From contig JADIMU010000022.1 of assembly GCA_017694495.1 (NCBI GenBank), positions 1 to 48,958 on the forward strand: 48,958 nt of DNA, given 5' to 3'. The notes beneath the pieces were generated by a model. That model made no database searches and was not told the origin of the DNA. It worked only from the letters and a program-made list of their open reading frames with translations. This document shows positions 1 to 48,958 of this stretch, one piece after another. The stretch is from Candidatus Aphodenecus pullistercoris (GTDB taxonomy: Bacteria; Spirochaetota; Spirochaetia; Sphaerochaetales; Sphaerochaetaceae). How positions within the stretch are numbered: position 1 is the stretch's first letter; each line of letters begins with the position of its first letter. Position numbers and translations under genes: made by a program.

Positions 1-2
1 GC

Positions 3-1088
3 CCCGGCGACTACCCCCTCCAGAAGAAGAGGCACACGCTGGAGTTCCTGCGCGAGATCGCCTACCTCAGGCCCAGGACCAACCTGATCGGCGCCGTCAT
101 GCGTGTGCGCTCCACCCTGGCCTACGCCATCCACAGCTTCTTCCAGGAGAGGGGCTTCTACTACGTCAACACGCCCCTGATCACGACGAGCGACTGCGAG
201 GGAGCGGGCGAGACCTTCCAGGTCACGACCCTCGACCTCGACAAGGTCCCCCGCGACCAGGAAGGCAAGGTCGACTACTCGAAGGACTTCTTCGGCAAGA
301 AGGCCTCGCTGACCGTCTCAGGCCAGCTCGAGGGCGAGAGCTACGCACTGGCCCTGAAGGACATCTACACCTTCGGCCCGACCTTCCGTGCAGAGAACAG
401 CAACACGACCCGCCATCTGGCCGAGTTCTGGATGGTCGAGCCCGAGATGGCCTTCTGCGACCTGGAGGGCGACGAGGAGACCGCCGAGAGCTTCCTGAAG
501 TACATCTTCCAGTACGTCCTCGACAAGTGCCCCGAGGAGATGGCCTTCTTCGACTCCTTCGTCCTCAAGGGCAACATCGACACGCTGCGCCACGTCATAG
601 AGACGCCCTTCGCCAGGATGACCTACACTGATGCGATCAAGGAGCTCGAGCGCGTCAACGACCAGTTCGAGTACCCCGTCCACTGGGGCAGCGACATCCA
701 GACGGAGCATGAGAAGTTCCTCACCGAGGTCGTGTGCAAGAGGCCCGTCATCGTCACCGACTACCCGAAGGAGATCAAGGCCTTCTACATGAAGATGAAC
801 GAGGACGGACGCACCGTGCGCGGCATGGACGTCCTGGTGCCCCGCCTTGGCGAGATCATCGGAGGAAGCGAGAGGGAGGCCGACTACGACAAGCTCCTTG
901 GACGCATCCGCGAGCTGGGTCTGGAGGAGAAGGACTACTGGTGGTACCTCGAGACGAGGCGCTTCGGTTCCGTTCCCCACGCCGGCTTCGGCCTGGGCTT
1001 CGAGAGGGCCGTCCAGTACGTCACTGGAGTGGCGAACATCAGGGACGTCATCCCCTTCCCCCGCTACGTCAGGAGCGCGGATTTCTAA
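3..1088 (+). CDS. asnS: Asparaginyl-tRNA synthetase (5'-truncated by window edge)
   Basis: Charges tRNA-Asn with asparagine in the cytoplasm. The reading frame is open from base 3, well before the first ATG at 99, and begins with [17 protein letters not shown], a conserved internal stretch of AsnRS just after the anticodon-binding domain, so the N-terminal part lies outside the window. The rest is the class II catalytic core: [21 protein letters not shown] (motif 2 region), [10 protein letters not shown] and the motif 3 run [15 protein letters not shown], ending [11 protein letters not shown] as expected for a complete C-terminus at the TAA. It is followed at once by a short GC-rich hairpin and converges with a minus-strand gene. 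High confidence in family; truncation is due only to the window. Confidence 0.95.
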
Positions 1089-1098
1089 GACCTTTACT

Positions 1099-1119
1099 GA
1101 GGGGCCCACGAGGCCCCTC
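1099..1119. terminator. Hairpin between asnS and the convergent HTH gene
   Basis: A perfect 8-bp stem GAGGGGCC/GGCCCCTC (1099-1106 and 1112-1119) with a 5-nt loop lies 10 bases after the asnS stop and 2 bases before the end of the convergent minus-strand gene. The following T run is poor (CTTC), so it is a probable shared terminator rather than a textbook intrinsic one. Confidence 0.55.
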
Positions 1120-1121
1120 CT

Positions 1122-1562
1122 TCATACGCTCAGGTGGATCAGGGCCCAGGCCCTGAGCTGGGCGCTGTCCTCCAGGCCGAGCTTGTCCAGCATGCGGTTG
1201 AGCATCTTGTAGTAGCCGCTGTGGCTGATCGACATCGCGCAAAGGGACTTCTTGACGACGTCGTCGTTGACCAGATGGCTGAGGAACTCCGTCTCGCGCT
1301 GTGTAAGGTAGGCGCCGCTGGGAGAGGATACGATCCCGTCACCAGAGCCCTTTGGATCGTGGAAGATCAGGTGGACGCGCCACTGTCGGCTCAGCTCATT
1401 GACCAAGGGAAGCACGCGCTCGAGATCCGAGGCCTTGCGCACCCAGAGGCAGATGCTGTCATACAGCTGTACAAGCGGGCTTTCAAGCACATTGGTCCTG
1501 AAGCCGGCCTCCTCGATCGTACGTCTGGCGCGCTCGGCGCCGAAGAGATGGAATCTTGTCAT
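1122..1562 (-). CDS. Protein with C-terminal LuxR-type helix-turn-helix
   Basis: Putative transcription regulator of 146 residues. Residues about 86-146 read LTQRETEFLSHLV...SISHSGYYKMLNRMLDKLGLEDSAQLRAWAL, which matches the LuxR/GerE HTH pattern LTxREXEVL...IS...KLGV..R..A. The N-terminal 80 residues (LYDSICLWVRKASDLERVLPLVNELSRQWRVHLIFHD) are not a recognisable receiver or autoinducer domain. I chose ATG 1562 because it clears the end of yaiI by 19 bases; a longer frame to 1646 would overlap yaiI. It is probably co-transcribed with yaiI. Target and signal are unknown. The recognition helix lacks the usual TVKxH residues, so DNA binding is inferred from overall pattern only. Confidence 0.6.
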   Translation of the reverse strand: MTRFHLFGAERARRTIEEAGFRTNVLESPLVQLYDSICLWVRKASDLERVLPLVNELSRQWRVHLIFHDPKGSGDGIVSSPSGAYLTQRETEFLSHLVNDDVVKKSLCAMSISHSGYYKMLNRMLDKLGLEDSAQLRAWALIHLSV

Positions 1563-1581
1563 GCATCCCCATATGGGACTG

Positions 1582-2109
1582 TCACCGCTTTTGTGCAAGG
1601 ATGCGGTCAAGTGTGTTGGAGAAGGCCTCGAGCGTCTTCGCATCAAGCTGGCGCTGACGCTCGCCGAAGAGGCCCATCTCCCTCATCGCATAGTTCACCG
1701 CCCTCTGGCCCATCCTCGCCCTGATGTCACCTTCATCATACTCGTGGCCCCTGTCGTCCATGGCGCGGGCGCCCTTGGCTATGGCGCGCTCAAGCAGCGG
1801 AATGTCGTGGCTTATGACGAGCGAGTCGGCGTCGGCCAACTCGACGATGTGGTCGTCGGCCGAGTCGGCGCCCGTTGGGACGACGTGCATGGACAGGCGG
1901 CTGCGGATCCTCCTCAGATCCTCTCTGCCAAGAGAGTCCCTGTAAGGGTCGCGCAGCCTCCTCGTGTCCTCCTCGATGGCTGTCCGCACGTCCGAAAGGT
2001 CGCGGTCGGCGAAGAAGCGGCACTCGAGGCCGTCCTTCAGGGCGCGGCGGATGATTATCGCCCGCCAGCGCTGTGGCAGGCTGTCGGCATCGACGAGCAG
2101 GGTCGGCAC
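1582..2109 (-). CDS. YaiI/YqxD family protein (DUF188)
   Basis: Member of the UPF0178/DUF188 family, small PIN-like proteins of unknown biochemical role. The 175-residue sequence shows the family hallmarks in order: LLVDADSLP at the N-terminus, CRFFADRDL, then [38 protein letters not shown]. Asp7 and Asp9 and the later Asp pairs resemble PIN-type acidic residues, suggesting a nuclease-like fold. The start is GTG at 2109 with a GGGAG Shine-Dalgarno sequence about 8 bases upstream. A strong promoter (TTGACA, 16-bp spacer, AATAAT) sits at 2174-2147. First gene of a two-gene unit with the HTH gene downstream. Confidence 0.88.
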
Positions 2110-2146
2110 TTCAATTTCTCCCTCATCAGGTGTAGGATTGACTCAG

Positions 2147-2174
2147 ATTATTTCAAAGGAGAAACCAGTGTCAA
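2147..2174 (-). promoter_or_regulatory. yaiI promoter overlapping the pfp start
   Basis: On the minus strand TTGACA (2174-2169) is followed by a 16-bp spacer and AATAAT (2152-2147). The -35 box lies over the GTG start codon of the divergent pfp gene and the -10 box lies next to its Shine-Dalgarno sequence, so RNA polymerase binding here and transcription of pfp are physically linked. Confidence 0.6.
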
Positions 2175-3826
2175 TTTCACCGCTTCAGAAGGCGCGCTAC
2201 GCCTATGAGCCCAAACTGCCGAAGATCCTCCAGTCGGACATCGGCAACGTCGCGATAAAAGAGGGACCAGCGACCCAGTCCGTCGCCGACCAGGAGAAGG
2301 TCAAGGCCCTCTTCCCCAACACCTACGGCATGAAGGAGATCTCCTTCGTCAACGCACCCAGCTCGGCCAAGGCCTGCCGCCAGGTCGTCGGCGTCATCCT
2401 CTCCGGCGGTCAGGCGCCCGGTGGACACAATGTCATCACAGGCCTCTACGACGCCCTGAAGAAGGCTGACGGAGCCAACGTCCTTCTGGGCTTCAAGGGT
2501 GGTCCCAGCGGCCTCATCGAGGACAGCTATGTGGAGTTCACCGACGAGATCATCGACCGCTATCGCAACACGGGCGGATTCGACATCATCGGCTCGGGAC
2601 GCACGAAGCTCGAGACGGTCGAGCAGTTCGAAGTCGTCGAGAAGGTCGCCCACAGCCACGGTCTGACCGCCATCGTCATCATCGGCGGAGACGACTCGAA
2701 CACCAACGCGGCCGTCCTTGCCGAATACTTCGCCGCAAAGAAGAGCGGCATCCAGGTCATCGGCTGCCCCAAGACGATCGACGGCGACCTGAAGAACGAT
2801 GTCATCGAGACGAGCTTCGGCTTCGACACGGCCGCAAAGACCTACAGCGAGCTGATCGGCAACATCGAGCGTGACGCCGCCAGCGCCAGGAAGTACTGGC
2901 ACTTCATCAAGGTCATGGGACGCTCCGCAAGCCACATCGCCCTCGAGTGCGCCCTCGAGTGCCAGCCCAACATCTGCCTCATCGGCGAGGAGGTCGAGGC
3001 CAAGGGACAGAGCCTGATGGACATCGTCTGTCACATCAGTGACGTCGTCGCCGCACGCAGCGCTGCTGGTGAGAACTTCGGCGTCGCCATCATCCCTGAG
3101 GGCCTGATCGAGTTCATCCCCGAGATCAAGGTCCTGATCGGCGAGCTGAACGACCTGCTTGCCGTCCATGCCGACGAGTTTGGCCGTCTCGAGGACTTCA
3201 TTGAGCAGTTCGACTTCGTCCTCGCCCACCTGAGCGCCAACAGTGCCAAGGTCTTCGCCTTCCTGCCAGAGGACATCCAGAAGCAGCTCATGATGGACCG
3301 CGACCCGCACGGCAACGTCCAGGTCAGCCGCATCGAGACGGAGAAGCTCCTGATCACGATGGTCACGAGGATGCTCAAGGAGCGCAAGGCCAATGGCCAG
3401 TTCCGTGGCTCCTTCAACGCGATGGGCCACTTCTTCGGCTACGAGGGACGCTGCGCCTTCCCCTCCAACTTCGACGCCGACTACTGCTACAGCCTCGGCT
3501 ACAACGCCTACCTCCTGATCGCCAACGGCCTGACAGGCTACATGTCGGTCATCACAGGCCTGGGCAAGGGCCCCGCCTCCTGGCAGGCCGGAGGCATGCC
3601 GATCACATGCATGATGAACATCGAGCGCCGCCACGGCGAGTACAAGCCCGTCATCAGGAAGGCCCTGGTCGAGCTCGAGGGCAAGCCCTTCACCTACTTC
3701 AGCTCGCAGAGGGAAAAGTGGGAGAAGGAGACATGCTACACCTTCCCTGGAGCCATCCAGTACTACGGACCCGAGGAAGTGTGCGACATCACGACGCGCA
3801 CCCTCGCCCTGGAAAAGGGAGAGTGA
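2168..3826 (+). CDS. pfp: Pyrophosphate-dependent 6-phosphofructokinase, long form
   Basis: Phosphorylates fructose 6-phosphate reversibly using pyrophosphate, a glycolysis/gluconeogenesis step in the cytoplasm. 552 residues, the size of the long PFP class found in spirochaetes and plants. Key motifs are GGQAPGGHN near residue 80, [16 protein letters not shown] near 172 and [13 protein letters not shown] near 200: the Asp in GGDDS and the Lys in PKTIDGD are the residues that favour PPi over [18 protein letters not shown] near 250 is the substrate-binding PFK motif. The start is GTG 2168 because AAAGGAG (2155-2161) sits 6 bases upstream and the protein then begins with the family-like [15 protein letters not shown]; the upstream open frame is a shadow of yaiI. 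A strong hairpin follows. Confidence 0.95.
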
Positions 3827-3833
3827 CAAGCAA

Positions 3834-3860
3834 GAGGGCCAGGATCGCTTCCTGGCCCTC
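3834..3860. terminator. Terminator hairpin between pfp and yhbY
   Basis: Perfect 11-bp stem (3834-3844 with 3850-3860) around a TCGCT loop, 7 bases after the pfp stop and 20 bases before the end of convergent yhbY. Pyrimidine-rich sequence TCCCTTTCC follows on the plus strand. Position suggests a shared terminator. Confidence 0.7.
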
Positions 3861-3880
3861 TCCCTTTCCTGACCGAGCTT

Positions 3881-4195
3881 TCAGTCTATGACGCTCAGCC
3901 TTTTGATGTCGTAGCGTCTCCTGTCAGCCTCCTTCGCCTGGCGGAAGAAGATGGCGGTGAAGCCGGTCGTGACGATCAGGTCGACCCCGCTGGCCTTCTC
4001 CAGCTGGAATGAAAGCTCCTTCACCTCATCCTTGTGGGCCTGGAAGCGGACCTTGACGAGCTCATGGCAGTCGGCCGCATCACAGAGGGCCTTGGCCACG
4101 GCGGCAGTCACGCCCTCCTTGCCAACCATGACGACAGGTGAGAGTCTCTGGGCCGAACTGCGCAGGAAGGCCCGCTGTGCACTTGTGTATTCCAT
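3881..4195 (-). CDS. yhbY: YhbY-type CRM-domain RNA-binding protein
   Basis: Small ribosome-assembly-associated RNA-binding protein. 104 residues from ATG 4195: EYTSAQRAFLRSSAQRLSPVVMVGKEGVTAAVAKAL, then ELVKVRFQ...GVDLIVTTGFTAIFFR, which follows the CRM (YhbY) pattern including the GKxG loop that contacts RNA. ATG 4195 is chosen over the longer frame to 4228 because homologues start just before the LTxxQRxxLR segment and a GAGAGG Shine-Dalgarno sequence lies 9 bases upstream. It has its own promoter (4253-4224) placed just after the terminator of the upstream minus-strand ligase gene. Confidence 0.88.
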   Translation of the reverse strand: MEYTSAQRAFLRSSAQRLSPVVMVGKEGVTAAVAKALCDAADCHELVKVRFQAHKDEVKELSFQLEKASGVDLIVTTGFTAIFFRQAKEADRRRYDIKRLSVID

Positions 4196-4223
4196 GATTG
4201 AAAACCTCTCAAAAGACTGGGCA

Positions 4224-4253
4224 AGCATAGTGGCCAGAAGGCCACAAGGTCAA
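4224..4253 (-). promoter_or_regulatory. yhbY promoter with palindrome in spacer
   Basis: Minus-strand TTGACC (4253-4248), 18-bp spacer, TATGCT (4229-4224). The spacer holds an exact inverted repeat TGGCC-TTCT-GGCCA (4244-4231), a plausible operator. The -35 box starts directly in the T-rich tail of the terminator of the preceding acyl-CoA ligase gene. Confidence 0.55.
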
Positions 4254-4260
4254 GAAGAAA

Positions 4261-4276
4261 GGGGCCCGAAGGCCCC
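4261..4276 (-). terminator. Intrinsic terminator of the acyl-CoA ligase gene
   Basis: On the minus strand GGGGCC-TTCG-GGCCCC followed by TTTCTTCTT: a UUCG tetraloop hairpin with a pyrimidine/T-rich tail, starting 8 bases after the stop codon at 4285. Confidence 0.8.
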
Positions 4277-4284
4277 TCAGCTTG

Positions 4285-6021
4285 TCAGCCCTCAAGCTCC
4301 TTTCTGTAGTCCTTGCGGACCTCGAAGCGCTTGACCTTCTTCGTGCTCGTCATCGCAAGGGGCTCCTTGGCGATGATGACCTTCGTGATCTTCTTGTAGC
4401 TCTGCAGCTCCCTGTTGACCGTCATGACGATCGAGTTGATATAGGCCTCCAGGTCGTCCGGATGGGCCTTGGCGCAGTCGGCTGAAGGATAGATGATGGC
4501 CGCGATGCCCTCGCTCTTGTCCTTGGCGTTCAGCGTATAGCCGCACACACAGATCTGGTCGACGTCGTAGTGGAGCTGGAAGTGGTCCTCGATCTCCTCG
4601 GGGAAGACGTTCTTGCCACCCTCGGTGACGATGACGTTCTTGGCGCGGCCAGTGAGGAAGAGATAGCCGTCCTTCTGGTAGCCGACGTCCCCGGTATTGA
4701 GCCAGCCGTCCTCGCTGAGGACCTCCTTCGTCGCCTCCTCGTTGTTGTAGTAGCCCTTCATGACCACTGGCCCACGCACGTAGATGACGCCGTTGCCTTC
4801 GCTGTCGGGGTCGACGATCTTGACCTCGACCTCGGGGATGTGGTGGCCGACGGAGGCCTCGTTGTAGGCCTCGACCGGATTGAGGTGGGTGATCGGGCTG
4901 GTCTCGGTCAGACCATAGCCCTGGACGAAGTCGATGCCAAGCTCGTTGAACATCTTGAAGGTCGAGGGCGGCAGCGGTCCACCACCGCAGATGCATATCC
5001 TGGCGTTCTCAAGCGAGAGCTTTTTGAGCAGGAAGCCGAACCACTTCTTGCCCACCTTGATGTGGAAGACCTTCTTGAGGAAGCCGGAGATGCCCATCAG
5101 GCCGCGGATCAGGCCGTAGACGACGATGCCCTTCTCCCTAACGCCGTTCATGAGGGCGCTGAGCAGCTTGTTGAAGAGCAGAGGCACTGCGAGGAACATC
5201 GTGACCTTGCCCATCTTCAGCTCCTTGAGGACCTGGGGGACGACGAGCCTCTTGCCGAAGACGCATGAAGCGCCGCAGGAGATCGTCTCGAAGAAGACTG
5301 CGAGCATCGTGTATGCGTGGTGCAAGGGGAGGATGGCGTAGAAGACGTCCTCGGGATAGAGCTTCATCAGCCTCTGTGCGAGGTAGCAGTCGCTGACGAG
5401 GTTGGAATGCGTCAGCTGGACACCCTTGGGCACGCCTGTCGTGCCGCTGGTGAAGAGGATGGCAGCGACATCGTCCTCGCTGGCCTTTTCCGCCTGATAC
5501 CTGCCTTCGGCTTTGAGGTCGAACAGGTAGCTGTAGCTCTTGCTATTGGGCTCGAGACAGTACTTCTCGACGAGGGAGAGCTTGCCCGTCTTCGTGCCGA
5601 TGTTCTCGATCCTGTCGGCGTCGATGAAGATGCGCGAGACCCCGCCGAAGGCCATGAGGGTCTCCATGTCGGTGTCGTTGTATGTGATGTCGAGGGGGAC
5701 GACGATGGCGCCGGCGTAGAGGACGGCAAGGTAGGCGACTGCCCACTCGGGGCTGTTCTTGCCACTGACTGCGATCTTGTCACCCTTCTTCACGCCTGTG
5801 GCGTTGAGGTAGTTGGCGATCTGGACGACCTTCTCATGGACCTCGTTGTAGCTCATGTGGAGCTCTTTGGGATGGAAGGCTGTGAAACAGGGCCTCTCGC
5901 CGAAGCGGGAGACCGAGATGTCGAACATCTCGACGACTGTAGGCCATTTGCCGTTGAACGCCTTGCCCCTGTACTCCTCGAGGAAGGCATGGGCATCGGG
6001 ATTGGGATACTTGAATGCCAT
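4285..6021 (-). CDS. Long-chain fatty-acid--CoA ligase (AMP-binding)
   Basis: Activates a carboxylic acid, probably a fatty acid, through an acyl-adenylate to acyl-CoA. 578 residues. AMP-binding motif LFTSGTTGVPKGVQLTHSNL lies near residue 190-210, YGLTETSP near 370, and GWLNTGDVGYQKDGYLFLTGRAKNVIVTEGGKNVFPEEIE near 440-480, followed by a C-terminal lid domain with the catalytic-type Lys in STKKVKRFEVRKDY. No signal peptide. The start ATG 6021 has AGGAG 8 bases upstream. It has its own promoter and terminator, so it is monocistronic. Substrate chain length cannot be read from sequence; adjacent genes do not form a fatty-acid operon. Confidence 0.88.
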   Translation of the reverse strand: MAFKYPNPDAHAFLEEYRGKAFNGKWPTVVEMFDISVSRFGERPCFTAFHPKELHMSYNEVHEKVVQIANYLNATGVKKGDKIAVSGKNSPEWAVAYLAVLYAGAIVVPLDITYNDTDMETLMAFGGVSRIFIDADRIENIGTKTGKLSLVEKYCLEPNSKSYSYLFDLKAEGRYQAEKASEDDVAAILFTSGTTGVPKGVQLTHSNLVSDCYLAQRLMKLYPEDVFYAILPLHHAYTMLAVFFETISCGASCVFGKRLVVPQVLKELKMGKVTMFLAVPLLFNKLLSALMNGVREKGIVVYGLIRGLMGISGFLKKVFHIKVGKKWFGFLLKKLSLENARICICGGGPLPPSTFKMFNELGIDFVQGYGLTETSPITHLNPVEAYNEASVGHHIPEVEVKIVDPDSEGNGVIYVRGPVVMKGYYNNEEATKEVLSEDGWLNTGDVGYQKDGYLFLTGRAKNVIVTEGGKNVFPEEIEDHFQLHYDVDQICVCGYTLNAKDKSEGIAAIIYPSADCAKAHPDDLEAYINSIVMTVNRELQSYKKITKVIIAKEPLAMTSTKKVKRFEVRKDYRKELEG

Positions 6022-6048
6022 ATGTGGAATCTCCTGAAAACTGCCTAC

Positions 6049-6077
6049 ATTCTAATGACTTCCACCCTTCGCTTCAA
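6049..6077 (-). promoter_or_regulatory. Promoter of the acyl-CoA ligase gene
   Basis: Minus-strand TTGAAG (6077-6072), 17-bp spacer, TAGAAT (6054-6049), giving a leader of about 20 bases before ATG 6021 that includes the AGGAG ribosome site. The 158-base gap to the lipoprotein gene contains no other gene that I can see. Confidence 0.6.
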
Positions 6078-6179
6078 GCTTTTTCTGGACAGTTTTTCAC
6101 ATTGCGTAATTCCGTCATTCTCCCCCTCAAATGTCAAGAAAAGCCCCTGGGCCAAGCTGTTCCAAGGGCTTTGCACAAT

Positions 6180-7616
6180 TCAGCTCCATTCTTTGAGAGC
6201 GGTTTCAAAATCCGCCTTGAAGCGGTCAGGATCCATCGAGGTGACCTCCATCGGCCAACGCTTGATGTATTCCGGAATTGTGTCGTACTTGGGCACTTCC
6301 AGACAGGCGTAGGCATAGTTCGCGATGTAGTCCTCATCTTCGATTCCACAGGCTCTGAGATGGGCATCGACAAGTGCCTCTACGAGTTCATTTCCCTCCT
6401 TTCCCTCAAGCTGATCATAGAACTCTAGGAAGTCCGTCTTCTCCAGCTTCTCACGACTCGTCACGCTGGCGAAGTCAGGTCCTTCAGCATAGCCACCATC
6501 ACCAGTAGTCTGTGCCGCCGCACTCTTCCCACCACTCCAACTGAAGATGACGGGGTTCGTGTTGACGGCATTGCCCAGTTTGCGCATGCCATCCTTCACT
6601 TCGTGGGCTTCAAAGCCCTCGTCAATCTCCTCAAGGCTCGCCGCCATGAAGTCGTCGTAGGATGAGAAGCCGCCTTCATAGCCTCTGCTCAGATTCTGGT
6701 AATTTGCGTACATGTATTTGGAAACACCGAAGAGGAAGTCGTCGTCCATCGCCTCGGCCTCGGAGCGTGTATCAATGACGTAATCACGATCACCTCTCAG
6801 TCCCGCAATCTGGTCATAGATGTCTTGGAGGTCGAAGAGGTCCGATCCTCTGACCTTGTCGGCATGGATGAAGGACTGGAAGAGGTCCTTGTCGCTTCTA
6901 CCGCTTATCCAGGCTCTGTTGAATGAGATGCCCTGTGTTGCCTCGCCACTCTGGCTGTCGAACTTGCCAAGCCAGATCCAGTCGACCAGGGCGTCCTCCT
7001 CAATCTTGCCATCAGGCCCAAGCTGACCGAAGGAGAACTGGCCCACCTTGTTCAGGTTCCTGACATCGATGTCCTGGAACTCAAGAGCTATGATGAAGGG
7101 CGTCGGAATGTATTCCACACCATGGATAATGTTCACCGGCGCCACAGCGACGAGCTGTCTGTAGGAAAAGCGCTTGCTGTCCTTGTTGTAGTAGTACTGG
7201 ATCAGGCCAACAGGATTCTTACCATACCAGATCCGGTATTGCATGAACCATCCATCGTCGTTCTCCCTCCAGGTGTCTGTCATGGCCTCGACGTCGAAAC
7301 CTATGAGGCTGAACCTTCCCCTCTCCTCGGCTTCAGCCTTGACGGAGTCGAAGTTGTTCATCTTCAGCTCCTCGAAGCCTATCATAGCAGGCAGGGATTG
7401 CATGATCGCGCCCGAGCGCCAAGGGTCGTCTCCCCAGACACCGCCAGTTGGCATCTCAGTTATTCCGCGGCTCCCCCCCCCGTTATCGTAATTCTCAGCA
7501 CTGGCGAAAATCGGGACGACGATATTCTCATCACCAACATCCTTTGTGACATCTGGCGAGCACCCTGCGAGCATGCAAGCCAGAAGAGCAGACAGAACAA
7601 TGACAATTCTTCTCAT
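6180..7616 (-). CDS. Large lipoprotein of unknown function with in-frame G9 tract
   Basis: 478 residues. Residues 1-19 are a lipoprotein signal: charged MRR, a hydrophobic core and LAGC with Cys19 as the lipidation site, so the protein is membrane-anchored outside the cytoplasm. I do not recognise the mature domain; it is acidic, rich in Tyr/Trp/Phe and contains no obvious repeats. The ribosome site AAAGGAG is 8 bases before ATG 7616. Codons 46-48 are GGG GGG GGG (bases 7481-7473), a nine-G homopolymer close to the 5' end. GC content and codon use are visibly lower and more mixed than in neighbours, consistent with acquisition or relaxed selection. It stands alone between the ligase gene and divergent folC. 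Confidence 0.75.
   Translation of the reverse strand: MRRIVIVLSALLACMLAGCSPDVTKDVGDENIVVPIFASAENYDNGGGSRGITEMPTGGVWGDDPWRSGAIMQSLPAMIGFEELKMNNFDSVKAEAEERGRFSLIGFDVEAMTDTWRENDDGWFMQYRIWYGKNPVGLIQYYYNKDSKRFSYRQLVAVAPVNIIHGVEYIPTPFIIALEFQDIDVRNLNKVGQFSFGQLGPDGKIEEDALVDWIWLGKFDSQSGEATQGISFNRAWISGRSDKDLFQSFIHADKVRGSDLFDLQDIYDQIAGLRGDRDYVIDTRSEAEAMDDDFLFGVSKYMYANYQNLSRGYEGGFSSYDDFMAASLEEIDEGFEAHEVKDGMRKLGNAVNTNPVIFSWSGGKSAAAQTTGDGGYAEGPDFASVTSREKLEKTDFLEFYDQLEGKEGNELVEALVDAHLRACGIEDEDYIANYAYACLEVPKYDTIPEYIKRWPMEVTSMDPDRFKADFETALKEWS
7473..7481 (-). repeat. G9 homopolymer tract inside lipoprotein gene
   Basis: Nine consecutive G on the coding strand (C on the plus strand) encode Gly46-Gly48. With one G lost the frame reaches TAA four codons beyond the tract; with one G gained it reaches TGA six codons beyond it. 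The sequenced allele is in frame (ON). Confidence 0.9.
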
Positions 7617-7692
7617 GTCAACATTTCTCCTTTTGTCTTACGTATCTCCATCTTCACGCAAGATGGCATTTGGCGCAAGCTTCCCCCTCGCC

Positions 7693-7722
7693 TTTCCATC
7701 GACTCGCCTTGCGTTGTATGAT
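7693..7722 (+). promoter_or_regulatory. Putative folC promoter, leaderless arrangement
   Basis: TTTCCA (7693-7698), 18-bp spacer, TATGAT (7717-7722). The -10 box ends 7 bases before ATG 7730, so transcription would begin at or next to the start codon. No Shine-Dalgarno sequence is visible upstream of 7718 or 7730. Confidence 0.5.
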
Positions 7723-7729
7723 TCTGCCC

Positions 7730-9052
7730 ATGTGCTTCACTAGTTTCGACGAGGTCACCGCATGGCTCGACTCCTTCACCCCACCCTCCTCTACGAGGCC
7801 GGGGCTCGTCAGGGACGCCAGGCTGGAGCGGATGAGGAGGCTGCTGGACAGGCTCGGCCATCCAGAAGCCTCATTCAGGACCATCCATGTCGCAGGCAGC
7901 AAGGGCAAGGGGTCGACGAGCCGCATGCTCTCATCCATCCTGAGCGCCAATGGACTCGTCACGGGACTCTACCTCTCACCTCACCTGGTCGACTACCGCG
8001 AGCGCTTCACGCTGGACGGCGAGTTCTTCCCGGACAGCCTCTACCTTGACGTCGCATCCACTCTCAGGGAAATGGTCGACGACTTCCGCCTTCCTGAGGA
8101 GTACGGCTATGAAAAGCCTTCGACCTTCGAGCTCTATACGGCCTACGCCTACCTCCTCTTCAAGGCGGCATCGTGCCAGTGGGCTGTCATCGAGACGGGA
8201 CTGGGCGGCAGGCTGGACGCGACCAACACGCTGCTTTCAGAGGCCTCCGTGATCACGGCGATAGAGCTTGAACACACGGCCATCCTGGGCGATACGATCG
8301 CCAAGATCGCCTATGAGAAGAGCCGGATCATCAAGCCGGGCCAGAAGGTCTTCTGCGGACTGCTTCCCGTAGAGGCCATGGCCGTCGTCAGGGCCGAGGC
8401 CGAGCGTCAGGGCGCCCGGCTATACAGCCTCGCCGACGAACTGACCAGCCTTGAGACGCACACGACGAAAAAGGGAGAGGAATGCCGAATCGCCTTCGCT
8501 GACGGCAGCTCCTTCACCCTCTCCCTCGCCATGCGCGGCGAAGTGCAGGCGCGCAACGCGGCCCTTGCCGTCCTGACTGCCAGGACGCTGGGCTTCACTG
8601 TCCACAGGGCCGCACTGGAAGGTGCCACACTTCCCGGGCGCTTCGAGCTTGTGAGACACAATGGATGCGACATCGTCCTTGACGTATGCCACACCCGCGT
8701 CTCCATGGCCCACACAGTCTCATCCTTCAAAGCCCTCTACCCTGACAGGTCCACAAGGTGCTGCATCTTCGCGGCGATCGAGGGCAAGGACATACACCAC
8801 ATGCTCGAGACGCTGACCAATGCCTTCGACTACATCATCATCTCGCGTCCGGACCAGGCGAAGAGGAGCGACGTGGAGGCGATCTGGGCCGAGGCGAAGG
8901 CCATGGCGCCGGCCGGATGTACGGTCACCCTGGTCAAGGACACGCGCGATGCCCTCTGTGAAGCCGAAGAGCATGGCAAGGCCATCCTGATCGCCGGGTC
9001 ATTCTACCTTGCCAGCCTTTTCGAGGAGGTGATACATGCTGAACAGCAATGA
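7730..9052 (+). CDS. folC: Folylpolyglutamate synthase / dihydrofolate synthase family
   Basis: Mur-ligase-fold enzyme that adds glutamate to folates. 440 residues from ATG 7730. The family opening CFTSFDEVTAWLDSF leads to the P-loop VAGSKGKGSTSRML near residue 50-62, SPHLVDYRERF, then ETGLGGRLDATN, ITAIELEHTAILGDTIAKIAYEKSRIIK, and LPGRFELV in the C-terminal domain. ATG 7718 is an alternative start four codons upstream, but it overlaps the -10 box. The gene has no ribosome site and is first in the operon folC - rqcH-like - Memo-like - pseudokinase-like; its 3' end overlaps the next gene by 17 bases. Confidence 0.9.
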   Translation: MCFTSFDEVTAWLDSFTPPSSTRPGLVRDARLERMRRLLDRLGHPEASFRTIHVAGSKGKGSTSRMLSSILSANGLVTGLYLSPHLVDYRERFTLDGEFFPDSLYLDVASTLREMVDDFRLPEEYGYEKPSTFELYTAYAYLLFKAASCQWAVIETGLGGRLDATNTLLSEASVITAIELEHTAILGDTIAKIAYEKSRIIKPGQKVFCGLLPVEAMAVVRAEAERQGARLYSLADELTSLETHTTKKGEECRIAFADGSSFTLSLAMRGEVQARNAALAVLTARTLGFTVHRAALEGATLPGRFELVRHNGCDIVLDVCHTRVSMAHTVSSFKALYPDRSTRCCIFAAIEGKDIHHMLETLTNAFDYIIISRPDQAKRSDVEAIWAEAKAMAPAGCTVTLVKDTRDALCEAEEHGKAILIAGSFYLASLFEEVIHAEQQ

Positions 9053-10445
9053 AGTCAGACTGCTCCTCTCGGAGCTCACTCTCGAGGGCAGCCTCATACA
9101 GAAGGTCACCGAGCACGACTGGCACAGCTGGACCTTCTCCATGTACTCCATGGCGGACAGGGCCTGGCTGTGGTACTTCGAGATCGGGACCCAGGACCAG
9201 CACTTCTGCCGCACCGATGTCATGAGGCGCAAGAGCCTGAAGGCCCAGCGCTTCACGCAATACCTGAGGGCGAACATCGTCGGCAGCCGCATCCTCGCCG
9301 TCGAGCAGCCTGCCGGAGAGAGGGCCTTCACGCTGACGCTTTCCCATGCGGGCGAAGAGAGAAAGCTGCACTTCCGCTTTTTTTCCGGCCCCGGCGCCAA
9401 TTGCATCGTCACGGACAAGGACGACATGATCCTCGAGCTCCAGCTGCGCCGCCCCGGACGACTGGAGGAGAAGGGACAGTTCCTGCCTACCCTTGAGGAC
9501 AGGGACTGGAACGAGGAGCGCTTCCCCGTACGCGCCTGGCAGGGGGAGAGCTTCAACAGCTGGCTCGACCACTACTACCGCGAAGGCCGGAGGCAGGCAG
9601 ACAGGAACGACACGCTCAGCCAGCTGGAGGCCCAGAGAGACAGGGAACTTTCCCTGATCCGCAGCCAGATCCGCGACGAGAGGACGAGGCTGGACAAGAG
9701 CGCCGGCTACGAGGTCTTCAAGGAGACGGGAGACCTGCTGTCCTCCAACGCCTGGGCCATCGATAGTGGCAAGTCCTCAGTCCGCCTCACCTCCTTCAGT
9801 GGGGAGGAGGTCGTCGTAGAGCTCGACCCGAAGCTCTCCGTCAGCGGGAACATCAACGCATACTACCAGAAGTACAAGAGGCAGGAGCGCATCCATGAGA
9901 GCGCCGCCGAGGAGCTGAAGAGGCTCGAGGAGAAGCTGGAGCAGAGGACACAGCATTACGCAAGGCTGCTTGAGCAAGGCGATGAGGCCGAGCTGTCGGC
10001 CCTCCACAAGGAACTCAGACCGGACAAGGCGCCACAGAAGCCCACAGTACCGGGTGCGGGACTGCGCTTCACCTCCTCAGGCTTCGAGATCCTCGTCGGA
10101 CGCAACGCGAAGGAGAACGACACGATCCTCCGCCGCCTCGCCCGCAGCAACGACACCTGGCTCCATGTACGCGACTTTGCCGGAGGCTATGTCGTCATAA
10201 GGGCCATCAAGGGCAAGAGCATACCTCTGGACGTACTTCTTGATGCCGCCAATCTGGCGATCCACTACTCCAAGGCCAAAAGCCAGGGCAAGGCCGACCT
10301 CTACTACACCCAGGTGAAGTTCCTCAGGAGGATCAAGGACGGCAAGACCGGCCTCGTGACGCCGACCCAGGAGAAGAATCTCTTCGTCACGATGGACGAG
10401 TCCCGCCTCAAGAGATTACTATTGGTAAAGGAGGAGCAGACTTGA
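9036..10445 (+). CDS. NFACT family protein, RqcH-like ribosome quality control factor
   Basis: Binds stalled large ribosomal subunits and recruits tRNA-Ala for C-terminal tailing in the family's characterised members. 469 residues: NFACT-N (about 1-170, with QYLRANIVGSRILAVE and GANCIVTDKDDMILELQLRR), a charged coiled-coil middle (about 190-330, RQERIHESAAEELKRLEEKLEQRTQHYARLLEQ), and NFACT-R/DUF814 at about 345-460 (SGFEILVGRNAKENDTILRRLARSNDTWLHVRDFAGGYVVIR...LAIHYSKAKSQGKADLYYTQVKFLRR). A nearly perfect ribosome site, GAGGAGGTGAT, precedes ATG 9036 inside folC. By eye the Asp-Arg pair of Bacillus RqcH aligns with Glu-Arg in PAGERAFTL. Translationally coupled to neighbours on both sides. 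Confidence 0.85.
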   Translation: MLNSNEVRLLLSELTLEGSLIQKVTEHDWHSWTFSMYSMADRAWLWYFEIGTQDQHFCRTDVMRRKSLKAQRFTQYLRANIVGSRILAVEQPAGERAFTLTLSHAGEERKLHFRFFSGPGANCIVTDKDDMILELQLRRPGRLEEKGQFLPTLEDRDWNEERFPVRAWQGESFNSWLDHYYREGRRQADRNDTLSQLEAQRDRELSLIRSQIRDERTRLDKSAGYEVFKETGDLLSSNAWAIDSGKSSVRLTSFSGEEVVVELDPKLSVSGNINAYYQKYKRQERIHESAAEELKRLEEKLEQRTQHYARLLEQGDEAELSALHKELRPDKAPQKPTVPGAGLRFTSSGFEILVGRNAKENDTILRRLARSNDTWLHVRDFAGGYVVIRAIKGKSIPLDVLLDAANLAIHYSKAKSQGKADLYYTQVKFLRRIKDGKTGLVTPTQEKNLFVTMDESRLKRLLLVKEEQT

Positions 10446-11209
10446 AGACACTATATTTCCTGGACATGTTCTACCCTGGTGACGAGAAGGAGCTGAGGAG
10501 CATGTGCACCGTCACGCCCAAGGAGGGGCATACGCCCTCCCTCATGCTCCTGCCCCATGCCGGACTGGAGTACGTCGCACCGATGTACCAGGAGGCCTTC
10601 AGCCTGATCCACAACCCCAAGCGCATCGTCATCCTCTGCCCCATCCATGGCGAGAGGCTCGAGGAGGATGGCAGGACCAGCCTCTTCACGCTCTCGCCGG
10701 GCGACGTCGAGAGCCCGCTTGGCCCAGTCCACATCGAGAGCGTACCGGGCGTCAAGGTGCAGGACGCCTACGCCGAGGCGGAATACAGCCTTGAGCTCTT
10801 CTACCCCTACATCGCGCTGGACAGCCCGGCAAGCACTGTCCTGCCCCTCTTCACCGCGCTGGAGACGAAGGAGGACATACAGGGACTCAGCCGTCTCATG
10901 ACAAAGCTGAAGAAGGATGAGAACGACAGCCTCTTCATCATCTGCGGCAACTTCACTGAGCTTGGACGCAGCGAGGAGGTCAACAGGATGGCCCGCACCC
11001 TCAACGAGCTGCTGGAGAACAACGCACCCTTGCTGGAGGCGGGCAGCCACCACAGGATATCGGGCTGCGCATACAGACTGCTCGAGGCGGCGCGCACCGC
11101 CTTCCCGGGCAGCTTCCGCCTCGTTCTGGCACGCTCGGGCGACTATCTGGGCGAGTGCATATCGAACGAGGCTGACGGCCGGATCTGGCAAGTATTTGGA
11201 GTCAAGTGA
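10442..11209 (+). CDS. Memo-like (AmmeMemoRadiSam B type) protein
   Basis: 255 residues resembling the MEMO1/COG1355 family, a fold related to non-haem-iron dioxygenases whose bacterial role is unsettled. Family landmarks are LMLLPHAGLEYVAPMYQEAF with His39, KRIVILCPIHGER with His69 (the two His correspond in position to the metal-binding His of MEMO1), FTLSPGDVESPLGPVHIE and EAEYSLELFYPYI replacing the usual EHSLE. A Cys lies late in the protein in SGDYLGECIS. The TTG start overlaps the stop of the preceding gene (TTGA), with AAAGGAGG 7 bases upstream. No radical-SAM or AMMECR1 partner lies nearby, so the usual gene trio is absent here. Confidence 0.7.
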   Translation: MKTLYFLDMFYPGDEKELRSMCTVTPKEGHTPSLMLLPHAGLEYVAPMYQEAFSLIHNPKRIVILCPIHGERLEEDGRTSLFTLSPGDVESPLGPVHIESVPGVKVQDAYAEAEYSLELFYPYIALDSPASTVLPLFTALETKEDIQGLSRLMTKLKKDENDSLFIICGNFTELGRSEEVNRMARTLNELLENNAPLLEAGSHHRISGCAYRLLEAARTAFPGSFRLVLARSGDYLGECISNEADGRIWQVFGVK

Positions 11210-12693
11210 TGATCGAGATCAGAAAAGCGCCGGTGGACGGTGTCATGAAGACATGCATCCGCCTGGGCGACGAGAACGTACAGATTCCCAAGCACATGAT
11301 GCAAGGGGAGAAGATGAGGGGCATCCTCGCGACTGCTGACGGACAGGAGAAGCCCTGGACCTGGGATGGTCTCACGTCGATTGACGGAGAGCGCTACGTC
11401 TACTTTGACGAGATCGACATCGAGAGTCTGGACTGCCTCGCCACGAACCGGAGGGACAGGGCGCTGGAGATCGTGACGCGCATCGCCGACATCCTCAGCC
11501 ATCAGAAGGAGGACTTCGTCAGTCCACTGGTCGGCATCATCCCGCTGTGGCGCATCTACGTCGTCGATGGCGACGGACTCCTGATCCTGCCTCCCGACCT
11601 TGGCGATCTGATCAGCATCTACATGAGCACTGAGGACCAGTTCGCCTACCACGGCTGCTTCGTACGCTCCAGCACCGAGGCAGGCTTCTCCATGATCCGC
11701 CAGATGGGCCAGCTCCTCTACTATGCCCTCACAGGCATCAAGCCCTACGAGAAGCAGGAAGTGAGGGACGCCGGCTATCATGAGATTCCGCTGTCCATCT
11801 ACAAGGACCAGCTCTTTGCCCGCCTGGACGACAAGAGCCTCGGCTTCATCGACTTCACCCTCCACGCGAAGGAACGTGAGCAGAGGGACATCATGGGAAA
11901 CAGGAAGGCTCATGAGAACCTCGACTGGTTCGTCAAGCGCTCCCGTGAGCTGAGCTGGGACGTCGACAGGATGGATGCGAGCGAGGCCGCGAAGAAGGCC
12001 GAAGCCATCGCCTCCTCCCCCGCCGTCAAGGAGATCATGGAGAAGACGGTCAGAAGCGCGAAGAGGAGGACCTTCTGGCGCCAGCGTGGCAGCATGATCG
12101 CTGTGCTCGCCATCGTCGCCATCCTCGTAGGCACCTTCGCCGGCACCTGGATCGCCAGCGTCCTCGAGCCTCCCACGACGCGCGACCTGGACCAGGAAGG
12201 GGTCATCCTGGCCTTCTACGACGCCCAGAACAGACTGGACACCGACGGCATCCAGACGGCCACGAAGGGCTGCAGCGCACCTCAGGAGAGCGAGGTCATA
12301 AGCATGTACGTCACCCGCCAGACGAGGGTGGCCTACGAGGCGACCGATCCGCTGGTGCCCGTCGAGACCTGGATCGAGGCGGGCGAGCCTGCAATCCCCT
12401 CCTCAAGCTACATCTATGGCATCACGGACCTCGAGCTCACCTCCACAGGCGTCGACAGCTGGCATGTCACGGGCAGCTACTACACGCCCTACGCCTACAA
12501 CGAAGAGGAGGAGGTCGCACCGGAGAGCATCCCCTCTGGGCAGACTGTCGTCTACGTCTACGACATGAGCCAGGACTTCAGCTTCGCCTGGAACGGCAGG
12601 GGCTGGTGGAACATAACGGACATCTCCCCGATGAGCGTGCAGCTTGACGAGGTGCGCTACGTGGAGACCTACGAGCCACAGCGCATCCTGTAA
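11209..12693 (+). CDS. Membrane protein with kinase-like (pseudokinase) cytoplasmic domain
   Basis: 494 residues. The N-terminal about 290 residues look like a degraded protein-kinase fold: a hinge-like IIPLWRIYVVDGDGLLILPPDLGDLISIYM and a C-lobe-like MIRQMGQLLYYALTGIKPYE, but no VAIK lysine, HRD or DFG motif. One membrane helix at about 294-318 (MIAVLAIVAILVGTFAGTWIASVL) separates it from an extracytoplasmic domain of about 175 residues that begins NTF2-like (EGVILAFYDAQNRLDTDGIQTATKG). The start ATG overlaps the stop of the Memo-like gene (TGATG). Role unknown; coupling to rqcH-like and Memo-like genes suggests a shared stress or envelope function (inference). Its last 51 codons are duplicated downstream of the toxin-antitoxin pair. 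Confidence 0.6.
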   Translation: MIEIRKAPVDGVMKTCIRLGDENVQIPKHMMQGEKMRGILATADGQEKPWTWDGLTSIDGERYVYFDEIDIESLDCLATNRRDRALEIVTRIADILSHQKEDFVSPLVGIIPLWRIYVVDGDGLLILPPDLGDLISIYMSTEDQFAYHGCFVRSSTEAGFSMIRQMGQLLYYALTGIKPYEKQEVRDAGYHEIPLSIYKDQLFARLDDKSLGFIDFTLHAKEREQRDIMGNRKAHENLDWFVKRSRELSWDVDRMDASEAAKKAEAIASSPAVKEIMEKTVRSAKRRTFWRQRGSMIAVLAIVAILVGTFAGTWIASVLEPPTTRDLDQEGVILAFYDAQNRLDTDGIQTATKGCSAPQESEVISMYVTRQTRVAYEATDPLVPVETWIEAGEPAIPSSSYIYGITDLELTSTGVDSWHVTGSYYTPYAYNEEEEVAPESIPSGQTVVYVYDMSQDFSFAWNGRGWWNITDISPMSVQLDEVRYVETYEPQRIL

Positions 12694-12753
12694 GTCCTAT
12701 CGAAATGCACTGTCAAGCGCTCCTTCCTCATTGAATGGAGCGCTTTTTCATAG
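12542..12753 (+). repeat. Direct repeat copy 1 (3' end of pseudokinase gene plus terminator)
   Basis: 212 bases that recur at 13738-13949 with 7 mismatches and no gaps by my count. It covers the last 50 codons of the upstream gene, its stop and its terminator. Weaker similarity continues to about 12860 (matching blocks such as CATCAG, CGTGTAC and GGAAAAA). Confidence 0.92.
12715..12748 (+). terminator. Intrinsic terminator of the folC operon
   Basis: 9-bp stem AAGCGCTCC (12715-12723) / GGAGCGCTT (12737-12745) with a 13-base loop and five T ending at 12748, 21 bases after the stop codon. Confidence 0.85.
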
Positions 12754-12868
12754 TTCAAGCGTTGACAGAGTGACTGCTGCCATCAGGCAAGTACATCTTC
12801 CGTGTACACTCGAAGTCCTATGATTTACGGAAAAATAGTTGGTAGAGTCACAAGAATTCGGATTTTTA

Positions 12869-12896
12869 TTGACTTTTATTTTATTTGTAGTACATT
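12869..12896 (+). promoter_or_regulatory. Promoter of the toxin-antitoxin pair with palindromic overlap
   Basis: TTGACT (12869-12874), 16-bp spacer, TACATT (12891-12896) in very AT-rich sequence. TGTA-G-TACA (12887-12895) is an inverted repeat overlapping the -10 box, a fitting place for antitoxin autorepression (inference). Confidence 0.6.
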
Positions 12897-12917
12897 TTAA
12901 ATAAGAAGGAAGCAACA

Positions 12918-13199
12918 ATGGCACAGTCAACTTATAGTATTCGTATGGACAGCGAGCTCAAAAAAGATTTCGATTCAATCTGTGAGGATTTCGGAATGTC
13001 TTCAACTACGGCAATAAATGTCTTTGCAAAAACAGTTGTCAGAGAACGTTGCATACCATTCGAAATCAAATCAGGAAACAGGGGAATGGAAGCTTTCAAT
13101 GCCCTCCGGGAGTCGGCGCGGAAGAATGGAATACAAGACATGAGCATCGATGAGATTGATGAGGAAATCAGCCGGGCAAGAAAGGGAATCGGCAGATGA
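12918..13199 (+). CDS. RelB/DinJ family antitoxin
   Basis: 93 residues. The N-terminus AQSTYSIRMDSELKKDFDSICEDFGMSSTTAINVFAKTVVRERCIPFEI is the ribbon-helix-helix DNA-binding region typical of RelB/DinJ antitoxins; the charged C-terminus (SIDEIDEEISRARKGIGR) would bind the toxin. The start ATG has GAAGGA 7 bases upstream. Its TGA overlaps the ATG of the toxin gene (ATGA), the usual coupled arrangement. GC content is far below that of the flanking genes, showing foreign origin. DinJ-type antitoxins paired with COG1569 PIN toxins rather than YafQ are known in several anaerobes. Confidence 0.85.
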   Translation: MAQSTYSIRMDSELKKDFDSICEDFGMSSTTAINVFAKTVVRERCIPFEIKSGNRGMEAFNALRESARKNGIQDMSIDEIDEEISRARKGIGR

Positions 13200-13600
13200 G
13201 GATCAAAGCTGTAATCGACACGAACATCCTCGTCTCTGCCCTCCTCTCCAGCAATGCTGAGGCAGCGACAGTAAAGGTTTTCAAGATGCTGTTCAAAGGG
13301 AACCTCGTTCCAATCATTTCTGATGAAATCATACTGGAGTACAATGATGTGCTTCACCGGGAGAAGTTCAGTTTTCCTGAGGAAAGCATATCATCTCTTC
13401 TGGAAGAGATTATCCGCAAAGCAATCAGAATCATTCCATGCCATGCTGATATCACTCTACCTGACGAAAAAGACAAACAGTTTTTTGATGCCATGCTTTC
13501 AGACGATGAAGCAGTCCTGATTACTGGAAACATGAAGCATTTTCCTGAACATGAAAGAATCATGACAGCAAGGAAGTTCATAGATTCATATGGACAGTGA
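13196..13600 (+). CDS. PIN-domain toxin (COG1569 type)
   Basis: Probable RNase toxin of a type II module, 134 residues. PIN-domain acidic residues are visible: Asp8 in VIDTNILVSAL, Glu48 in SDEIILEYNDVL, Asp93 and Asp98 in DEKDKQFFDAML, and TGNMKHFP near 110, all in the family order (VIDTN...E...D..F...A...D...L.TGN..HFP). All residues needed for metal binding seem present, so it is likely active. It shares the AT-rich composition of the antitoxin and is translated from an overlapping ATG. The pair lies exactly between two copies of the 3' end of the chromosomal gene upstream. Confidence 0.85.
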   Translation: MRIKAVIDTNILVSALLSSNAEAATVKVFKMLFKGNLVPIISDEIILEYNDVLHREKFSFPEESISSLLEEIIRKAIRIIPCHADITLPDEKDKQFFDAMLSDDEAVLITGNMKHFPEHERIMTARKFIDSYGQ

Positions 13601-13737
13601 AAGACTTGGAGTCTCAAGAGGTATTCATTGTCCTCTGCGTTCACAAAGACGGACGGACAAGGCAGATTAAGGCATTGGTCATTGAAGAATCATGCAACAA
13701 GGACCATGAGCGATGAAGAGATCAACGCCCTCTAGTT
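13601..13737 (+). other. Gap between PIN toxin and repeat copy 2; no gene supported
   Basis: 137 bases of mixed composition. A 39-codon frame (GTG 13597 to TGA 13716) overlaps the toxin stop but has no recognisable domain. A 9-codon frame ATG 13706 to TAG (MSDEEINAL) looks like the truncated beginning of a protein. I read this as debris at the right edge of the insertion. Confidence 0.4.
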
Positions 13738-13949
13738 AGACTGTCGTCTACGTCTACGACATGAGCCAGGACTTCAGCTTCGCCTGGAACGGCAGAGGCT
13801 GGCGGAACATAACGGGCATCTCATCGATGAGCGTACAGCTTGACGAGGTGCGCTACGTGGAGACCTACGAGCCACAGCGCATCCTGTAAGTCCTATCGAA
13901 ATGCACTGTCAAGCGCTCCTTCCTCATTGGATGGAGCGCTTTTTCATAG
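13738..13949 (+). repeat. Direct repeat copy 2: truncated duplicate of the pseudokinase gene end
   Basis: Repeats 12542-12753 with 7 mismatches. The reading frame of the last 50 codons is still open (13740-13889) but is preceded directly by an in-frame TAG and has no start, so it is a non-functional gene fragment. Three mismatches change residues (Trp to Arg, Asp to Gly, Pro to Ser). It carries a second copy of the terminator (stem 13911-13919/13933-13941). Confidence 0.92.
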
Positions 13950-14063
13950 CTGATATGTGTCAGATTGATGTTTGCCCATCAGCACAGTAAGCCTTCGTGT
14001 ACGCTCATAGGCCAAGGGCCTAAGGAAAAACAGTTGATGGGACCAGGACGATGACGCCCCTCT
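13950..14063. other. Diverged continuation of repeat copy 2, downstream of miaA
   Basis: No gene. Sequence resembles 12754-12860 at clearly lower identity than the core repeat. A 6-bp perfect hairpin TAGGCC-AAG-GGCCTA lies at 14008-14022 without a T run on either strand, so I do not call it a terminator. Confidence 0.5.
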
Positions 14064-15011
14064 TCAGAACTGTGCCAGATAGTCCTCAAGCACCTTTGCC
14101 ACCCTTTCAGGCTGGTCAGGGTCGATCTCCACGAGGTCGGCGAAGGTCTTGAAGAATGTGACCTGGCGCTTGGCGTAGGCCTTGGTGTCGCGCCCGATCT
14201 CCGCCTCAATGCTTGCAAGCGTCGCACAGCCGTTGTCGCGGGCGTGGAGGAACTCGCTGTAGCCTATGGCCGACATCGCAGGCCAGGAAGCGTCCGCTCC
14301 CATGGCGAAGAGGTGGCGCACCTCGTCGACGAGGCCCTCCTCGAACATCTGGCGGGTGCGCAACCCTATGCGCCTGACAAGCTCTTCCCGCCCACGCGAG
14401 ATGCACAGCACGAGGGGCCTCATGCCATGGCGCGGCTCGCTGGGCAGCGCGAATGAGGAGAGGGGACGGCCCGTCTGGCGCCAGACCTCGAGCGCCCTCG
14501 TGATGCGGTATCCGTCATGGACGTCGATGCGCCCTGCGCTCACAGGGTCGACCTTCTCAAGCTCGCTGTGGAGGGCAAGAGGGCCCTTTGCGGCAAGCTC
14601 GCTCTGGAGGGCCGCCCTGATTCCAAGGTCGGCGGCAGGAGCCTCGGAAAGGCCGTAGAGGAAGTGTTTGAAATAGTATGCTGTCCCACCTGTGACGAGG
14701 GGGACGTCTCCATCATCCCAGATCGCCTCCACCGCCCTGTCGGCCTCCTCGATGAAGGCGGCGACGGTGAACTGCTGCCAGGGCTCGCGGATGTCCACCA
14801 GGTGGTGGGGAATCTTCTCCATCAGAGCGCGCGACGGCTTGGCGGACCCGATGTCCAGGTGGCGGTACACCTGGACCGAGTCCGCGTTCACAATCTGGAA
14901 ACCTGTATTGAAGAGGCTCTCGACAAGGGCCGTCTTGCCGCTTGCCGTAGGACCGAAGAGGAAGACGAGCGGTCTATTTCTCCACGTCTGGAGTCGTGTA
15001 CTTGATCTCAT
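14064..15011 (-). CDS. miaA: tRNA dimethylallyltransferase
   Basis: Transfers a dimethylallyl group to N6 of A37 in tRNAs reading UNN codons; the tRNA-Leu(UAA) gene in this window is a likely substrate. 315 residues with the P-loop FLFGPTASGKTALVE at about 17-31, NADSVQVYRHLDIGSAKPS, PHHLVDI, VTGGTAYYFKHFLYGL and the late tRNA-contacting ISRGREELVRRIGLRTRQMFEEGLVDEV and GYSEF segments. The gene overlaps rpoZ by 38 bases and is last in the murC - yicC - cmk - rpoZ - miaA series. The first 10 residues before the P-loop are variable, so the start could be slightly different. Confidence 0.95.
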   Translation of the reverse strand: MRSSTRLQTWRNRPLVFLFGPTASGKTALVESLFNTGFQIVNADSVQVYRHLDIGSAKPSRALMEKIPHHLVDIREPWQQFTVAAFIEEADRAVEAIWDDGDVPLVTGGTAYYFKHFLYGLSEAPAADLGIRAALQSELAAKGPLALHSELEKVDPVSAGRIDVHDGYRITRALEVWRQTGRPLSSFALPSEPRHGMRPLVLCISRGREELVRRIGLRTRQMFEEGLVDEVRHLFAMGADASWPAMSAIGYSEFLHARDNGCATLASIEAEIGRDTKAYAKRQVTFFKTFADLVEIDPDQPERVAKVLEDYLAQF

Positions 15012-15177
15012 CGTTCAGGACCTGGTCAAGGACATGTGTGACGACCTTCTCGCCGTTCTTCTCGATCTCGTCCTTGAGGTCGGTTGCCTGGATGACGTTC
15101 GCCTCCTTGATGGCGACACAGGTCATCTCGTAGATGTTTCCTTCCTTGTCGATCAGCTTGTCCAAGAGTACGCTCAC
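14974..15177 (-). CDS. rpoZ: RNA polymerase omega subunit (RpoZ-like)
   Basis: 67-residue protein matching omega in layout: LLDKLIDKEGNIYEMTCVAIKEANVIQATDLKDEIEKNGEKVVTHVLDQVLNDEIKY corresponds to the omega pattern GNxYEL...A..RA.QL......KVV..A..QI..G.V.Y. Omega stabilises the beta' subunit of RNA polymerase. The start is GTG 15177 with AGGAG about 8 bases upstream. It lies directly behind cmk and overlaps miaA. Conservation is loose, as usual for spirochaete omega proteins, so the call rests on pattern plus the yicC-kinase-rpoZ gene order. Confidence 0.75.
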   Translation of the reverse strand: MSVLLDKLIDKEGNIYEMTCVAIKEANVIQATDLKDEIEKNGEKVVTHVLDQVLNDEIKYTTPDVEK

Positions 15178-15212
15178 GTGAATCTTCTCCTATGCAAGGC
15201 GCTATTCTACCC

Positions 15213-15743
15213 TCAATCGGCCTTCTTGGTAAAGGTGCCGATGTGCTCGACGATGATGTCGACGATCTCGTCCACCGACCTCTCGTCAGTCGCGATGACA
15301 AGGTCGGCGACGCTCGTGTCACTGTTGTCTATGCCGTAGATGCGCATATAGCGGCCGCTGTCGGCCCTGTCGCGCTCCTCGGTCTGCCTCATGCGCTCCT
15401 CGAGGCTGCCACCTTCCCTCTTCTGGATCCGCTTCGCCCTCGTCTCGGCGCTGGCCGTGAGGTAGACCTTGAGGTCGGCCTCCTTGAGCATCCAGATCGC
15501 CAGACGGCTGCCGAGCACGCAGTCCTCCTCTGCCAGCGCCATCTCGACCTGGCGCCTGTCCAGCTCACGGTCGATGTTGTCGTCCTCCCCCGCCATGCGG
15601 CAGAAGGTCCAGAAGTCGACTCCACGCTCCTGTGCCATCTGGCGGAAGGTGAAGTTGATCAACTTGTAGCCAAGGCGCTCGGAAAGGGCCGTGGAGACGC
15701 TCGTGTTTCCACAGCCCGACTTGCTGCTGATCGCTATCCTCAT
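15213..15743 (-). CDS. cmk: Cytidylate kinase, short type
   Basis: Phosphorylates CMP/dCMP. 176 residues, the length of the short archaeal/spirochaete-type CMP kinase. The P-loop region is AISSKSGCGNTSVSTALSERLGYKLINF, where the usual GxxGxGKS/T Lys is replaced by Asn (GCGNTS), a known variant of this subfamily. Substrate region GEDDNIDRELDRRQVEMA and CVLGSRLAIWML follow, with the lid ETRAKRIQKREGG near residue 100 and ERDRADSGRYMRIYGID. The start overlaps the yicC stop (ATGA), with AAGGA 7 bases upstream. It occupies the place where gmk usually sits after yicC. Confidence 0.82.
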   Translation of the reverse strand: MRIAISSKSGCGNTSVSTALSERLGYKLINFTFRQMAQERGVDFWTFCRMAGEDDNIDRELDRRQVEMALAEEDCVLGSRLAIWMLKEADLKVYLTASAETRAKRIQKREGGSLEERMRQTEERDRADSGRYMRIYGIDNSDTSVADLVIATDERSVDEIVDIIVEHIGTFTKKAD

Positions 15744-16609
15744 TCTATGTTCCTTATCTGTTCCCTGATGTTCTCCAGGTCATCCTTCATGCGCACCGTC
15801 AGCAACGTGATCTCGACGTTCTGGCTCTTCGAGGCGGTCGTGTTGACCTCGCGGTTCATCTCCTGGGCCAGGAAGTCGAGCCTCTTGCCTGCAGGCCCAT
15901 CGCCCTCGATCAGGCGGAAGTACTCCTTCAGATGGGTCTTCAGCCTGTTCTGCTCCTCGTTGATCGAGTACTTGACCAGCAGGGCCGCAATCTCCTGGAG
16001 CATGCGGTTCTCGTCGTAGCGGCCACCAAGCTCAAGCTCCCTGTAGCGCTCCAGCAGCAGGTCGCGGAAGTAGCCTTCGTAGCCGGAAGCGAGGCGTCCA
16101 ATCTCATCGTTGGCCTCCTGGAAGGAACGGCCAAGGCGCTCCAGATCCCTCTTCGTCGCCTCCCCTTCCCTCCGGCGTGAGGCGGCAAAGCCCTCAAGCG
16201 CCTCCTCGAGGCAGGACATGAGGTCGCTCCTGTAGTCATCCGCATCCTTCTCCAGTGAGACGGTGAAGAGTCCGTCGATGCCAAGCAGCGTACCGGCATC
16301 GGGACGCAATGCCAGACCTTCCTTCTCTGCTATCGAGCGGAAGGCGGCCAGATACTGTCCAAGCAGGGCCTCGTCCACATGGACGCGGCTTGGGCAGCGG
16401 AAGGTCTTGAGGCGCACGCCCACTTCGACCTTGCCGCGGCTTGCCCTCTTCCTTACGGCTGCCACGATCTCCTCCTCGAAGCGGGAGAGCGCAGGATTGA
16501 TCGCCGTGTACACTTCAAGATAACGGTTGTTGTAGCTCTTGATCTCGACCTCGAGCTGGTATTCGTCGTTGCTGCGGCTCGCATAGCCGTAGCCAGTCAT
16601 GCTGTTCAT
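15740..16609 (-). CDS. yicC: YicC/YloC family endoribonuclease
   Basis: 289 residues that begin NSMTGYGYASRSNDEYQLEVEIKSYNNRYLEV, the signature start of YicC/YloC proteins, which are endoribonucleases in characterised members. The C-terminal half has ELGGRYDENRMLQEIAALLVKYSINEEQNRLKTHLKEYFRLI and KRLDFLAQEMNREVNTTASKSQNVEITLLTVRMKDDLENIREQIRNIE, the highly conserved DUF1732 end. The gene starts 5 bases after murC. No Shine-Dalgarno sequence is visible; instead TTGCAA (16646-16641), 18 bp and TATCCT (16622-16617) end 7 bases before the ATG, a possible internal leaderless promoter. Confidence 0.93.
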   Translation of the reverse strand: MNSMTGYGYASRSNDEYQLEVEIKSYNNRYLEVYTAINPALSRFEEEIVAAVRKRASRGKVEVGVRLKTFRCPSRVHVDEALLGQYLAAFRSIAEKEGLALRPDAGTLLGIDGLFTVSLEKDADDYRSDLMSCLEEALEGFAASRRREGEATKRDLERLGRSFQEANDEIGRLASGYEGYFRDLLLERYRELELGGRYDENRMLQEIAALLVKYSINEEQNRLKTHLKEYFRLIEGDGPAGKRLDFLAQEMNREVNTTASKSQNVEITLLTVRMKDDLENIREQIRNIE

Positions 16610-16614
16610 ATGGC

Positions 16615-18006
16615 TTAGGATATCCTCTCCGCCCGCCTTTTTGCAATGAGAGGGATCAGGCGGCGGTTGTCGCCGGCGCCCAGCGTCACGAGGATGTCGC
16701 CATCCTCCAGGAAGGAGGATAGGACGGAGACTGCCATCTCGTCGTCCTTGACGTGCACCACCGTGCCCAGGCGGGTGTAGAGGCTTCTGAAGACGCGCCT
16801 GTCGAGGGCCTTGTACAGTTCCAGAGAACTACCCCCGTCATTGCGTGATGAGGCGTAGGCGTCCTGGATGAAGAGGGCGTCGCAGCCGACGAGGCTGTCG
16901 ACGAAGCGTGGCAGCAAGGCCTTGGTCCTCGAGGCCGTATGGGGCATGAAGAGGACGACGAGGCGGTGGCGGCCATACTTGTGGGCGATGTTTGACAGCG
17001 CGACCTTGATCTCGTCCGGATGGTGGGCGTAGTCGTCGATGTACATGACCCCGCCCTCATCTGCGACGAGCTCTCCCCGCGCGGCGAGGCCGGGGAAGGA
17101 TGAGAGGAAGGGAAGAAGGGAGTACGCCTCCGAGTCAAGATGATTCCAGCCGAGGCCAGAAAGGCCACAGTTGAGGGCGGCGGCGCCAAGCAGGCCTCCC
17201 ACGAGGTCGTAGAGGATGGCCTTGTCGACCTCAGTGCTTGTGAAGCCCTGCACGCTTGAGTTGAGCGCATAGCTTCCGTCCACGCGCTTCGAGAGGCTGT
17301 AGTCGCCACGCGGGCCGTAGGAGACGAAGGTGAGGTCCGGCCTCTCGCTCTGCCAGTCCTTGACGCTGCGCTTCAGGCTGTCATGGCAGATGACGAGGGA
17401 GCCGCGCTTCATGGCGACGACACGGTCGCGGAAGGCCGCCTTCACATCGTCCAGCGTCTCATAGCAGTCCGGATGGTCGAAGGCAAGGGACGTGATGACG
17501 AGGACGTCGGCATCGTAGAGGAGGAAGTGGCGGCGGTACTCGCACGCCTCGATGACCAGGCCCCTGTCGCCGCCGTGCCAGGGCGATGAGCCGTCCAGAA
17601 GGCGTGAGCCGTAGATGGAGCCGGCCTCAAGACCGGCAAGGGAGGCGACGTGGCTTGCGGCTGCGCATGTCGTGCTCTTTCCATGGGTGCCTGAGATGGC
17701 GAGTGTGAAGCGGTCCCTCGAAAGCTGGGCGAGCTTCTGGGGGTAGCTCAGGACAGGGATTCCACGCTCCCTCGCCTCCCTGATTGCAGCCACTTCCCTG
17801 TCAAGGAAGCCTGCCGAGGCGACGAGCTCGTCGATGCCTTCAGGCAGCCTGGAGCCCAGAGGGCGGATGTCGATGCCATCAAGCAGCGGGGCCGTGTAGA
17901 AGTCCTCGGCGATGTCCTCGCCGCACACATCGTCTCCCGCCTTGGCAAGATAGCCTGCCAGATGGCTCATGCCCGTGCCCTTGATGCCGACCAGATATTC
18001 TCTCAT
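16615..18006 (-). CDS. murC: UDP-N-acetylmuramate--L-alanine ligase
   Basis: Adds L-Ala to UDP-MurNAc in cytoplasmic peptidoglycan precursor synthesis. 463 residues. N-terminal Rossmann part EYLVGIKGTGMSHLAGYLAKAGDDVCGEDI, ATP loop LAISGTHGKSTTCAAASHVA near 110, VIEACEYRRHFLLYDADVLVITSLAFDHPDCYETLDDV, and C-terminal MYIDDYAHHPDEIKVAL with FMPHTASRTKALLPRF. The DYAHHP motif is typical of MurC/Mpl. I use ATG 18006; GTG 18012 is possible. No ribosome site is seen, and a TTGTAA-17-TATGCT promoter ends 8 bases before the ATG. It heads the five-gene series towards miaA. Confidence 0.9.
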   Translation of the reverse strand: MREYLVGIKGTGMSHLAGYLAKAGDDVCGEDIAEDFYTAPLLDGIDIRPLGSRLPEGIDELVASAGFLDREVAAIREARERGIPVLSYPQKLAQLSRDRFTLAISGTHGKSTTCAAASHVASLAGLEAGSIYGSRLLDGSSPWHGGDRGLVIEACEYRRHFLLYDADVLVITSLAFDHPDCYETLDDVKAAFRDRVVAMKRGSLVICHDSLKRSVKDWQSERPDLTFVSYGPRGDYSLSKRVDGSYALNSSVQGFTSTEVDKAILYDLVGGLLGAAALNCGLSGLGWNHLDSEAYSLLPFLSSFPGLAARGELVADEGGVMYIDDYAHHPDEIKVALSNIAHKYGRHRLVVLFMPHTASRTKALLPRFVDSLVGCDALFIQDAYASSRNDGGSSLELYKALDRRVFRSLYTRLGTVVHVKDDEMAVSVLSSFLEDGDILVTLGAGDNRRLIPLIAKRRAERIS

Positions 18007-18014
18007 TGGCACAG

Positions 18015-18043
18015 AGCATAGAAAAAGCGGGGTCGATTTACAA
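18015..18043 (-). promoter_or_regulatory. murC promoter, leaderless, nested in a terminator
   Basis: Minus-strand TTGTAA (18043-18038), 17-bp spacer, TATGCT (18020-18015); 8 bases separate the -10 box from ATG 18006. The -35 box lies mostly in the loop of the terminator hairpin of the upstream zinc-ribbon gene. Confidence 0.5.
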
Positions 18044-18051
18044 CCCCGCTT
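18025..18051 (-). terminator. Intrinsic terminator of the zinc-ribbon gene
   Basis: Stem AAGCGGGGT/ACCCCGCTT (18051-18043 with 18033-18025 on the minus strand), 9-base loop, then continuing T residues (TTTTTC) into the murC -10 region. It begins 21 bases after the stop at 18073. Confidence 0.8.
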
Positions 18052-18072
18052 CCATTCAGCGTCCCAGCAGCC

Positions 18073-18237
18073 TCACTTCTTCAGCTTGGCGTTGCACTGC
18101 TTGCAGACGTTGACCTTGGCTCCGTCGAGCTCGACCTCGTAGAGGCACTTGATCGCCTCCCTCTTGCAGACGGGGCAGGTTCCCCTTCCCTGATTGGCGA
18201 GCTCCCTGATGCCAGTTCCTCTATGTGCTTTGGACAT
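18073..18237 (-). CDS. Small zinc-ribbon protein, 54 residues
   Basis: A short gene starting MSKAHRGTGIRELANQGRG and ending VCKQCNAKLKK. Four cysteines form two CxxC knuckles (Cys21/Cys24 in CPVC and Cys45/Cys48 in CKQC) with 20 residues between, a zinc ribbon. The size, basic composition and single ribbon resemble ribosome-associated small proteins, but I cannot assign a function. ATG 18237 has AAGGAG 8 bases upstream and its own promoter (TTGACA at 18302-18297). The gene ends shortly before a strong terminator, so it is monocistronic. Similar proteins occur in treponemes from memory, not from a search. Confidence 0.8.
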   Translation of the reverse strand: MSKAHRGTGIRELANQGRGTCPVCKREAIKCLYEVELDGAKVNVCKQCNAKLKK

Positions 18238-18272
18238 GTCTTTCTCCTTGCTTGGATTTTGCGCTGGTCAAC

Positions 18273-18302
18273 ATTTAGCCACCAAAGAGGGCACTTTGTC
18301 AA
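18273..18302 (-). promoter_or_regulatory. Promoter of the zinc-ribbon gene
   Basis: Minus-strand TTGACA (18302-18297), 18-bp spacer, CTAAAT (18278-18273). The perfect -35 box overlaps the stop codon of the upstream membrane-protein gene; the -10 box is a poor match. Confidence 0.45.
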
Positions 18303-18682
18303 TTGGAGGCATCCGTGGTCCCATCCTCAGCCTGTGGCGCTGGGGGCACTTCCTCGGCCTTCACTTCCTCGGCGTGGGCGATGGGCGATGGACGTCCACC
18401 ATGGACCTTGGGCTCAGAGGGCTTGGCCTTGGGGTTCCTGATCGCCAGGTAGGCGAAGAGGAAGACGCCGGCGATGCCCAGGATGAAGCTCATCTGGCCG
18501 AAGGTGGTCAGCAGCTTGCTCGTCAGCGAGTAGCTGACGTAGGACGACTGGAAGTAGATGGTGCGGCCGAAGCGGTACTCGAGGCTGTCGTAGCTCGAGG
18601 CGATGCCACAGCCGACAAGGACGAAGCCAAGGACGATCAGGACGATGGCGACGACCAGTGTGATTATTGTGCTCTTCTTCAT
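18299..18682 (-). CDS. Small two-helix membrane protein
   Basis: 127 residues of unknown function. The N-terminus MKKSTIITLVVAIVLIVLGFVLVGC is a membrane helix or signal anchor; a second helix lies at about 60-82 (TFGQMSFILGIAGVFLFAYLAI). The last 45 residues are Pro/Glu/Ala-rich and probably unstructured in the cytoplasm. A Cys25 follows LVG, but there is no clear processing site, since hydrophobic sequence runs straight to it and a second helix follows, so I do not call it a lipoprotein. ATG 18682 has AAGGAG 8 bases upstream and a TTGCCT-16-TAAAGT promoter at 18737-18710. Confidence 0.65.
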   Translation of the reverse strand: MKKSTIITLVVAIVLIVLGFVLVGCGIASSYDSLEYRFGRTIYFQSSYVSYSLTSKLLTTFGQMSFILGIAGVFLFAYLAIRNPKAKPSEPKVHGGRPSPIAHAEEVKAEEVPPAPQAEDGTTDASN

Positions 18683-18709
18683 GACGTTTTCTCCTTGAAC
18701 ACAGAGACA

Positions 18710-18737
18710 ACTTTACTCCATGCGCGGGCAAAGGCAA
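18710..18737 (-). promoter_or_regulatory. Promoter of the two-helix membrane protein gene
   Basis: Minus-strand TTGCCT (18737-18732), 16-bp spacer, TAAAGT (18715-18710), leaving a leader of about 20 bases with AAGGAG before ATG 18682. Confidence 0.4.
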
Positions 18738-18763
18738 GACGGAGTGGCAAAACTACACAAAGA

Positions 18764-19330
18764 CTACACCTTTCCCTTCACGCACTCCAGGCTGACGGCG
18801 TGGATGATGCCATCACCCTCCACCTCGTCGATGCGGCGGATCGAGAAGCCCACTGCGGCCAGAGTGTTGACCATGTCGTAGAGCGTGTAGTACTTCGTCA
18901 CGGCCTCCTCGCTGGAAAACCACAGAGGGACGGACCTGCCGGAGCCAAGGTCCGGCCGTGGCGAGTCGTGGAAGGAGAAGATGAAGCGCCCACCCTCCTC
19001 CAGAGCGTCGTGGACGTCGAAGAGGAAGGGCACGAGGTCCTTCTTCGGGATGTAGTTGATGACCATGGGGGCGTAGATGGTCTCATGCCGTCCCTCGACG
19101 CCCCGCTTCCACTGGAGGCCCGGGGCCAGAGCGCGCAGTTCCTGATCGGGGCAGATTCCCTCGACATGGAGATCCGGCTCCTGGGCGAGCATGAGGGCGG
19201 CTGCAGGCAGGGCGAAGGGCCCGACGACGAGGATGCGTCCATTTGGCCTCAGTCCACTGAAGACCTCCTCGAGGTTGTCGTAGAACGCGCTGTTGTCAGC
19301 CAGCCAGGAGAGGAAATCGTCCTTGACCAT
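18764..19330 (-). CDS. SAM-dependent methyltransferase-like protein
   Basis: 188 residues with a Rossmann-like layout: LRPNGRILVVGPFALPAAALMLAQEPDLHVEGICPD resembles the SAM-binding region (though glycine-poor), followed by NYIPKKDLVPFLFDVHDALEEGGRFIFSFHDS, the typical class I methyltransferase strand 4-5 region, and a C-terminal VGFSIRRIDEVEGDG. The SAM-binding glycine loop is atypical, so activity is uncertain. It starts one base after the stop of the phosphorylase gene and is the last gene of the deaminase - MtnA-like - phosphorylase unit, which suggests a link to methylthio-nucleoside or SAM metabolism (inference). Confidence 0.5.
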   Translation of the reverse strand: MVKDDFLSWLADNSAFYDNLEEVFSGLRPNGRILVVGPFALPAAALMLAQEPDLHVEGICPDQELRALAPGLQWKRGVEGRHETIYAPMVINYIPKKDLVPFLFDVHDALEEGGRFIFSFHDSPRPDLGSGRSVPLWFSSEEAVTKYYTLYDMVNTLAAVGFSIRRIDEVEGDGIIHAVSLECVKGKV

Positions 19331-19331
19331 C

Positions 19332-20036
19332 TCAGGCCTCCAGCGCGTCGAGCGTGATGGAGAGGATGGTGCGCGCCAGGCGCTCTATGCTCTCGTCCTC
19401 GAGGAAGCTCACGCCCTCCTCGTCCAGGCCTGCGGCCCAGTTGATCGAATAGGCGACGGCCGCATGAGGGATGTCCAGCTCGCGGAGCAGCACGGCCTCG
19501 CTTGCCAGCGTCATGCCGACTACATCGCATCCTATGTTCCTCATGGCGCGGATTTCGGCCGGAGTCTCCAGCCGGGGCCCGGCCGTCGTCGCATAGACGA
19601 TTCCCGCCTTGATGTCACGCCGTCCCGTCCTGTAGGTCGCCTTGACGAAGTCGGTCACGAGGGCACGGTCGAAGCAGCGCACCATGCCCACATGCCTCAG
19701 CGGCAAGGTGGTGCCGTCGCAGAATGTCAGGTTGCGCCCGCTGAAGTCGAGGAAGTCCTCGACGAGTCCGAAGTCGCCGGGAGCCAGCCGGCTCGTGATC
19801 GAGCCCACGGCATGGATGCCTATCACGCGCTCGCATCCCAGCACCCTGAGCGCCATGGCGTTCGCCTTGTAGTTGATCGCCCCGGGGGCCAGTACATGGC
19901 CACGTCCGTGGCGCGGTATGACGACGACATCGCCCCTGCGGTAGCATGCCACCTGGCCGAAGTCGGTATCGACTGTGATCTCCTCCAGATCCGCGAGGAT
20001 GCGGTCCACACCTGTTCCTGCGATTATTCCCTTCAC
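19332..20036 (-). CDS. MTA/purine nucleoside phosphorylase family enzyme
   Basis: Phosphorolyses a purine (methylthio)nucleoside to base and (methylthio)ribose 1-phosphate. 234 residues, similar to MtnP/MTIP proteins: VVIPRHGRGHVLAPGAINYKANAMALRVLGCERVIGIHAVGSI, AGIVYATTAGPRLETPAEIRAMRNIGCDVVGMTLASEAVLLRELDIPHAAVAYSINWAAG. The base-contacting position is Asn199 (SINWAAG); Asp here marks adenine-type MTA phosphorylases and Asn marks 6-oxopurine enzymes, so inosine, guanosine or methylthioinosine is favoured (inference from family rules). The GTG start overlaps the stop of the MtnA-like gene (GTGA). The methyltransferase-like gene follows directly. Confidence 0.82.
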   Translation of the reverse strand: MKGIIAGTGVDRILADLEEITVDTDFGQVACYRRGDVVVIPRHGRGHVLAPGAINYKANAMALRVLGCERVIGIHAVGSITSRLAPGDFGLVEDFLDFSGRNLTFCDGTTLPLRHVGMVRCFDRALVTDFVKATYRTGRRDIKAGIVYATTAGPRLETPAEIRAMRNIGCDVVGMTLASEAVLLRELDIPHAAVAYSINWAAGLDEEGVSFLEDESIERLARTILSITLDALEA

Positions 20037-21013
20037 CTTATGATTCCTCCCTTTGTGATTATGCCGGCCACATAGTCCGGCGGTACGATGTCGAAAGCCG
20101 GATAGAGGGCCTCGACCTCATCAAGCGTCGTCCCGACGCCTTGGCACTTCCTGACCTCGCTTGCGTCCCTCCACTCCACCGGGTAGTCCTCGAGGCTCTC
20201 CCTGTCCTCATCGACGCCGATGGAGAATGCGTAGTAGGGAACGCCATAGGCCTTGCAGACTATCGCATTCTGCAAGCTTCCCGTCTTGTTGACGACCCAG
20301 CGTGATGAGGTGGCGCGGTCCGATGCCGTCAGATAGACGCCCACCCTCCCCGAAGAGACGATGGAGGCGACCATGTTGTCGCACACCAGAGAGTGGTCAT
20401 ATCCAAGCTCGCAGAGCCCCGGCGCCGTCAGGTGGGCCCCTTGCAGATAGGGCCTCGTCTCCGGAACGTAGACCGTGAAGCGCTTGCCCTCCTCTCTGGC
20501 CAAGGACAGACAGAGGAAGAAGGAGTGCTCAGGAAAGCAGGTCGTGAGCACCCCCTTGCCGTCCTCGACAAGGCGGCTGCCGTGCTCCGCCATGGCCAGG
20601 TAGGTGCGGTCCATCTCTTCCAGATGGCTGCGGACCCAGTCCTCAAGGCCACGGGCGAAGGTGGACTGAGGGAGGTCTGGAATGATGTCCCACATCAGAC
20701 CAAGCGCTTTCGCGACGGCGCCGTTCGTCCGCCTCGCAGAGACCAGGGCCTCCTTCGCTTCGGCGAGGGCCTCTAGGTCCTTCCCGTGAAGCCGGGCCTC
20801 AAGCACCATGGCCCAGAGCGCGACCTCGAGCTGGCCACCGCCCTGCGTCACCATGTCCCTTATGGCCTCTGCCGCCTCTCTGGCATTCGAGACGGGCAGG
20901 AAGCGCCGCTCGAAAGGAAGGAGGCTGCGCATGCCGACCATGAGGTGGTCGCCTTCGATGAAGGCTATGCAGCCATGGTGGAGCGAAGATGGCAGGCGCT
21001 CCTCCAGCCTCAT
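20033..21013 (-). CDS. MtnA / eIF-2B-alpha family sugar-phosphate isomerase
   Basis: Probably converts an aldose 1-phosphate (5-methylthioribose 1-phosphate or ribose 1-phosphate) to the ketose 1-phosphate. 326 residues. Catalytic residues of MtnA appear to be kept: Cys159 in VLTTCFPEHS and Asp212 in LVCDNMVASIV, then VNKTGSLQNAIVCKAYGVPYYAF and the diagnostic end YPAFDIVPPDYVAGIITKGGIIR. The N-terminal half is divergent from canonical MtnA, so substrate is open. Overlaps the deaminase stop (ATGA) and the phosphorylase start (GTGA), meaning tight co-translation within one pathway. Confidence 0.8.
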   Translation of the reverse strand: MRLEERLPSSLHHGCIAFIEGDHLMVGMRSLLPFERRFLPVSNAREAAEAIRDMVTQGGGQLEVALWAMVLEARLHGKDLEALAEAKEALVSARRTNGAVAKALGLMWDIIPDLPQSTFARGLEDWVRSHLEEMDRTYLAMAEHGSRLVEDGKGVLTTCFPEHSFFLCLSLAREEGKRFTVYVPETRPYLQGAHLTAPGLCELGYDHSLVCDNMVASIVSSGRVGVYLTASDRATSSRWVVNKTGSLQNAIVCKAYGVPYYAFSIGVDEDRESLEDYPVEWRDASEVRKCQGVGTTLDEVEALYPAFDIVPPDYVAGIITKGGIIR

Positions 21014-21516
21014 GACCAGAAGCCCTCGTGCGTCTTCAACAGCTCAGCCTTGAGCTCCTCGTCGTCCGTGGGGCCGGCTATCCTGATGTCCTTCTGCCCC
21101 GCCTTGACGACGTCGCGGCAGGAGAGGCTGAAGGTCGGGTTCTCCTCGTTGTCCCCGGTGAGGGCCAGAAGGTCACGCTCGCTGACGCCGTAGACGAGGC
21201 GCCCTATGTTGGCCCAGTAGATGGCGCCCATGCACATGACGCATGGCTCGAAATTCGTGTACAGCGTGCACTTGGCAAGCTTCTCGGGTCCGTACTCCTT
21301 CGCCGCGCGCAGCGTCAGCAGCGTCTCTGCGTGGTAGGCGCTGCCTCCGACTGTGAAGCCGTTCTCCTGGCTCATCAGAACTGTACCGTCCTCGTCCACG
21401 AGCTGGGCCGCGAAGGGGTGGTTGCCCTTCCTCCTCGACTCGGCGGCCAGTGCCGAGCATTCCCTCAGATGAAGCTTGTCGCGCTCATCGATGTCCGTCT
21501 CAATGACTTTTCCCAT
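21010..21516 (-). CDS. CDA-fold nucleoside/base deaminase
   Basis: Zinc hydrolase of the cytidine-deaminase superfamily, 168 residues. Zinc and catalytic motifs are HAE at 62-64 (YHAETLLTLRAA) and PCxxC at 91-95 (FEPCVMCMGAIYWANIGRLVYG). The tail SERDLLALTGDNEENPTFSLSCRDVVKAGQ and HEGFWS marks a subfamily often labelled nucleoside or guanine deaminase, distinct from TadA. ATG 21516 is used; the longer frame to 21576 adds a variable extension into the promoter region. No ribosome site is visible, and TATTCT (21529-21524) ends 7 bases before the ATG. First gene of the salvage-like operon. Confidence 0.82.
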   Translation of the reverse strand: MGKVIETDIDERDKLHLRECSALAAESRRKGNHPFAAQLVDEDGTVLMSQENGFTVGGSAYHAETLLTLRAAKEYGPEKLAKCTLYTNFEPCVMCMGAIYWANIGRLVYGVSERDLLALTGDNEENPTFSLSCRDVVKAGQKDIRIAGPTDDEELKAELLKTHEGFWS

Positions 21517-21523
21517 AATGTGA

Positions 21524-21552
21524 AGAATACAGGAAGAAAGGAGGCTTTGGAA
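21524..21552 (-). promoter_or_regulatory. Putative deaminase promoter, leaderless arrangement
   Basis: Minus-strand TTCCAA (21552-21547), 17-bp spacer, TATTCT (21529-21524) preceded by TG. The -10 box ends 7 bases before ATG 21516. Confidence 0.42.
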
Positions 21553-21562
21553 CTGTCCAAGC

Positions 21563-21592
21563 TTGACGAGCGACATGTCAAGTGTCTACATT
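21563..21592 (+). promoter_or_regulatory. FKBP gene promoter with inverted repeat
   Basis: TTGACG (21563-21568), 18-bp spacer, TACATT (21587-21592). An inverted repeat CTTGAC-N9-GTCAAG (21562-21582) spans the -35 box and spacer, with the shorter palindrome GACATGTC inside it: a candidate operator between the two divergent genes. Confidence 0.5.
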
Positions 21593-21630
21593 TTTCCATA
21601 TTACTCGCAAAAAGGGGTACAGAACACCAA

Positions 21631-22953
21631 ATGAGAAAGACATTACTTACACTTCTCCTGGTCCTCATCGCAGCCACAGGCCTCTTCGCCTCAGGTGCGA
21701 GGGAAGTCACGGCTGACGAGAGGGTCGTCCTCGTCCTCAGCGTCGAGGTTGAGGACGGAGGAGTCTACAGGCTCACCGTCCAGGACCAGGACGGCAATGT
21801 GGTCATATACAGGGCGGATGCGGTCAACACTGTCCTCTCCGTCCCCCTCGAGCAGGTCTCGGCAGGCTCCGTCCTGGCGCTGAAGGACAATGGCATCATG
21901 ACGATGAGCATTCCTCCCCAGATGTACGCCACCGAGCTGCGCGACCTGACGCTCGGCGTGGCGGCGGGAGCCTACGACTTCACCTTCGCTGAGCTTGACG
22001 AGATGGGTCAGAGAATCGTCGCCGCCCAGGACGACGCCAACGTCCTGTGGCCGATGGAGCTCGGGGAAGGCATCGAGGAGCGCTTCAGCTACGCCTACGG
22101 CTACAACGTCGGACGCGACTATACGGCCCAGGACGTAACCTTCCGCGCCTCCTACTACGCCCGCGGCGTCCTCGACTTCTGGAACGGCGTCGCAGCCGAC
22201 CAGCTGCTCATGCCGATCGAGAGCATGTCAGAGGCGGTCAACACCTACATCGACACCGTCTACTCCCAGAACATCCCCGAGAACGTCGGCCCCTCGCCCA
22301 GGAGCATGGACGAGATCTATGCGATCGAGGGATTCGAGGACGACGACCTCAGCCAGCGCTTCAGCTACGCCTACGGCTATGTGACGGCCTTCCAGGACTA
22401 CTACTACGGCATCGCAGTCGATCCTGAGGCCTACGTCATGGGCATCCTGAGCCAGATGTACGGCGTCACTCCCCTGCTCGACGAGGGTGAGAGGGCAAGC
22501 GCCGTCACCGACTACATCACCCAGCTCCAGGAGCAGTACAACGCCTATCTGGCGGAGCTTGCCACGACGAACCTCGAGAGGGCCGAGGCCTTCCTCGCCG
22601 AGAACGCGGCAGTCGAAGGCATCGTGACGACGGCAAGCGGCCTCCAGCTTGAGACCGTCAGCGAGGGCACAGGCGCCACACCATCCGCCTCGGACACAGT
22701 CACTGTCAACTACTCGCTGCGCGACATCGACGGAAACACGATCGACTACGGCAACGAGGTGAGCTTCCCCCTGTCCAACCTGATCCCCGGCTTCAGCGAG
22801 GCCGTCCAGAACATGAAGGTAGGAGGCGAGACGATCGCCTACGTCCACCCCTCCCTGGGCTATGGCGAGGCGGGAGCCGGAACAGTTGGCCCCAACTCAT
22901 TGCTGATCTTCGACATCGAGCTTGTCGGAATCGATGAGCCTTCTGAAGGCTGA
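21631..22953 (+). CDS. Exported FKBP-type peptidyl-prolyl isomerase
   Basis: Catalyses proline isomerisation during folding of exported proteins. 440 residues. Signal peptide MRKTLLTLLLVLIAATGLFA-S at 1-21, no lipobox. Residues about 30-140 are an unrecognised beta-rich region. Two FKBP_N-like segments follow, each opening with RFSYAYGY (near 149 and 242), then a helix ending in LATTNLERAEAFLAENAA. The FKBP catalytic domain is at about 350-435: TVNYSLRDIDGNTIDYG, LIPGFSEAVQNMKVGGE, HPSLGYGEAGAG, NSLLIFDIELVGI, in the right order with the aromatic pocket largely kept. ATG 21631 has AAGGGG about 13 bases upstream. Monocistronic with a strong terminator. Confidence 0.85.
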   Translation: MRKTLLTLLLVLIAATGLFASGAREVTADERVVLVLSVEVEDGGVYRLTVQDQDGNVVIYRADAVNTVLSVPLEQVSAGSVLALKDNGIMTMSIPPQMYATELRDLTLGVAAGAYDFTFAELDEMGQRIVAAQDDANVLWPMELGEGIEERFSYAYGYNVGRDYTAQDVTFRASYYARGVLDFWNGVAADQLLMPIESMSEAVNTYIDTVYSQNIPENVGPSPRSMDEIYAIEGFEDDDLSQRFSYAYGYVTAFQDYYYGIAVDPEAYVMGILSQMYGVTPLLDEGERASAVTDYITQLQEQYNAYLAELATTNLERAEAFLAENAAVEGIVTTASGLQLETVSEGTGATPSASDTVTVNYSLRDIDGNTIDYGNEVSFPLSNLIPGFSEAVQNMKVGGETIAYVHPSLGYGEAGAGTVGPNSLLIFDIELVGIDEPSEG

Positions 22954-22971
22954 GCCCAGAGCTCGAAAGTA

Positions 22972-22998
22972 CAAGGCCCCGGCGTCGCCGGGGCCTTG
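22972..22998. terminator. Terminator between FKBP gene and YhcH-like gene
   Basis: Perfect 12-bp stem CAAGGCCCCGGC/GCCGGGGCCTTG (22972-22983 with 22987-22998) and a 3-base loop, followed by CTTTGTCC on the plus strand. It lies between two convergent genes and could serve both. Confidence 0.8.
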
Positions 22999-23016
22999 CT
23001 TTGTCCTACCCAGTTG

Positions 23017-23397
23017 TCAGAAGGTGAAGATGACGTCCCTGAAGGCTTCTGGCAGGCTGACTGCCACTGCACGCTTCCAGCTGCCCGGTCCCAGGACGAC
23101 GAAGCGCCCCTCGCACATGACGAAGACGGATGAGGCGTCGAGGGAACTGACGACTTCCTGGCCGTCCAGGGCGACGATGAGCGCATGGCTGCCCTCCTCC
23201 ACCTCGAAGGGAATGCCCTTGTCGGATGAGAGGGCGCTATGCACGGCATAGGACACGTCATCGCACTCGGGACATTTGTAGCTGCCGTCCGGGTTGTCGT
23301 AGGGCAAGGCGCGGTCCATCACAGTGATGACGTGCTCCAGTCTGGGCAGGATGGGCAGATAGCTCTCAAGCCTGCCCAGAGTGTCGAAGAGCGTCAA
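23017..23397 (-). CDS. YhcH/YjgK/YiaL-like protein, atypical
   Basis: 126 residues resembling the DUF386 cupin family (YhcH/YiaL) in its first third (LFDTLGRLESYLPILPRLEHVITVMDRAL...DDVSYAV) and in GIPFEVEEGSHALIVALDGQEVVSSLDAS. However, the usual E-x-H...D-I metal-ligand segment is altered and a CPEC motif stands where homologues have a Gly/Asp turn, so it may be a divergent or re-purposed member. The start is TTG 23397, overlapping the stop of the cytidylate-kinase-like gene (TTGA); the longer upstream frame is a shadow of that gene. Role unknown; a sugar-acid link is possible only by family association. Confidence 0.5.
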   Translation of the reverse strand: MTLFDTLGRLESYLPILPRLEHVITVMDRALPYDNPDGSYKCPECDDVSYAVHSALSSDKGIPFEVEEGSHALIVALDGQEVVSSLDASSVFVMCEGRFVVLGPGSWKRAVAVSLPEAFRDVIFTF

Positions 23398-24038
23398 ATG
23401 TCGTCCCCCTTGTGCTCGAGGCTCGTCTCGGTGAAGGCGATGATCTGGTCGACGCAGCCCGTGATGCCGAGCCTGGCGCTGTCCAGCGCGAGATCGTAGG
23501 TGCGGCACATGCCCCACTTCTTGTCGGCATAGTAGTTGTAGAAGTTGGCCCTGGACTTGTCGTTCTTCAGGCACACATCCTCGGCCTTGTCCTTGGGCAC
23601 CTCGTAGACCGTGGTCGCACGGTGGACGCGGGCCTCGAGGGGCGCATGGATGAAGACGGAGATGACGTTCGGATTGTCACGCAGGACATAGTCGGCGCAG
23701 CGGCCGATGATCACGCAGCTGCCCGCCTCGGCGACCTTCTTGATCGTCTTCGAGGTGATCAGGAAGAGCTGGTCGTTGAGTGGCATCTCGTTATAGCCGA
23801 GAACGCCTGAGCTCATCGGGTAGTTGCCCATCACGAGCGAGTAGAGCAGCGAGGAGGCCGGCTTCTCGTCAGCGTTGTGGAAGAGGGCCTCGCTCAAGCC
23901 GCTGTCCTGGGCGGCGAGTGTCAAGAGCTCCTTGTCATAGAAGGGGATTCCAAGCCTCTCGGCGAGGGTGCGTCCGACCTTGCGGCCTCCGCTTCCGAAC
24001 TGGCGGCCGATCGTGTAGATGATCTTCGATTTTTCCAT
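23394..24038 (-). CDS. Cytidylate kinase-like family protein
   Basis: 214 residues of the Cytidylate_kin2 type. P-loop-like start IIYTIGRQFGSGGRKVGRTLAERLGIPFYDKELLTLAA, then CVIIGRCADYVLRDNPNVISVFIHAPLEARVHRATTVYEV (lid region) and KSRANFYNYYADKKWGMCRTYDLALDSARLGI, the conserved family C-terminus. These proteins are common in anaerobes; the true substrate is not established and may not be CMP, as a separate cmk lies at 15.2-15.7 kb. ATG 24038 follows TAGGAGGATGTGA. A perfect TATAAT at 24063-24058 puts the mRNA start only about 13 bases before the ATG, leaving just the ribosome site as leader. Confidence 0.82.
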   Translation of the reverse strand: MEKSKIIYTIGRQFGSGGRKVGRTLAERLGIPFYDKELLTLAAQDSGLSEALFHNADEKPASSLLYSLVMGNYPMSSGVLGYNEMPLNDQLFLITSKTIKKVAEAGSCVIIGRCADYVLRDNPNVISVFIHAPLEARVHRATTVYEVPKDKAEDVCLKNDKSRANFYNYYADKKWGMCRTYDLALDSARLGITGCVDQIIAFTETSLEHKGDDI

Positions 24039-24057
24039 TCACATCCTCCTAGCTGCG

Positions 24058-24063
24058 ATTATA
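24058..24063 (-). promoter_or_regulatory. -10 box of the cytidylate-kinase-like gene
   Basis: Perfect TATAAT on the minus strand 20 bases upstream of ATG 24038; the matching -35 region is a T-rich run (around 24081-24086) without a good TTGACA. The TAGGAGG ribosome site follows almost directly. Confidence 0.5.
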
Positions 24064-24094
24064 CCCCGCGCAAAGTGAAAAAAGAAGAAAAAAT

Positions 24095-25843
24095 TCACTC
24101 CTCTTCCCTCTGGCTCAGCACGAGGCGCCTGTAGATGCCGTCCCTGGCCATCAGCTCCTCGTGGCTGCCCTGTTCGACTATTCCCTGCCCCGCTATGACG
24201 AGGATGCGGTCGACATTCCTGACTGTCGAGAGGCGGTGTGCGACGATGATGCTCGTACGCGAGCGCGACAGGAGGGCTATGCCCTTCTGGACGAGGATCT
24301 CGCTTCTTGTGTCTATCGAGCTCGTCGCCTCGTCAAGCACCAGGATGGCGGGGTCGGCCAGGAGGGTGCGCGCCAGGGCGACGAGCTGGCGCTGGCCCTG
24401 GCTGAGCGCGGCATCCGAGACTGCCGTACCATAGCCTTTGGGAAGGCGCCGGACGACCTCGTCCAGACCTATGGCCCGGCCTACCGCCTCGATCTCCTCC
24501 TCTGTGGCGTCGCTTCGGCCATAGGCGATGTTCTCTCCTATCGTGCCTGAGAAGAGGACGCTCTCCTGCGTCATGACGCACACATGGCGGCGCAGGGCCT
24601 CCTCGTCATAGTCCCTCAGGTCGACTCCATCGATGAGGACCTTACCCCGGACGGGATCGTAGAAGCGGGCCACGAGGCTTGCGAGCGTCGTCTTGCCCGC
24701 CCCCGTCGGTCCGACCAGGGCTATGCTCTCCCCTGCCCTGACGGTGAGTTCGAGGCCTTTTATGACAAGGCGTCCAGGTTCGTCGGGATAGGCGAAGTCG
24801 ACGTCGACGAACTGGATGCGTCCAGATGCCTCCGCGGGCCTTCTGGGCGAGGATGGCGGCACCACAGTCGGCTCCTCGTCCACCAGGGTGAGGACCCTTG
24901 CTGCGGCGGCGAGGTTGTTGCCCAGCTGGTTCGACATGTTGGCCAGGGCCCTGATCGGCTGCCAGAAGAGGGAGATGTAGCCTGTGAAGGCTATGATGAG
25001 GCCGACCGAGGAGGCGTCGAGCCTCCTGATGAATACTGCGCTCAGGAAGAGCGCGGCATAGCCGAGCCCCTGTCCGAGGTCGATGACGACACCGACAAGG
25101 TCACCCAGGCGCACCGCCTTGACCCAGCTGACAGTCGTCTCGCCGTTGATCTTCCCGAAGGCCTCATCACACTCCTCCTGGGCGCCGAGGGCCTGTATGG
25201 TGCGCATTCCAGTGAAGGCCTCGTTGCTGTAGCCCGCTATGCGCCCCTGGTCCTCACGGAAGCGCTGCCAGAGGGGGTAGATCAGGTGGAAGAGGACGGC
25301 GCTGGAGATGGCCACCAGCGGGATGCACAGCGTGACGGCCGCAGCCAGGGTGCCGTCCAGGATGAACATCATGACGACGATCATGACCAGCTGGAAGACG
25401 TTGGGCACGATTGTGGTGACCAGCTGCTTGAGCATGTCGTTCAGACTGCTCGCGTCTCCCACGAGGCGGGAGAGGATGCGGCCCTTGCTGTGCTCGTCGA
25501 ACCAGTGCATGTCCTGTCTGAGGACATTGCGGTAGGCTTCCTCCCTTATGGTCAGGACCACATTGTTCGACACCCCCGCCATGATGTGTACACGCGCGAC
25601 GTGGGCGGCCCACCAGATGAGGACGAGGAGGATGTAGAGCGCGACCTTCAGCACGAGGTCTTCCATAGAGCCGTTGACGATGTGGCGGTCGACGGCCTCG
25701 GCGCTGATGGCAGGCAGCAGCGTGATTATGGTGGACTGGACGAGCATGAGGAAGACGACAAGGGCGATGCGCACCCCGTAGGGCTTCATGCAGCGGAAGA
25801 TCCGCTTGAGGACTGTGGCCTTCGAATATTCCCTTTCCATCAC
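24095..25843 (-). CDS. ABC exporter half-transporter, subunit B (intact Walker B)
   Basis: Fused membrane plus ATPase half-transporter of 582 residues. About six helices occupy residues 20-310 (e.g. IALVVFLMLVQSTIITLL, VALYILLVLIWWAAHVARV). The ATPase domain has Walker A GPTGAGKTT near 376, Q-loop VMTQE, a signature reading LSQGQRQL near 481 (Gln for the usual Gly), and Walker B ILVLDEATSSID near 500 with the catalytic Glu. The ATG overlaps the end of subunit A's gene (ATGA). Together they look like a heterodimeric multidrug/lipid-type exporter. An A-rich loop hairpin follows the stop. Confidence 0.88.
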   Translation of the reverse strand: MMEREYSKATVLKRIFRCMKPYGVRIALVVFLMLVQSTIITLLPAISAEAVDRHIVNGSMEDLVLKVALYILLVLIWWAAHVARVHIMAGVSNNVVLTIREEAYRNVLRQDMHWFDEHSKGRILSRLVGDASSLNDMLKQLVTTIVPNVFQLVMIVVMMFILDGTLAAAVTLCIPLVAISSAVLFHLIYPLWQRFREDQGRIAGYSNEAFTGMRTIQALGAQEECDEAFGKINGETTVSWVKAVRLGDLVGVVIDLGQGLGYAALFLSAVFIRRLDASSVGLIIAFTGYISLFWQPIRALANMSNQLGNNLAAAARVLTLVDEEPTVVPPSSPRRPAEASGRIQFVDVDFAYPDEPGRLVIKGLELTVRAGESIALVGPTGAGKTTLASLVARFYDPVRGKVLIDGVDLRDYDEEALRRHVCVMTQESVLFSGTIGENIAYGRSDATEEEIEAVGRAIGLDEVVRRLPKGYGTAVSDAALSQGQRQLVALARTLLADPAILVLDEATSSIDTRSEILVQKGIALLSRSRTSIIVAHRLSTVRNVDRILVIAGQGIVEQGSHEELMARDGIYRRLVLSQREEE

Positions 25844-27555
25844 TCCGTCCTCCCATACTGGGCCTCACAGGTCTGCCTATACAGGCCATCCTGGGCCATC
25901 AGCGAAGCGTGGGTGCCGCGCTCGGCGACGCCTCCAGCCTCGAGCACGATGATCTCGTCGGCGGCACATAGCGATGAGACGCGGTGTGCGATGACGATGC
26001 GCGACTGCATTCCGGACAGGCGGGAGAGCGTACGCTGGACTTCCCTTTCCGTCTCCATATCGAGGGCGCTAGTAGAGTCGTCGAGGATGAGGACGGGAGC
26101 CTTCCTCAGGAGGGCGCGGGCCAGGCAGAGGCGCTGCCTCTGTCCTCCCGACAGTCCCACCCCCTTCTCGCCGATGACCGTATCGAGTCCCTGGGGAAGC
26201 TTCATGACGAAGTCCTCGGCCTCGCTGTCGGCAAGCGCTGCGTGCAAGTCGGCCTCACCTGCCCTTCCACCAAGTCCACGCGAAAGGTTGTCGCTGATGG
26301 ACTCGCTGAAAAGGAAGGCCTCCTGGTCCACCAGGGCGAAGAGGCGGCGCAGTGCTGAGGGTGCAAGCTTCCTCGTATCGACGCCTCCTATCGTGATGCG
26401 TCCCTCTGTGGGGTCCACGAAGCGCAGAAGGAGGTTGACGATGAGGCTCTTGCCCGAGCCGGTCGCACCCATGATGCCCAGTGTGCGCCCCTCCTCCACA
26501 GTGAAGGAGACGTCATGCAGCAGGACACGCGAGTCCAGGGAGAAGCCGACATGCTCGAAGCGTATCGTGTGGTCCTGGGGCATTGGAAGCTGTGCGCCGG
26601 AGACGGGGACCTCGTCATGCATGGCGAGGACAGCGTCGATCTTTCCGGCAGAGGCCTTGGCGACGGCCAGGCTTGAGAGGACCCAGCCGATCTCGAGCAT
26701 GGGCCAGATCAGGTTGTTGACGTACTCGAGGGCGGCGGCCAGTCCTCCTGCCGTGAGGTGGCCACCCATGACGAGCAGGCCGCCTGTCAGCAGGCATAGG
26801 GCGAGCATGATGCGCCCGAGCGAGGAGATGGCGGCGTCGTAGCGGCCGAAGAGGCGCTCCAGAGTGACGTTGAGGCGGTAGAAGGCGCCGTTGTGTGATG
26901 AAAAGCGCCGCTCCTCCCTCTTCTCCTGGCCGAAGGAACGCACCGTCCTCATGCCGCCAAGGGCCTCGCCGCACACAGCGTTCAGCGCGGCAGTCTCGTC
27001 GGAGATCTCCTCGTAGAGCCTCTCGCCCAGCCTCTCCTCCCTCCAGGCGAGGAAGCCGATGAGCGGCATGATGGTGAGGCATACGAGGCCGACCTGCCAG
27101 GAAAGGGCGATCAGGCTGAAGAGCATGACGACGACATGGACGACGATCTCAATGAGAAAGACGCCTATGAAGCCGAAGGCGAAGCCCACGTTCTCGGCGT
27201 CATGGCGCACGCGGCTCATCAGCTCGCCTGGCCTGTTGGCCTGGAAGAATGGGCCACGCTGGAGAAGGATGTGCGAGAAGAGCGCCGTGCGGCAGTCCTG
27301 ACGGACGCTCTGGCTGATCTTGTCGGAGCTGAACTCCTGGACGTACTTGAAGACTCCCCTCAGGAGGAAGCAGCTGAAGAGGAGGAGGATCATGATGGCA
27401 GCCCCCTCGTCCAGGCCAGCCGCGATGACCTTGTCCACGAGGCGTGAGACGAGACGCGGGGCCAGGGCATCCATCAGGACGCCCAGGAGGAGGAAGATGA
27501 GACAGATGAGGTAGAGCCCCCTGCAGCGCAGGGCGGCCTTTGCATAGATCGACAT
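25840..27555 (-). CDS. ABC exporter half-transporter, subunit A (degenerate Walker B)
   Basis: 571 residues from ATG 27555 (AGGTG 7 bases upstream; the frame extends to GTG 27570). Membrane domain about 15-300 (LYLICLIFLLLGVLMDALAPRLV, AIMILLLFSCFLLRGVFKYV), then the ATPase: Walker A GATGSGKS near 363, canonical LSGGQRQRL near 468, and Walker B VLILDDSTSALD near 490, where Asp replaces the catalytic Glu. With subunit B carrying the altered LSQGQ signature, the two defects fall in the same composite ATP site, as in heterodimeric exporters. Substrate unknown. Confidence 0.88.
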   Translation of the reverse strand: MSIYAKAALRCRGLYLICLIFLLLGVLMDALAPRLVSRLVDKVIAAGLDEGAAIMILLLFSCFLLRGVFKYVQEFSSDKISQSVRQDCRTALFSHILLQRGPFFQANRPGELMSRVRHDAENVGFAFGFIGVFLIEIVVHVVVMLFSLIALSWQVGLVCLTIMPLIGFLAWREERLGERLYEEISDETAALNAVCGEALGGMRTVRSFGQEKREERRFSSHNGAFYRLNVTLERLFGRYDAAISSLGRIMLALCLLTGGLLVMGGHLTAGGLAAALEYVNNLIWPMLEIGWVLSSLAVAKASAGKIDAVLAMHDEVPVSGAQLPMPQDHTIRFEHVGFSLDSRVLLHDVSFTVEEGRTLGIMGATGSGKSLIVNLLLRFVDPTEGRITIGGVDTRKLAPSALRRLFALVDQEAFLFSESISDNLSRGLGGRAGEADLHAALADSEAEDFVMKLPQGLDTVIGEKGVGLSGGQRQRLCLARALLRKAPVLILDDSTSALDMETEREVQRTLSRLSGMQSRIVIAHRVSSLCAADEIIVLEAGGVAERGTHASLMAQDGLYRQTCEAQYGRTE

Positions 27556-27638
27556 GTTGACACCTGGCACATGGCCAAAGCTTTGATGCGGATGACTTGG
27601 GAAGACTACTTGTGTGACGAGATGGGGCTTGTCAGACC

Positions 27639-27668
27639 TTTATGGCCTGACAATGGGTGCATTGTAAA
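27639..27668 (-). promoter_or_regulatory. Promoter of the ABC exporter operon
   Basis: Minus-strand TTTACA (27668-27663), 18-bp spacer, CATAAA (27644-27639), giving a leader of about 77 bases to ATG 27555. The 181-base gap to the YiaK-like gene shows no further gene; an imperfect hairpin lies at 27631-27651. Confidence 0.45.
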
Positions 27669-27736
27669 GATATGAAGCCATGAAGCACCTCCATCGTCGC
27701 TTATGCGTCCAAGCTAACCCAGCCTGCCGCCGTCTG

Positions 27737-28735
27737 TCAACAGCCTGCGCCAAGCTCCTCGATCTGGGCCCAGATGCGCTCGTCGACCGGGATGCCGGCT
27801 TCGAGGTTCTCCTTCCTCGTCCTCTCCAGCCTCTCGCCCGGATAGCGCACCGCCTCCCCGCTCTTGAGGTCGCCAAGGATGGTGGAGACGATCCGGTCGA
27901 CGTCCTTCCCTCCACCCAGGCGGTCGGCCTCGATCGCGATCATGATCTGCGTCAGGCCCCTCTCGTTGCCCATCTGGCCGATCTGGGTGACGGACGCTCC
28001 TCCCGAGAGGACTGTGGCGATCAGGTCGAGGGCGATCGACAGCCCGCTGCCCTTCCACAGTCCGATGGGCAGCATGCGTCCATTATGCTCGATCACTGCG
28101 GGGTCGCTTGTAAGCCTGCCCTCGTCGTCGAAGCCTCCTGCGAAGGGAAGCATCTCGCCCTTGAGGCGATACTCCTCGAGCTTGCCGTAGGAGTACTGGC
28201 TCATGGCGCTGTCGAAGACGAAGTGGGCCCCGTCAGCCTTGGGTACGCTTATGATCAAGGGGTTGTTGCCGATCTTGGGCACAGTGCCGCCCCACACTGG
28301 CATGTTAGGCTTCGTGTTGGACCAGCATATGCCGATGCATCCGCGCTCTGCGGCCAGGCGGCCGTAGGTCGAGCCGCGCAGCCAGTGGTTGTTCCAGCCC
28401 AAGGCGACAAGGCCCATGCCATGCTCGTGGGCGAGCTCAGTGGCCCTCTCCATCGCCTTCCAGGCGTTGAGCGGTCCGATGCCGAAGTGGCCATTCCAGC
28501 ATTCCATCGATCCGGCCTGGATGACCTTCTCGACCTTTGCGTCCTTGTCGACGGTGCCGCACTCGATATCATGCACGAGGCGGGGAAAACGGTTCGTACC
28601 GTGGCTGTAGACTCCCTCGAGGGAGTTCGTCGCGACGATACAGGCGAGGGTCTCGGCCTCCCCTTCCTCAAGACCACGGCTGACGAGGATCCTCCTGAAG
28701 AGGCCTTTCATCTCATCAAAAGGAACGCGCAGCAT
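27737..28735 (-). CDS. 2,3-diketo-L-gulonate reductase-like (LDH2/MDH2 family)
   Basis: NAD(P)H-dependent reductase of a 2-keto acid. 332 residues that follow E. coli YiaK (DlgD) closely by eye: RILVSRGLEEGEAET, NSLEGVYSHGTNRFPRLV, GMGLVALGWNNHWLRGSTYGRLAAERGCIGICWSNT, IGNNPLIISVP, FVFDSAMSQYSYGKLEEYRL, GGFDDEGRLTSDPAVIE, LPIGLWKGSGLSIALDLIATVLSGG. The catalytic His is in NNHWLRG. It is the last gene of the BMP-transporter operon, two bases after the Gfo/Idh/MocA gene. Actual substrate may be another sugar-derived keto acid. Confidence 0.85.
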   Translation of the reverse strand: MLRVPFDEMKGLFRRILVSRGLEEGEAETLACIVATNSLEGVYSHGTNRFPRLVHDIECGTVDKDAKVEKVIQAGSMECWNGHFGIGPLNAWKAMERATELAHEHGMGLVALGWNNHWLRGSTYGRLAAERGCIGICWSNTKPNMPVWGGTVPKIGNNPLIISVPKADGAHFVFDSAMSQYSYGKLEEYRLKGEMLPFAGGFDDEGRLTSDPAVIEHNGRMLPIGLWKGSGLSIALDLIATVLSGGASVTQIGQMGNERGLTQIMIAIEADRLGGGKDVDRIVSTILGDLKSGEAVRYPGERLERTRKENLEAGIPVDERIWAQIEELGAGC

Positions 28736-28736
28736 T

Positions 28737-29783
28737 TCACAACCTCACGAAAGAGCCCGTCCTGGAGCTCCTGTAGCATGCTTCGACGACGGCGACGGCC
28801 TTGCGGGCCTCCTCTCCGTCGATCAGTAGCCTATGGCCCGGATCCTTCAGGCAGTCGACCAGATCCTGGAGGTTGGCCATGTGGCCACCTGCGGCGATCG
28901 CCAGCGGATTGGCGCTGCCTCCCTCGCTCGAGGATGTGGCGTAGCGGCGACGGATCTGGTCGTCCTCTGGCCTCTCGTCCTGGAAGGACCAGGCCTTGAT
29001 CGCCTCGTCCTCAAGTATGGCCGAACCCTTCGTGCCGCAGATGACGACACGCTTGGCGAAGCCGGGCCAGGTGGCGACTGTGCCCTGGATGACGCCCAAG
29101 GCTCCGCTCTTGAAGCGCAGCGTCGCACTGGCGGTATCCTCTACAGTGATGCCGCTGTGGCCGAGCGTCGCGCAGTTGGCGGCCAGAGACTCGACAGGCC
29201 CACCGTACCAGAGCATGAGGTCGATGGCGTGGATGCCCTGGTTCATCAGGACGCCGCCGCCTCCCACTTCCATGTCTCCGCGCCAGGGGACAGAGTCGTA
29301 GTACTCCTGGCTGCGGTACCACTTGAACTGGGCGTCGAGCAGCACGAGGCGGCCGAAGCGTCCGCTGTCGATGGCCTCGCGCACCAGGCGGGAGGAATCG
29401 AAGAAGCGCGACTGGAAGATGCCTGCAAGGACAGTCCCCTTGGCCTTGGCCGCCGCTATGATCCGGTCACAGCGCTCCGTCGTCGCCTCCAGAGGCTTCT
29501 CCACCAGGAGGGCCTTGCCGTGGTCGATCGCGGCGAGGCAGGGCTCGAGATGGCTCTTCGAAGGGGTCGTGACGGCGACGATGTCGATCTCGGGGTCGGC
29601 CATGAAGGCTTCCAGGCTCCGGTGGCACTTGATGCCGTACCTGCGGGCGAAGGCCTCCCCCTTCTCCAGATGATGGTTGTAGCATGCGACCAGCCTCGTA
29701 TCATCAAGCGAGTTGGCCGCATCCGCATGCATGTCGGCGATGGAGCCTGTACCCACGATGCCGACGCCGAAGGTCCTCTTCAT
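28737..29783 (-). CDS. Gfo/Idh/MocA family oxidoreductase
   Basis: NAD(P)-dependent sugar or inositol dehydrogenase-type enzyme, 348 residues. N-terminal Rossmann motif GVGIVGTGSIADMHADAA, then DIVAVTTPSKSHLEPCLAAIDHGKALLVEKPLEAT with the catalytic-type Lys of the EKP motif, and GGGVLMNQGIHAIDLMLWYGGPV, where the HxxD-like catalytic segment lies. The C-terminal beta-sheet domain ends at SFVRL. The start overlaps the upstream permease stop (ATGA). Its place between a BMP-type importer and a YiaK-like reductase suggests that the imported compound is oxidised or epimerised in the cell (inference). Confidence 0.85.
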   Translation of the reverse strand: MKRTFGVGIVGTGSIADMHADAANSLDDTRLVACYNHHLEKGEAFARRYGIKCHRSLEAFMADPEIDIVAVTTPSKSHLEPCLAAIDHGKALLVEKPLEATTERCDRIIAAAKAKGTVLAGIFQSRFFDSSRLVREAIDSGRFGRLVLLDAQFKWYRSQEYYDSVPWRGDMEVGGGGVLMNQGIHAIDLMLWYGGPVESLAANCATLGHSGITVEDTASATLRFKSGALGVIQGTVATWPGFAKRVVICGTKGSAILEDEAIKAWSFQDERPEDDQIRRRYATSSSEGGSANPLAIAAGGHMANLQDLVDCLKDPGHRLLIDGEEARKAVAVVEACYRSSRTGSFVRL

Positions 29784-30724
29784 GTCCTGATCTCCCTGTT
29801 GAAGGGCTTGCCAAGGGCGGCGGGAGAGCCCTTCTGGTTGCGTGATGTGAAGGCAAGTACGACGATGACGACGACATATGGCAGCATGACGAAGAACTCG
29901 TATGGCAGGTCTATGCCGAGGCCCTGGACGTTGTACTGGATCGTCTGGGCGAAGGAGAAGAGCAGTGCTCCTCCCATGATCTTCACCGGGTGCCAGTGGC
30001 CGAAGTAGACCAGGGCGACTGCGATGAAGCCGCGTCCGGCGATCAGCTCGTCGGAGAACATCTTGACCTGGCAGATGGACAGGTAGGCGCCCGCAAGTCC
30101 GGCCAGGGCTCCACCCAGGGCCAGGGCTTCATAGCGGGTGCGCGAGACGTTGATGCCCATGCTGTCCGCGGCGCGCGGATGTGTGCCCACAGCGCGCACC
30201 TTCAACCCCCAACTCGTCTTGAAGAGGATGTACCAGGCGACGGGCACGAATAGGAAGGCCAGGTAGACGATGGGATTGTGGTCGAAGAGGATCGGACCGA
30301 TGACAGGAATCCTGCTCAGGCCGGGGATGGGCATGTCGGCCATGCCGGGAATCGACTGGGTGCCGCCGACGAAGTGGCGGAAGAGCGTTCCAGCCGTGCC
30401 TACGCCGAACATCTGGAGTCCGATGCCTGCAATGCCCTGCGGAGCGCGGAAGGTGACGACGATCACGCCGAAGAAGAGTCCGAGCAGGGCTCCGATGATG
30501 GCCGCAAGCAGGAGACCGAGCCAGTTCCAGCCCCCGGCGACCGCGCCGCCGTGTCCCACGAGGAAGGGCACGAGCATGCCGATGAAGGCTCCCATCGCCA
30601 TGATGCCCTCGCAGCCGAGGTTGAAGACTCCGCTGCGCTGGTTGAACATCTCGCCTATCGAGGCGAGCAGCAGCGCGACGGAGAAGGGAACCGTCATGGA
30701 GAGGATGTTTACGAGCAGATCCAT
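29780..30724 (-). CDS. BMP-type ABC importer permease 2 (NupQ/YufQ-like)
   Basis: Inner-membrane permease, 314 residues, about 8-9 helices. NIPS segments typical of the nucleoside/sugar BPD_transp_2 family are visible: LASIGEMFNQRSGVFNLGCEGIMAMGAFIGMLVPFLVG, APQGIAGIGLQMFGVGTAGTLFRHFVGG, LKVRAVGTHPRAADSMGINVSRTRYEALALGGALAGLAGAYLSI and GRGFIAVALVYFGHWHPVKIMGGALLFSF (the ATPase-contacting loop and last helices). AAGGAGG lies 7 bases before ATG 30724. One base separates it from permease 1 and it overlaps the oxidoreductase gene downstream. Confidence 0.88.
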   Translation of the reverse strand: MDLLVNILSMTVPFSVALLLASIGEMFNQRSGVFNLGCEGIMAMGAFIGMLVPFLVGHGGAVAGGWNWLGLLLAAIIGALLGLFFGVIVVTFRAPQGIAGIGLQMFGVGTAGTLFRHFVGGTQSIPGMADMPIPGLSRIPVIGPILFDHNPIVYLAFLFVPVAWYILFKTSWGLKVRAVGTHPRAADSMGINVSRTRYEALALGGALAGLAGAYLSICQVKMFSDELIAGRGFIAVALVYFGHWHPVKIMGGALLFSFAQTIQYNVQGLGIDLPYEFFVMLPYVVVIVVLAFTSRNQKGSPAALGKPFNREIRT

Positions 30725-30725
30725 A

Positions 30726-31814
30726 TCAGGCCTCCTTCCTTGAAAGGCGCGCCTCGATCGAGCGGCGCACCTTGTCCTCCAGATAGCTGTTCTGGAGGAC
30801 CATCTGGGTCGTGACGATGACGATGATGATCAGACCTTGCATGACATCGACGATGTTGGCCGGCACTCCTACGGCCCTGGGCGTCAGCGTCGAGCCGTAG
30901 ATCAGAAGGGCGAAGAAGAAGGATGCCGGTATGATTCCGATGGGATGCAGCATGCCGAAGAGCGCGACGACGACGGCGGAGAAGCCGTAGTTGTTCGTCA
31001 CTCCCTCGATCGCCCTGCGGTGGACTGCGGCGATCTCGACGCCACCGGCAAGGCCGGCGAAGGCGCCGGAGATGACCATTGCGAGCGTCACATAGCGCTC
31101 GACGCTGATGCCGCCGTAGCGGGCCGCGCGGCTCTGGGCTCCGCTGGCCCTCATCTTGTAGCCGAAGCTCGTCTTCCACATGAAGAGGTAGACGAGGACT
31201 GCCAGGACCAGGGCGATGAAGATGCCATAGTGGAGGCGCCCTGTGATGCGTCCGATCTCGATGGTGGACGGCAGTCGGGCGCTCTGCGGCGTTCCGGCGC
31301 CCGAGAGCGCCTCGGCCGGGTCGAGCAGCGGGACGCGGAGGCAGAAGGAGTAGAACTGGGCCGCGATGTAGTTCAGCATGACGGTCGACAGCAGCTCGCT
31401 GACCTCCAGCTTCGATTTCAGTATGCCCGGGATGAAGCCCCACAGCGCACCGCACAGCACTGCGGACAGCAGGGCCAGGGGCAGGACGATGGGCTTCGGC
31501 AGGCTGCCGAGCGTCAGGGCGACCGTGGTGAAGCCCAGAATGCCCATGGCCATCTGGCCCTCGGCGCCGATGTTGATGATGCCGCTGCGGTAGGCGACCG
31601 CGACGCCCAGCGCGATGATGCACAGCGGGACCATCCTGACGAAGACCTCGGTCAGGTGCCCCACCCTCGTCAGCGGTGTGATGACTATCGTGTAGAAGGT
31701 GCGCCAGATGTCGGCGCCCAGGATCATCAGGATCACAGACGACATCAGGAGGGTCGCCAGGACGGCAAGCAATATGATGCAGATCTTGTATATCAGTTTG
31801 AAGTGCCTCATCAC
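30726..31814 (-). CDS. BMP-type ABC importer permease 1 (NupP/YufP-like)
   Basis: Inner-membrane permease, 362 residues, about 9-10 helices. Family segments: FVRMVPLCIIALGVAVAYRSGIINIGAEGQMAMGILGFTTVAL, SELLSTVMLNYIAAQFYSFCLRVPLLDP, FGYKMRASGAQSRAARYGGISVERYVTLAMVISGAFAGLAGGVEIAAVHRRAIEG, YGFSAVVVALFGMLHPIGIIPASFFFALLIYGS. It has GAAGGAGG upstream of ATG 31814 and overlaps the ATPase gene by 4 bases. It pairs with permease 2 to form the translocation channel. Confidence 0.88.
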   Translation of the reverse strand: MMRHFKLIYKICIILLAVLATLLMSSVILMILGADIWRTFYTIVITPLTRVGHLTEVFVRMVPLCIIALGVAVAYRSGIINIGAEGQMAMGILGFTTVALTLGSLPKPIVLPLALLSAVLCGALWGFIPGILKSKLEVSELLSTVMLNYIAAQFYSFCLRVPLLDPAEALSGAGTPQSARLPSTIEIGRITGRLHYGIFIALVLAVLVYLFMWKTSFGYKMRASGAQSRAARYGGISVERYVTLAMVISGAFAGLAGGVEIAAVHRRAIEGVTNNYGFSAVVVALFGMLHPIGIIPASFFFALLIYGSTLTPRAVGVPANIVDVMQGLIIIVIVTTQMVLQNSYLEDKVRRSIEARLSRKEA

Positions 31815-33334
31815 TGATCCTCCTTCAGTCCAGCCATCAGGACGCCCAGGCGGGCCTTGTTCGCCTCGCCATGGGAAAGGACCTTCTGGACGTGGCCCTT
31901 GTAGATGACCGCGATGCGGTCGGAAAGGTTCATGATCTCATCCAGCTCCTCGCTGACGAGGAGGATGCCGATTCCTTCCCTCCTCTTCTTCAGCAGCTCC
32001 TGGTGGATGAACTCGATGGCTCCCATGTCCAGGCCGCGTGTGGGATAGACGGCGATGAGGAACTTCGGGGCGCGGGTGATCTCCCGCGCCAGGATGACCT
32101 TCTGGATGTTGCCTCCCGAGAGGCTACCTGCAGCCGTAGTCGTGTTCGGGGTGCGGATGTCGAAGCTCTCCTTCAGCTGTTCGGCGTTGCTGTTGATCTC
32201 CTTGCGCCTGAGGAAGCGGTGGCGGCTGAAGCGCTCCTTGTCGCTGTCCTTCAGGATGAAGTTCTCCTTGACGGCGAAGGAGGGCACGATGCCCTCGATG
32301 TTCCTCTCCTCGGGGATGTAGCCCATGCCATGGTCGATGACGTACCAAGGCTTTCTGTTGGCTATGTCGACTCCGAAGAACTCTATCTTGCCCTCGACGA
32401 TGGGCCTGAGGCCGTTGATCGCCTCGGCAAGCTCCCTCTGGCCGTTTCCGGAGACGCCGGCCAGTCCCACGATCTCGCCCTCGTGCACATCGAGCGAAAA
32501 GTGGTCCAGAGCGAGGAAGCCGCGGTCGGAGCGCACCGAGATGTCCTGGATCGAGAGTGCGACTGGGCCATCCATGTCAGGCTCCTTGTTCTCGGGCAGG
32601 ACGATCTCATGGCCCGTCATCAGCGTGGCGATCTCGCTGGACGAGTAGTCCGACGTGTTGCCGCTGAAGACGACGGCTCCGTGGCGCAGGATGACGACCT
32701 TGTCGCTCAGTGCCTTGACCTCGTTCAGCTTGTGGCTGATGAAGATGATGCTGAGCTCCTGCTTCATGCGGCCCAGCAGCTCGATCAGCTCGTCCGTCTC
32801 CTGCGGGGTCAGGGCGCTCGTCGGCTCGTCCAGGATGAGGAAGCGGGCTCCAAGGCAGAGCGTCTTGACGAGCTCCACCCTCTGCTGCTCACCTACCGAC
32901 AGCTGCCAGATGTAGGCGTCGGGATTGACGGCGAGGCCGTAGTGGGAGCTCACCTCCTCCACCCTCCTCTTCACCATGTCCAGATCGAGACGCAGCGGCT
33001 TCCAGGCCTGCTTGTAGCCCAGGGCCACGTTCTCCGTGACCGTCATGTTGGGCACAAGCATGTACTGCTGATGCACCATTCCCAGTCCTGCCTTGAAGGC
33101 GTCCTCGGGGCCACGGAAGTGCTGCTCCTCACCGTTTATGAATATCCTGCCCTCATCCTGCTGGTAGATTCCCATCAGGATATTCATAAGCGTCGTCTTG
33201 CCGGCACCGTTCTCGCCGACCAGGGCCAGGACCTCGCCCTCGTCCACGCTCAGCGAAATGTCGTCGGATGCGAGCACGCCTGGAAAGCGCTTGGTTATAT
33301 GCTCCATCCTGAGCTGTCTGATCTTCTCTTCCAT
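31811..33334 (-). CDS. BMP-type ABC importer ATPase, tandem NBDs (NupO-like)
   Basis: 507 residues with two nucleotide-binding domains. Domain 1: Walker A VGENGAGKTTLMNIL near 40, GMVHQQYMLVPNMTVTENV, signature LSVGEQQRVELVKTL, Walker B FLILDEPTSALTPQE. Domain 2: degenerate Walker A GVSGNGQRELAEAI near 290, KENFILKD, signature LSGGNIQKVILAREI and a Walker B-like LIAVYPTRGLDMGA, the usual asymmetry of RbsA/NupO ATPases. ATG 33334 is used; an internal ATG nine codons on (MEHITKRFPGV) also fits the family. A long hairpin separates it from the binding-protein gene. Confidence 0.9.
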   Translation of the reverse strand: MEEKIRQLRMEHITKRFPGVLASDDISLSVDEGEVLALVGENGAGKTTLMNILMGIYQQDEGRIFINGEEQHFRGPEDAFKAGLGMVHQQYMLVPNMTVTENVALGYKQAWKPLRLDLDMVKRRVEEVSSHYGLAVNPDAYIWQLSVGEQQRVELVKTLCLGARFLILDEPTSALTPQETDELIELLGRMKQELSIIFISHKLNEVKALSDKVVILRHGAVVFSGNTSDYSSSEIATLMTGHEIVLPENKEPDMDGPVALSIQDISVRSDRGFLALDHFSLDVHEGEIVGLAGVSGNGQRELAEAINGLRPIVEGKIEFFGVDIANRKPWYVIDHGMGYIPEERNIEGIVPSFAVKENFILKDSDKERFSRHRFLRRKEINSNAEQLKESFDIRTPNTTTAAGSLSGGNIQKVILAREITRAPKFLIAVYPTRGLDMGAIEFIHQELLKKRREGIGILLVSEELDEIMNLSDRIAVIYKGHVQKVLSHGEANKARLGVLMAGLKEDQ

Positions 33335-33369
33335 CAAAAAATCCCAAAGTCGGTCGTCGAATCGAAGAA

Positions 33370-33394
33370 GGGCATCGGCCCAATGCCGATGCCC
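33370..33394 (-). other. Intercistronic hairpin between binding-protein and ATPase genes
   Basis: Perfect 10-bp stem GGGCATCGGC/GCCGATGCCC (33370-33379 with 33385-33394) with a 5-base loop, no T run. It sits 18 bases after the binding-protein stop, where such hairpins protect the abundant upstream message and lower downstream expression (established for other importers, inferred here). Confidence 0.7.
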
Positions 33395-33412
33395 AGATGT
33401 CTCAAATGCGGA

Positions 33413-34432
33413 TCACAGCTGGACGTCGGCCCAGTTGGAGAGGACGCCGGCAGAGGCCGTGAAGCTTGCCAGAGCCTCGTCGACAGCCGCCCTGATCTCG
33501 TCCGTGACGAGGTCGCTGAGGGCCGGGTTGTAGTCGAAGATGAAGCCGCCGTTGCTGAAGTTCAGCGGGATGCACACGCCACCCTTCACTCCAGCGTCGA
33601 GCTGCTCGATGATGCCGACGACGACGGCGGCATAGTTGTATGCGGAGGCGGCGACGCACTTCGCCTGGCCTTCGGGAGTGTCGAGCTGGGCCAGATCCTG
33701 TCCGAGCCAGAGCACATCCTCATAGTCGGCACAGGCCCTGAGGGCTCCGATGGCCTGCTGGGAAGAACCGGTGAGGACGTCGGCGCCGGCATTGATCTGG
33801 GTCGTGGCGAGCTCGGCGGACTTGACGTAGTCGGAGAAGGATCCGGTGTAGGCGACCGCCACGGAGGCGTCAGGGTTGACGGCCTCGACACCCATTACGA
33901 AACCGCGGTTGTAGCGGGCGCTGTCACCGCTGTCGACAGGACCGACCAGACCGATGCTGTCCGTCTTGGTCAGCATGCCTGCGATGATGCCGGACAGGTA
34001 GCCTGTCTCCTCGCTCTCGGGCATGTAGGTGAAGACGTTGTCGCCGACGATCTCGCTGCTGGTACCGAAGGCGAAGGAGACGTCAGGGAACTCGGAAGCC
34101 AGGTCGGTGACCATGTTCTTGTACTGGGCGCCGTGGGCGATGATCAGGTCGAAGCCGTCGGCGATGTACTGGCGTGCGATGGACTCGCTGTCGACTGTGG
34201 TCATCTTCTCGGAATACTCGAAGGTGAACTTGCCGGGCAGCTGCTCCTGTGCGGCGACGAGGCCATCGTACATGGACTGGCACCAGCCCTTGTCATCGAT
34301 GGTGTTCTCAACGATGAGGGCGACCTTGTAGACGCCGTCATCTGCGGCTGCCGACTCGCTGGCTCCTCCTGCGAAGAGCATGAGCGGCGCGACGAGGGTC
34401 AGAACGATGAGTGCTGTCAGAAGTTTTCTCAT
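33413..34432 (-). CDS. BMP family substrate-binding protein (PnrA/TmpC-like)
   Basis: Periplasmic receptor of the ABC importer, 339 residues from ATG 34432. Signal peptide MRKLLTALIVLTLVAPLMLFA-G with no lipobox Cys, so it is probably secreted soluble, unlike the lipidated PnrA of treponemes. Mature motifs of the BMP family: VALIVENTIDDKGWCQSMYDGL, FDLIIAHGAQYKNMVTDLASEFPDVSFAF, GYLSGIIAGMLTKTDSIGLVGPVDS, ARYNRGFVMGVEAVNPDASVAVAYTGSFSDYVKSAELATTQINAGADVLTGSS. Known relatives bind purine nucleosides. An in-frame GTG at 34453 lies 10 bases from AAAGGAGG, whereas ATG 34432 is 30 bases away with a hairpin between. Confidence 0.9.
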   Translation of the reverse strand: MRKLLTALIVLTLVAPLMLFAGGASESAAADDGVYKVALIVENTIDDKGWCQSMYDGLVAAQEQLPGKFTFEYSEKMTTVDSESIARQYIADGFDLIIAHGAQYKNMVTDLASEFPDVSFAFGTSSEIVGDNVFTYMPESEETGYLSGIIAGMLTKTDSIGLVGPVDSGDSARYNRGFVMGVEAVNPDASVAVAYTGSFSDYVKSAELATTQINAGADVLTGSSQQAIGALRACADYEDVLWLGQDLAQLDTPEGQAKCVAASAYNYAAVVVGIIEQLDAGVKGGVCIPLNFSNGGFIFDYNPALSDLVTDEIRAAVDEALASFTASAGVLSNWADVQL

Positions 34433-34441
34433 GGGCACAGC

Positions 34442-34461
34442 GGCAGGCGGCACGGCCTGCC
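34442..34461 (-). promoter_or_regulatory. Hairpin between ribosome site and ATG of the binding-protein gene
   Basis: 7-bp stem GGCAGGC/GCCTGCC with a 6-base loop directly follows the ribosome site AAAGGAGGAT (34471-34462) and ends 9 bases before ATG 34432. If folded it would bring the ribosome site close to the ATG. The in-frame GTG 34453-34451 lies in the loop. Confidence 0.55.
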
Positions 34462-34506
34462 ATCCTCCTTTGGTGTTGTTCTATCCGGCTGACTGCCGGC
34501 GTCTAC

Positions 34507-34536
34507 ATTATGGAATGCAAGTAAAGTTTTTGTCAA
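34507..34536 (-). promoter_or_regulatory. Promoter of the BMP importer operon
   Basis: Minus-strand TTGACA (34536-34531), 18-bp spacer, CATAAT (34512-34507): the best consensus match among importer promoters here. The transcript would start near 34500 with a 5'-terminal hairpin CCGGC-N5-GCCGG (34499-34485), a possible stabiliser. The remaining gap to 34667 shows no gene. Confidence 0.65.
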
Positions 34537-34667
34537 AATAATATTCAACTGTGCGAATGGGCTTGCGAGGCAGATTGCATCCACTTTTCACCGAAACCAG
34601 ACTTGTTTCATGCATGAAAATGCCATCGTAGGGCATCGGACCACTTTCAGACACTTTTGACCATCTG

Positions 34668-36215
34668 TCAACTTTTTCCCATCCAGATTTCGTCAGTACC
34701 CCTTACGATGCTTTCTGCGACCGCAATTCCATCAAGGGCCGCCGACACGATGCCTCCTGCGTAGCCTGCCCCCTCGCCGCATGGATAGAGTCCGGGGACC
34801 TGGCTGAAGTCCTCGCCGCGCACGATCCTCACAGGTGATGAAGTCCTCGTCTCCGGGGCTGCGAGCACGGCCTCCTCGCTCAGGAAACGGCCACGCGTCA
34901 TGCGAACGAAGTCCTCGAGGCCCCGCCTGAGGCTTCCCGCCACCAGCGGCGGCAGCACCTCGTCGATTGGCCTTGCGGCGAGTCCAGGAATGTATGAAGT
35001 GGCAGGCAGCGTGCCTGATGGCCTCGAGCGGAGGAAGTCCGTCATCCTCTGGGCGGGAGCCCTGTAGCCGGGATTGAAGCACCGTCTTTCGATTCCCCTT
35101 ATGAAGCGCAGCATCGCAAGCTCGTCATCGCCTTCGACATCCTCCTTCCGGATCTGAACGACGATGCCGCTGTTGGCCCAGCGACCGGCGCGGCTTGCCG
35201 GACTCATTCCATTGACGACAAGCTCACCCGTCTTCGTCGAAGCCGGGACGATGAAGCCTCCAGGACACATGCAGAACGAGTAGACACCCCTCGAGTCGAC
35301 CTGGGTGACGAAGCGGTAGCTCGCCGCAGGAAGGTAGAGGCCCCTTCCTCCGCTCGAGTGGTATTGCATCTCGTCGATCAGGCGCTGCGGATGCTCCAGG
35401 CGCACACCGACGGCGAGGTCCTTCGCCTCGAGAGTGAAGCCGTCGGCCTTGAGGAAGCGGTAGACGTCATGGGCGCTGTGTCCGGTCGCAAGGATGACGG
35501 GACCACGGAAGGCGCTCGAGTCCGCACACTCGACACCGACGACGCGCCCACTCTCCCTCACAAGGGATGTGACCTTCGTCGAGAAGTGCACCTCGCCTCC
35601 ATGGGCGACTATCGTGCCCCTGATGTTCTCGATCACCTTCGGCAGGGCGTCGCTGCCGATATGGGGATGGGCGTCATAGAGTATCTCGGCCTTGGCTCCA
35701 TGCTGGACGAAGAGGGAGAGGACCTTTCCGACATCTCCCCTCTTCACCGATCGCGTATAGAGCTTGCCGTCCGAGAAGGCACCAGCCCCACCCTCGCCGA
35801 ATGCGTAGTTCGACTCCTCATCGAGCACACCATCCCGGCAGAGGCGAGCCGTATCAAGACGTCTTGAATGGACGTCCTTTCCACGCTCGAGGACGATGGG
35901 CCTGAAACCGTGCTCGAGCAGGGTCAGGGCGGCAAAGAGGCCAGCCGGACCTGCGCCCACGACGACGACATCCCTTCTGGGGTCGCCATCACGGAAACTG
36001 ACCGTCGACGGGCCCTCCGGCTCCTGGCCGACATAGACCGCCAGGCGGGCCGAGATCCTCACCTCCCTCCTTCTCGAGTCGATCGAGCGCCGGATGAAGC
36101 GGATCACTGTGATGTCATCCTCAGCCAGAGAGAGCTTTTTCGCCGCAATGCGCCTGAGCGCATCCTCAGTCGCGGCCTCGTATGGAGTGAGCGTGATGTC
36201 GAATTCCCTTTTCAT
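34668..36215 (-). CDS. FAD-dependent oxidoreductase, COG2509 family
   Basis: 515 residues from ATG 36215. The N-terminal 75 residues (ITLTPYEAATEDALRRIAAKKLSLAEDDITVIRFIRRSIDSRRREVRISARLAVYV) form the small ferredoxin-like domain of this family. FAD site DVVVVGAGPAGLFAALTLLEHG near 78-98, then NYAFGEGGAGAFSDGKLYTR near 140 (family signature), VILATGHSAHDVYRFL, VGVRLEHPQRLID, SFCMCPGGFIVPAST and the C-terminal GLYPCGEGAGYAGGIVSAALDGI. Reaction unknown. The long upstream open frame is a shadow of the divergent ABC-F gene. The two genes' starts are 66 bases apart. Confidence 0.88.
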   Translation of the reverse strand: MKREFDITLTPYEAATEDALRRIAAKKLSLAEDDITVIRFIRRSIDSRRREVRISARLAVYVGQEPEGPSTVSFRDGDPRRDVVVVGAGPAGLFAALTLLEHGFRPIVLERGKDVHSRRLDTARLCRDGVLDEESNYAFGEGGAGAFSDGKLYTRSVKRGDVGKVLSLFVQHGAKAEILYDAHPHIGSDALPKVIENIRGTIVAHGGEVHFSTKVTSLVRESGRVVGVECADSSAFRGPVILATGHSAHDVYRFLKADGFTLEAKDLAVGVRLEHPQRLIDEMQYHSSGGRGLYLPAASYRFVTQVDSRGVYSFCMCPGGFIVPASTKTGELVVNGMSPASRAGRWANSGIVVQIRKEDVEGDDELAMLRFIRGIERRCFNPGYRAPAQRMTDFLRSRPSGTLPATSYIPGLAARPIDEVLPPLVAGSLRRGLEDFVRMTRGRFLSEEAVLAAPETRTSSPVRIVRGEDFSQVPGLYPCGEGAGYAGGIVSAALDGIAVAESIVRGTDEIWMGKS

Positions 36216-36243
36216 GGCCCACAGGATAGCCGAAAGCGCTTGC

Positions 36244-36273
36244 TTGTGCACAGGTGACCGCATCCAATACAAT
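36244..36273 (+). promoter_or_regulatory. Putative ABC-F gene promoter, leaderless arrangement
   Basis: TTGTGC (36244-36249), 18-bp spacer, TACAAT (36268-36273). Eight bases separate the -10 box from ATG 36282; no ribosome site is visible. Confidence 0.5.
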
Positions 36274-36281
36274 CTGCACCC

Positions 36282-38126
36282 ATGAATGTCCTTTCGATCG
36301 AGAAGCTTGGCAAGACGGTCAACGACTCTCCCCTCTTTTGCGATGTCACACTTGGCCTCGAGGAGGGAGAGTGCGTAGGCATCGTCGGACGCAACGGCGC
36401 AGGCAAGACGACCTTCCTCAATGTCGTCGCAGGCATCACGGGAGCGGATGAAGGCAGGATCTCCCGTGCCACAGGCTCCAACCTCGTCACACTCACGCAG
36501 AACGTCGTCTTCAGGGAAGGTGCGACGCTTCGCGACTACCTCTATGAGTCTGGAAATATGTATACGGAACTTCTCCTCTCCTATGAGAAGGCCCTGAAGG
36601 AAGGCAATGAGAAGTTGTACAACGGACTCCAGAGCCGGATAGAGCACGAGTCCCTTTGGGATATTGAGACATCGTATAAAGCATATCTGTCTAAATTCGG
36701 AATTGATTTCCCTCTAGACAAACAAATGGAAGAGCTTTCCGGCGGAGAGCGGAAGAAGGTGGCCCTGGCCAGACTCTTCGCGCTCCGACCGACGATCATG
36801 CTGCTCGACGAGCCGACGAACCACCTCGACATCAGGACGATCGAGATCCTCGAGAACGAACTTAGGGCAAGTGAGGCCGCAGTCGTCATCGTCACCCACG
36901 ACCGCTACATACTCAACAGCGTGTGCACGACGATCTGGGAGCTCGACGGCTCACGCTTCTACAGGCATCCTGGCTCCTACGAGTCCTACCTCGAACGCAG
37001 GGCCGAGAGGATAGCCATGCTCCAGAAGGAGCAGGACAGGCTCGCCTCCATCCTCCGCCGCGAGCTCGTCTGGCTTGCACGTGGTCCACAGGCGAGGACA
37101 GGCAAGGACAAGAACCGCAAGGAGAGGATCGAGGGCATGCTCAGCCTCGTCAGGAATGTGCAGGACGTACCGCAGACAGCCTTCTCATCCGTCGAGCGCA
37201 GGCTGGGAAAGAAGATCCTCGAGATCGATGACGTGGGAAAGGGCTTTGGGGACAGGAAACTCTTCAGCGGCTTCAGCTACGCTTTCAAGAAGGGCGACAG
37301 GATCGGCGTCATCGGCGACAACGGCTCTGGCAAGTCGACGCTTCTGGACATCATCGCCGGCCTCACGGAACCGGATTGCGGCCACATCGACAAGGGCGTG
37401 AACACCTTCATATCCTATTACGACCAGCTTGGGCGCTCCCTGCCTCGCCAAGGAAAGACTGCGCTGGAATACCTGGAGGACATCTCCAGCAGGGTCGTCT
37501 TCGCGGGTCGCGAGATCTCCGCCGAGCGTCTTCTGGAGCTCTTCGGCTTCTCACGCACAAAGATGCGCACCGACATCGGTGTCTACTCCGGCGGCGAGAG
37601 GCGGAGACTCTACCTGATCTCGAAGCTGATGGCCAACCCAAACTTCCTCATCCTGGACGAGCCGACGAACGACCTCGACATCCAGACGATGGAGAACCTT
37701 GAGGAGTACCTGGCCTCCTTCAGCGGCGTCAGTCTCATAGTCTCCCATGACAGGGCCTTCCTGAACTGTACATGCTCATCCCTCTTCGTCATAGAGGACG
37801 GACAGGTCCACAACGTTCCGACGACCTACAGCGACTGGAGGAAGACGAGGGACGAAGGACAGAAGAGACTATCCTCCCAACCAGCACCCCAGCGTCCCAA
37901 GCGTGAGAAGAAGGGGCTGAGCTACAAGGAGCGGAAGGAGATGGAGGCGCTCGAAGCCGAGATCGAGGCACTCGAGGAGGAGAAGGCCAGACTAGAAGCC
38001 TCCTTCAGCGATCCGGGAACGACTTCGGATGGAAGCCTCGCCGAGCGCAGCAGGCGCTACGAGGAGCTGGGCGAAATCATAGAGGAGAAGAGCGTACGCT
38101 ACTTCTTCCTGGCGGAACAGGAGTGA
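36282..38126 (+). CDS. ABC-F family ATPase (Uup-like)
   Basis: Soluble ribosome-associated ATPase, 614 residues with no membrane domain. NBD1: VGRNGAGKTTFLNVV near 37, LSGGERKKVALARLF, TIMLLDEPTNHLDIRT; interdomain linker with SYESYLERRAERIAMLQKEQDRL and ARTGKDKNRKERIEGM (the P-site tRNA-interaction motif region); NBD2: IGDNGSGKSTLLDII near 349, YSGGERRRLYLISKLM, FLILDEPTNDLDIQT. The C-terminal 70 residues are a charged coiled coil (KERKEMEALEAEIEALEEEKARLEASF), typical of Uup. Bases about 36545-36730 are noticeably more AT-rich than the rest. In-frame right after its stop comes a broken acetyltransferase. Confidence 0.9.
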   Translation: MNVLSIEKLGKTVNDSPLFCDVTLGLEEGECVGIVGRNGAGKTTFLNVVAGITGADEGRISRATGSNLVTLTQNVVFREGATLRDYLYESGNMYTELLLSYEKALKEGNEKLYNGLQSRIEHESLWDIETSYKAYLSKFGIDFPLDKQMEELSGGERKKVALARLFALRPTIMLLDEPTNHLDIRTIEILENELRASEAAVVIVTHDRYILNSVCTTIWELDGSRFYRHPGSYESYLERRAERIAMLQKEQDRLASILRRELVWLARGPQARTGKDKNRKERIEGMLSLVRNVQDVPQTAFSSVERRLGKKILEIDDVGKGFGDRKLFSGFSYAFKKGDRIGVIGDNGSGKSTLLDIIAGLTEPDCGHIDKGVNTFISYYDQLGRSLPRQGKTALEYLEDISSRVVFAGREISAERLLELFGFSRTKMRTDIGVYSGGERRRLYLISKLMANPNFLILDEPTNDLDIQTMENLEEYLASFSGVSLIVSHDRAFLNCTCSSLFVIEDGQVHNVPTTYSDWRKTRDEGQKRLSSQPAPQRPKREKKGLSYKERKEMEALEAEIEALEEEKARLEASFSDPGTTSDGSLAERSRRYEELGEIIEEKSVRYFFLAEQE

Positions 38127-38591
38127 GAAGGGATCGAGCCTCCAATGAAGGCGAACTGGGGAGGCGCCAACCTGCACTTGGGAGAGCATGTCTACATCAA
38201 CGCGGGGCTCACTCTCGTCGACGATACGCACATATACATCGGCGACTAAACGATGCTCGGCCCGAACGTGATGATAGCAACTGCGGGGCACCCCATCCTC
38301 CCATCCTTGAGGCGGGAGGAATGCATGCAATACAACCTGCCTGTGCATAGAGGTTCCACATGCTGGATCGGAGCATCCGTCTCCATCCTCCCGGGCATCA
38401 GCATTGGAGATGGCAGCGTCATCGGAGCGGGAGCCGTCGTGACGAAGGACATCCCCTCTGGCGTCGTCGCGGCAGGCAATCCATGCCGCGTCCTACGGGA
38501 AATCTCAAAATACGACAGACAGTACTATGCGAAGGGACGGAAGATCGACTGGAAGGAGATTGAAGACGAAATCGCCCGCCACAAAGCGTGA
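38127..38591 (+). pseudogene. Remnant of a maltose/galactoside O-acetyltransferase
   Basis: Hexapeptide-repeat (left-handed beta-helix) acetyltransferase missing its N-terminal part. The frame opens directly after the ABC-F stop with IEPPMKANWGGANLHLGEHVYINAGLTLVDDTHIYIGD, meets an in-frame TAA at 38247-38249, and resumes as TMLGPNVMIATAGHPILPSLRREE...GSTCWIGASVSILPGISIGDGSVIGAGAVVTKDIPSGVVAAGNPCRVLREI. The catalytic His is in ATAGHP. About the first 60 residues and the start codon are gone. The nonsense codon takes the place of one residue without a frameshift, so decay is recent. Confidence 0.85.
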
Positions 38592-38597
38592 CGGGCG
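38573..38597. terminator. Hairpin between acetyltransferase remnant and desulfoferrodoxin gene
   Basis: CGCCCG...CGGGCG (38573-38578 with 38592-38597) enclosing an inner CAC/GTG pair after one mismatch, at the junction of convergent genes. No T run; weak evidence as a terminator. Confidence 0.35.
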
Positions 38598-38622
38598 ACG
38601 TGTGACGGATGGAAAGACCGGC

Positions 38623-38997
38623 TCAGATCTCAGCCTTCCACAGACCGTGGAGGTTGCAATAGGCGTAGACGGCCTTGGGCTTGTCGCTGTCGTTCAGGGC
38701 GAAGACGACCTCGGGTGCCTCGCCGGCCTTGAGGTTCTTCCGCTGTCCACCCTCCTCGCTCTCGAGGTAGACCCACTGGATGAGGTGCTCCTCTGTCATG
38801 GGATGGGCGACGGAACCAATCTTGACGATGACCTTGCGGCCCTCGACTGTGACGACGGGGACATGCTTCTCGGTGGCGGCGTCAGTCGTGTTGGGCACGA
38901 GCTCAGCCATCTTCTCACCGCAGCAGACGACAGGAACGCCCTTGTCGACGACCTTGCCGATGATGTTTCCACAATGCTTGCAGATGTAGAATTTCAT
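38623..38997 (-). CDS. dfx: Desulfoferrodoxin (superoxide reductase, two-iron type)
   Basis: Reduces superoxide to peroxide in the cytoplasm, an oxygen-defence enzyme of anaerobes. 124 residues from ATG 38997. Desulforedoxin-like iron centre I ligands are complete: Cys6, Cys9, Cys25, Cys26. Centre II ligands of superoxide reductase are present: His45 (EKHVPV, with the catalytic Glu43-Lys44), His65 and His71 (AHPMTEEH), Cys114 and His117 (CNLHGLW). ATG 38997 has AAGGAG about 8 bases upstream; an ATG two codons earlier overlaps the stop of the coiled-coil gene. Probably co-transcribed with that gene. Confidence 0.95.
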   Translation of the reverse strand: MKFYICKHCGNIIGKVVDKGVPVVCCGEKMAELVPNTTDAATEKHVPVVTVEGRKVIVKIGSVAHPMTEEHLIQWVYLESEEGGQRKNLKAGEAPEVVFALNDSDKPKAVYAYCNLHGLWKAEI

Positions 38998-39002
38998 AAT
39001 CA

Positions 39003-39479
39003 TTACTCCTTGTTGGATGTTGAATCCTCAATCTCTCCTATGACCTGGGCGTCGGTCCTCATGGGAATAATCTTCCGTATGAAGGCCTGGACCCCGACAT
39101 AGGTCTTCTCGAACTCGCTCTCGCTCTCCTTCAGCGCGGCCTGCCAGGCGGCGCCGAAACCGGGACTGTTCAGGATGAGGCGGTCGACGGCCTTCTGGTA
39201 GACCGTCAGGCGCTCCAGCTCCTTGCGTCCAGGCTTCTGCGAGTATGTCTGTATGCTGATGCGCAGGTTCTCGTTGGCCTTCTTCAGCTCTTCGTTCTCG
39301 GCCTTGAGCTTGTTCAGCCCTTCGCTCTCAAGCTCCATGCGGTCGGTGAGCATCTGCTTGAGCCTGGCATTTTCCTTCTCTGATGCCGACTTCTGGGAGC
39401 GCAGCCGGATTGCCATGAATATGAATACGAGCAAGGCGACGACAAGACCAGCGGCAAGACCATACAGTACGTTTTCCAT
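39003..39479 (-). CDS. Membrane-anchored coiled-coil protein
   Basis: 158 residues. One N-terminal helix (VLYGLAAGLVVALLVFIFMAIRL, 4-26) followed by a coiled coil at about 28-85 (KSASEKENARLKQMLTDRMELESEGLNKLKAENEELKKANENLRISI), then a helical C-terminus (KELERLTVYQKAVDRLILNSPGFGAAWQAALKESESEFEKTYVG). Layout resembles RmuC-like or YtxH-like anchored proteins, but I recognise no family. No ribosome site; TTGTTG-18-TATCAT (39515-39486) ends 6 bases before ATG 39479. Confidence 0.6.
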   Translation of the reverse strand: MENVLYGLAAGLVVALLVFIFMAIRLRSQKSASEKENARLKQMLTDRMELESEGLNKLKAENEELKKANENLRISIQTYSQKPGRKELERLTVYQKAVDRLILNSPGFGAAWQAALKESESEFEKTYVGVQAFIRKIIPMRTDAQVIGEIEDSTSNKE

Positions 39480-39485
39480 GTGTAT

Positions 39486-39515
39486 ATGATAGCACAGCTA
39501 CAGACTTCTCAACAA
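39486..39515 (-). promoter_or_regulatory. Putative promoter of the coiled-coil gene, leaderless arrangement
   Basis: Minus-strand TTGTTG (39515-39510), 18-bp spacer, TATCAT (39491-39486), 6 bases before ATG 39479. It overlaps the 3' end of the nucleotidyltransferase gene. Confidence 0.45.
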
Positions 39516-40124
39516 TCTGTCGCACCAGAGCCAGAGGGACTCGGCGTCCACATCCTCCGACAGCAGGATGCGCCGCTGCATATCATCGTCGACGAGTGAT
39601 GAAAGATCGCTGAAACGATGGACGTATGAACCTGTATCATAGTAGTGGACAAGACGGACGACGAAGCGCATCGACTTCCTCAATCCTTCAAGCCAGGAGA
39701 GGTCCGGTGCATGCACGATGGAATGGGTCAGCGCATGATGAAGCGCCGAGAGGGACTCGACGAGGGCCAGCCTGACATCCTCCATGCCGACAGGCCCCAC
39801 CAGCTCCTCAAGACTCCCTACGATCGGCCTCGTGTCCAGAATGAGGTTGACCCTGTCGGCGACATCCCAGTGGCACAGCGTCTCGGCGGACGAGATGAAG
39901 CCGCAAAGGAGCCTGGACTCATCAAAGGAGTCTACCAGCTGGCGATAGCCGACGAGGTCGTCGTATGAGCAGCGATGCAGGAGGACGACGAGGTCGATGT
40001 CGCTCTCAGGTCCCGCCTCTCCTCTTCCCCAGCTTCCCTGAAGACCGAAGAATGCCAGATTGTCGCCGAAGGCTTCCACAAGCTGGTCCTCGAAGCGCTC
40101 CAGAAATGCATAGATGTCAATCAT
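39498..40124 (-). CDS. Nucleotidyltransferase-domain protein
   Basis: 208 residues of the polymerase-beta/MNT nucleotidyltransferase fold. The motif GSWGRGEAGPESDIDLVVLL (Gly30-Ser31, catalytic Asp42 and Asp44) is intact; the rest includes a helical C-terminal region (ALVESLSALHHALTHSIVHAPDLSWLEGLRKSMRFVVRLVHYYDTGSYVHR), as in aminoglycoside-type or MNT-HEPN-like proteins. No separate HEPN gene is next to it, so a toxin-antitoxin role is not supported. ATG 40124 is preceded by AAGGAGGTGG. Substrate unknown. Confidence 0.72.
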   Translation of the reverse strand: MIDIYAFLERFEDQLVEAFGDNLAFFGLQGSWGRGEAGPESDIDLVVLLHRCSYDDLVGYRQLVDSFDESRLLCGFISSAETLCHWDVADRVNLILDTRPIVGSLEELVGPVGMEDVRLALVESLSALHHALTHSIVHAPDLSWLEGLRKSMRFVVRLVHYYDTGSYVHRFSDLSSLVDDDMQRRILLSEDVDAESLWLWCDRLLRSL

Positions 40125-40139
40125 TGGCCACCTCCTTCA

Positions 40140-40169
40140 TTGACGCCGGGGCCATGCTGAAAGTATTAT
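40140..40169 (+). promoter_or_regulatory. tRNA-Leu promoter
   Basis: TTGACG (40140-40145), 18-bp spacer, TATTAT (40164-40169), ending 15 bases before the mature tRNA 5' end. Confidence 0.65.
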
Positions 40170-40184
40170 GCCAGAGTGTCAAGC

Positions 40185-40265
40185 GCCCGGATGGCGAAAC
40201 TGGTATACGCAAGGGACTTAAAATCCCTCGACTCTGTCATGCGGGTCCGAGCCCCGCTCCGGGCA
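40185..40265 (+). tRNA. tRNA-Leu (anticodon UAA)
   Basis: 81 bases. The acceptor stem GCCCGGA (40185-40191) pairs with TCCGGGC (40258-40264), discriminator A at 40265. The anticodon arm AGGGA-CTTAAAA-TCCCT gives anticodon TAA. A long variable arm (about CGACTCTGTCATG) and T arm GCGGG-TCCGAGC-CCCGC fit class II tRNA-Leu. CCA is not encoded (AGAAT follows). By eye it is close to the E. coli Leu(UAA) sequence. Confidence 0.95.
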
Positions 40266-40350
40266 AGAATCGTCAAAAGCTATTTGTCTGCATTGCAGAT
40301 ATCTGCTCTTCACTGCCACAAGAAAAGCGCACATGGCCGCCGGTGTGCGG

Positions 40351-40869
40351 CTAGGACAGGGACCTTCTGTACAGCTCCGTATAGACCATCTGCCCATCGA
40401 TGCGCTCGCTAAGCATCAGGCTGACGCCACCGGCCATCTCGCTGAAGGCTTCGAAAGGCTGTCCTGACACAGGCGCCATGACGCGGCGCGCCAGCGTCAC
40501 ATGGGCCGTGTAAGGACGCTTCTCGAGCTTGAAGCCGGCTTCGAGCAGGGCCTTGTGGAGGTCCGCCTGGAGCCTTTTCAGTTCCTTGCCTCCATCCACA
40601 GCCAGATACCAGGTGTCGCCATCAGGCCGCCTGAAGCGTCCAAGCTGACGGAATGTCAGACGGAATGGGCCGCACTCGACACTGTCGATGCACTCCCGGA
40701 TCCGTCCAAGGCTTGATGCCGGCAGCTCGCCAAGGAACTCGAGCGTCAGATGGAGGTTCTCCTTCTTTGTATATGTCGCCCGGAGCGCCTCCTCGTGGAG
40801 GCTGTCCCGGATCGAGGCGATGCGCTCCTTCGTCTCCCCGCTGAAGAGGATTGCGATGAAAAGTCTCAT
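40351..40869 (-). CDS. thpR: RNA 2',3'-cyclic phosphodiesterase (ThpR/LigT family)
   Basis: 2H phosphoesterase, 172 residues from ATG 40869. The two HxT/S motifs are HLT at 40-42 (NLHLTLEFLGEL) and HVT near 125 (YTAHVTLARRV); RLFIAILFS at the N-terminus is the usual first strand. The family opens 2',3'-cyclic phosphates on RNA. The longer frame to 40908 is not used because TAGCAT (40882-40877) lies 7 bases before ATG 40869 and no ribosome site is present. The 3' neighbour is the tRNA-Leu gene on the opposite strand. Confidence 0.85.
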   Translation of the reverse strand: MRLFIAILFSGETKERIASIRDSLHEEALRATYTKKENLHLTLEFLGELPASSLGRIRECIDSVECGPFRLTFRQLGRFRRPDGDTWYLAVDGGKELKRLQADLHKALLEAGFKLEKRPYTAHVTLARRVMAPVSGQPFEAFSEMAGGVSLMLSERIDGQMVYTELYRRSLS

Positions 40870-41055
40870 GGCAGTCATGCTAGCACAGCCTTGAAGAAGG
40901 CGGAACACAGAGCTTCTCCATCAACTCTTTCCAATTGGCACATTCTTCACACAAGCCACAAGGTACTTCTTCCATTCTGGGCACAGCAGTCACCCCAGGT
41001 ACTTCGACCGGACCTATTCTTGGCGCATCAGACAAGAAAACCGGAGGAAAAGCAC

Positions 41056-41802
41056 ATGAAGAAACTTACAATCCTTGTCACCCTGATCGCCGTCCTGGCA
41101 GGCAGCCTCTTCGCAGCCGACACCTACGAGAGCGGAATCCTTTTCCACACCAACACTTACGTCGATGACGCCGACGGCTATGTGGCCACAGAGCGCTCCA
41201 TCTGCCTCGACTACCTCAGCTCCACGGGAGAAGTCCTCGCGAGCACCGAAGCCGAAGCCTTCTACAGCCCCCGCTCCAACGGCAGCGTCGACCGCACGAT
41301 CGTTGGAGACGCAGAGGTCTTCGACCTGCTGGACCTGATCGGCGACGGCTATGTCATGACCCCCTTCAACGACGCCGTCCACTCCTATGAGTACGATGAG
41401 CTCGAGCCGACGAGCATCGACGGGGTCGCATGCCGCGTCTTCACCTTCTCCGTCGCCCTTGACAGGAACGCCTTCACCGCAGGAGCCAAGGAAAGCGGCC
41501 TCATCGGCTGGGACAGCGACGCCAAGGACGAGAACGGTGACGTCATGATGACCGTCTACGTCGACAGCGAGAGCGGCGCCATCGTCAGACAGGAGGCGAC
41601 AATCGACTTCGGTGATGGACTGAGCGTCAGCCAGAGTGCCGACTTCGACCTCATCGACGGCGTCAACCTCCCCACCTCAGTCGTGACGAGTGGAACCCTG
41701 ATCGACTCCTCGGCGCCAGGCGTGCAGCGGAATGTCACCCGCTTCCAGGCGCACGAGAGCCTCGGCGCCTACGTCGCGACGGACGACTGGCACGACGCCT
41801 GA
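41056..41802 (+). CDS. Exported protein of unknown function
   Basis: 248 residues. Signal peptide MKKLTILVTLIAVLAGSLFA-A at 1-20, no lipobox. The mature part is acidic and beta-rich (HTNTYVDDADGYVATERSICLDYLSS, VACRVFTFSVALDRNAF, VMMTVYVDSESGAIVRQEATIDFGDGLSVSQSADFDLIDGVNLPTSV), a layout reminiscent of LolA-like or outer-membrane lipoprotein-sorting folds, but I cannot assign a family. The ATG has GGAGG 8 bases upstream. It ends in a good intrinsic terminator, so it is monocistronic. Confidence 0.65.
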   Translation: MKKLTILVTLIAVLAGSLFAADTYESGILFHTNTYVDDADGYVATERSICLDYLSSTGEVLASTEAEAFYSPRSNGSVDRTIVGDAEVFDLLDLIGDGYVMTPFNDAVHSYEYDELEPTSIDGVACRVFTFSVALDRNAFTAGAKESGLIGWDSDAKDENGDVMMTVYVDSESGAIVRQEATIDFGDGLSVSQSADFDLIDGVNLPTSVVTSGTLIDSSAPGVQRNVTRFQAHESLGAYVATDDWHDA

Positions 41803-41829
41803 GGGGCACGATCCACAGTTCTCCTTTTG

Positions 41830-41860
41830 GGAAGGCAGGCCAAAAGCCTGCTTTCCTTTT
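41830..41860 (+). terminator. Intrinsic terminator of the exported-protein gene
   Basis: 11-bp stem with one G-T pair (41830-41840 with 41846-41856), CAAAA loop and TTTT tail (41857-41860). The downstream tatD -10 box follows 14 bases later. Confidence 0.85.
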
Positions 41861-41874
41861 GTCATGCGCCCGGC

Positions 41875-41880
41875 TAAGAT
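41875..41880 (+). promoter_or_regulatory. Putative tatD -10 box, leaderless arrangement
   Basis: TAAGAT ends 7 bases before ATG 41888. The -35 position falls in the 3' arm of the preceding terminator (about 41852-41857) and matches consensus poorly. No ribosome site is seen. Confidence 0.38.
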
Positions 41881-41887
41881 GGGTGCC

Positions 41888-42637
41888 ATGGCACTCTTCG
41901 ACACACACTTCCATCTGGAAAGCATGCTGGCAAAGGGCATTGACCTTGACGGCCTTCCACATCTTGAAGGCATGGACATCGGCTGCGAGCCGGGTGACAT
42001 CGAGCGGAGACAGCCCCTCATCTCCCGCTTTCCAGGACTCCACTTCTCCATCGCGGCCGGCCCCTGGTGCCTCGGCGCCGAGGGCGCCGACATCGACGCT
42101 CTCGTCGAGGCCGTGAGGCGCGACTGCCTCGCCCACAATCCACACTTCATCGGAGAGATAGGCATAGACGACTACTGGAAGTACGGCCAGAAGGGGCAGA
42201 TGGGAGAGCTCATGCTCCGCCAGCTCAGCCTTTGCGACGAGCTGGACAAGCCCGTCGTCATACACGTGAGGCAGGCCGACGAGGAGACGCTCTCCATCCT
42301 CCGGGCCCACGCCAACAGAAGGCGCGGCATCATACACTGCTTCTCGTCGACCTGGCAGGAGGCGGTGCGCTACCTCGACCTGGGCTACCACATATCGCTG
42401 TCGGGGACTGTGACCTACAAGGCCAACGAAGCGCTCAGGGAGGTGGCCAGGAAGCTGCCTGAGGACAGGATCCTGCTCGAGACGGACTCGCCCTACCTCA
42501 GTCCCGTCCCAATGCGGGGGAAGACGAACACGCCTGTGAACATCGCCCACACCTACTCGCTCGTCGCCTCCCTCAGAGGTCTGGACGTGGCCCGGCTGGA
42601 CAGCCTGGTGAGGCGCAACTACCTGTCGATTCTGTAG
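41888..42637 (+). CDS. tatD: TatD family metal-dependent hydrolase
   Basis: Amidohydrolase-fold deoxyribonuclease family, 249 residues. Metal ligands are visible: HxH in FDTHFHLES (His7, His9), Glu in FIGEIGIDDYW, His in VVIHVRQAD, His in IIHCFSSTW and Asp in LETDSPYLSP, followed by the family end NTPVNIAHTYSLVASLRGLDVARLDSLVRRNYLSI. ATG 41888 is preferred over a more upstream frame because it begins at the first strand and stands 7 bases after a -10-like box. Its 3' end overlaps the convergent gene by 19 bases. Confidence 0.88.
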   Translation: MALFDTHFHLESMLAKGIDLDGLPHLEGMDIGCEPGDIERRQPLISRFPGLHFSIAAGPWCLGAEGADIDALVEAVRRDCLAHNPHFIGEIGIDDYWKYGQKGQMGELMLRQLSLCDELDKPVVIHVRQADEETLSILRAHANRRRGIIHCFSSTWQEAVRYLDLGYHISLSGTVTYKANEALREVARKLPEDRILLETDSPYLSPVPMRGKTNTPVNIAHTYSLVASLRGLDVARLDSLVRRNYLSIL

Positions 42638-43326
42638 GGCGTCGCCGCACGGCCTCTGACGCCGGAGGAGAGGGCCGAGACCATGGCGTCCAGATCCTCG
42701 CCCACCGTGGCGACATCCTGTCCCGACTCGAAGGCCGAGGCGTAGATCCTGTCGACGATGACCAGTCCGTCCCATCGCCTCAGCAGTCCTGCGACCTTGC
42801 CCGGGCTGTAGACGATGATCTTGTCGGCCCCCAGGCCATCAAGCTGGGACAGCATGCTATCCTCAGTGACGCTGTTGAGCGCCTGGGAATAGGAAAGGGT
42901 GCGGACGGGCGACGAGCCGGCCAGGGCCACCTCCCAGCCGCTTGACTCGTCATAGATGACGACGGCATCGGGCCAGGCCTCATAGGCCAGGGACCACATC
43001 GCGGCCCCATCAGGGACGAAGACTGTGTCGAAGACCTCGTGTGCCGCCTCGTCCTCTATGCCGAAGCAGGCAGAGGGATCACCTGCGGCAACTCCATCCG
43101 AAAGGGCCTCGAGGGCTGCGGGAGGCGTGTAGATGGCCATGCCATCTCCATCATAATCATGGCCGTCCACAAGGCTCCAGCGGTTGGAAAGCGTCGTCCA
43201 GGACTGGAAGAGCACGGCCGAGCCTGAGGTGACAAGGCTGACGCGCTCGCCCCGCAGGAGGAAGAGCGCCAGGGCCATGGCCAGGATGGCGATGGCTGTA
43301 ATCATGGCCAGAACCTTTCGTGACAT
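42619..43326 (-). CDS. Membrane-anchored protein of unknown function
   Basis: 235 residues from ATG 43326. A single N-terminal helix (VLAMITAIAILAMALALFLL, 4-23) anchors an extracytoplasmic domain that looks like a split alpha/beta fold (DAVVIYDESSGWEVALAGSSPVRTLSY, ADKIIVYSPGKVAGLLRRWDGLVIVDRIYAS). It resembles a LacI-like periplasmic domain only vaguely; I do not recognise it. No ribosome site; TTGAGG-18-TATATT (43362-43333) ends 6 bases before the ATG. Convergent with tatD with a 19-base coding overlap. Confidence 0.6.
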   Translation of the reverse strand: MSRKVLAMITAIAILAMALALFLLRGERVSLVTSGSAVLFQSWTTLSNRWSLVDGHDYDGDGMAIYTPPAALEALSDGVAAGDPSACFGIEDEAAHEVFDTVFVPDGAAMWSLAYEAWPDAVVIYDESSGWEVALAGSSPVRTLSYSQALNSVTEDSMLSQLDGLGADKIIVYSPGKVAGLLRRWDGLVIVDRIYASAFESGQDVATVGEDLDAMVSALSSGVRGRAATPYRIDR

Positions 43327-43332
43327 GGAGGA

Positions 43333-43362
43333 AATATATCCCGCTGCGGCCCCAGGCCTCAA
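43333..43362 (-). promoter_or_regulatory. Putative promoter of the membrane-anchored gene, leaderless arrangement
   Basis: Minus-strand TTGAGG (43362-43357), 18-bp spacer, TATATT (43338-43333), 6 bases before ATG 43326. Confidence 0.45.
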
Positions 43363-43369
43363 GCCAGAA

Positions 43370-43398
43370 TTGACCAAAGGAATGGGAAAAAATAGAAT
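43370..43398 (+). promoter_or_regulatory. fba promoter
   Basis: TTGACC (43370-43375), 17-bp spacer, TAGAAT (43393-43398), with a leader of about 30 bases carrying AGGAGGA before ATG 43434. Confidence 0.65.
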
Positions 43399-43433
43399 TG
43401 GTGCCAGAAACAATTTTCAGGAGGATCATTCCA

Positions 43434-44432
43434 ATGGTCAGCTACAAAGATCTTGGCCTTGTCAACTCCCGTGACATGTTCGCCAAAGCCATCAAGGGCG
43501 GCTATGCCGTACCGGCCTACAACTTCAACAACATGGAGCAGATGCAGGCTATCATCCAGGCCTGTGTCGCGACCAAGAGCCCCGTCATCCTTCAGGTCAG
43601 CCGCGGTGCCAGGGACTATGCCAACATCAACATCCTGCGCAACATGGCGCGCGGCGTCGTCGAGTATGCCCACGAGCTCGGCTGCGACATCCCCATCGTC
43701 CTCCATCTGGACCATGGCGATTCCTACGAGACGTGCAAGGAGTGCATCGACAACGGCTTCTCCTCCGTCATGATCGACGGTTCCTCCCTCCCCTATGAGG
43801 AGAACGTCGCCCTGACGAAGAAGGTCGTCGAGTACGCCCACCAGTTCGACGTCACCGTCGAGGGAGAGCTCGGAGTCCTGGCCGGCATCGAGGACGAGGT
43901 CGCCAGCGAGGTCACCCACTACACCAGGCCCGAGGAGGTCGAGGACTTCGTCTCCAAGACCGGCGTCGACAGCCTCGCCATCTCGATCGGCACCAGCCAT
44001 GGCGCCAACAAGTTCAAGCCCGAACAGTGCACCAGGAACGCCGACGGCATCCTCGTTCCGCCCCCGCTCCGCTTCGACATCCTCAAGGAGGTCGAGAAGC
44101 GCCTTCCCGGCTTCCCCATCGTCCTGCACGGCTCCTCCTCCGTTCCCCAGGAGTACGTCAAGATGATCAACGAGCACGGCGGAAAGCTCAAGGACAGCGT
44201 CGGCATCCCCGAGGAGCAGCTGCGCGAGGCCGCCAAGAGCGCCGTGTGCAAGATCAACATCGACTCCGATGGCCGCCTCGCCATGACGGGCACCATCAGG
44301 AGGATCTTCGACGAGCATCCTGAGGTCTTCGATCCCAGGAAGTACCTCGGACCGGCCCGCGATGCCCTCAAGGAGATGTACATGAGGAAGAACATCGAGG
44401 TCCTCGGCTCCGCCGGACACGCGCTCGACTGA
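43434..44432 (+). CDS. fba: Class II fructose-bisphosphate aldolase
   Basis: Zinc-dependent cleavage of fructose 1,6-bisphosphate; with the PPi-dependent phosphofructokinase it forms a glycolytic pair in this window. 332 residues. Start VSYKDLGLVNSRDMFAKAIKGGYAVPAYNFNNMEQMQAI, zinc/catalytic segment IVLHLDHGDSYETCKECIDNGFSSVMIDGSSLPYEENV near 88-125, GELGVLAGIED, SLAISIGTSHGANKF with a zinc His, VLHGSSSVP with another, and KINIDSDGRLAMTG near 275. ATG 43434 has AGGAGGA 7 bases upstream. Own promoter and terminator. Confidence 0.95.
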   Translation: MVSYKDLGLVNSRDMFAKAIKGGYAVPAYNFNNMEQMQAIIQACVATKSPVILQVSRGARDYANINILRNMARGVVEYAHELGCDIPIVLHLDHGDSYETCKECIDNGFSSVMIDGSSLPYEENVALTKKVVEYAHQFDVTVEGELGVLAGIEDEVASEVTHYTRPEEVEDFVSKTGVDSLAISIGTSHGANKFKPEQCTRNADGILVPPPLRFDILKEVEKRLPGFPIVLHGSSSVPQEYVKMINEHGGKLKDSVGIPEEQLREAAKSAVCKINIDSDGRLAMTGTIRRIFDEHPEVFDPRKYLGPARDALKEMYMRKNIEVLGSAGHALD

Positions 44433-44448
44433 AGAATGCGTACAGCAG

Positions 44449-44479
44449 AAAGCCCTCAAAAGCATTTTGGGGGCTTTTT
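44449..44479 (+). terminator. Intrinsic terminator of fba
   Basis: 13-bp stem with one T-G pair (44449-44461 with 44465-44477), a 3-base loop and a TTTTT run ending at 44479. Confidence 0.85.
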
Positions 44480-44502
44480 GCATGTTTTGGGCACTTTCGC
44501 TT

Positions 44503-44532
44503 TTGACAGTGCTCATTCCACTATGATATATT
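44503..44532 (+). promoter_or_regulatory. infC operon promoter
   Basis: TTGACA (44503-44508), 18-bp spacer, TATATT (44527-44532). The leader of about 50 bases carries a 7-bp hairpin (44539-44555, CTGTGGC/GCCACAG), a possible site for autoregulation by L20 or IF3 (inference). Confidence 0.6.
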
Positions 44533-44589
44533 CCAACACTGTGGCAGCGCCACAGAGACTCACGCAAAGGGTTGGAGACAGGAGAATAC

Positions 44590-45120
44590 TTGGCTACTAA
44601 GGACTTAAGGACAAACAGGCAGATTCGTGCACATGAAGTGCGTCTCATTGACGAGAACGGAGAGCAGAAGGGGGTCATGAGGACCTACGACGCCATCCGT
44701 CTGGCCGAGGAGGCGGGACTGGACCTCGTGGAGGTCTCCCCCAACGCCAATCCGCCGGTGTGCAAGATACTCGACTTCGGCAAATACCGCTACGAGATGG
44801 AGAAGAAGCAGCGCGACGCCAAGAGGAACCAGACAGTCATCAAGGTCAAGGAAATCCGCATGCAGCCCAAGATCGACAAGCATGACCTTGAGACCAAGAG
44901 CAAGTTCATCTCGGAGTTCCTCCAGGAGGGCAACAAGGTCAAGGTCTCGATCCGCTTCCGTGGCCGTGAGCTGGCCCATCCCGAGCTTGGAAAGGACGTC
45001 CTCGACAGGATACTTGCCCAGCTGACCGAGAATGGTGTACAGTACAATCTTGACAAGGGGGCCTTCATGGAAGGCAAGATGATGAGCATGTTCGTCTCCC
45101 CCAAGTCCCAGAAGAAATGA
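44590..45120 (+). CDS. infC: Translation initiation factor IF-3
   Basis: Binds the 30S subunit and proofreads start codons. 176 residues: KDLRTNRQIRAHEVRLIDENGEQKGVMRTYDAIRLAEEAGLDLVEVSPNANPPVCKILDFGKYRYE (N-domain), then VKEIRMQPKIDKHDLETKSKFISEFLQEGNKVKVSIRFRGRELAHPELGKDVLDRIL (C-domain). The start is TTG 44590, with GGAG 5-6 bases upstream; a second TTG at 44572 has no such site. A non-AUG start matches the known IF-3 autoregulation, in which IF-3 rejects its own weak start codon. First gene of infC-rpmI-rplT. Confidence 0.95.
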   Translation: MATKDLRTNRQIRAHEVRLIDENGEQKGVMRTYDAIRLAEEAGLDLVEVSPNANPPVCKILDFGKYRYEMEKKQRDAKRNQTVIKVKEIRMQPKIDKHDLETKSKFISEFLQEGNKVKVSIRFRGRELAHPELGKDVLDRILAQLTENGVQYNLDKGAFMEGKMMSMFVSPKSQKK

Positions 45121-45199
45121 AATGACGACCGCATGGTCATCATAATACGTAGCTTCAGGGGTTCTTGTTCCCTGCGGTGCGATTAGGAGTTTTGGTAAG
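45121..45199 (+). other. infC-rpmI intergenic region with hairpins
   Basis: 79 bases holding GACC-GCAT-GGTC (45126-45137) and CAGGG-N9-CCCTG (about 45156-45174), then TTAGGAG before rpmI. Similar positions host L20 binding sites in other bacteria; this is a suggestion, not an identification. Confidence 0.3.
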
Positions 45200-45397
45200 A
45201 TGCCAAAGATGAAAACAAGGAAGAGCGCGGCAAAGCGCTACAGGGTCACCGGATCTGGCAAGATCGCCTACAAGAAGATGGGCCTTCGCCACATTCTCAC
45301 CAAGAAGAGTTCCAAGCGCAAGATGAACCTCAGACACGCTGGAATCCTTTCCGATGTGGAAGCAAAGAAAGCAAAGACTATGCTTCCCTACGCCTAA
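45200..45397 (+). CDS. rpmI: 50S ribosomal protein L35
   Basis: 65 residues, the standard length: [64 protein letters not shown]. The motifs [10 protein letters not shown] and [16 protein letters not shown] are diagnostic. It sits between infC and rplT in the conserved order. TTAGGAG is upstream of the ATG. Confidence 0.97.
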
Positions 45398-45412
45398 GAG
45401 GAGTGAGAAGAA

Positions 45413-45769
45413 ATGCCAAGAGCTGTTGACGGAACCAAACACAAGGACAGAAGGAAGAAGATTCTCGACCAGGCCAAGGGCTACTGGGGACGCAGGAGCA
45501 CCAACTACCGCGTCGCCAAGGACGCTGTCCACAAGGCTGGACAGTACGCCTACCGCGGCAGAAGGGAGAAGAAGAGGGACTTCAGGAAGCTCTGGATCGC
45601 GCGTATCAGCGCCGCAGTCCAGGCCGAGGGTCTCAACTACTCCCAGTTCATGCACGGTCTCAAGCTGGCCAACATCGAACTGAACAGGAAGGCCCTTTCC
45701 AACATGGCCATCGAGGACAAGGCTGCATTCAGCGCCCTCGTGGCTCAGGTGAAGGCCGTTCTCGCATAA
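45413..45769 (+). CDS. rplT: 50S ribosomal protein L20
   Basis: 118 residues, standard length. [99 protein letters not shown] follows the L20 consensus throughout. L20 is an early 23S rRNA-binding protein and the usual autoregulator of this operon. AGAGGAGTGAG precedes the ATG, 15 bases after rpmI. Confidence 0.97.
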
Positions 45770-45796
45770 GTTAGACTACTCTGAGGGAGGTGGTTC

Positions 45797-46135
45797 ATGT
45801 CACTTATCGAAAGCAGCAGACTGCTTGAGGAGAGAGTAAAGAAGGCCATCGCGCTCATCAACAAGCTGCGTGCGGACAACACGGAGCTTACTGAGAGGCT
45901 GCAGCTGGTCAACAACCACAACGAGGAGCTTCAGGAACTCCTGAGCAAGTCCAGTGCCGATACGGCCGTCATCGAAGAGGCCATCAACAGTGCGCTGGAG
46001 TCTCTGGACGAACTCAACCTCGACGACATGGGAGACTTCGGAACCCTCGACTCCGGAGAGCTTGCCGAAGCGGAGAACTTCACGCTCGACGGCTCCGGCG
46101 AGGACATGGACACCTTCGAGGACAGCGACTTCTGA
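45797..46135 (+). CDS. ZapB-like coiled-coil protein
   Basis: 112 residues. The N-terminal 50 residues are a coiled coil with ZapB-like heptads (LLEERVKKAIALINKLRADNTELTERLQLVNNHNEELQELL); the rest is strongly acidic (SLDELNLDDMGDFGTLDSGELAEAENF...EDMDTFEDSDF). By analogy it may act at the division ring, but the evidence is only the coiled coil and its place near the 6S RNA, where zapA/zapB genes often lie. GGGAGGTGG precedes the ATG. Co-transcribed with rplT or separated by the 27-base gap; followed by a terminator. Confidence 0.55.
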   Translation: MSLIESSRLLEERVKKAIALINKLRADNTELTERLQLVNNHNEELQELLSKSSADTAVIEEAINSALESLDELNLDDMGDFGTLDSGELAEAENFTLDGSGEDMDTFEDSDF

Positions 46136-46142
46136 TCCAAGG

Positions 46143-46174
46143 ACAGGCAGGCGGCTCAGGCCCCTGCCTGTTTT
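46143..46174 (+). terminator. Intrinsic terminator after the ZapB-like gene
   Basis: 9-bp stem ACAGGCAGG (46143-46151) / CCTGCCTGT (46163-46171) with an inner GGC/GCC pair and a T run ending at 46174. Confidence 0.85.
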
Positions 46175-46241
46175 CGTCTATTGAGGGCCGCCATATGGTC
46201 CGCCTTGCCGCGCCAAGTGCGCAAGTCCCCTTCCCCGGTAG

Positions 46242-46271
46242 TTCACAAAGCGCCCGCTTCTGTGCTAAAAG
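46242..46271 (+). promoter_or_regulatory. Promoter of the 6S-like RNA
   Basis: TTCACA (46242-46247), 18-bp spacer, TAAAAG (46266-46271), placing the transcription start at about 46277-46279, exactly where the closing stem of the RNA begins. Confidence 0.55.
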
Positions 46272-46276
46272 ATGGC

Positions 46277-46450
46277 GTGGGCAGATGCCTATGTCTCTTG
46301 GCTCAAATTCCATTTTACGGAGGCCGGGTATAGAGGGACCGAATTGCTCCTACATCCGCAAGGGTGTTCAAAGGAACAGAAAATCCTGCTCAACTGGGTC
46401 TCCCCCTTGAACATACAGGTTCAAGAGTACGCCATCTGCCCACCTTTTTC
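46277..46450 (+). ncRNA. ssrS: Candidate 6S RNA
   Basis: About 174 bases without a protein gene. The ends form an 11-bp closing stem (46277-46287 with 46433-46443). Near the 3' side a hairpin CTTGAAC-ATACAG-GTTCAAG (46406-46425) matches the characteristic TTGAACC...GGTTCAAG element of 6S RNAs, preceded by a C-rich strand suited to the promoter-like bubble. The 3' end runs into CTTTTTCTCTTTT. 6S RNA binds the housekeeping RNA polymerase and mimics an open promoter. Location next to a ZapB-like gene is also typical. Middle of the structure not verified by folding. Confidence 0.75.
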
Positions 46451-46468
46451 TCTTTTCCACTTTTGGGA

Positions 46469-46474
46469 TATAAT
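46469..46474 (+). promoter_or_regulatory. -10 box of the TPR gene
   Basis: Perfect TATAAT 12 bases before ATG 46487, giving a leader of only about 5 bases and no ribosome site. It lies directly behind the terminator-like end of the 6S RNA. Confidence 0.55.
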
Positions 46475-46486
46475 CCACGCTCAGTT

Positions 46487-47761
46487 ATGAGCAAGCTTGA
46501 TTCAATCCGTTTCATCTCCCTGCCCAAGAGCATGGAGGACAAGATGACCGGCTTCCGGATAGACAGCTCCATCCCCATTCCCGTACAGCTGAATGAGGGC
46601 CAGAAGCATCTCGATCCCGAGTCCATCACCCTCGAGGCCATTGTGGCCGGAATGCTGACCATCATCGCCTACCGCCCTGAGGACAGGAACTTCGACTACT
46701 ACCGCTCCTTCGTCCTGGCGGCCCAGCCGGACGCCATCGAGGAGCTCAACACTGCGGCAATAGCCAAGGAGAAGCAGAAGGACTACCCCTTCGCCGAGCA
46801 GCTCTTCCTGACCGTCTACCACATGCTTCCCCAGCCGGCGAGCTGCATCAACCTGGCCACCCTCTACTCCTACTGGTCGGTCTACGAGAAGGAGGCCAAG
46901 GACGAGAAGGCCGAGGACTTCTACCTGACCAAGTGCCTGACGACCCTCGAGGAGGGGCTTGAGCGCTTCGGCGAGGACGAGGACATCCTGGCGGAGCTGG
47001 GCAGCATGCACACCTACCTGGGCAACCTGGAGGAGGCGCAAGGCTACCTCGAGCGCTACATGAAGGTCGCAGCCGAGGGCGAGAAGAAGCAGAAGCTGAA
47101 GAAGATGCTCAAGGACGTCACGCTGCGCATCGACAGCGACAACGAGATCCACCAGGCCTATGACTTCATGATGCTCGACGAGGAGGACAAGGCCCTCGAG
47201 TCGATAGAGAAGTTCATCAGCAAGAATCCCAAGGCCTGGCATGGCCACTTCATCAAGGGCTGGGCGCTCAGGAGGCAGAAGAAGTACCAGGAGGCGGAGG
47301 CCTCGCTGCTCAAGTGCCTCGAGTGCGGCGAGTCCAACGCAGACATCTACAACGAACTGTCGATCTGCGCCCTCGAGAAGGGCAACCGCCCCTTGGCCAA
47401 GAGCTATCTCGACACGGCCGTGGACCTCGATCCGGATAACCTCACTCTGACGAGCAACCTCGCCTTCCTCCACCTCATGGACGAGGAGTGGGACGAGGCC
47501 AAGGAGTGGATCGAGAAGTCCCGCCGTCTGGCCCCGGATGACAGACAGGTCCAGCAGATGATGGAAGAGTACACCGAAAAGACCGGCGAGGCCTTCGCCG
47601 ATGTCATCCAGGAGGAATACGTCCACGACCCGGAGGGCAAGGAGAGTGGGCATGACCACGAGTGCGGCTGTGGCCACGACCATGACCACCACCATCATGA
47701 TGATGGGGACGACGACGGCTACGAGGAGGAGCTCGCCGCCCTCCAGGAGGATGGACAGTGA
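46487..47761 (+). CDS. TPR-repeat protein with His/Asp-rich tail
   Basis: 424 residues, no signal peptide, cytoplasmic. TPR-like helix pairs start at about 80 (AIEELNTAAIAKEKQKDYPFAEQLFLTVYHMLPQPASCINLATLY) and continue to about 380 (GNLEEAQGYLERYMK, HGHFIKGWALRRQKKYQEAEASLLKCLECGESNADIYNELSICALEKGNRPLAKSYLDTAVDLDPDNLTLTSNLAFLHL). The C-terminus has a metal-binding-type tail (GHDHECGCGHDHDHHHH then Asp-rich). Partner and role unknown; it is coupled to tsaE (GTG overlap), the start of a tRNA t6A-modification pair. Confidence 0.75.
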   Translation: MSKLDSIRFISLPKSMEDKMTGFRIDSSIPIPVQLNEGQKHLDPESITLEAIVAGMLTIIAYRPEDRNFDYYRSFVLAAQPDAIEELNTAAIAKEKQKDYPFAEQLFLTVYHMLPQPASCINLATLYSYWSVYEKEAKDEKAEDFYLTKCLTTLEEGLERFGEDEDILAELGSMHTYLGNLEEAQGYLERYMKVAAEGEKKQKLKKMLKDVTLRIDSDNEIHQAYDFMMLDEEDKALESIEKFISKNPKAWHGHFIKGWALRRQKKYQEAEASLLKCLECGESNADIYNELSICALEKGNRPLAKSYLDTAVDLDPDNLTLTSNLAFLHLMDEEWDEAKEWIEKSRRLAPDDRQVQQMMEEYTEKTGEAFADVIQEEYVHDPEGKESGHDHECGCGHDHDHHHHDDGDDDGYEEELAALQEDGQ

Positions 47762-48177
47762 AGTGGCTCTCACATGACGAGAAGGAGACGAAGGCTCTGG
47801 GCGCCATGCTGGCAGGCAAGGTGCGCAAGGGCGACGTCGTCTCGCTGCGCGGCTCGCTTGGAGCCGGCAAGACTGTCTTCGCCAAGGGTTTCGCCGAGGC
47901 TCTGGGCATAAGCGAGGCCATAGTCAGTCCGACCTTCACCCTCGTCCAGGACTACGAAGGCAGCATGAAGCTCTACCACCTCGACCTCTACCGCCTCTCG
48001 GGCGAGGACGAGTTTGAGTCGATGGGAGGAGAGGACTACCTCTACAGCGACGGCGTCACGCTGATCGAGTGGAGCGAGAAGATCGACGACATGCTCCCCG
48101 AGGGGACCTGGTACGTCGACATCACGATCGGCGATGATCTGACGCGTACAGTCACGATCGAAGGAGGAAGGCAGTGA
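47758..48177 (+). CDS. tsaE: tRNA t6A biosynthesis ATPase TsaE
   Basis: ATPase partner of TsaB/TsaD in N6-threonylcarbamoyladenosine formation at A37 of ANN-decoding tRNAs. 139 residues with Walker A RGSLGAGKTVFAKGFAEALG (Gly32-Thr39), SPTFTLVQDYEG and LYHLDLYRLSGEDEFESMGGEDYL, then VTLIEWSEKIDDMLPE: all family motifs. The GTG start overlaps the stop of the TPR gene, and the stop overlaps tsaB (TGATG). Confidence 0.95.
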   Translation: MKWLSHDEKETKALGAMLAGKVRKGDVVSLRGSLGAGKTVFAKGFAEALGISEAIVSPTFTLVQDYEGSMKLYHLDLYRLSGEDEFESMGGEDYLYSDGVTLIEWSEKIDDMLPEGTWYVDITIGDDLTRTVTIEGGRQ

Positions 48178-48869
48178 TGAATGTACTCTCTTGCGATACG
48201 TCCACATCCACGCTCCAGCTAGCTCTTGAAAGCGCCAAAGGGCTCGAGGAGGTCATGCTCACCGACTTCCAGCACTCTGAAGGGCTCCTGGGCGAGATCG
48301 ACCGCATCCTCACCTCGCATGGACTTGGGACAGGAGACCTCGACCTGCTCGTGTGCACGAGGGGGCCGGGCTCCTTCACCAGCCTCAGGATCGCGATGGC
48401 GACGCTCAAGGGCATCGCACTGGCAGGCGGCATCCCCCTCGTCTCTGTGCCCACACTTCAGGTGATGGCAAGCTGCTTCCACATCGAAGGCCTGGCGACA
48501 GTCGTCGCCATCGATGCGAAGAAGAGGCGCTACTACCTCGGCCTCTACCGTGACGGCAAGGCCCTTTGCCCGGACATCGACGGCAACGCAGAGGACCTCG
48601 TCCAGGCCCTCGCCGGCGAGGATGAGGTCGTCGTCACAGGACCCGACGCCCTCGCCTTCAGTCAGAAGCTCTCGTCCGTGCTGCCTGACCTCAGGCTCAT
48701 CGTGGACGAGGAGCAGCCCCGTCCTCTGGGCCACATACTCATCGAGCTTGGAAAGAAGAGGTACGAGGAAGTCGGCTCCGACGACATCGGGCAGGGGCCT
48801 GTGTACATCAGGCGCTCGGACGCCGAGGAGGCCCTGCTCGCCAGGAAGAGCCAGGAGGAGGAGAAATGA
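48177..48869 (+). CDS. tsaB: tRNA t6A biosynthesis protein TsaB
   Basis: Non-catalytic partner of TsaD. 230 residues from ATG 48177. ASKHA-fold start NVLSCDTSTSTLQLAL, then HSEGLLGEIDRILTSHGL, DLLVCTRGPGSFTSLRIAMATLKGIALAGGIPLVSVPTLQVMA (the GPGSFTGLR-type family signature) and VVAIDAKKRRYYLGLY. The start overlaps the tsaE stop, and the stop overlaps the next ATG (ATGA). An in-frame GTG one codon earlier is less likely. Confidence 0.93.
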   Translation: MNVLSCDTSTSTLQLALESAKGLEEVMLTDFQHSEGLLGEIDRILTSHGLGTGDLDLLVCTRGPGSFTSLRIAMATLKGIALAGGIPLVSVPTLQVMASCFHIEGLATVVAIDAKKRRYYLGLYRDGKALCPDIDGNAEDLVQALAGEDEVVVTGPDALAFSQKLSSVLPDLRLIVDEEQPRPLGHILIELGKKRYEEVGSDDIGQGPVYIRRSDAEEALLARKSQEEEK

Positions 48870-48958
48870 GCACAGTCCATGACGTCATAGTGGTCGGTGC
48901 CGGACCTGCCGGCATGAGCGCCGCCGCCTACGCCGCGCGCGCCGGACTCAGTACACTC
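48866..48958 (+). CDS. Thioredoxin reductase-like FAD protein (3'-truncated by window edge)
   Basis: Only the first 31 codons are present: STVHDVIVVGAGPAGMSAAAYAARAGLSTL. The GxGxxG dinucleotide-binding motif with the following AAAYAARAGL helix matches TrxB-type flavoproteins. AGGAGGAG precedes the ATG, which overlaps the tsaB stop, so it belongs to the same operon. The Cys pair that would confirm a thioredoxin reductase is outside the window. Confidence 0.7.
   Translation, partial: MSTVHDVIVVGAGPAGMSAAAYAARAGLSTL

Follow-up and report, generated by a model that had tools for sequence, protein, structure and literature searches.

The window gene and its G9 tract

Does a run of nine guanines close to the start of a lipoprotein gene act as a switch, or is it an ordinary stretch of glycine codons? 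The question is raised by a gene of 478 codons on the minus strand (6180..7616) of the window, that is, of the whole 48,958-nucleotide stretch of DNA analysed here. An uninterrupted G9 tract (C9 on the plus strand; 7473..7481, minus strand) occupies codons 46–48 and is in frame, i.e. ON, as assembled. A likely ribosome binding site, AAGGAG (7627..7632, minus strand), lies upstream of the gene, and the product begins with MRRIVIVLSALLACMLAGC, where the signal peptide MRRIVIVLSALLACMLAG (codons 1–18; 7563..7616, minus strand) with the lipobox LAGC leads to the codon for Cys19 (7560..7562, minus strand), the residue predicted to be lipidated. Type II signal peptide, lipobox and cysteine mark the product as a bacterial lipoprotein by the sequence and a simple lipobox rule; the Pfam profile LPAM_1 gives 10.7 bits on the protein, under its cut-off of 20.

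The tract is a slippable homopolymer near the 5′ end of the reading frame, and both slipped frames are closed within six codons: loss of one G leads to a TAA (7460..7462, minus strand), gain of one G to a TGA (7456..7458, minus strand). It is coding and lies 135 bp past the start codon, unlike the promoter-spacer type represented by tp0126 and porA. The GC content of the gene is 53.8%, against 59–63% in seven neighbouring genes and 60.3% in the window. A preliminary description had reported the tract at these codons, the immediate closure of both slipped frames, the lower GC content and the lack of a recognized domain, and was right in all its statements on the sequence.

The protein belongs to no Pfam family above the cut-off, to no NCBIfam family and to no PADLOC family. 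A sequence search of the PDB gave a best E value of 0.37, and a Foldseek search gave 0.63, with no confident match. The best VIA-align result, an outer-membrane channel (PDB: 4rl8; Z 6.3 over 186 residues, rmsd 4.9), falls within the tool's stated noise range, and we therefore claim no fold. The suggestion that the product is a surface antigen holds in so far as it is a predicted lipoprotein with neither a known domain nor a confident fold match; its location at the surface is putative.

In the AlphaFold2 model (pLDDT 83, pTM 0.86), residues 44–49 are disordered (pLDDT below 50). By alignment and model, residues 45–49 (7470..7484, minus strand) lie within this linker directly before a conserved S-R-G, a predicted position at which the glycines should cost little and extra ones would be tolerated.

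Run lengths in the genome

Counted as exact runs on both strands of the 2.07 Mb genome, G-runs of six number 118 and those of seven only two; runs of eight are absent, five runs reach nine, three reach ten, and no run is longer. The distribution is bimodal, so that the class of 9–10 is not the tail of a population of random runs, and judged on run lengths over the whole genome the tract goes beyond chance. When the window is shuffled by dinucleotides, 2.8 matches to G8 are expected, which would not by itself dismiss a chance origin, but this null is the wrong one here because the genome avoids G-runs; the genome-wide distribution rules chance out.

Homologues of the window gene

A profile built from one of our alignments of the family (A1) found members in 19 of the taxonomic family's 139 genomes, spread over 6 of its 22 genera. 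Scanning GTDB contigs with the window protein as a single query returned no match, and scanning them with a second alignment (A2) returned three loci whose sequences are the same as genomes already in the set, hence no new strain. At 7 of 18 homologous loci a G or C run of at least eight lies in the interval from −100 to +200 around the start, where 0.16 would be expected from the other 69 kb of these loci, which hold two such runs (Poisson P about 4e-10, a value that ignores shared ancestry). The homologue in genome G022 was excluded from these statistics because a contig end cuts its 5′ end and a TAG precedes its tract.

The position of the run varies: it is coding in the window gene and in the homologues of G086 and G093, and upstream of the start codon in those of G072 (C10), G098 and G105. 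In G086 a G9 run occupies the linker corresponding to that of the window gene and is out of frame, with MKRRFLFMFLIIASIFLFTSC...FATAEVS leading into it and the remainder (ARGLMDMG..., 402 codons) continuing in another frame, and the reading frame of the G093 homologue breaks at a G8 directly after the lipobox. We read both homologues as probable OFF states, subject to assembly error, so that with the in-frame window gene both ON and OFF forms would be present among homologous genes. The G075 homologue also has a G9 at this linker, with the upstream part of the gene missing as assembled. The tract is absent from the homologues of G005, G006, G014, G023 and others, and switching is thus not universal in the family.

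These alignments bear on one alternative, namely that the run simply encodes three linker glycines, written with GGG codons by happenstance, and does not switch. The run is indeed in frame and in a linker predicted to be flexible and disordered, as such an account would have it. However, the linker that holds the window GGG codons, flanked by a conserved P-x-F and the S-R-G, is variable, and at this site the homologues have no glycine block. GGG is a minority glycine codon in the gene and its neighbours, and of the 44 glycine codons of the gene only six are GGG, three of them in the tract. Because the G086 run occupying this linker is out of frame, it cannot be there for the sake of glycine, and a glycine linker would not account for a genome in which runs of 7–8 are nearly absent while runs of 9–10 exist. 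We consider this explanation very improbable.

Our comparison covers one genome per species and consists of metagenome-assembled genomes (MAGs), in which a homopolymer count may be off by one, and each single OFF call is weakened accordingly. A second alternative goes further and takes the tract lengths and frame breaks as a whole to be assembly errors. Several contigs of genome G001 break off some 80 bp away from a G9 preceded by a sequence they have in common, and the loci in G022 and G075 are odd at the tract, all of which would fit. Yet assembly errors alter the lengths of tracts; they do not put them in promoter spacers or past signal peptides. Matches to the promoter pattern described below also occur in single-contig genomes of the phylum sample, and the frame is intact across the window tract, leaving this alternative exceedingly unlikely.

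Poly-G tracts in the genome and in related spirochaetes

Seven further tracts of 9–10 G occur in the same genome (L009, L010, L011, L013, L014, L015 and L017). One (L014, also L133; contig C57, C57:8667-8675) lies in a gene for a Wzi-like outer-membrane protein (PF14052) as an in-frame C9 just past the signal peptide. In its paralogue (L013, also L132; contig C54, C54:9915-9923) the frame changes exactly at the G9: in one frame it encodes 130 N-terminal residues matching L014, in another the downstream 452 codons match L014 (30% over 418), and the gene is therefore OFF as assembled. Two tracts fit the promoter-spacer type, namely a G10 flanked by TTGACT and TACCAT, ahead of a gene for a BspA-type leucine-rich lipoprotein (L015; C60:18678-18687), and a G9 flanked by TTGACA and TAGACT, ahead of a gene for a small membrane protein (L009; C9:4664-4672). 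The tract of L010 (contig C16) is in frame within an acyltransferase gene, which does not encode a lipoprotein, and those of L011 and L017 (contigs C27 and C61) have no evident gene.

Runs of at least nine are present in 15 of the 16 genomes of the genus. Among 97 tract-centred loci from these genomes, 37 of 69 candidate lipoprotein starts, called by the simple lipobox rule, fall within −135 to +131 bp of the tract, most of the 37 being 36–58 bp downstream of it; elsewhere there are about 1–3 per 200-bp bin. Many tracts of the genus lie in the spacer of a sigma70-like promoter, in which TTGACA is followed by 6–10 bases, the G-run and then TANNNT. Such an arrangement, with TTGAC upstream and TANNNT downstream, accompanies 23 of the 97 tracts, compared with 0.03% of shifted positions. 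The pattern TTGACN{5,14}G7N{0,5}TANNNT gave 28 matches in the genus (control 0), about 320 in the taxonomic family (summed control 6; in 57 of 139 genomes) and about 213 in the phylum sample (summed control 22; in 80 of 296 genomes).

Related genomes contain entire families of lipoprotein genes which have a poly-G promoter and signal peptide in common and differ in the mature part. Examples of such multigene families are L233-L240 (G076), L241-L245 (G077), L246-L249 (G071) and L250-L251 (G078), with G-counts of 8–11 between near-identical flanks. For paralogues in relatives whose flanks are identical (56+118 and 45+92 bases), the G-count is the sole difference (10/9 and 8/9, respectively), which makes tract length the fastest-changing site in these genes.

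It could still be argued that the tract, though prone to slip as a mutational hot spot, has no selected function and is a neutral or decaying site; the two tracts of the same genome without an evident gene (L011 and L017) and the many homologues lacking a tract agree with this. The strong concentration of tracts at lipoprotein starts and in promoter spacers, and their recurrence in divergent homologues of the same gene, are nevertheless hard to obtain without selection, and we regard a purely neutral tract as unlikely.

Proposed mechanism and relation to known systems

With the alternatives weighed, our preferred reading is that the window G9 is a simple-sequence contingency locus, in which the lipoprotein would undergo translational phase variation by slipped-strand mispairing as one member of a lipoprotein phasome; on the sequence evidence we put its probability at roughly 0.83. 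The preliminary description had proposed phase variation, and this is upheld by the bimodal run lengths, the poly-G at the 5′ end of homologues, the out-of-frame copies, the association with lipoprotein starts and the G-counts of paralogues.

Slipped-strand mispairing during replication would add Gs to the tract or remove them. At G9, and at lengths that are multiples of three away, the lipoprotein would be made (ON), whereas at G8 or G10 a stop would follow within six codons of the tract (OFF). Because translation would by then have covered the signal peptide and some 30 more residues, only a short peptide would be expected in the OFF state. The window switch would thus be translational, whereas many tracts of the genus look transcriptional, acting through spacer length. 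Coding and promoter-spacer switches on lipoprotein and outer-membrane genes together may generate variety of the envelope from cell to cell. We infer slippage and its rate, ON/OFF expression in this species, surface exposure and a selective benefit.

The mechanism is already known from Neisseria, Campylobacter and Treponema pallidum, and the window gene would be a further case of it. Intragenic poly-G contingency genes are found in Campylobacter. They also occur in Neisseria, for example hmbR and hpuAB (PMC3786947). The window gene resembles those of both genera in having poly-G within the reading frame and an on/off frameshift; it differs in that gene and phylum are unrelated and that switching was measured there and is inferred here. 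In T. pallidum, poly-G phase variation concerns tprE/G/J, tprL and tp0126, tracts also occur inside open reading frames, and the tract of tp0126 lies between the −35 and −10 elements, with the best transcription at a distance of 17 nt (PMC7864442). The likeness is close: a spirochaete, poly-G of 8–10, genes for envelope proteins and many tracts per genome, and the promoter-spacer tracts of the genus match tp0126. Unlike tp0126, however, the window tract is coding and its effect would be translational, and unlike the T. pallidum genes the window family encodes a lipoprotein without a known domain in an uncultured lineage, where switching is predicted from the sequence. Homopolymeric tracts at the 5′ end have also been described as a means of reversible gene inactivation, e.g. 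in Listeria inlA, in a survey of poly-A/T (PMC2831843). The 5′ position and the early truncation upon slippage are the same; in contrast to that survey, the tracts here are poly-G of 9–10 and tied to lipoprotein genes.

Our literature search, limited in scope and no proof of novelty, did not find this locus, its protein family or the extent of such tracts in this group of uncultured spirochaetes, nor a paper joining Sphaerochaeta with phase variation; a narrow search on gut spirochaetes gave no match. Poly-G phase variation, studied in the agent of syphilis, would thereby be extended to an uncultured spirochaete genus in which it appears systematic. Envelope variation in uncultured spirochaetes becomes testable straight from existing reads, and lipoprotein genes called “pseudogenes” or missing in such genomes may be OFF states.

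With less confidence, though we lean towards it, spirochaetes at large, far beyond T. pallidum, may share one contingency architecture: lipoprotein genes would carry poly-G in the TTGACA..TANNNT spacer or immediately past the signal peptide, frequently as members of multigene families that keep the same promoter and signal peptide while the mature proteins differ. On this view the lipoprotein phasomes of uncultured spirochaetes would be large, and switching in the window family would take place at either level, with poly-G gained several times over at one and the same linker in divergent homologues.

Additional observations

In the phylum sample, genomes of other spirochaete families hold numerous promoter-spacer matches each, e.g. 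22 in G414, 13 in G314 and 11 each in G245 and G310. In the G075 locus (L155; G075:C1, around 1557) the homologue begins at its G9 right behind the end of an ABC-transporter gene, the signal peptide being missing, an arrangement due either to recombination or to misassembly at the tract. At four contig ends of G001 (L103, L105, L106 and L107) one sequence is common just before the G9 and the sequences after it differ, which points either to repeated sequence or to faulty assembly at poly-G.

Further tract-bearing genes of the genus encode a DNA methylase, two acyltransferases and a LytTR regulator. Genes of these kinds are typical of phase-variable gene sets. A DNA methylase gene (L083:1356-2010; G008:C1:136209) has a frame that breaks at a G9, and a gene with a DNA methyltransferase-like start (DPPY motif; L065:2001-2101) contains two G9 runs (G005:C1:9765 and 9857); both are possible phasevarions.
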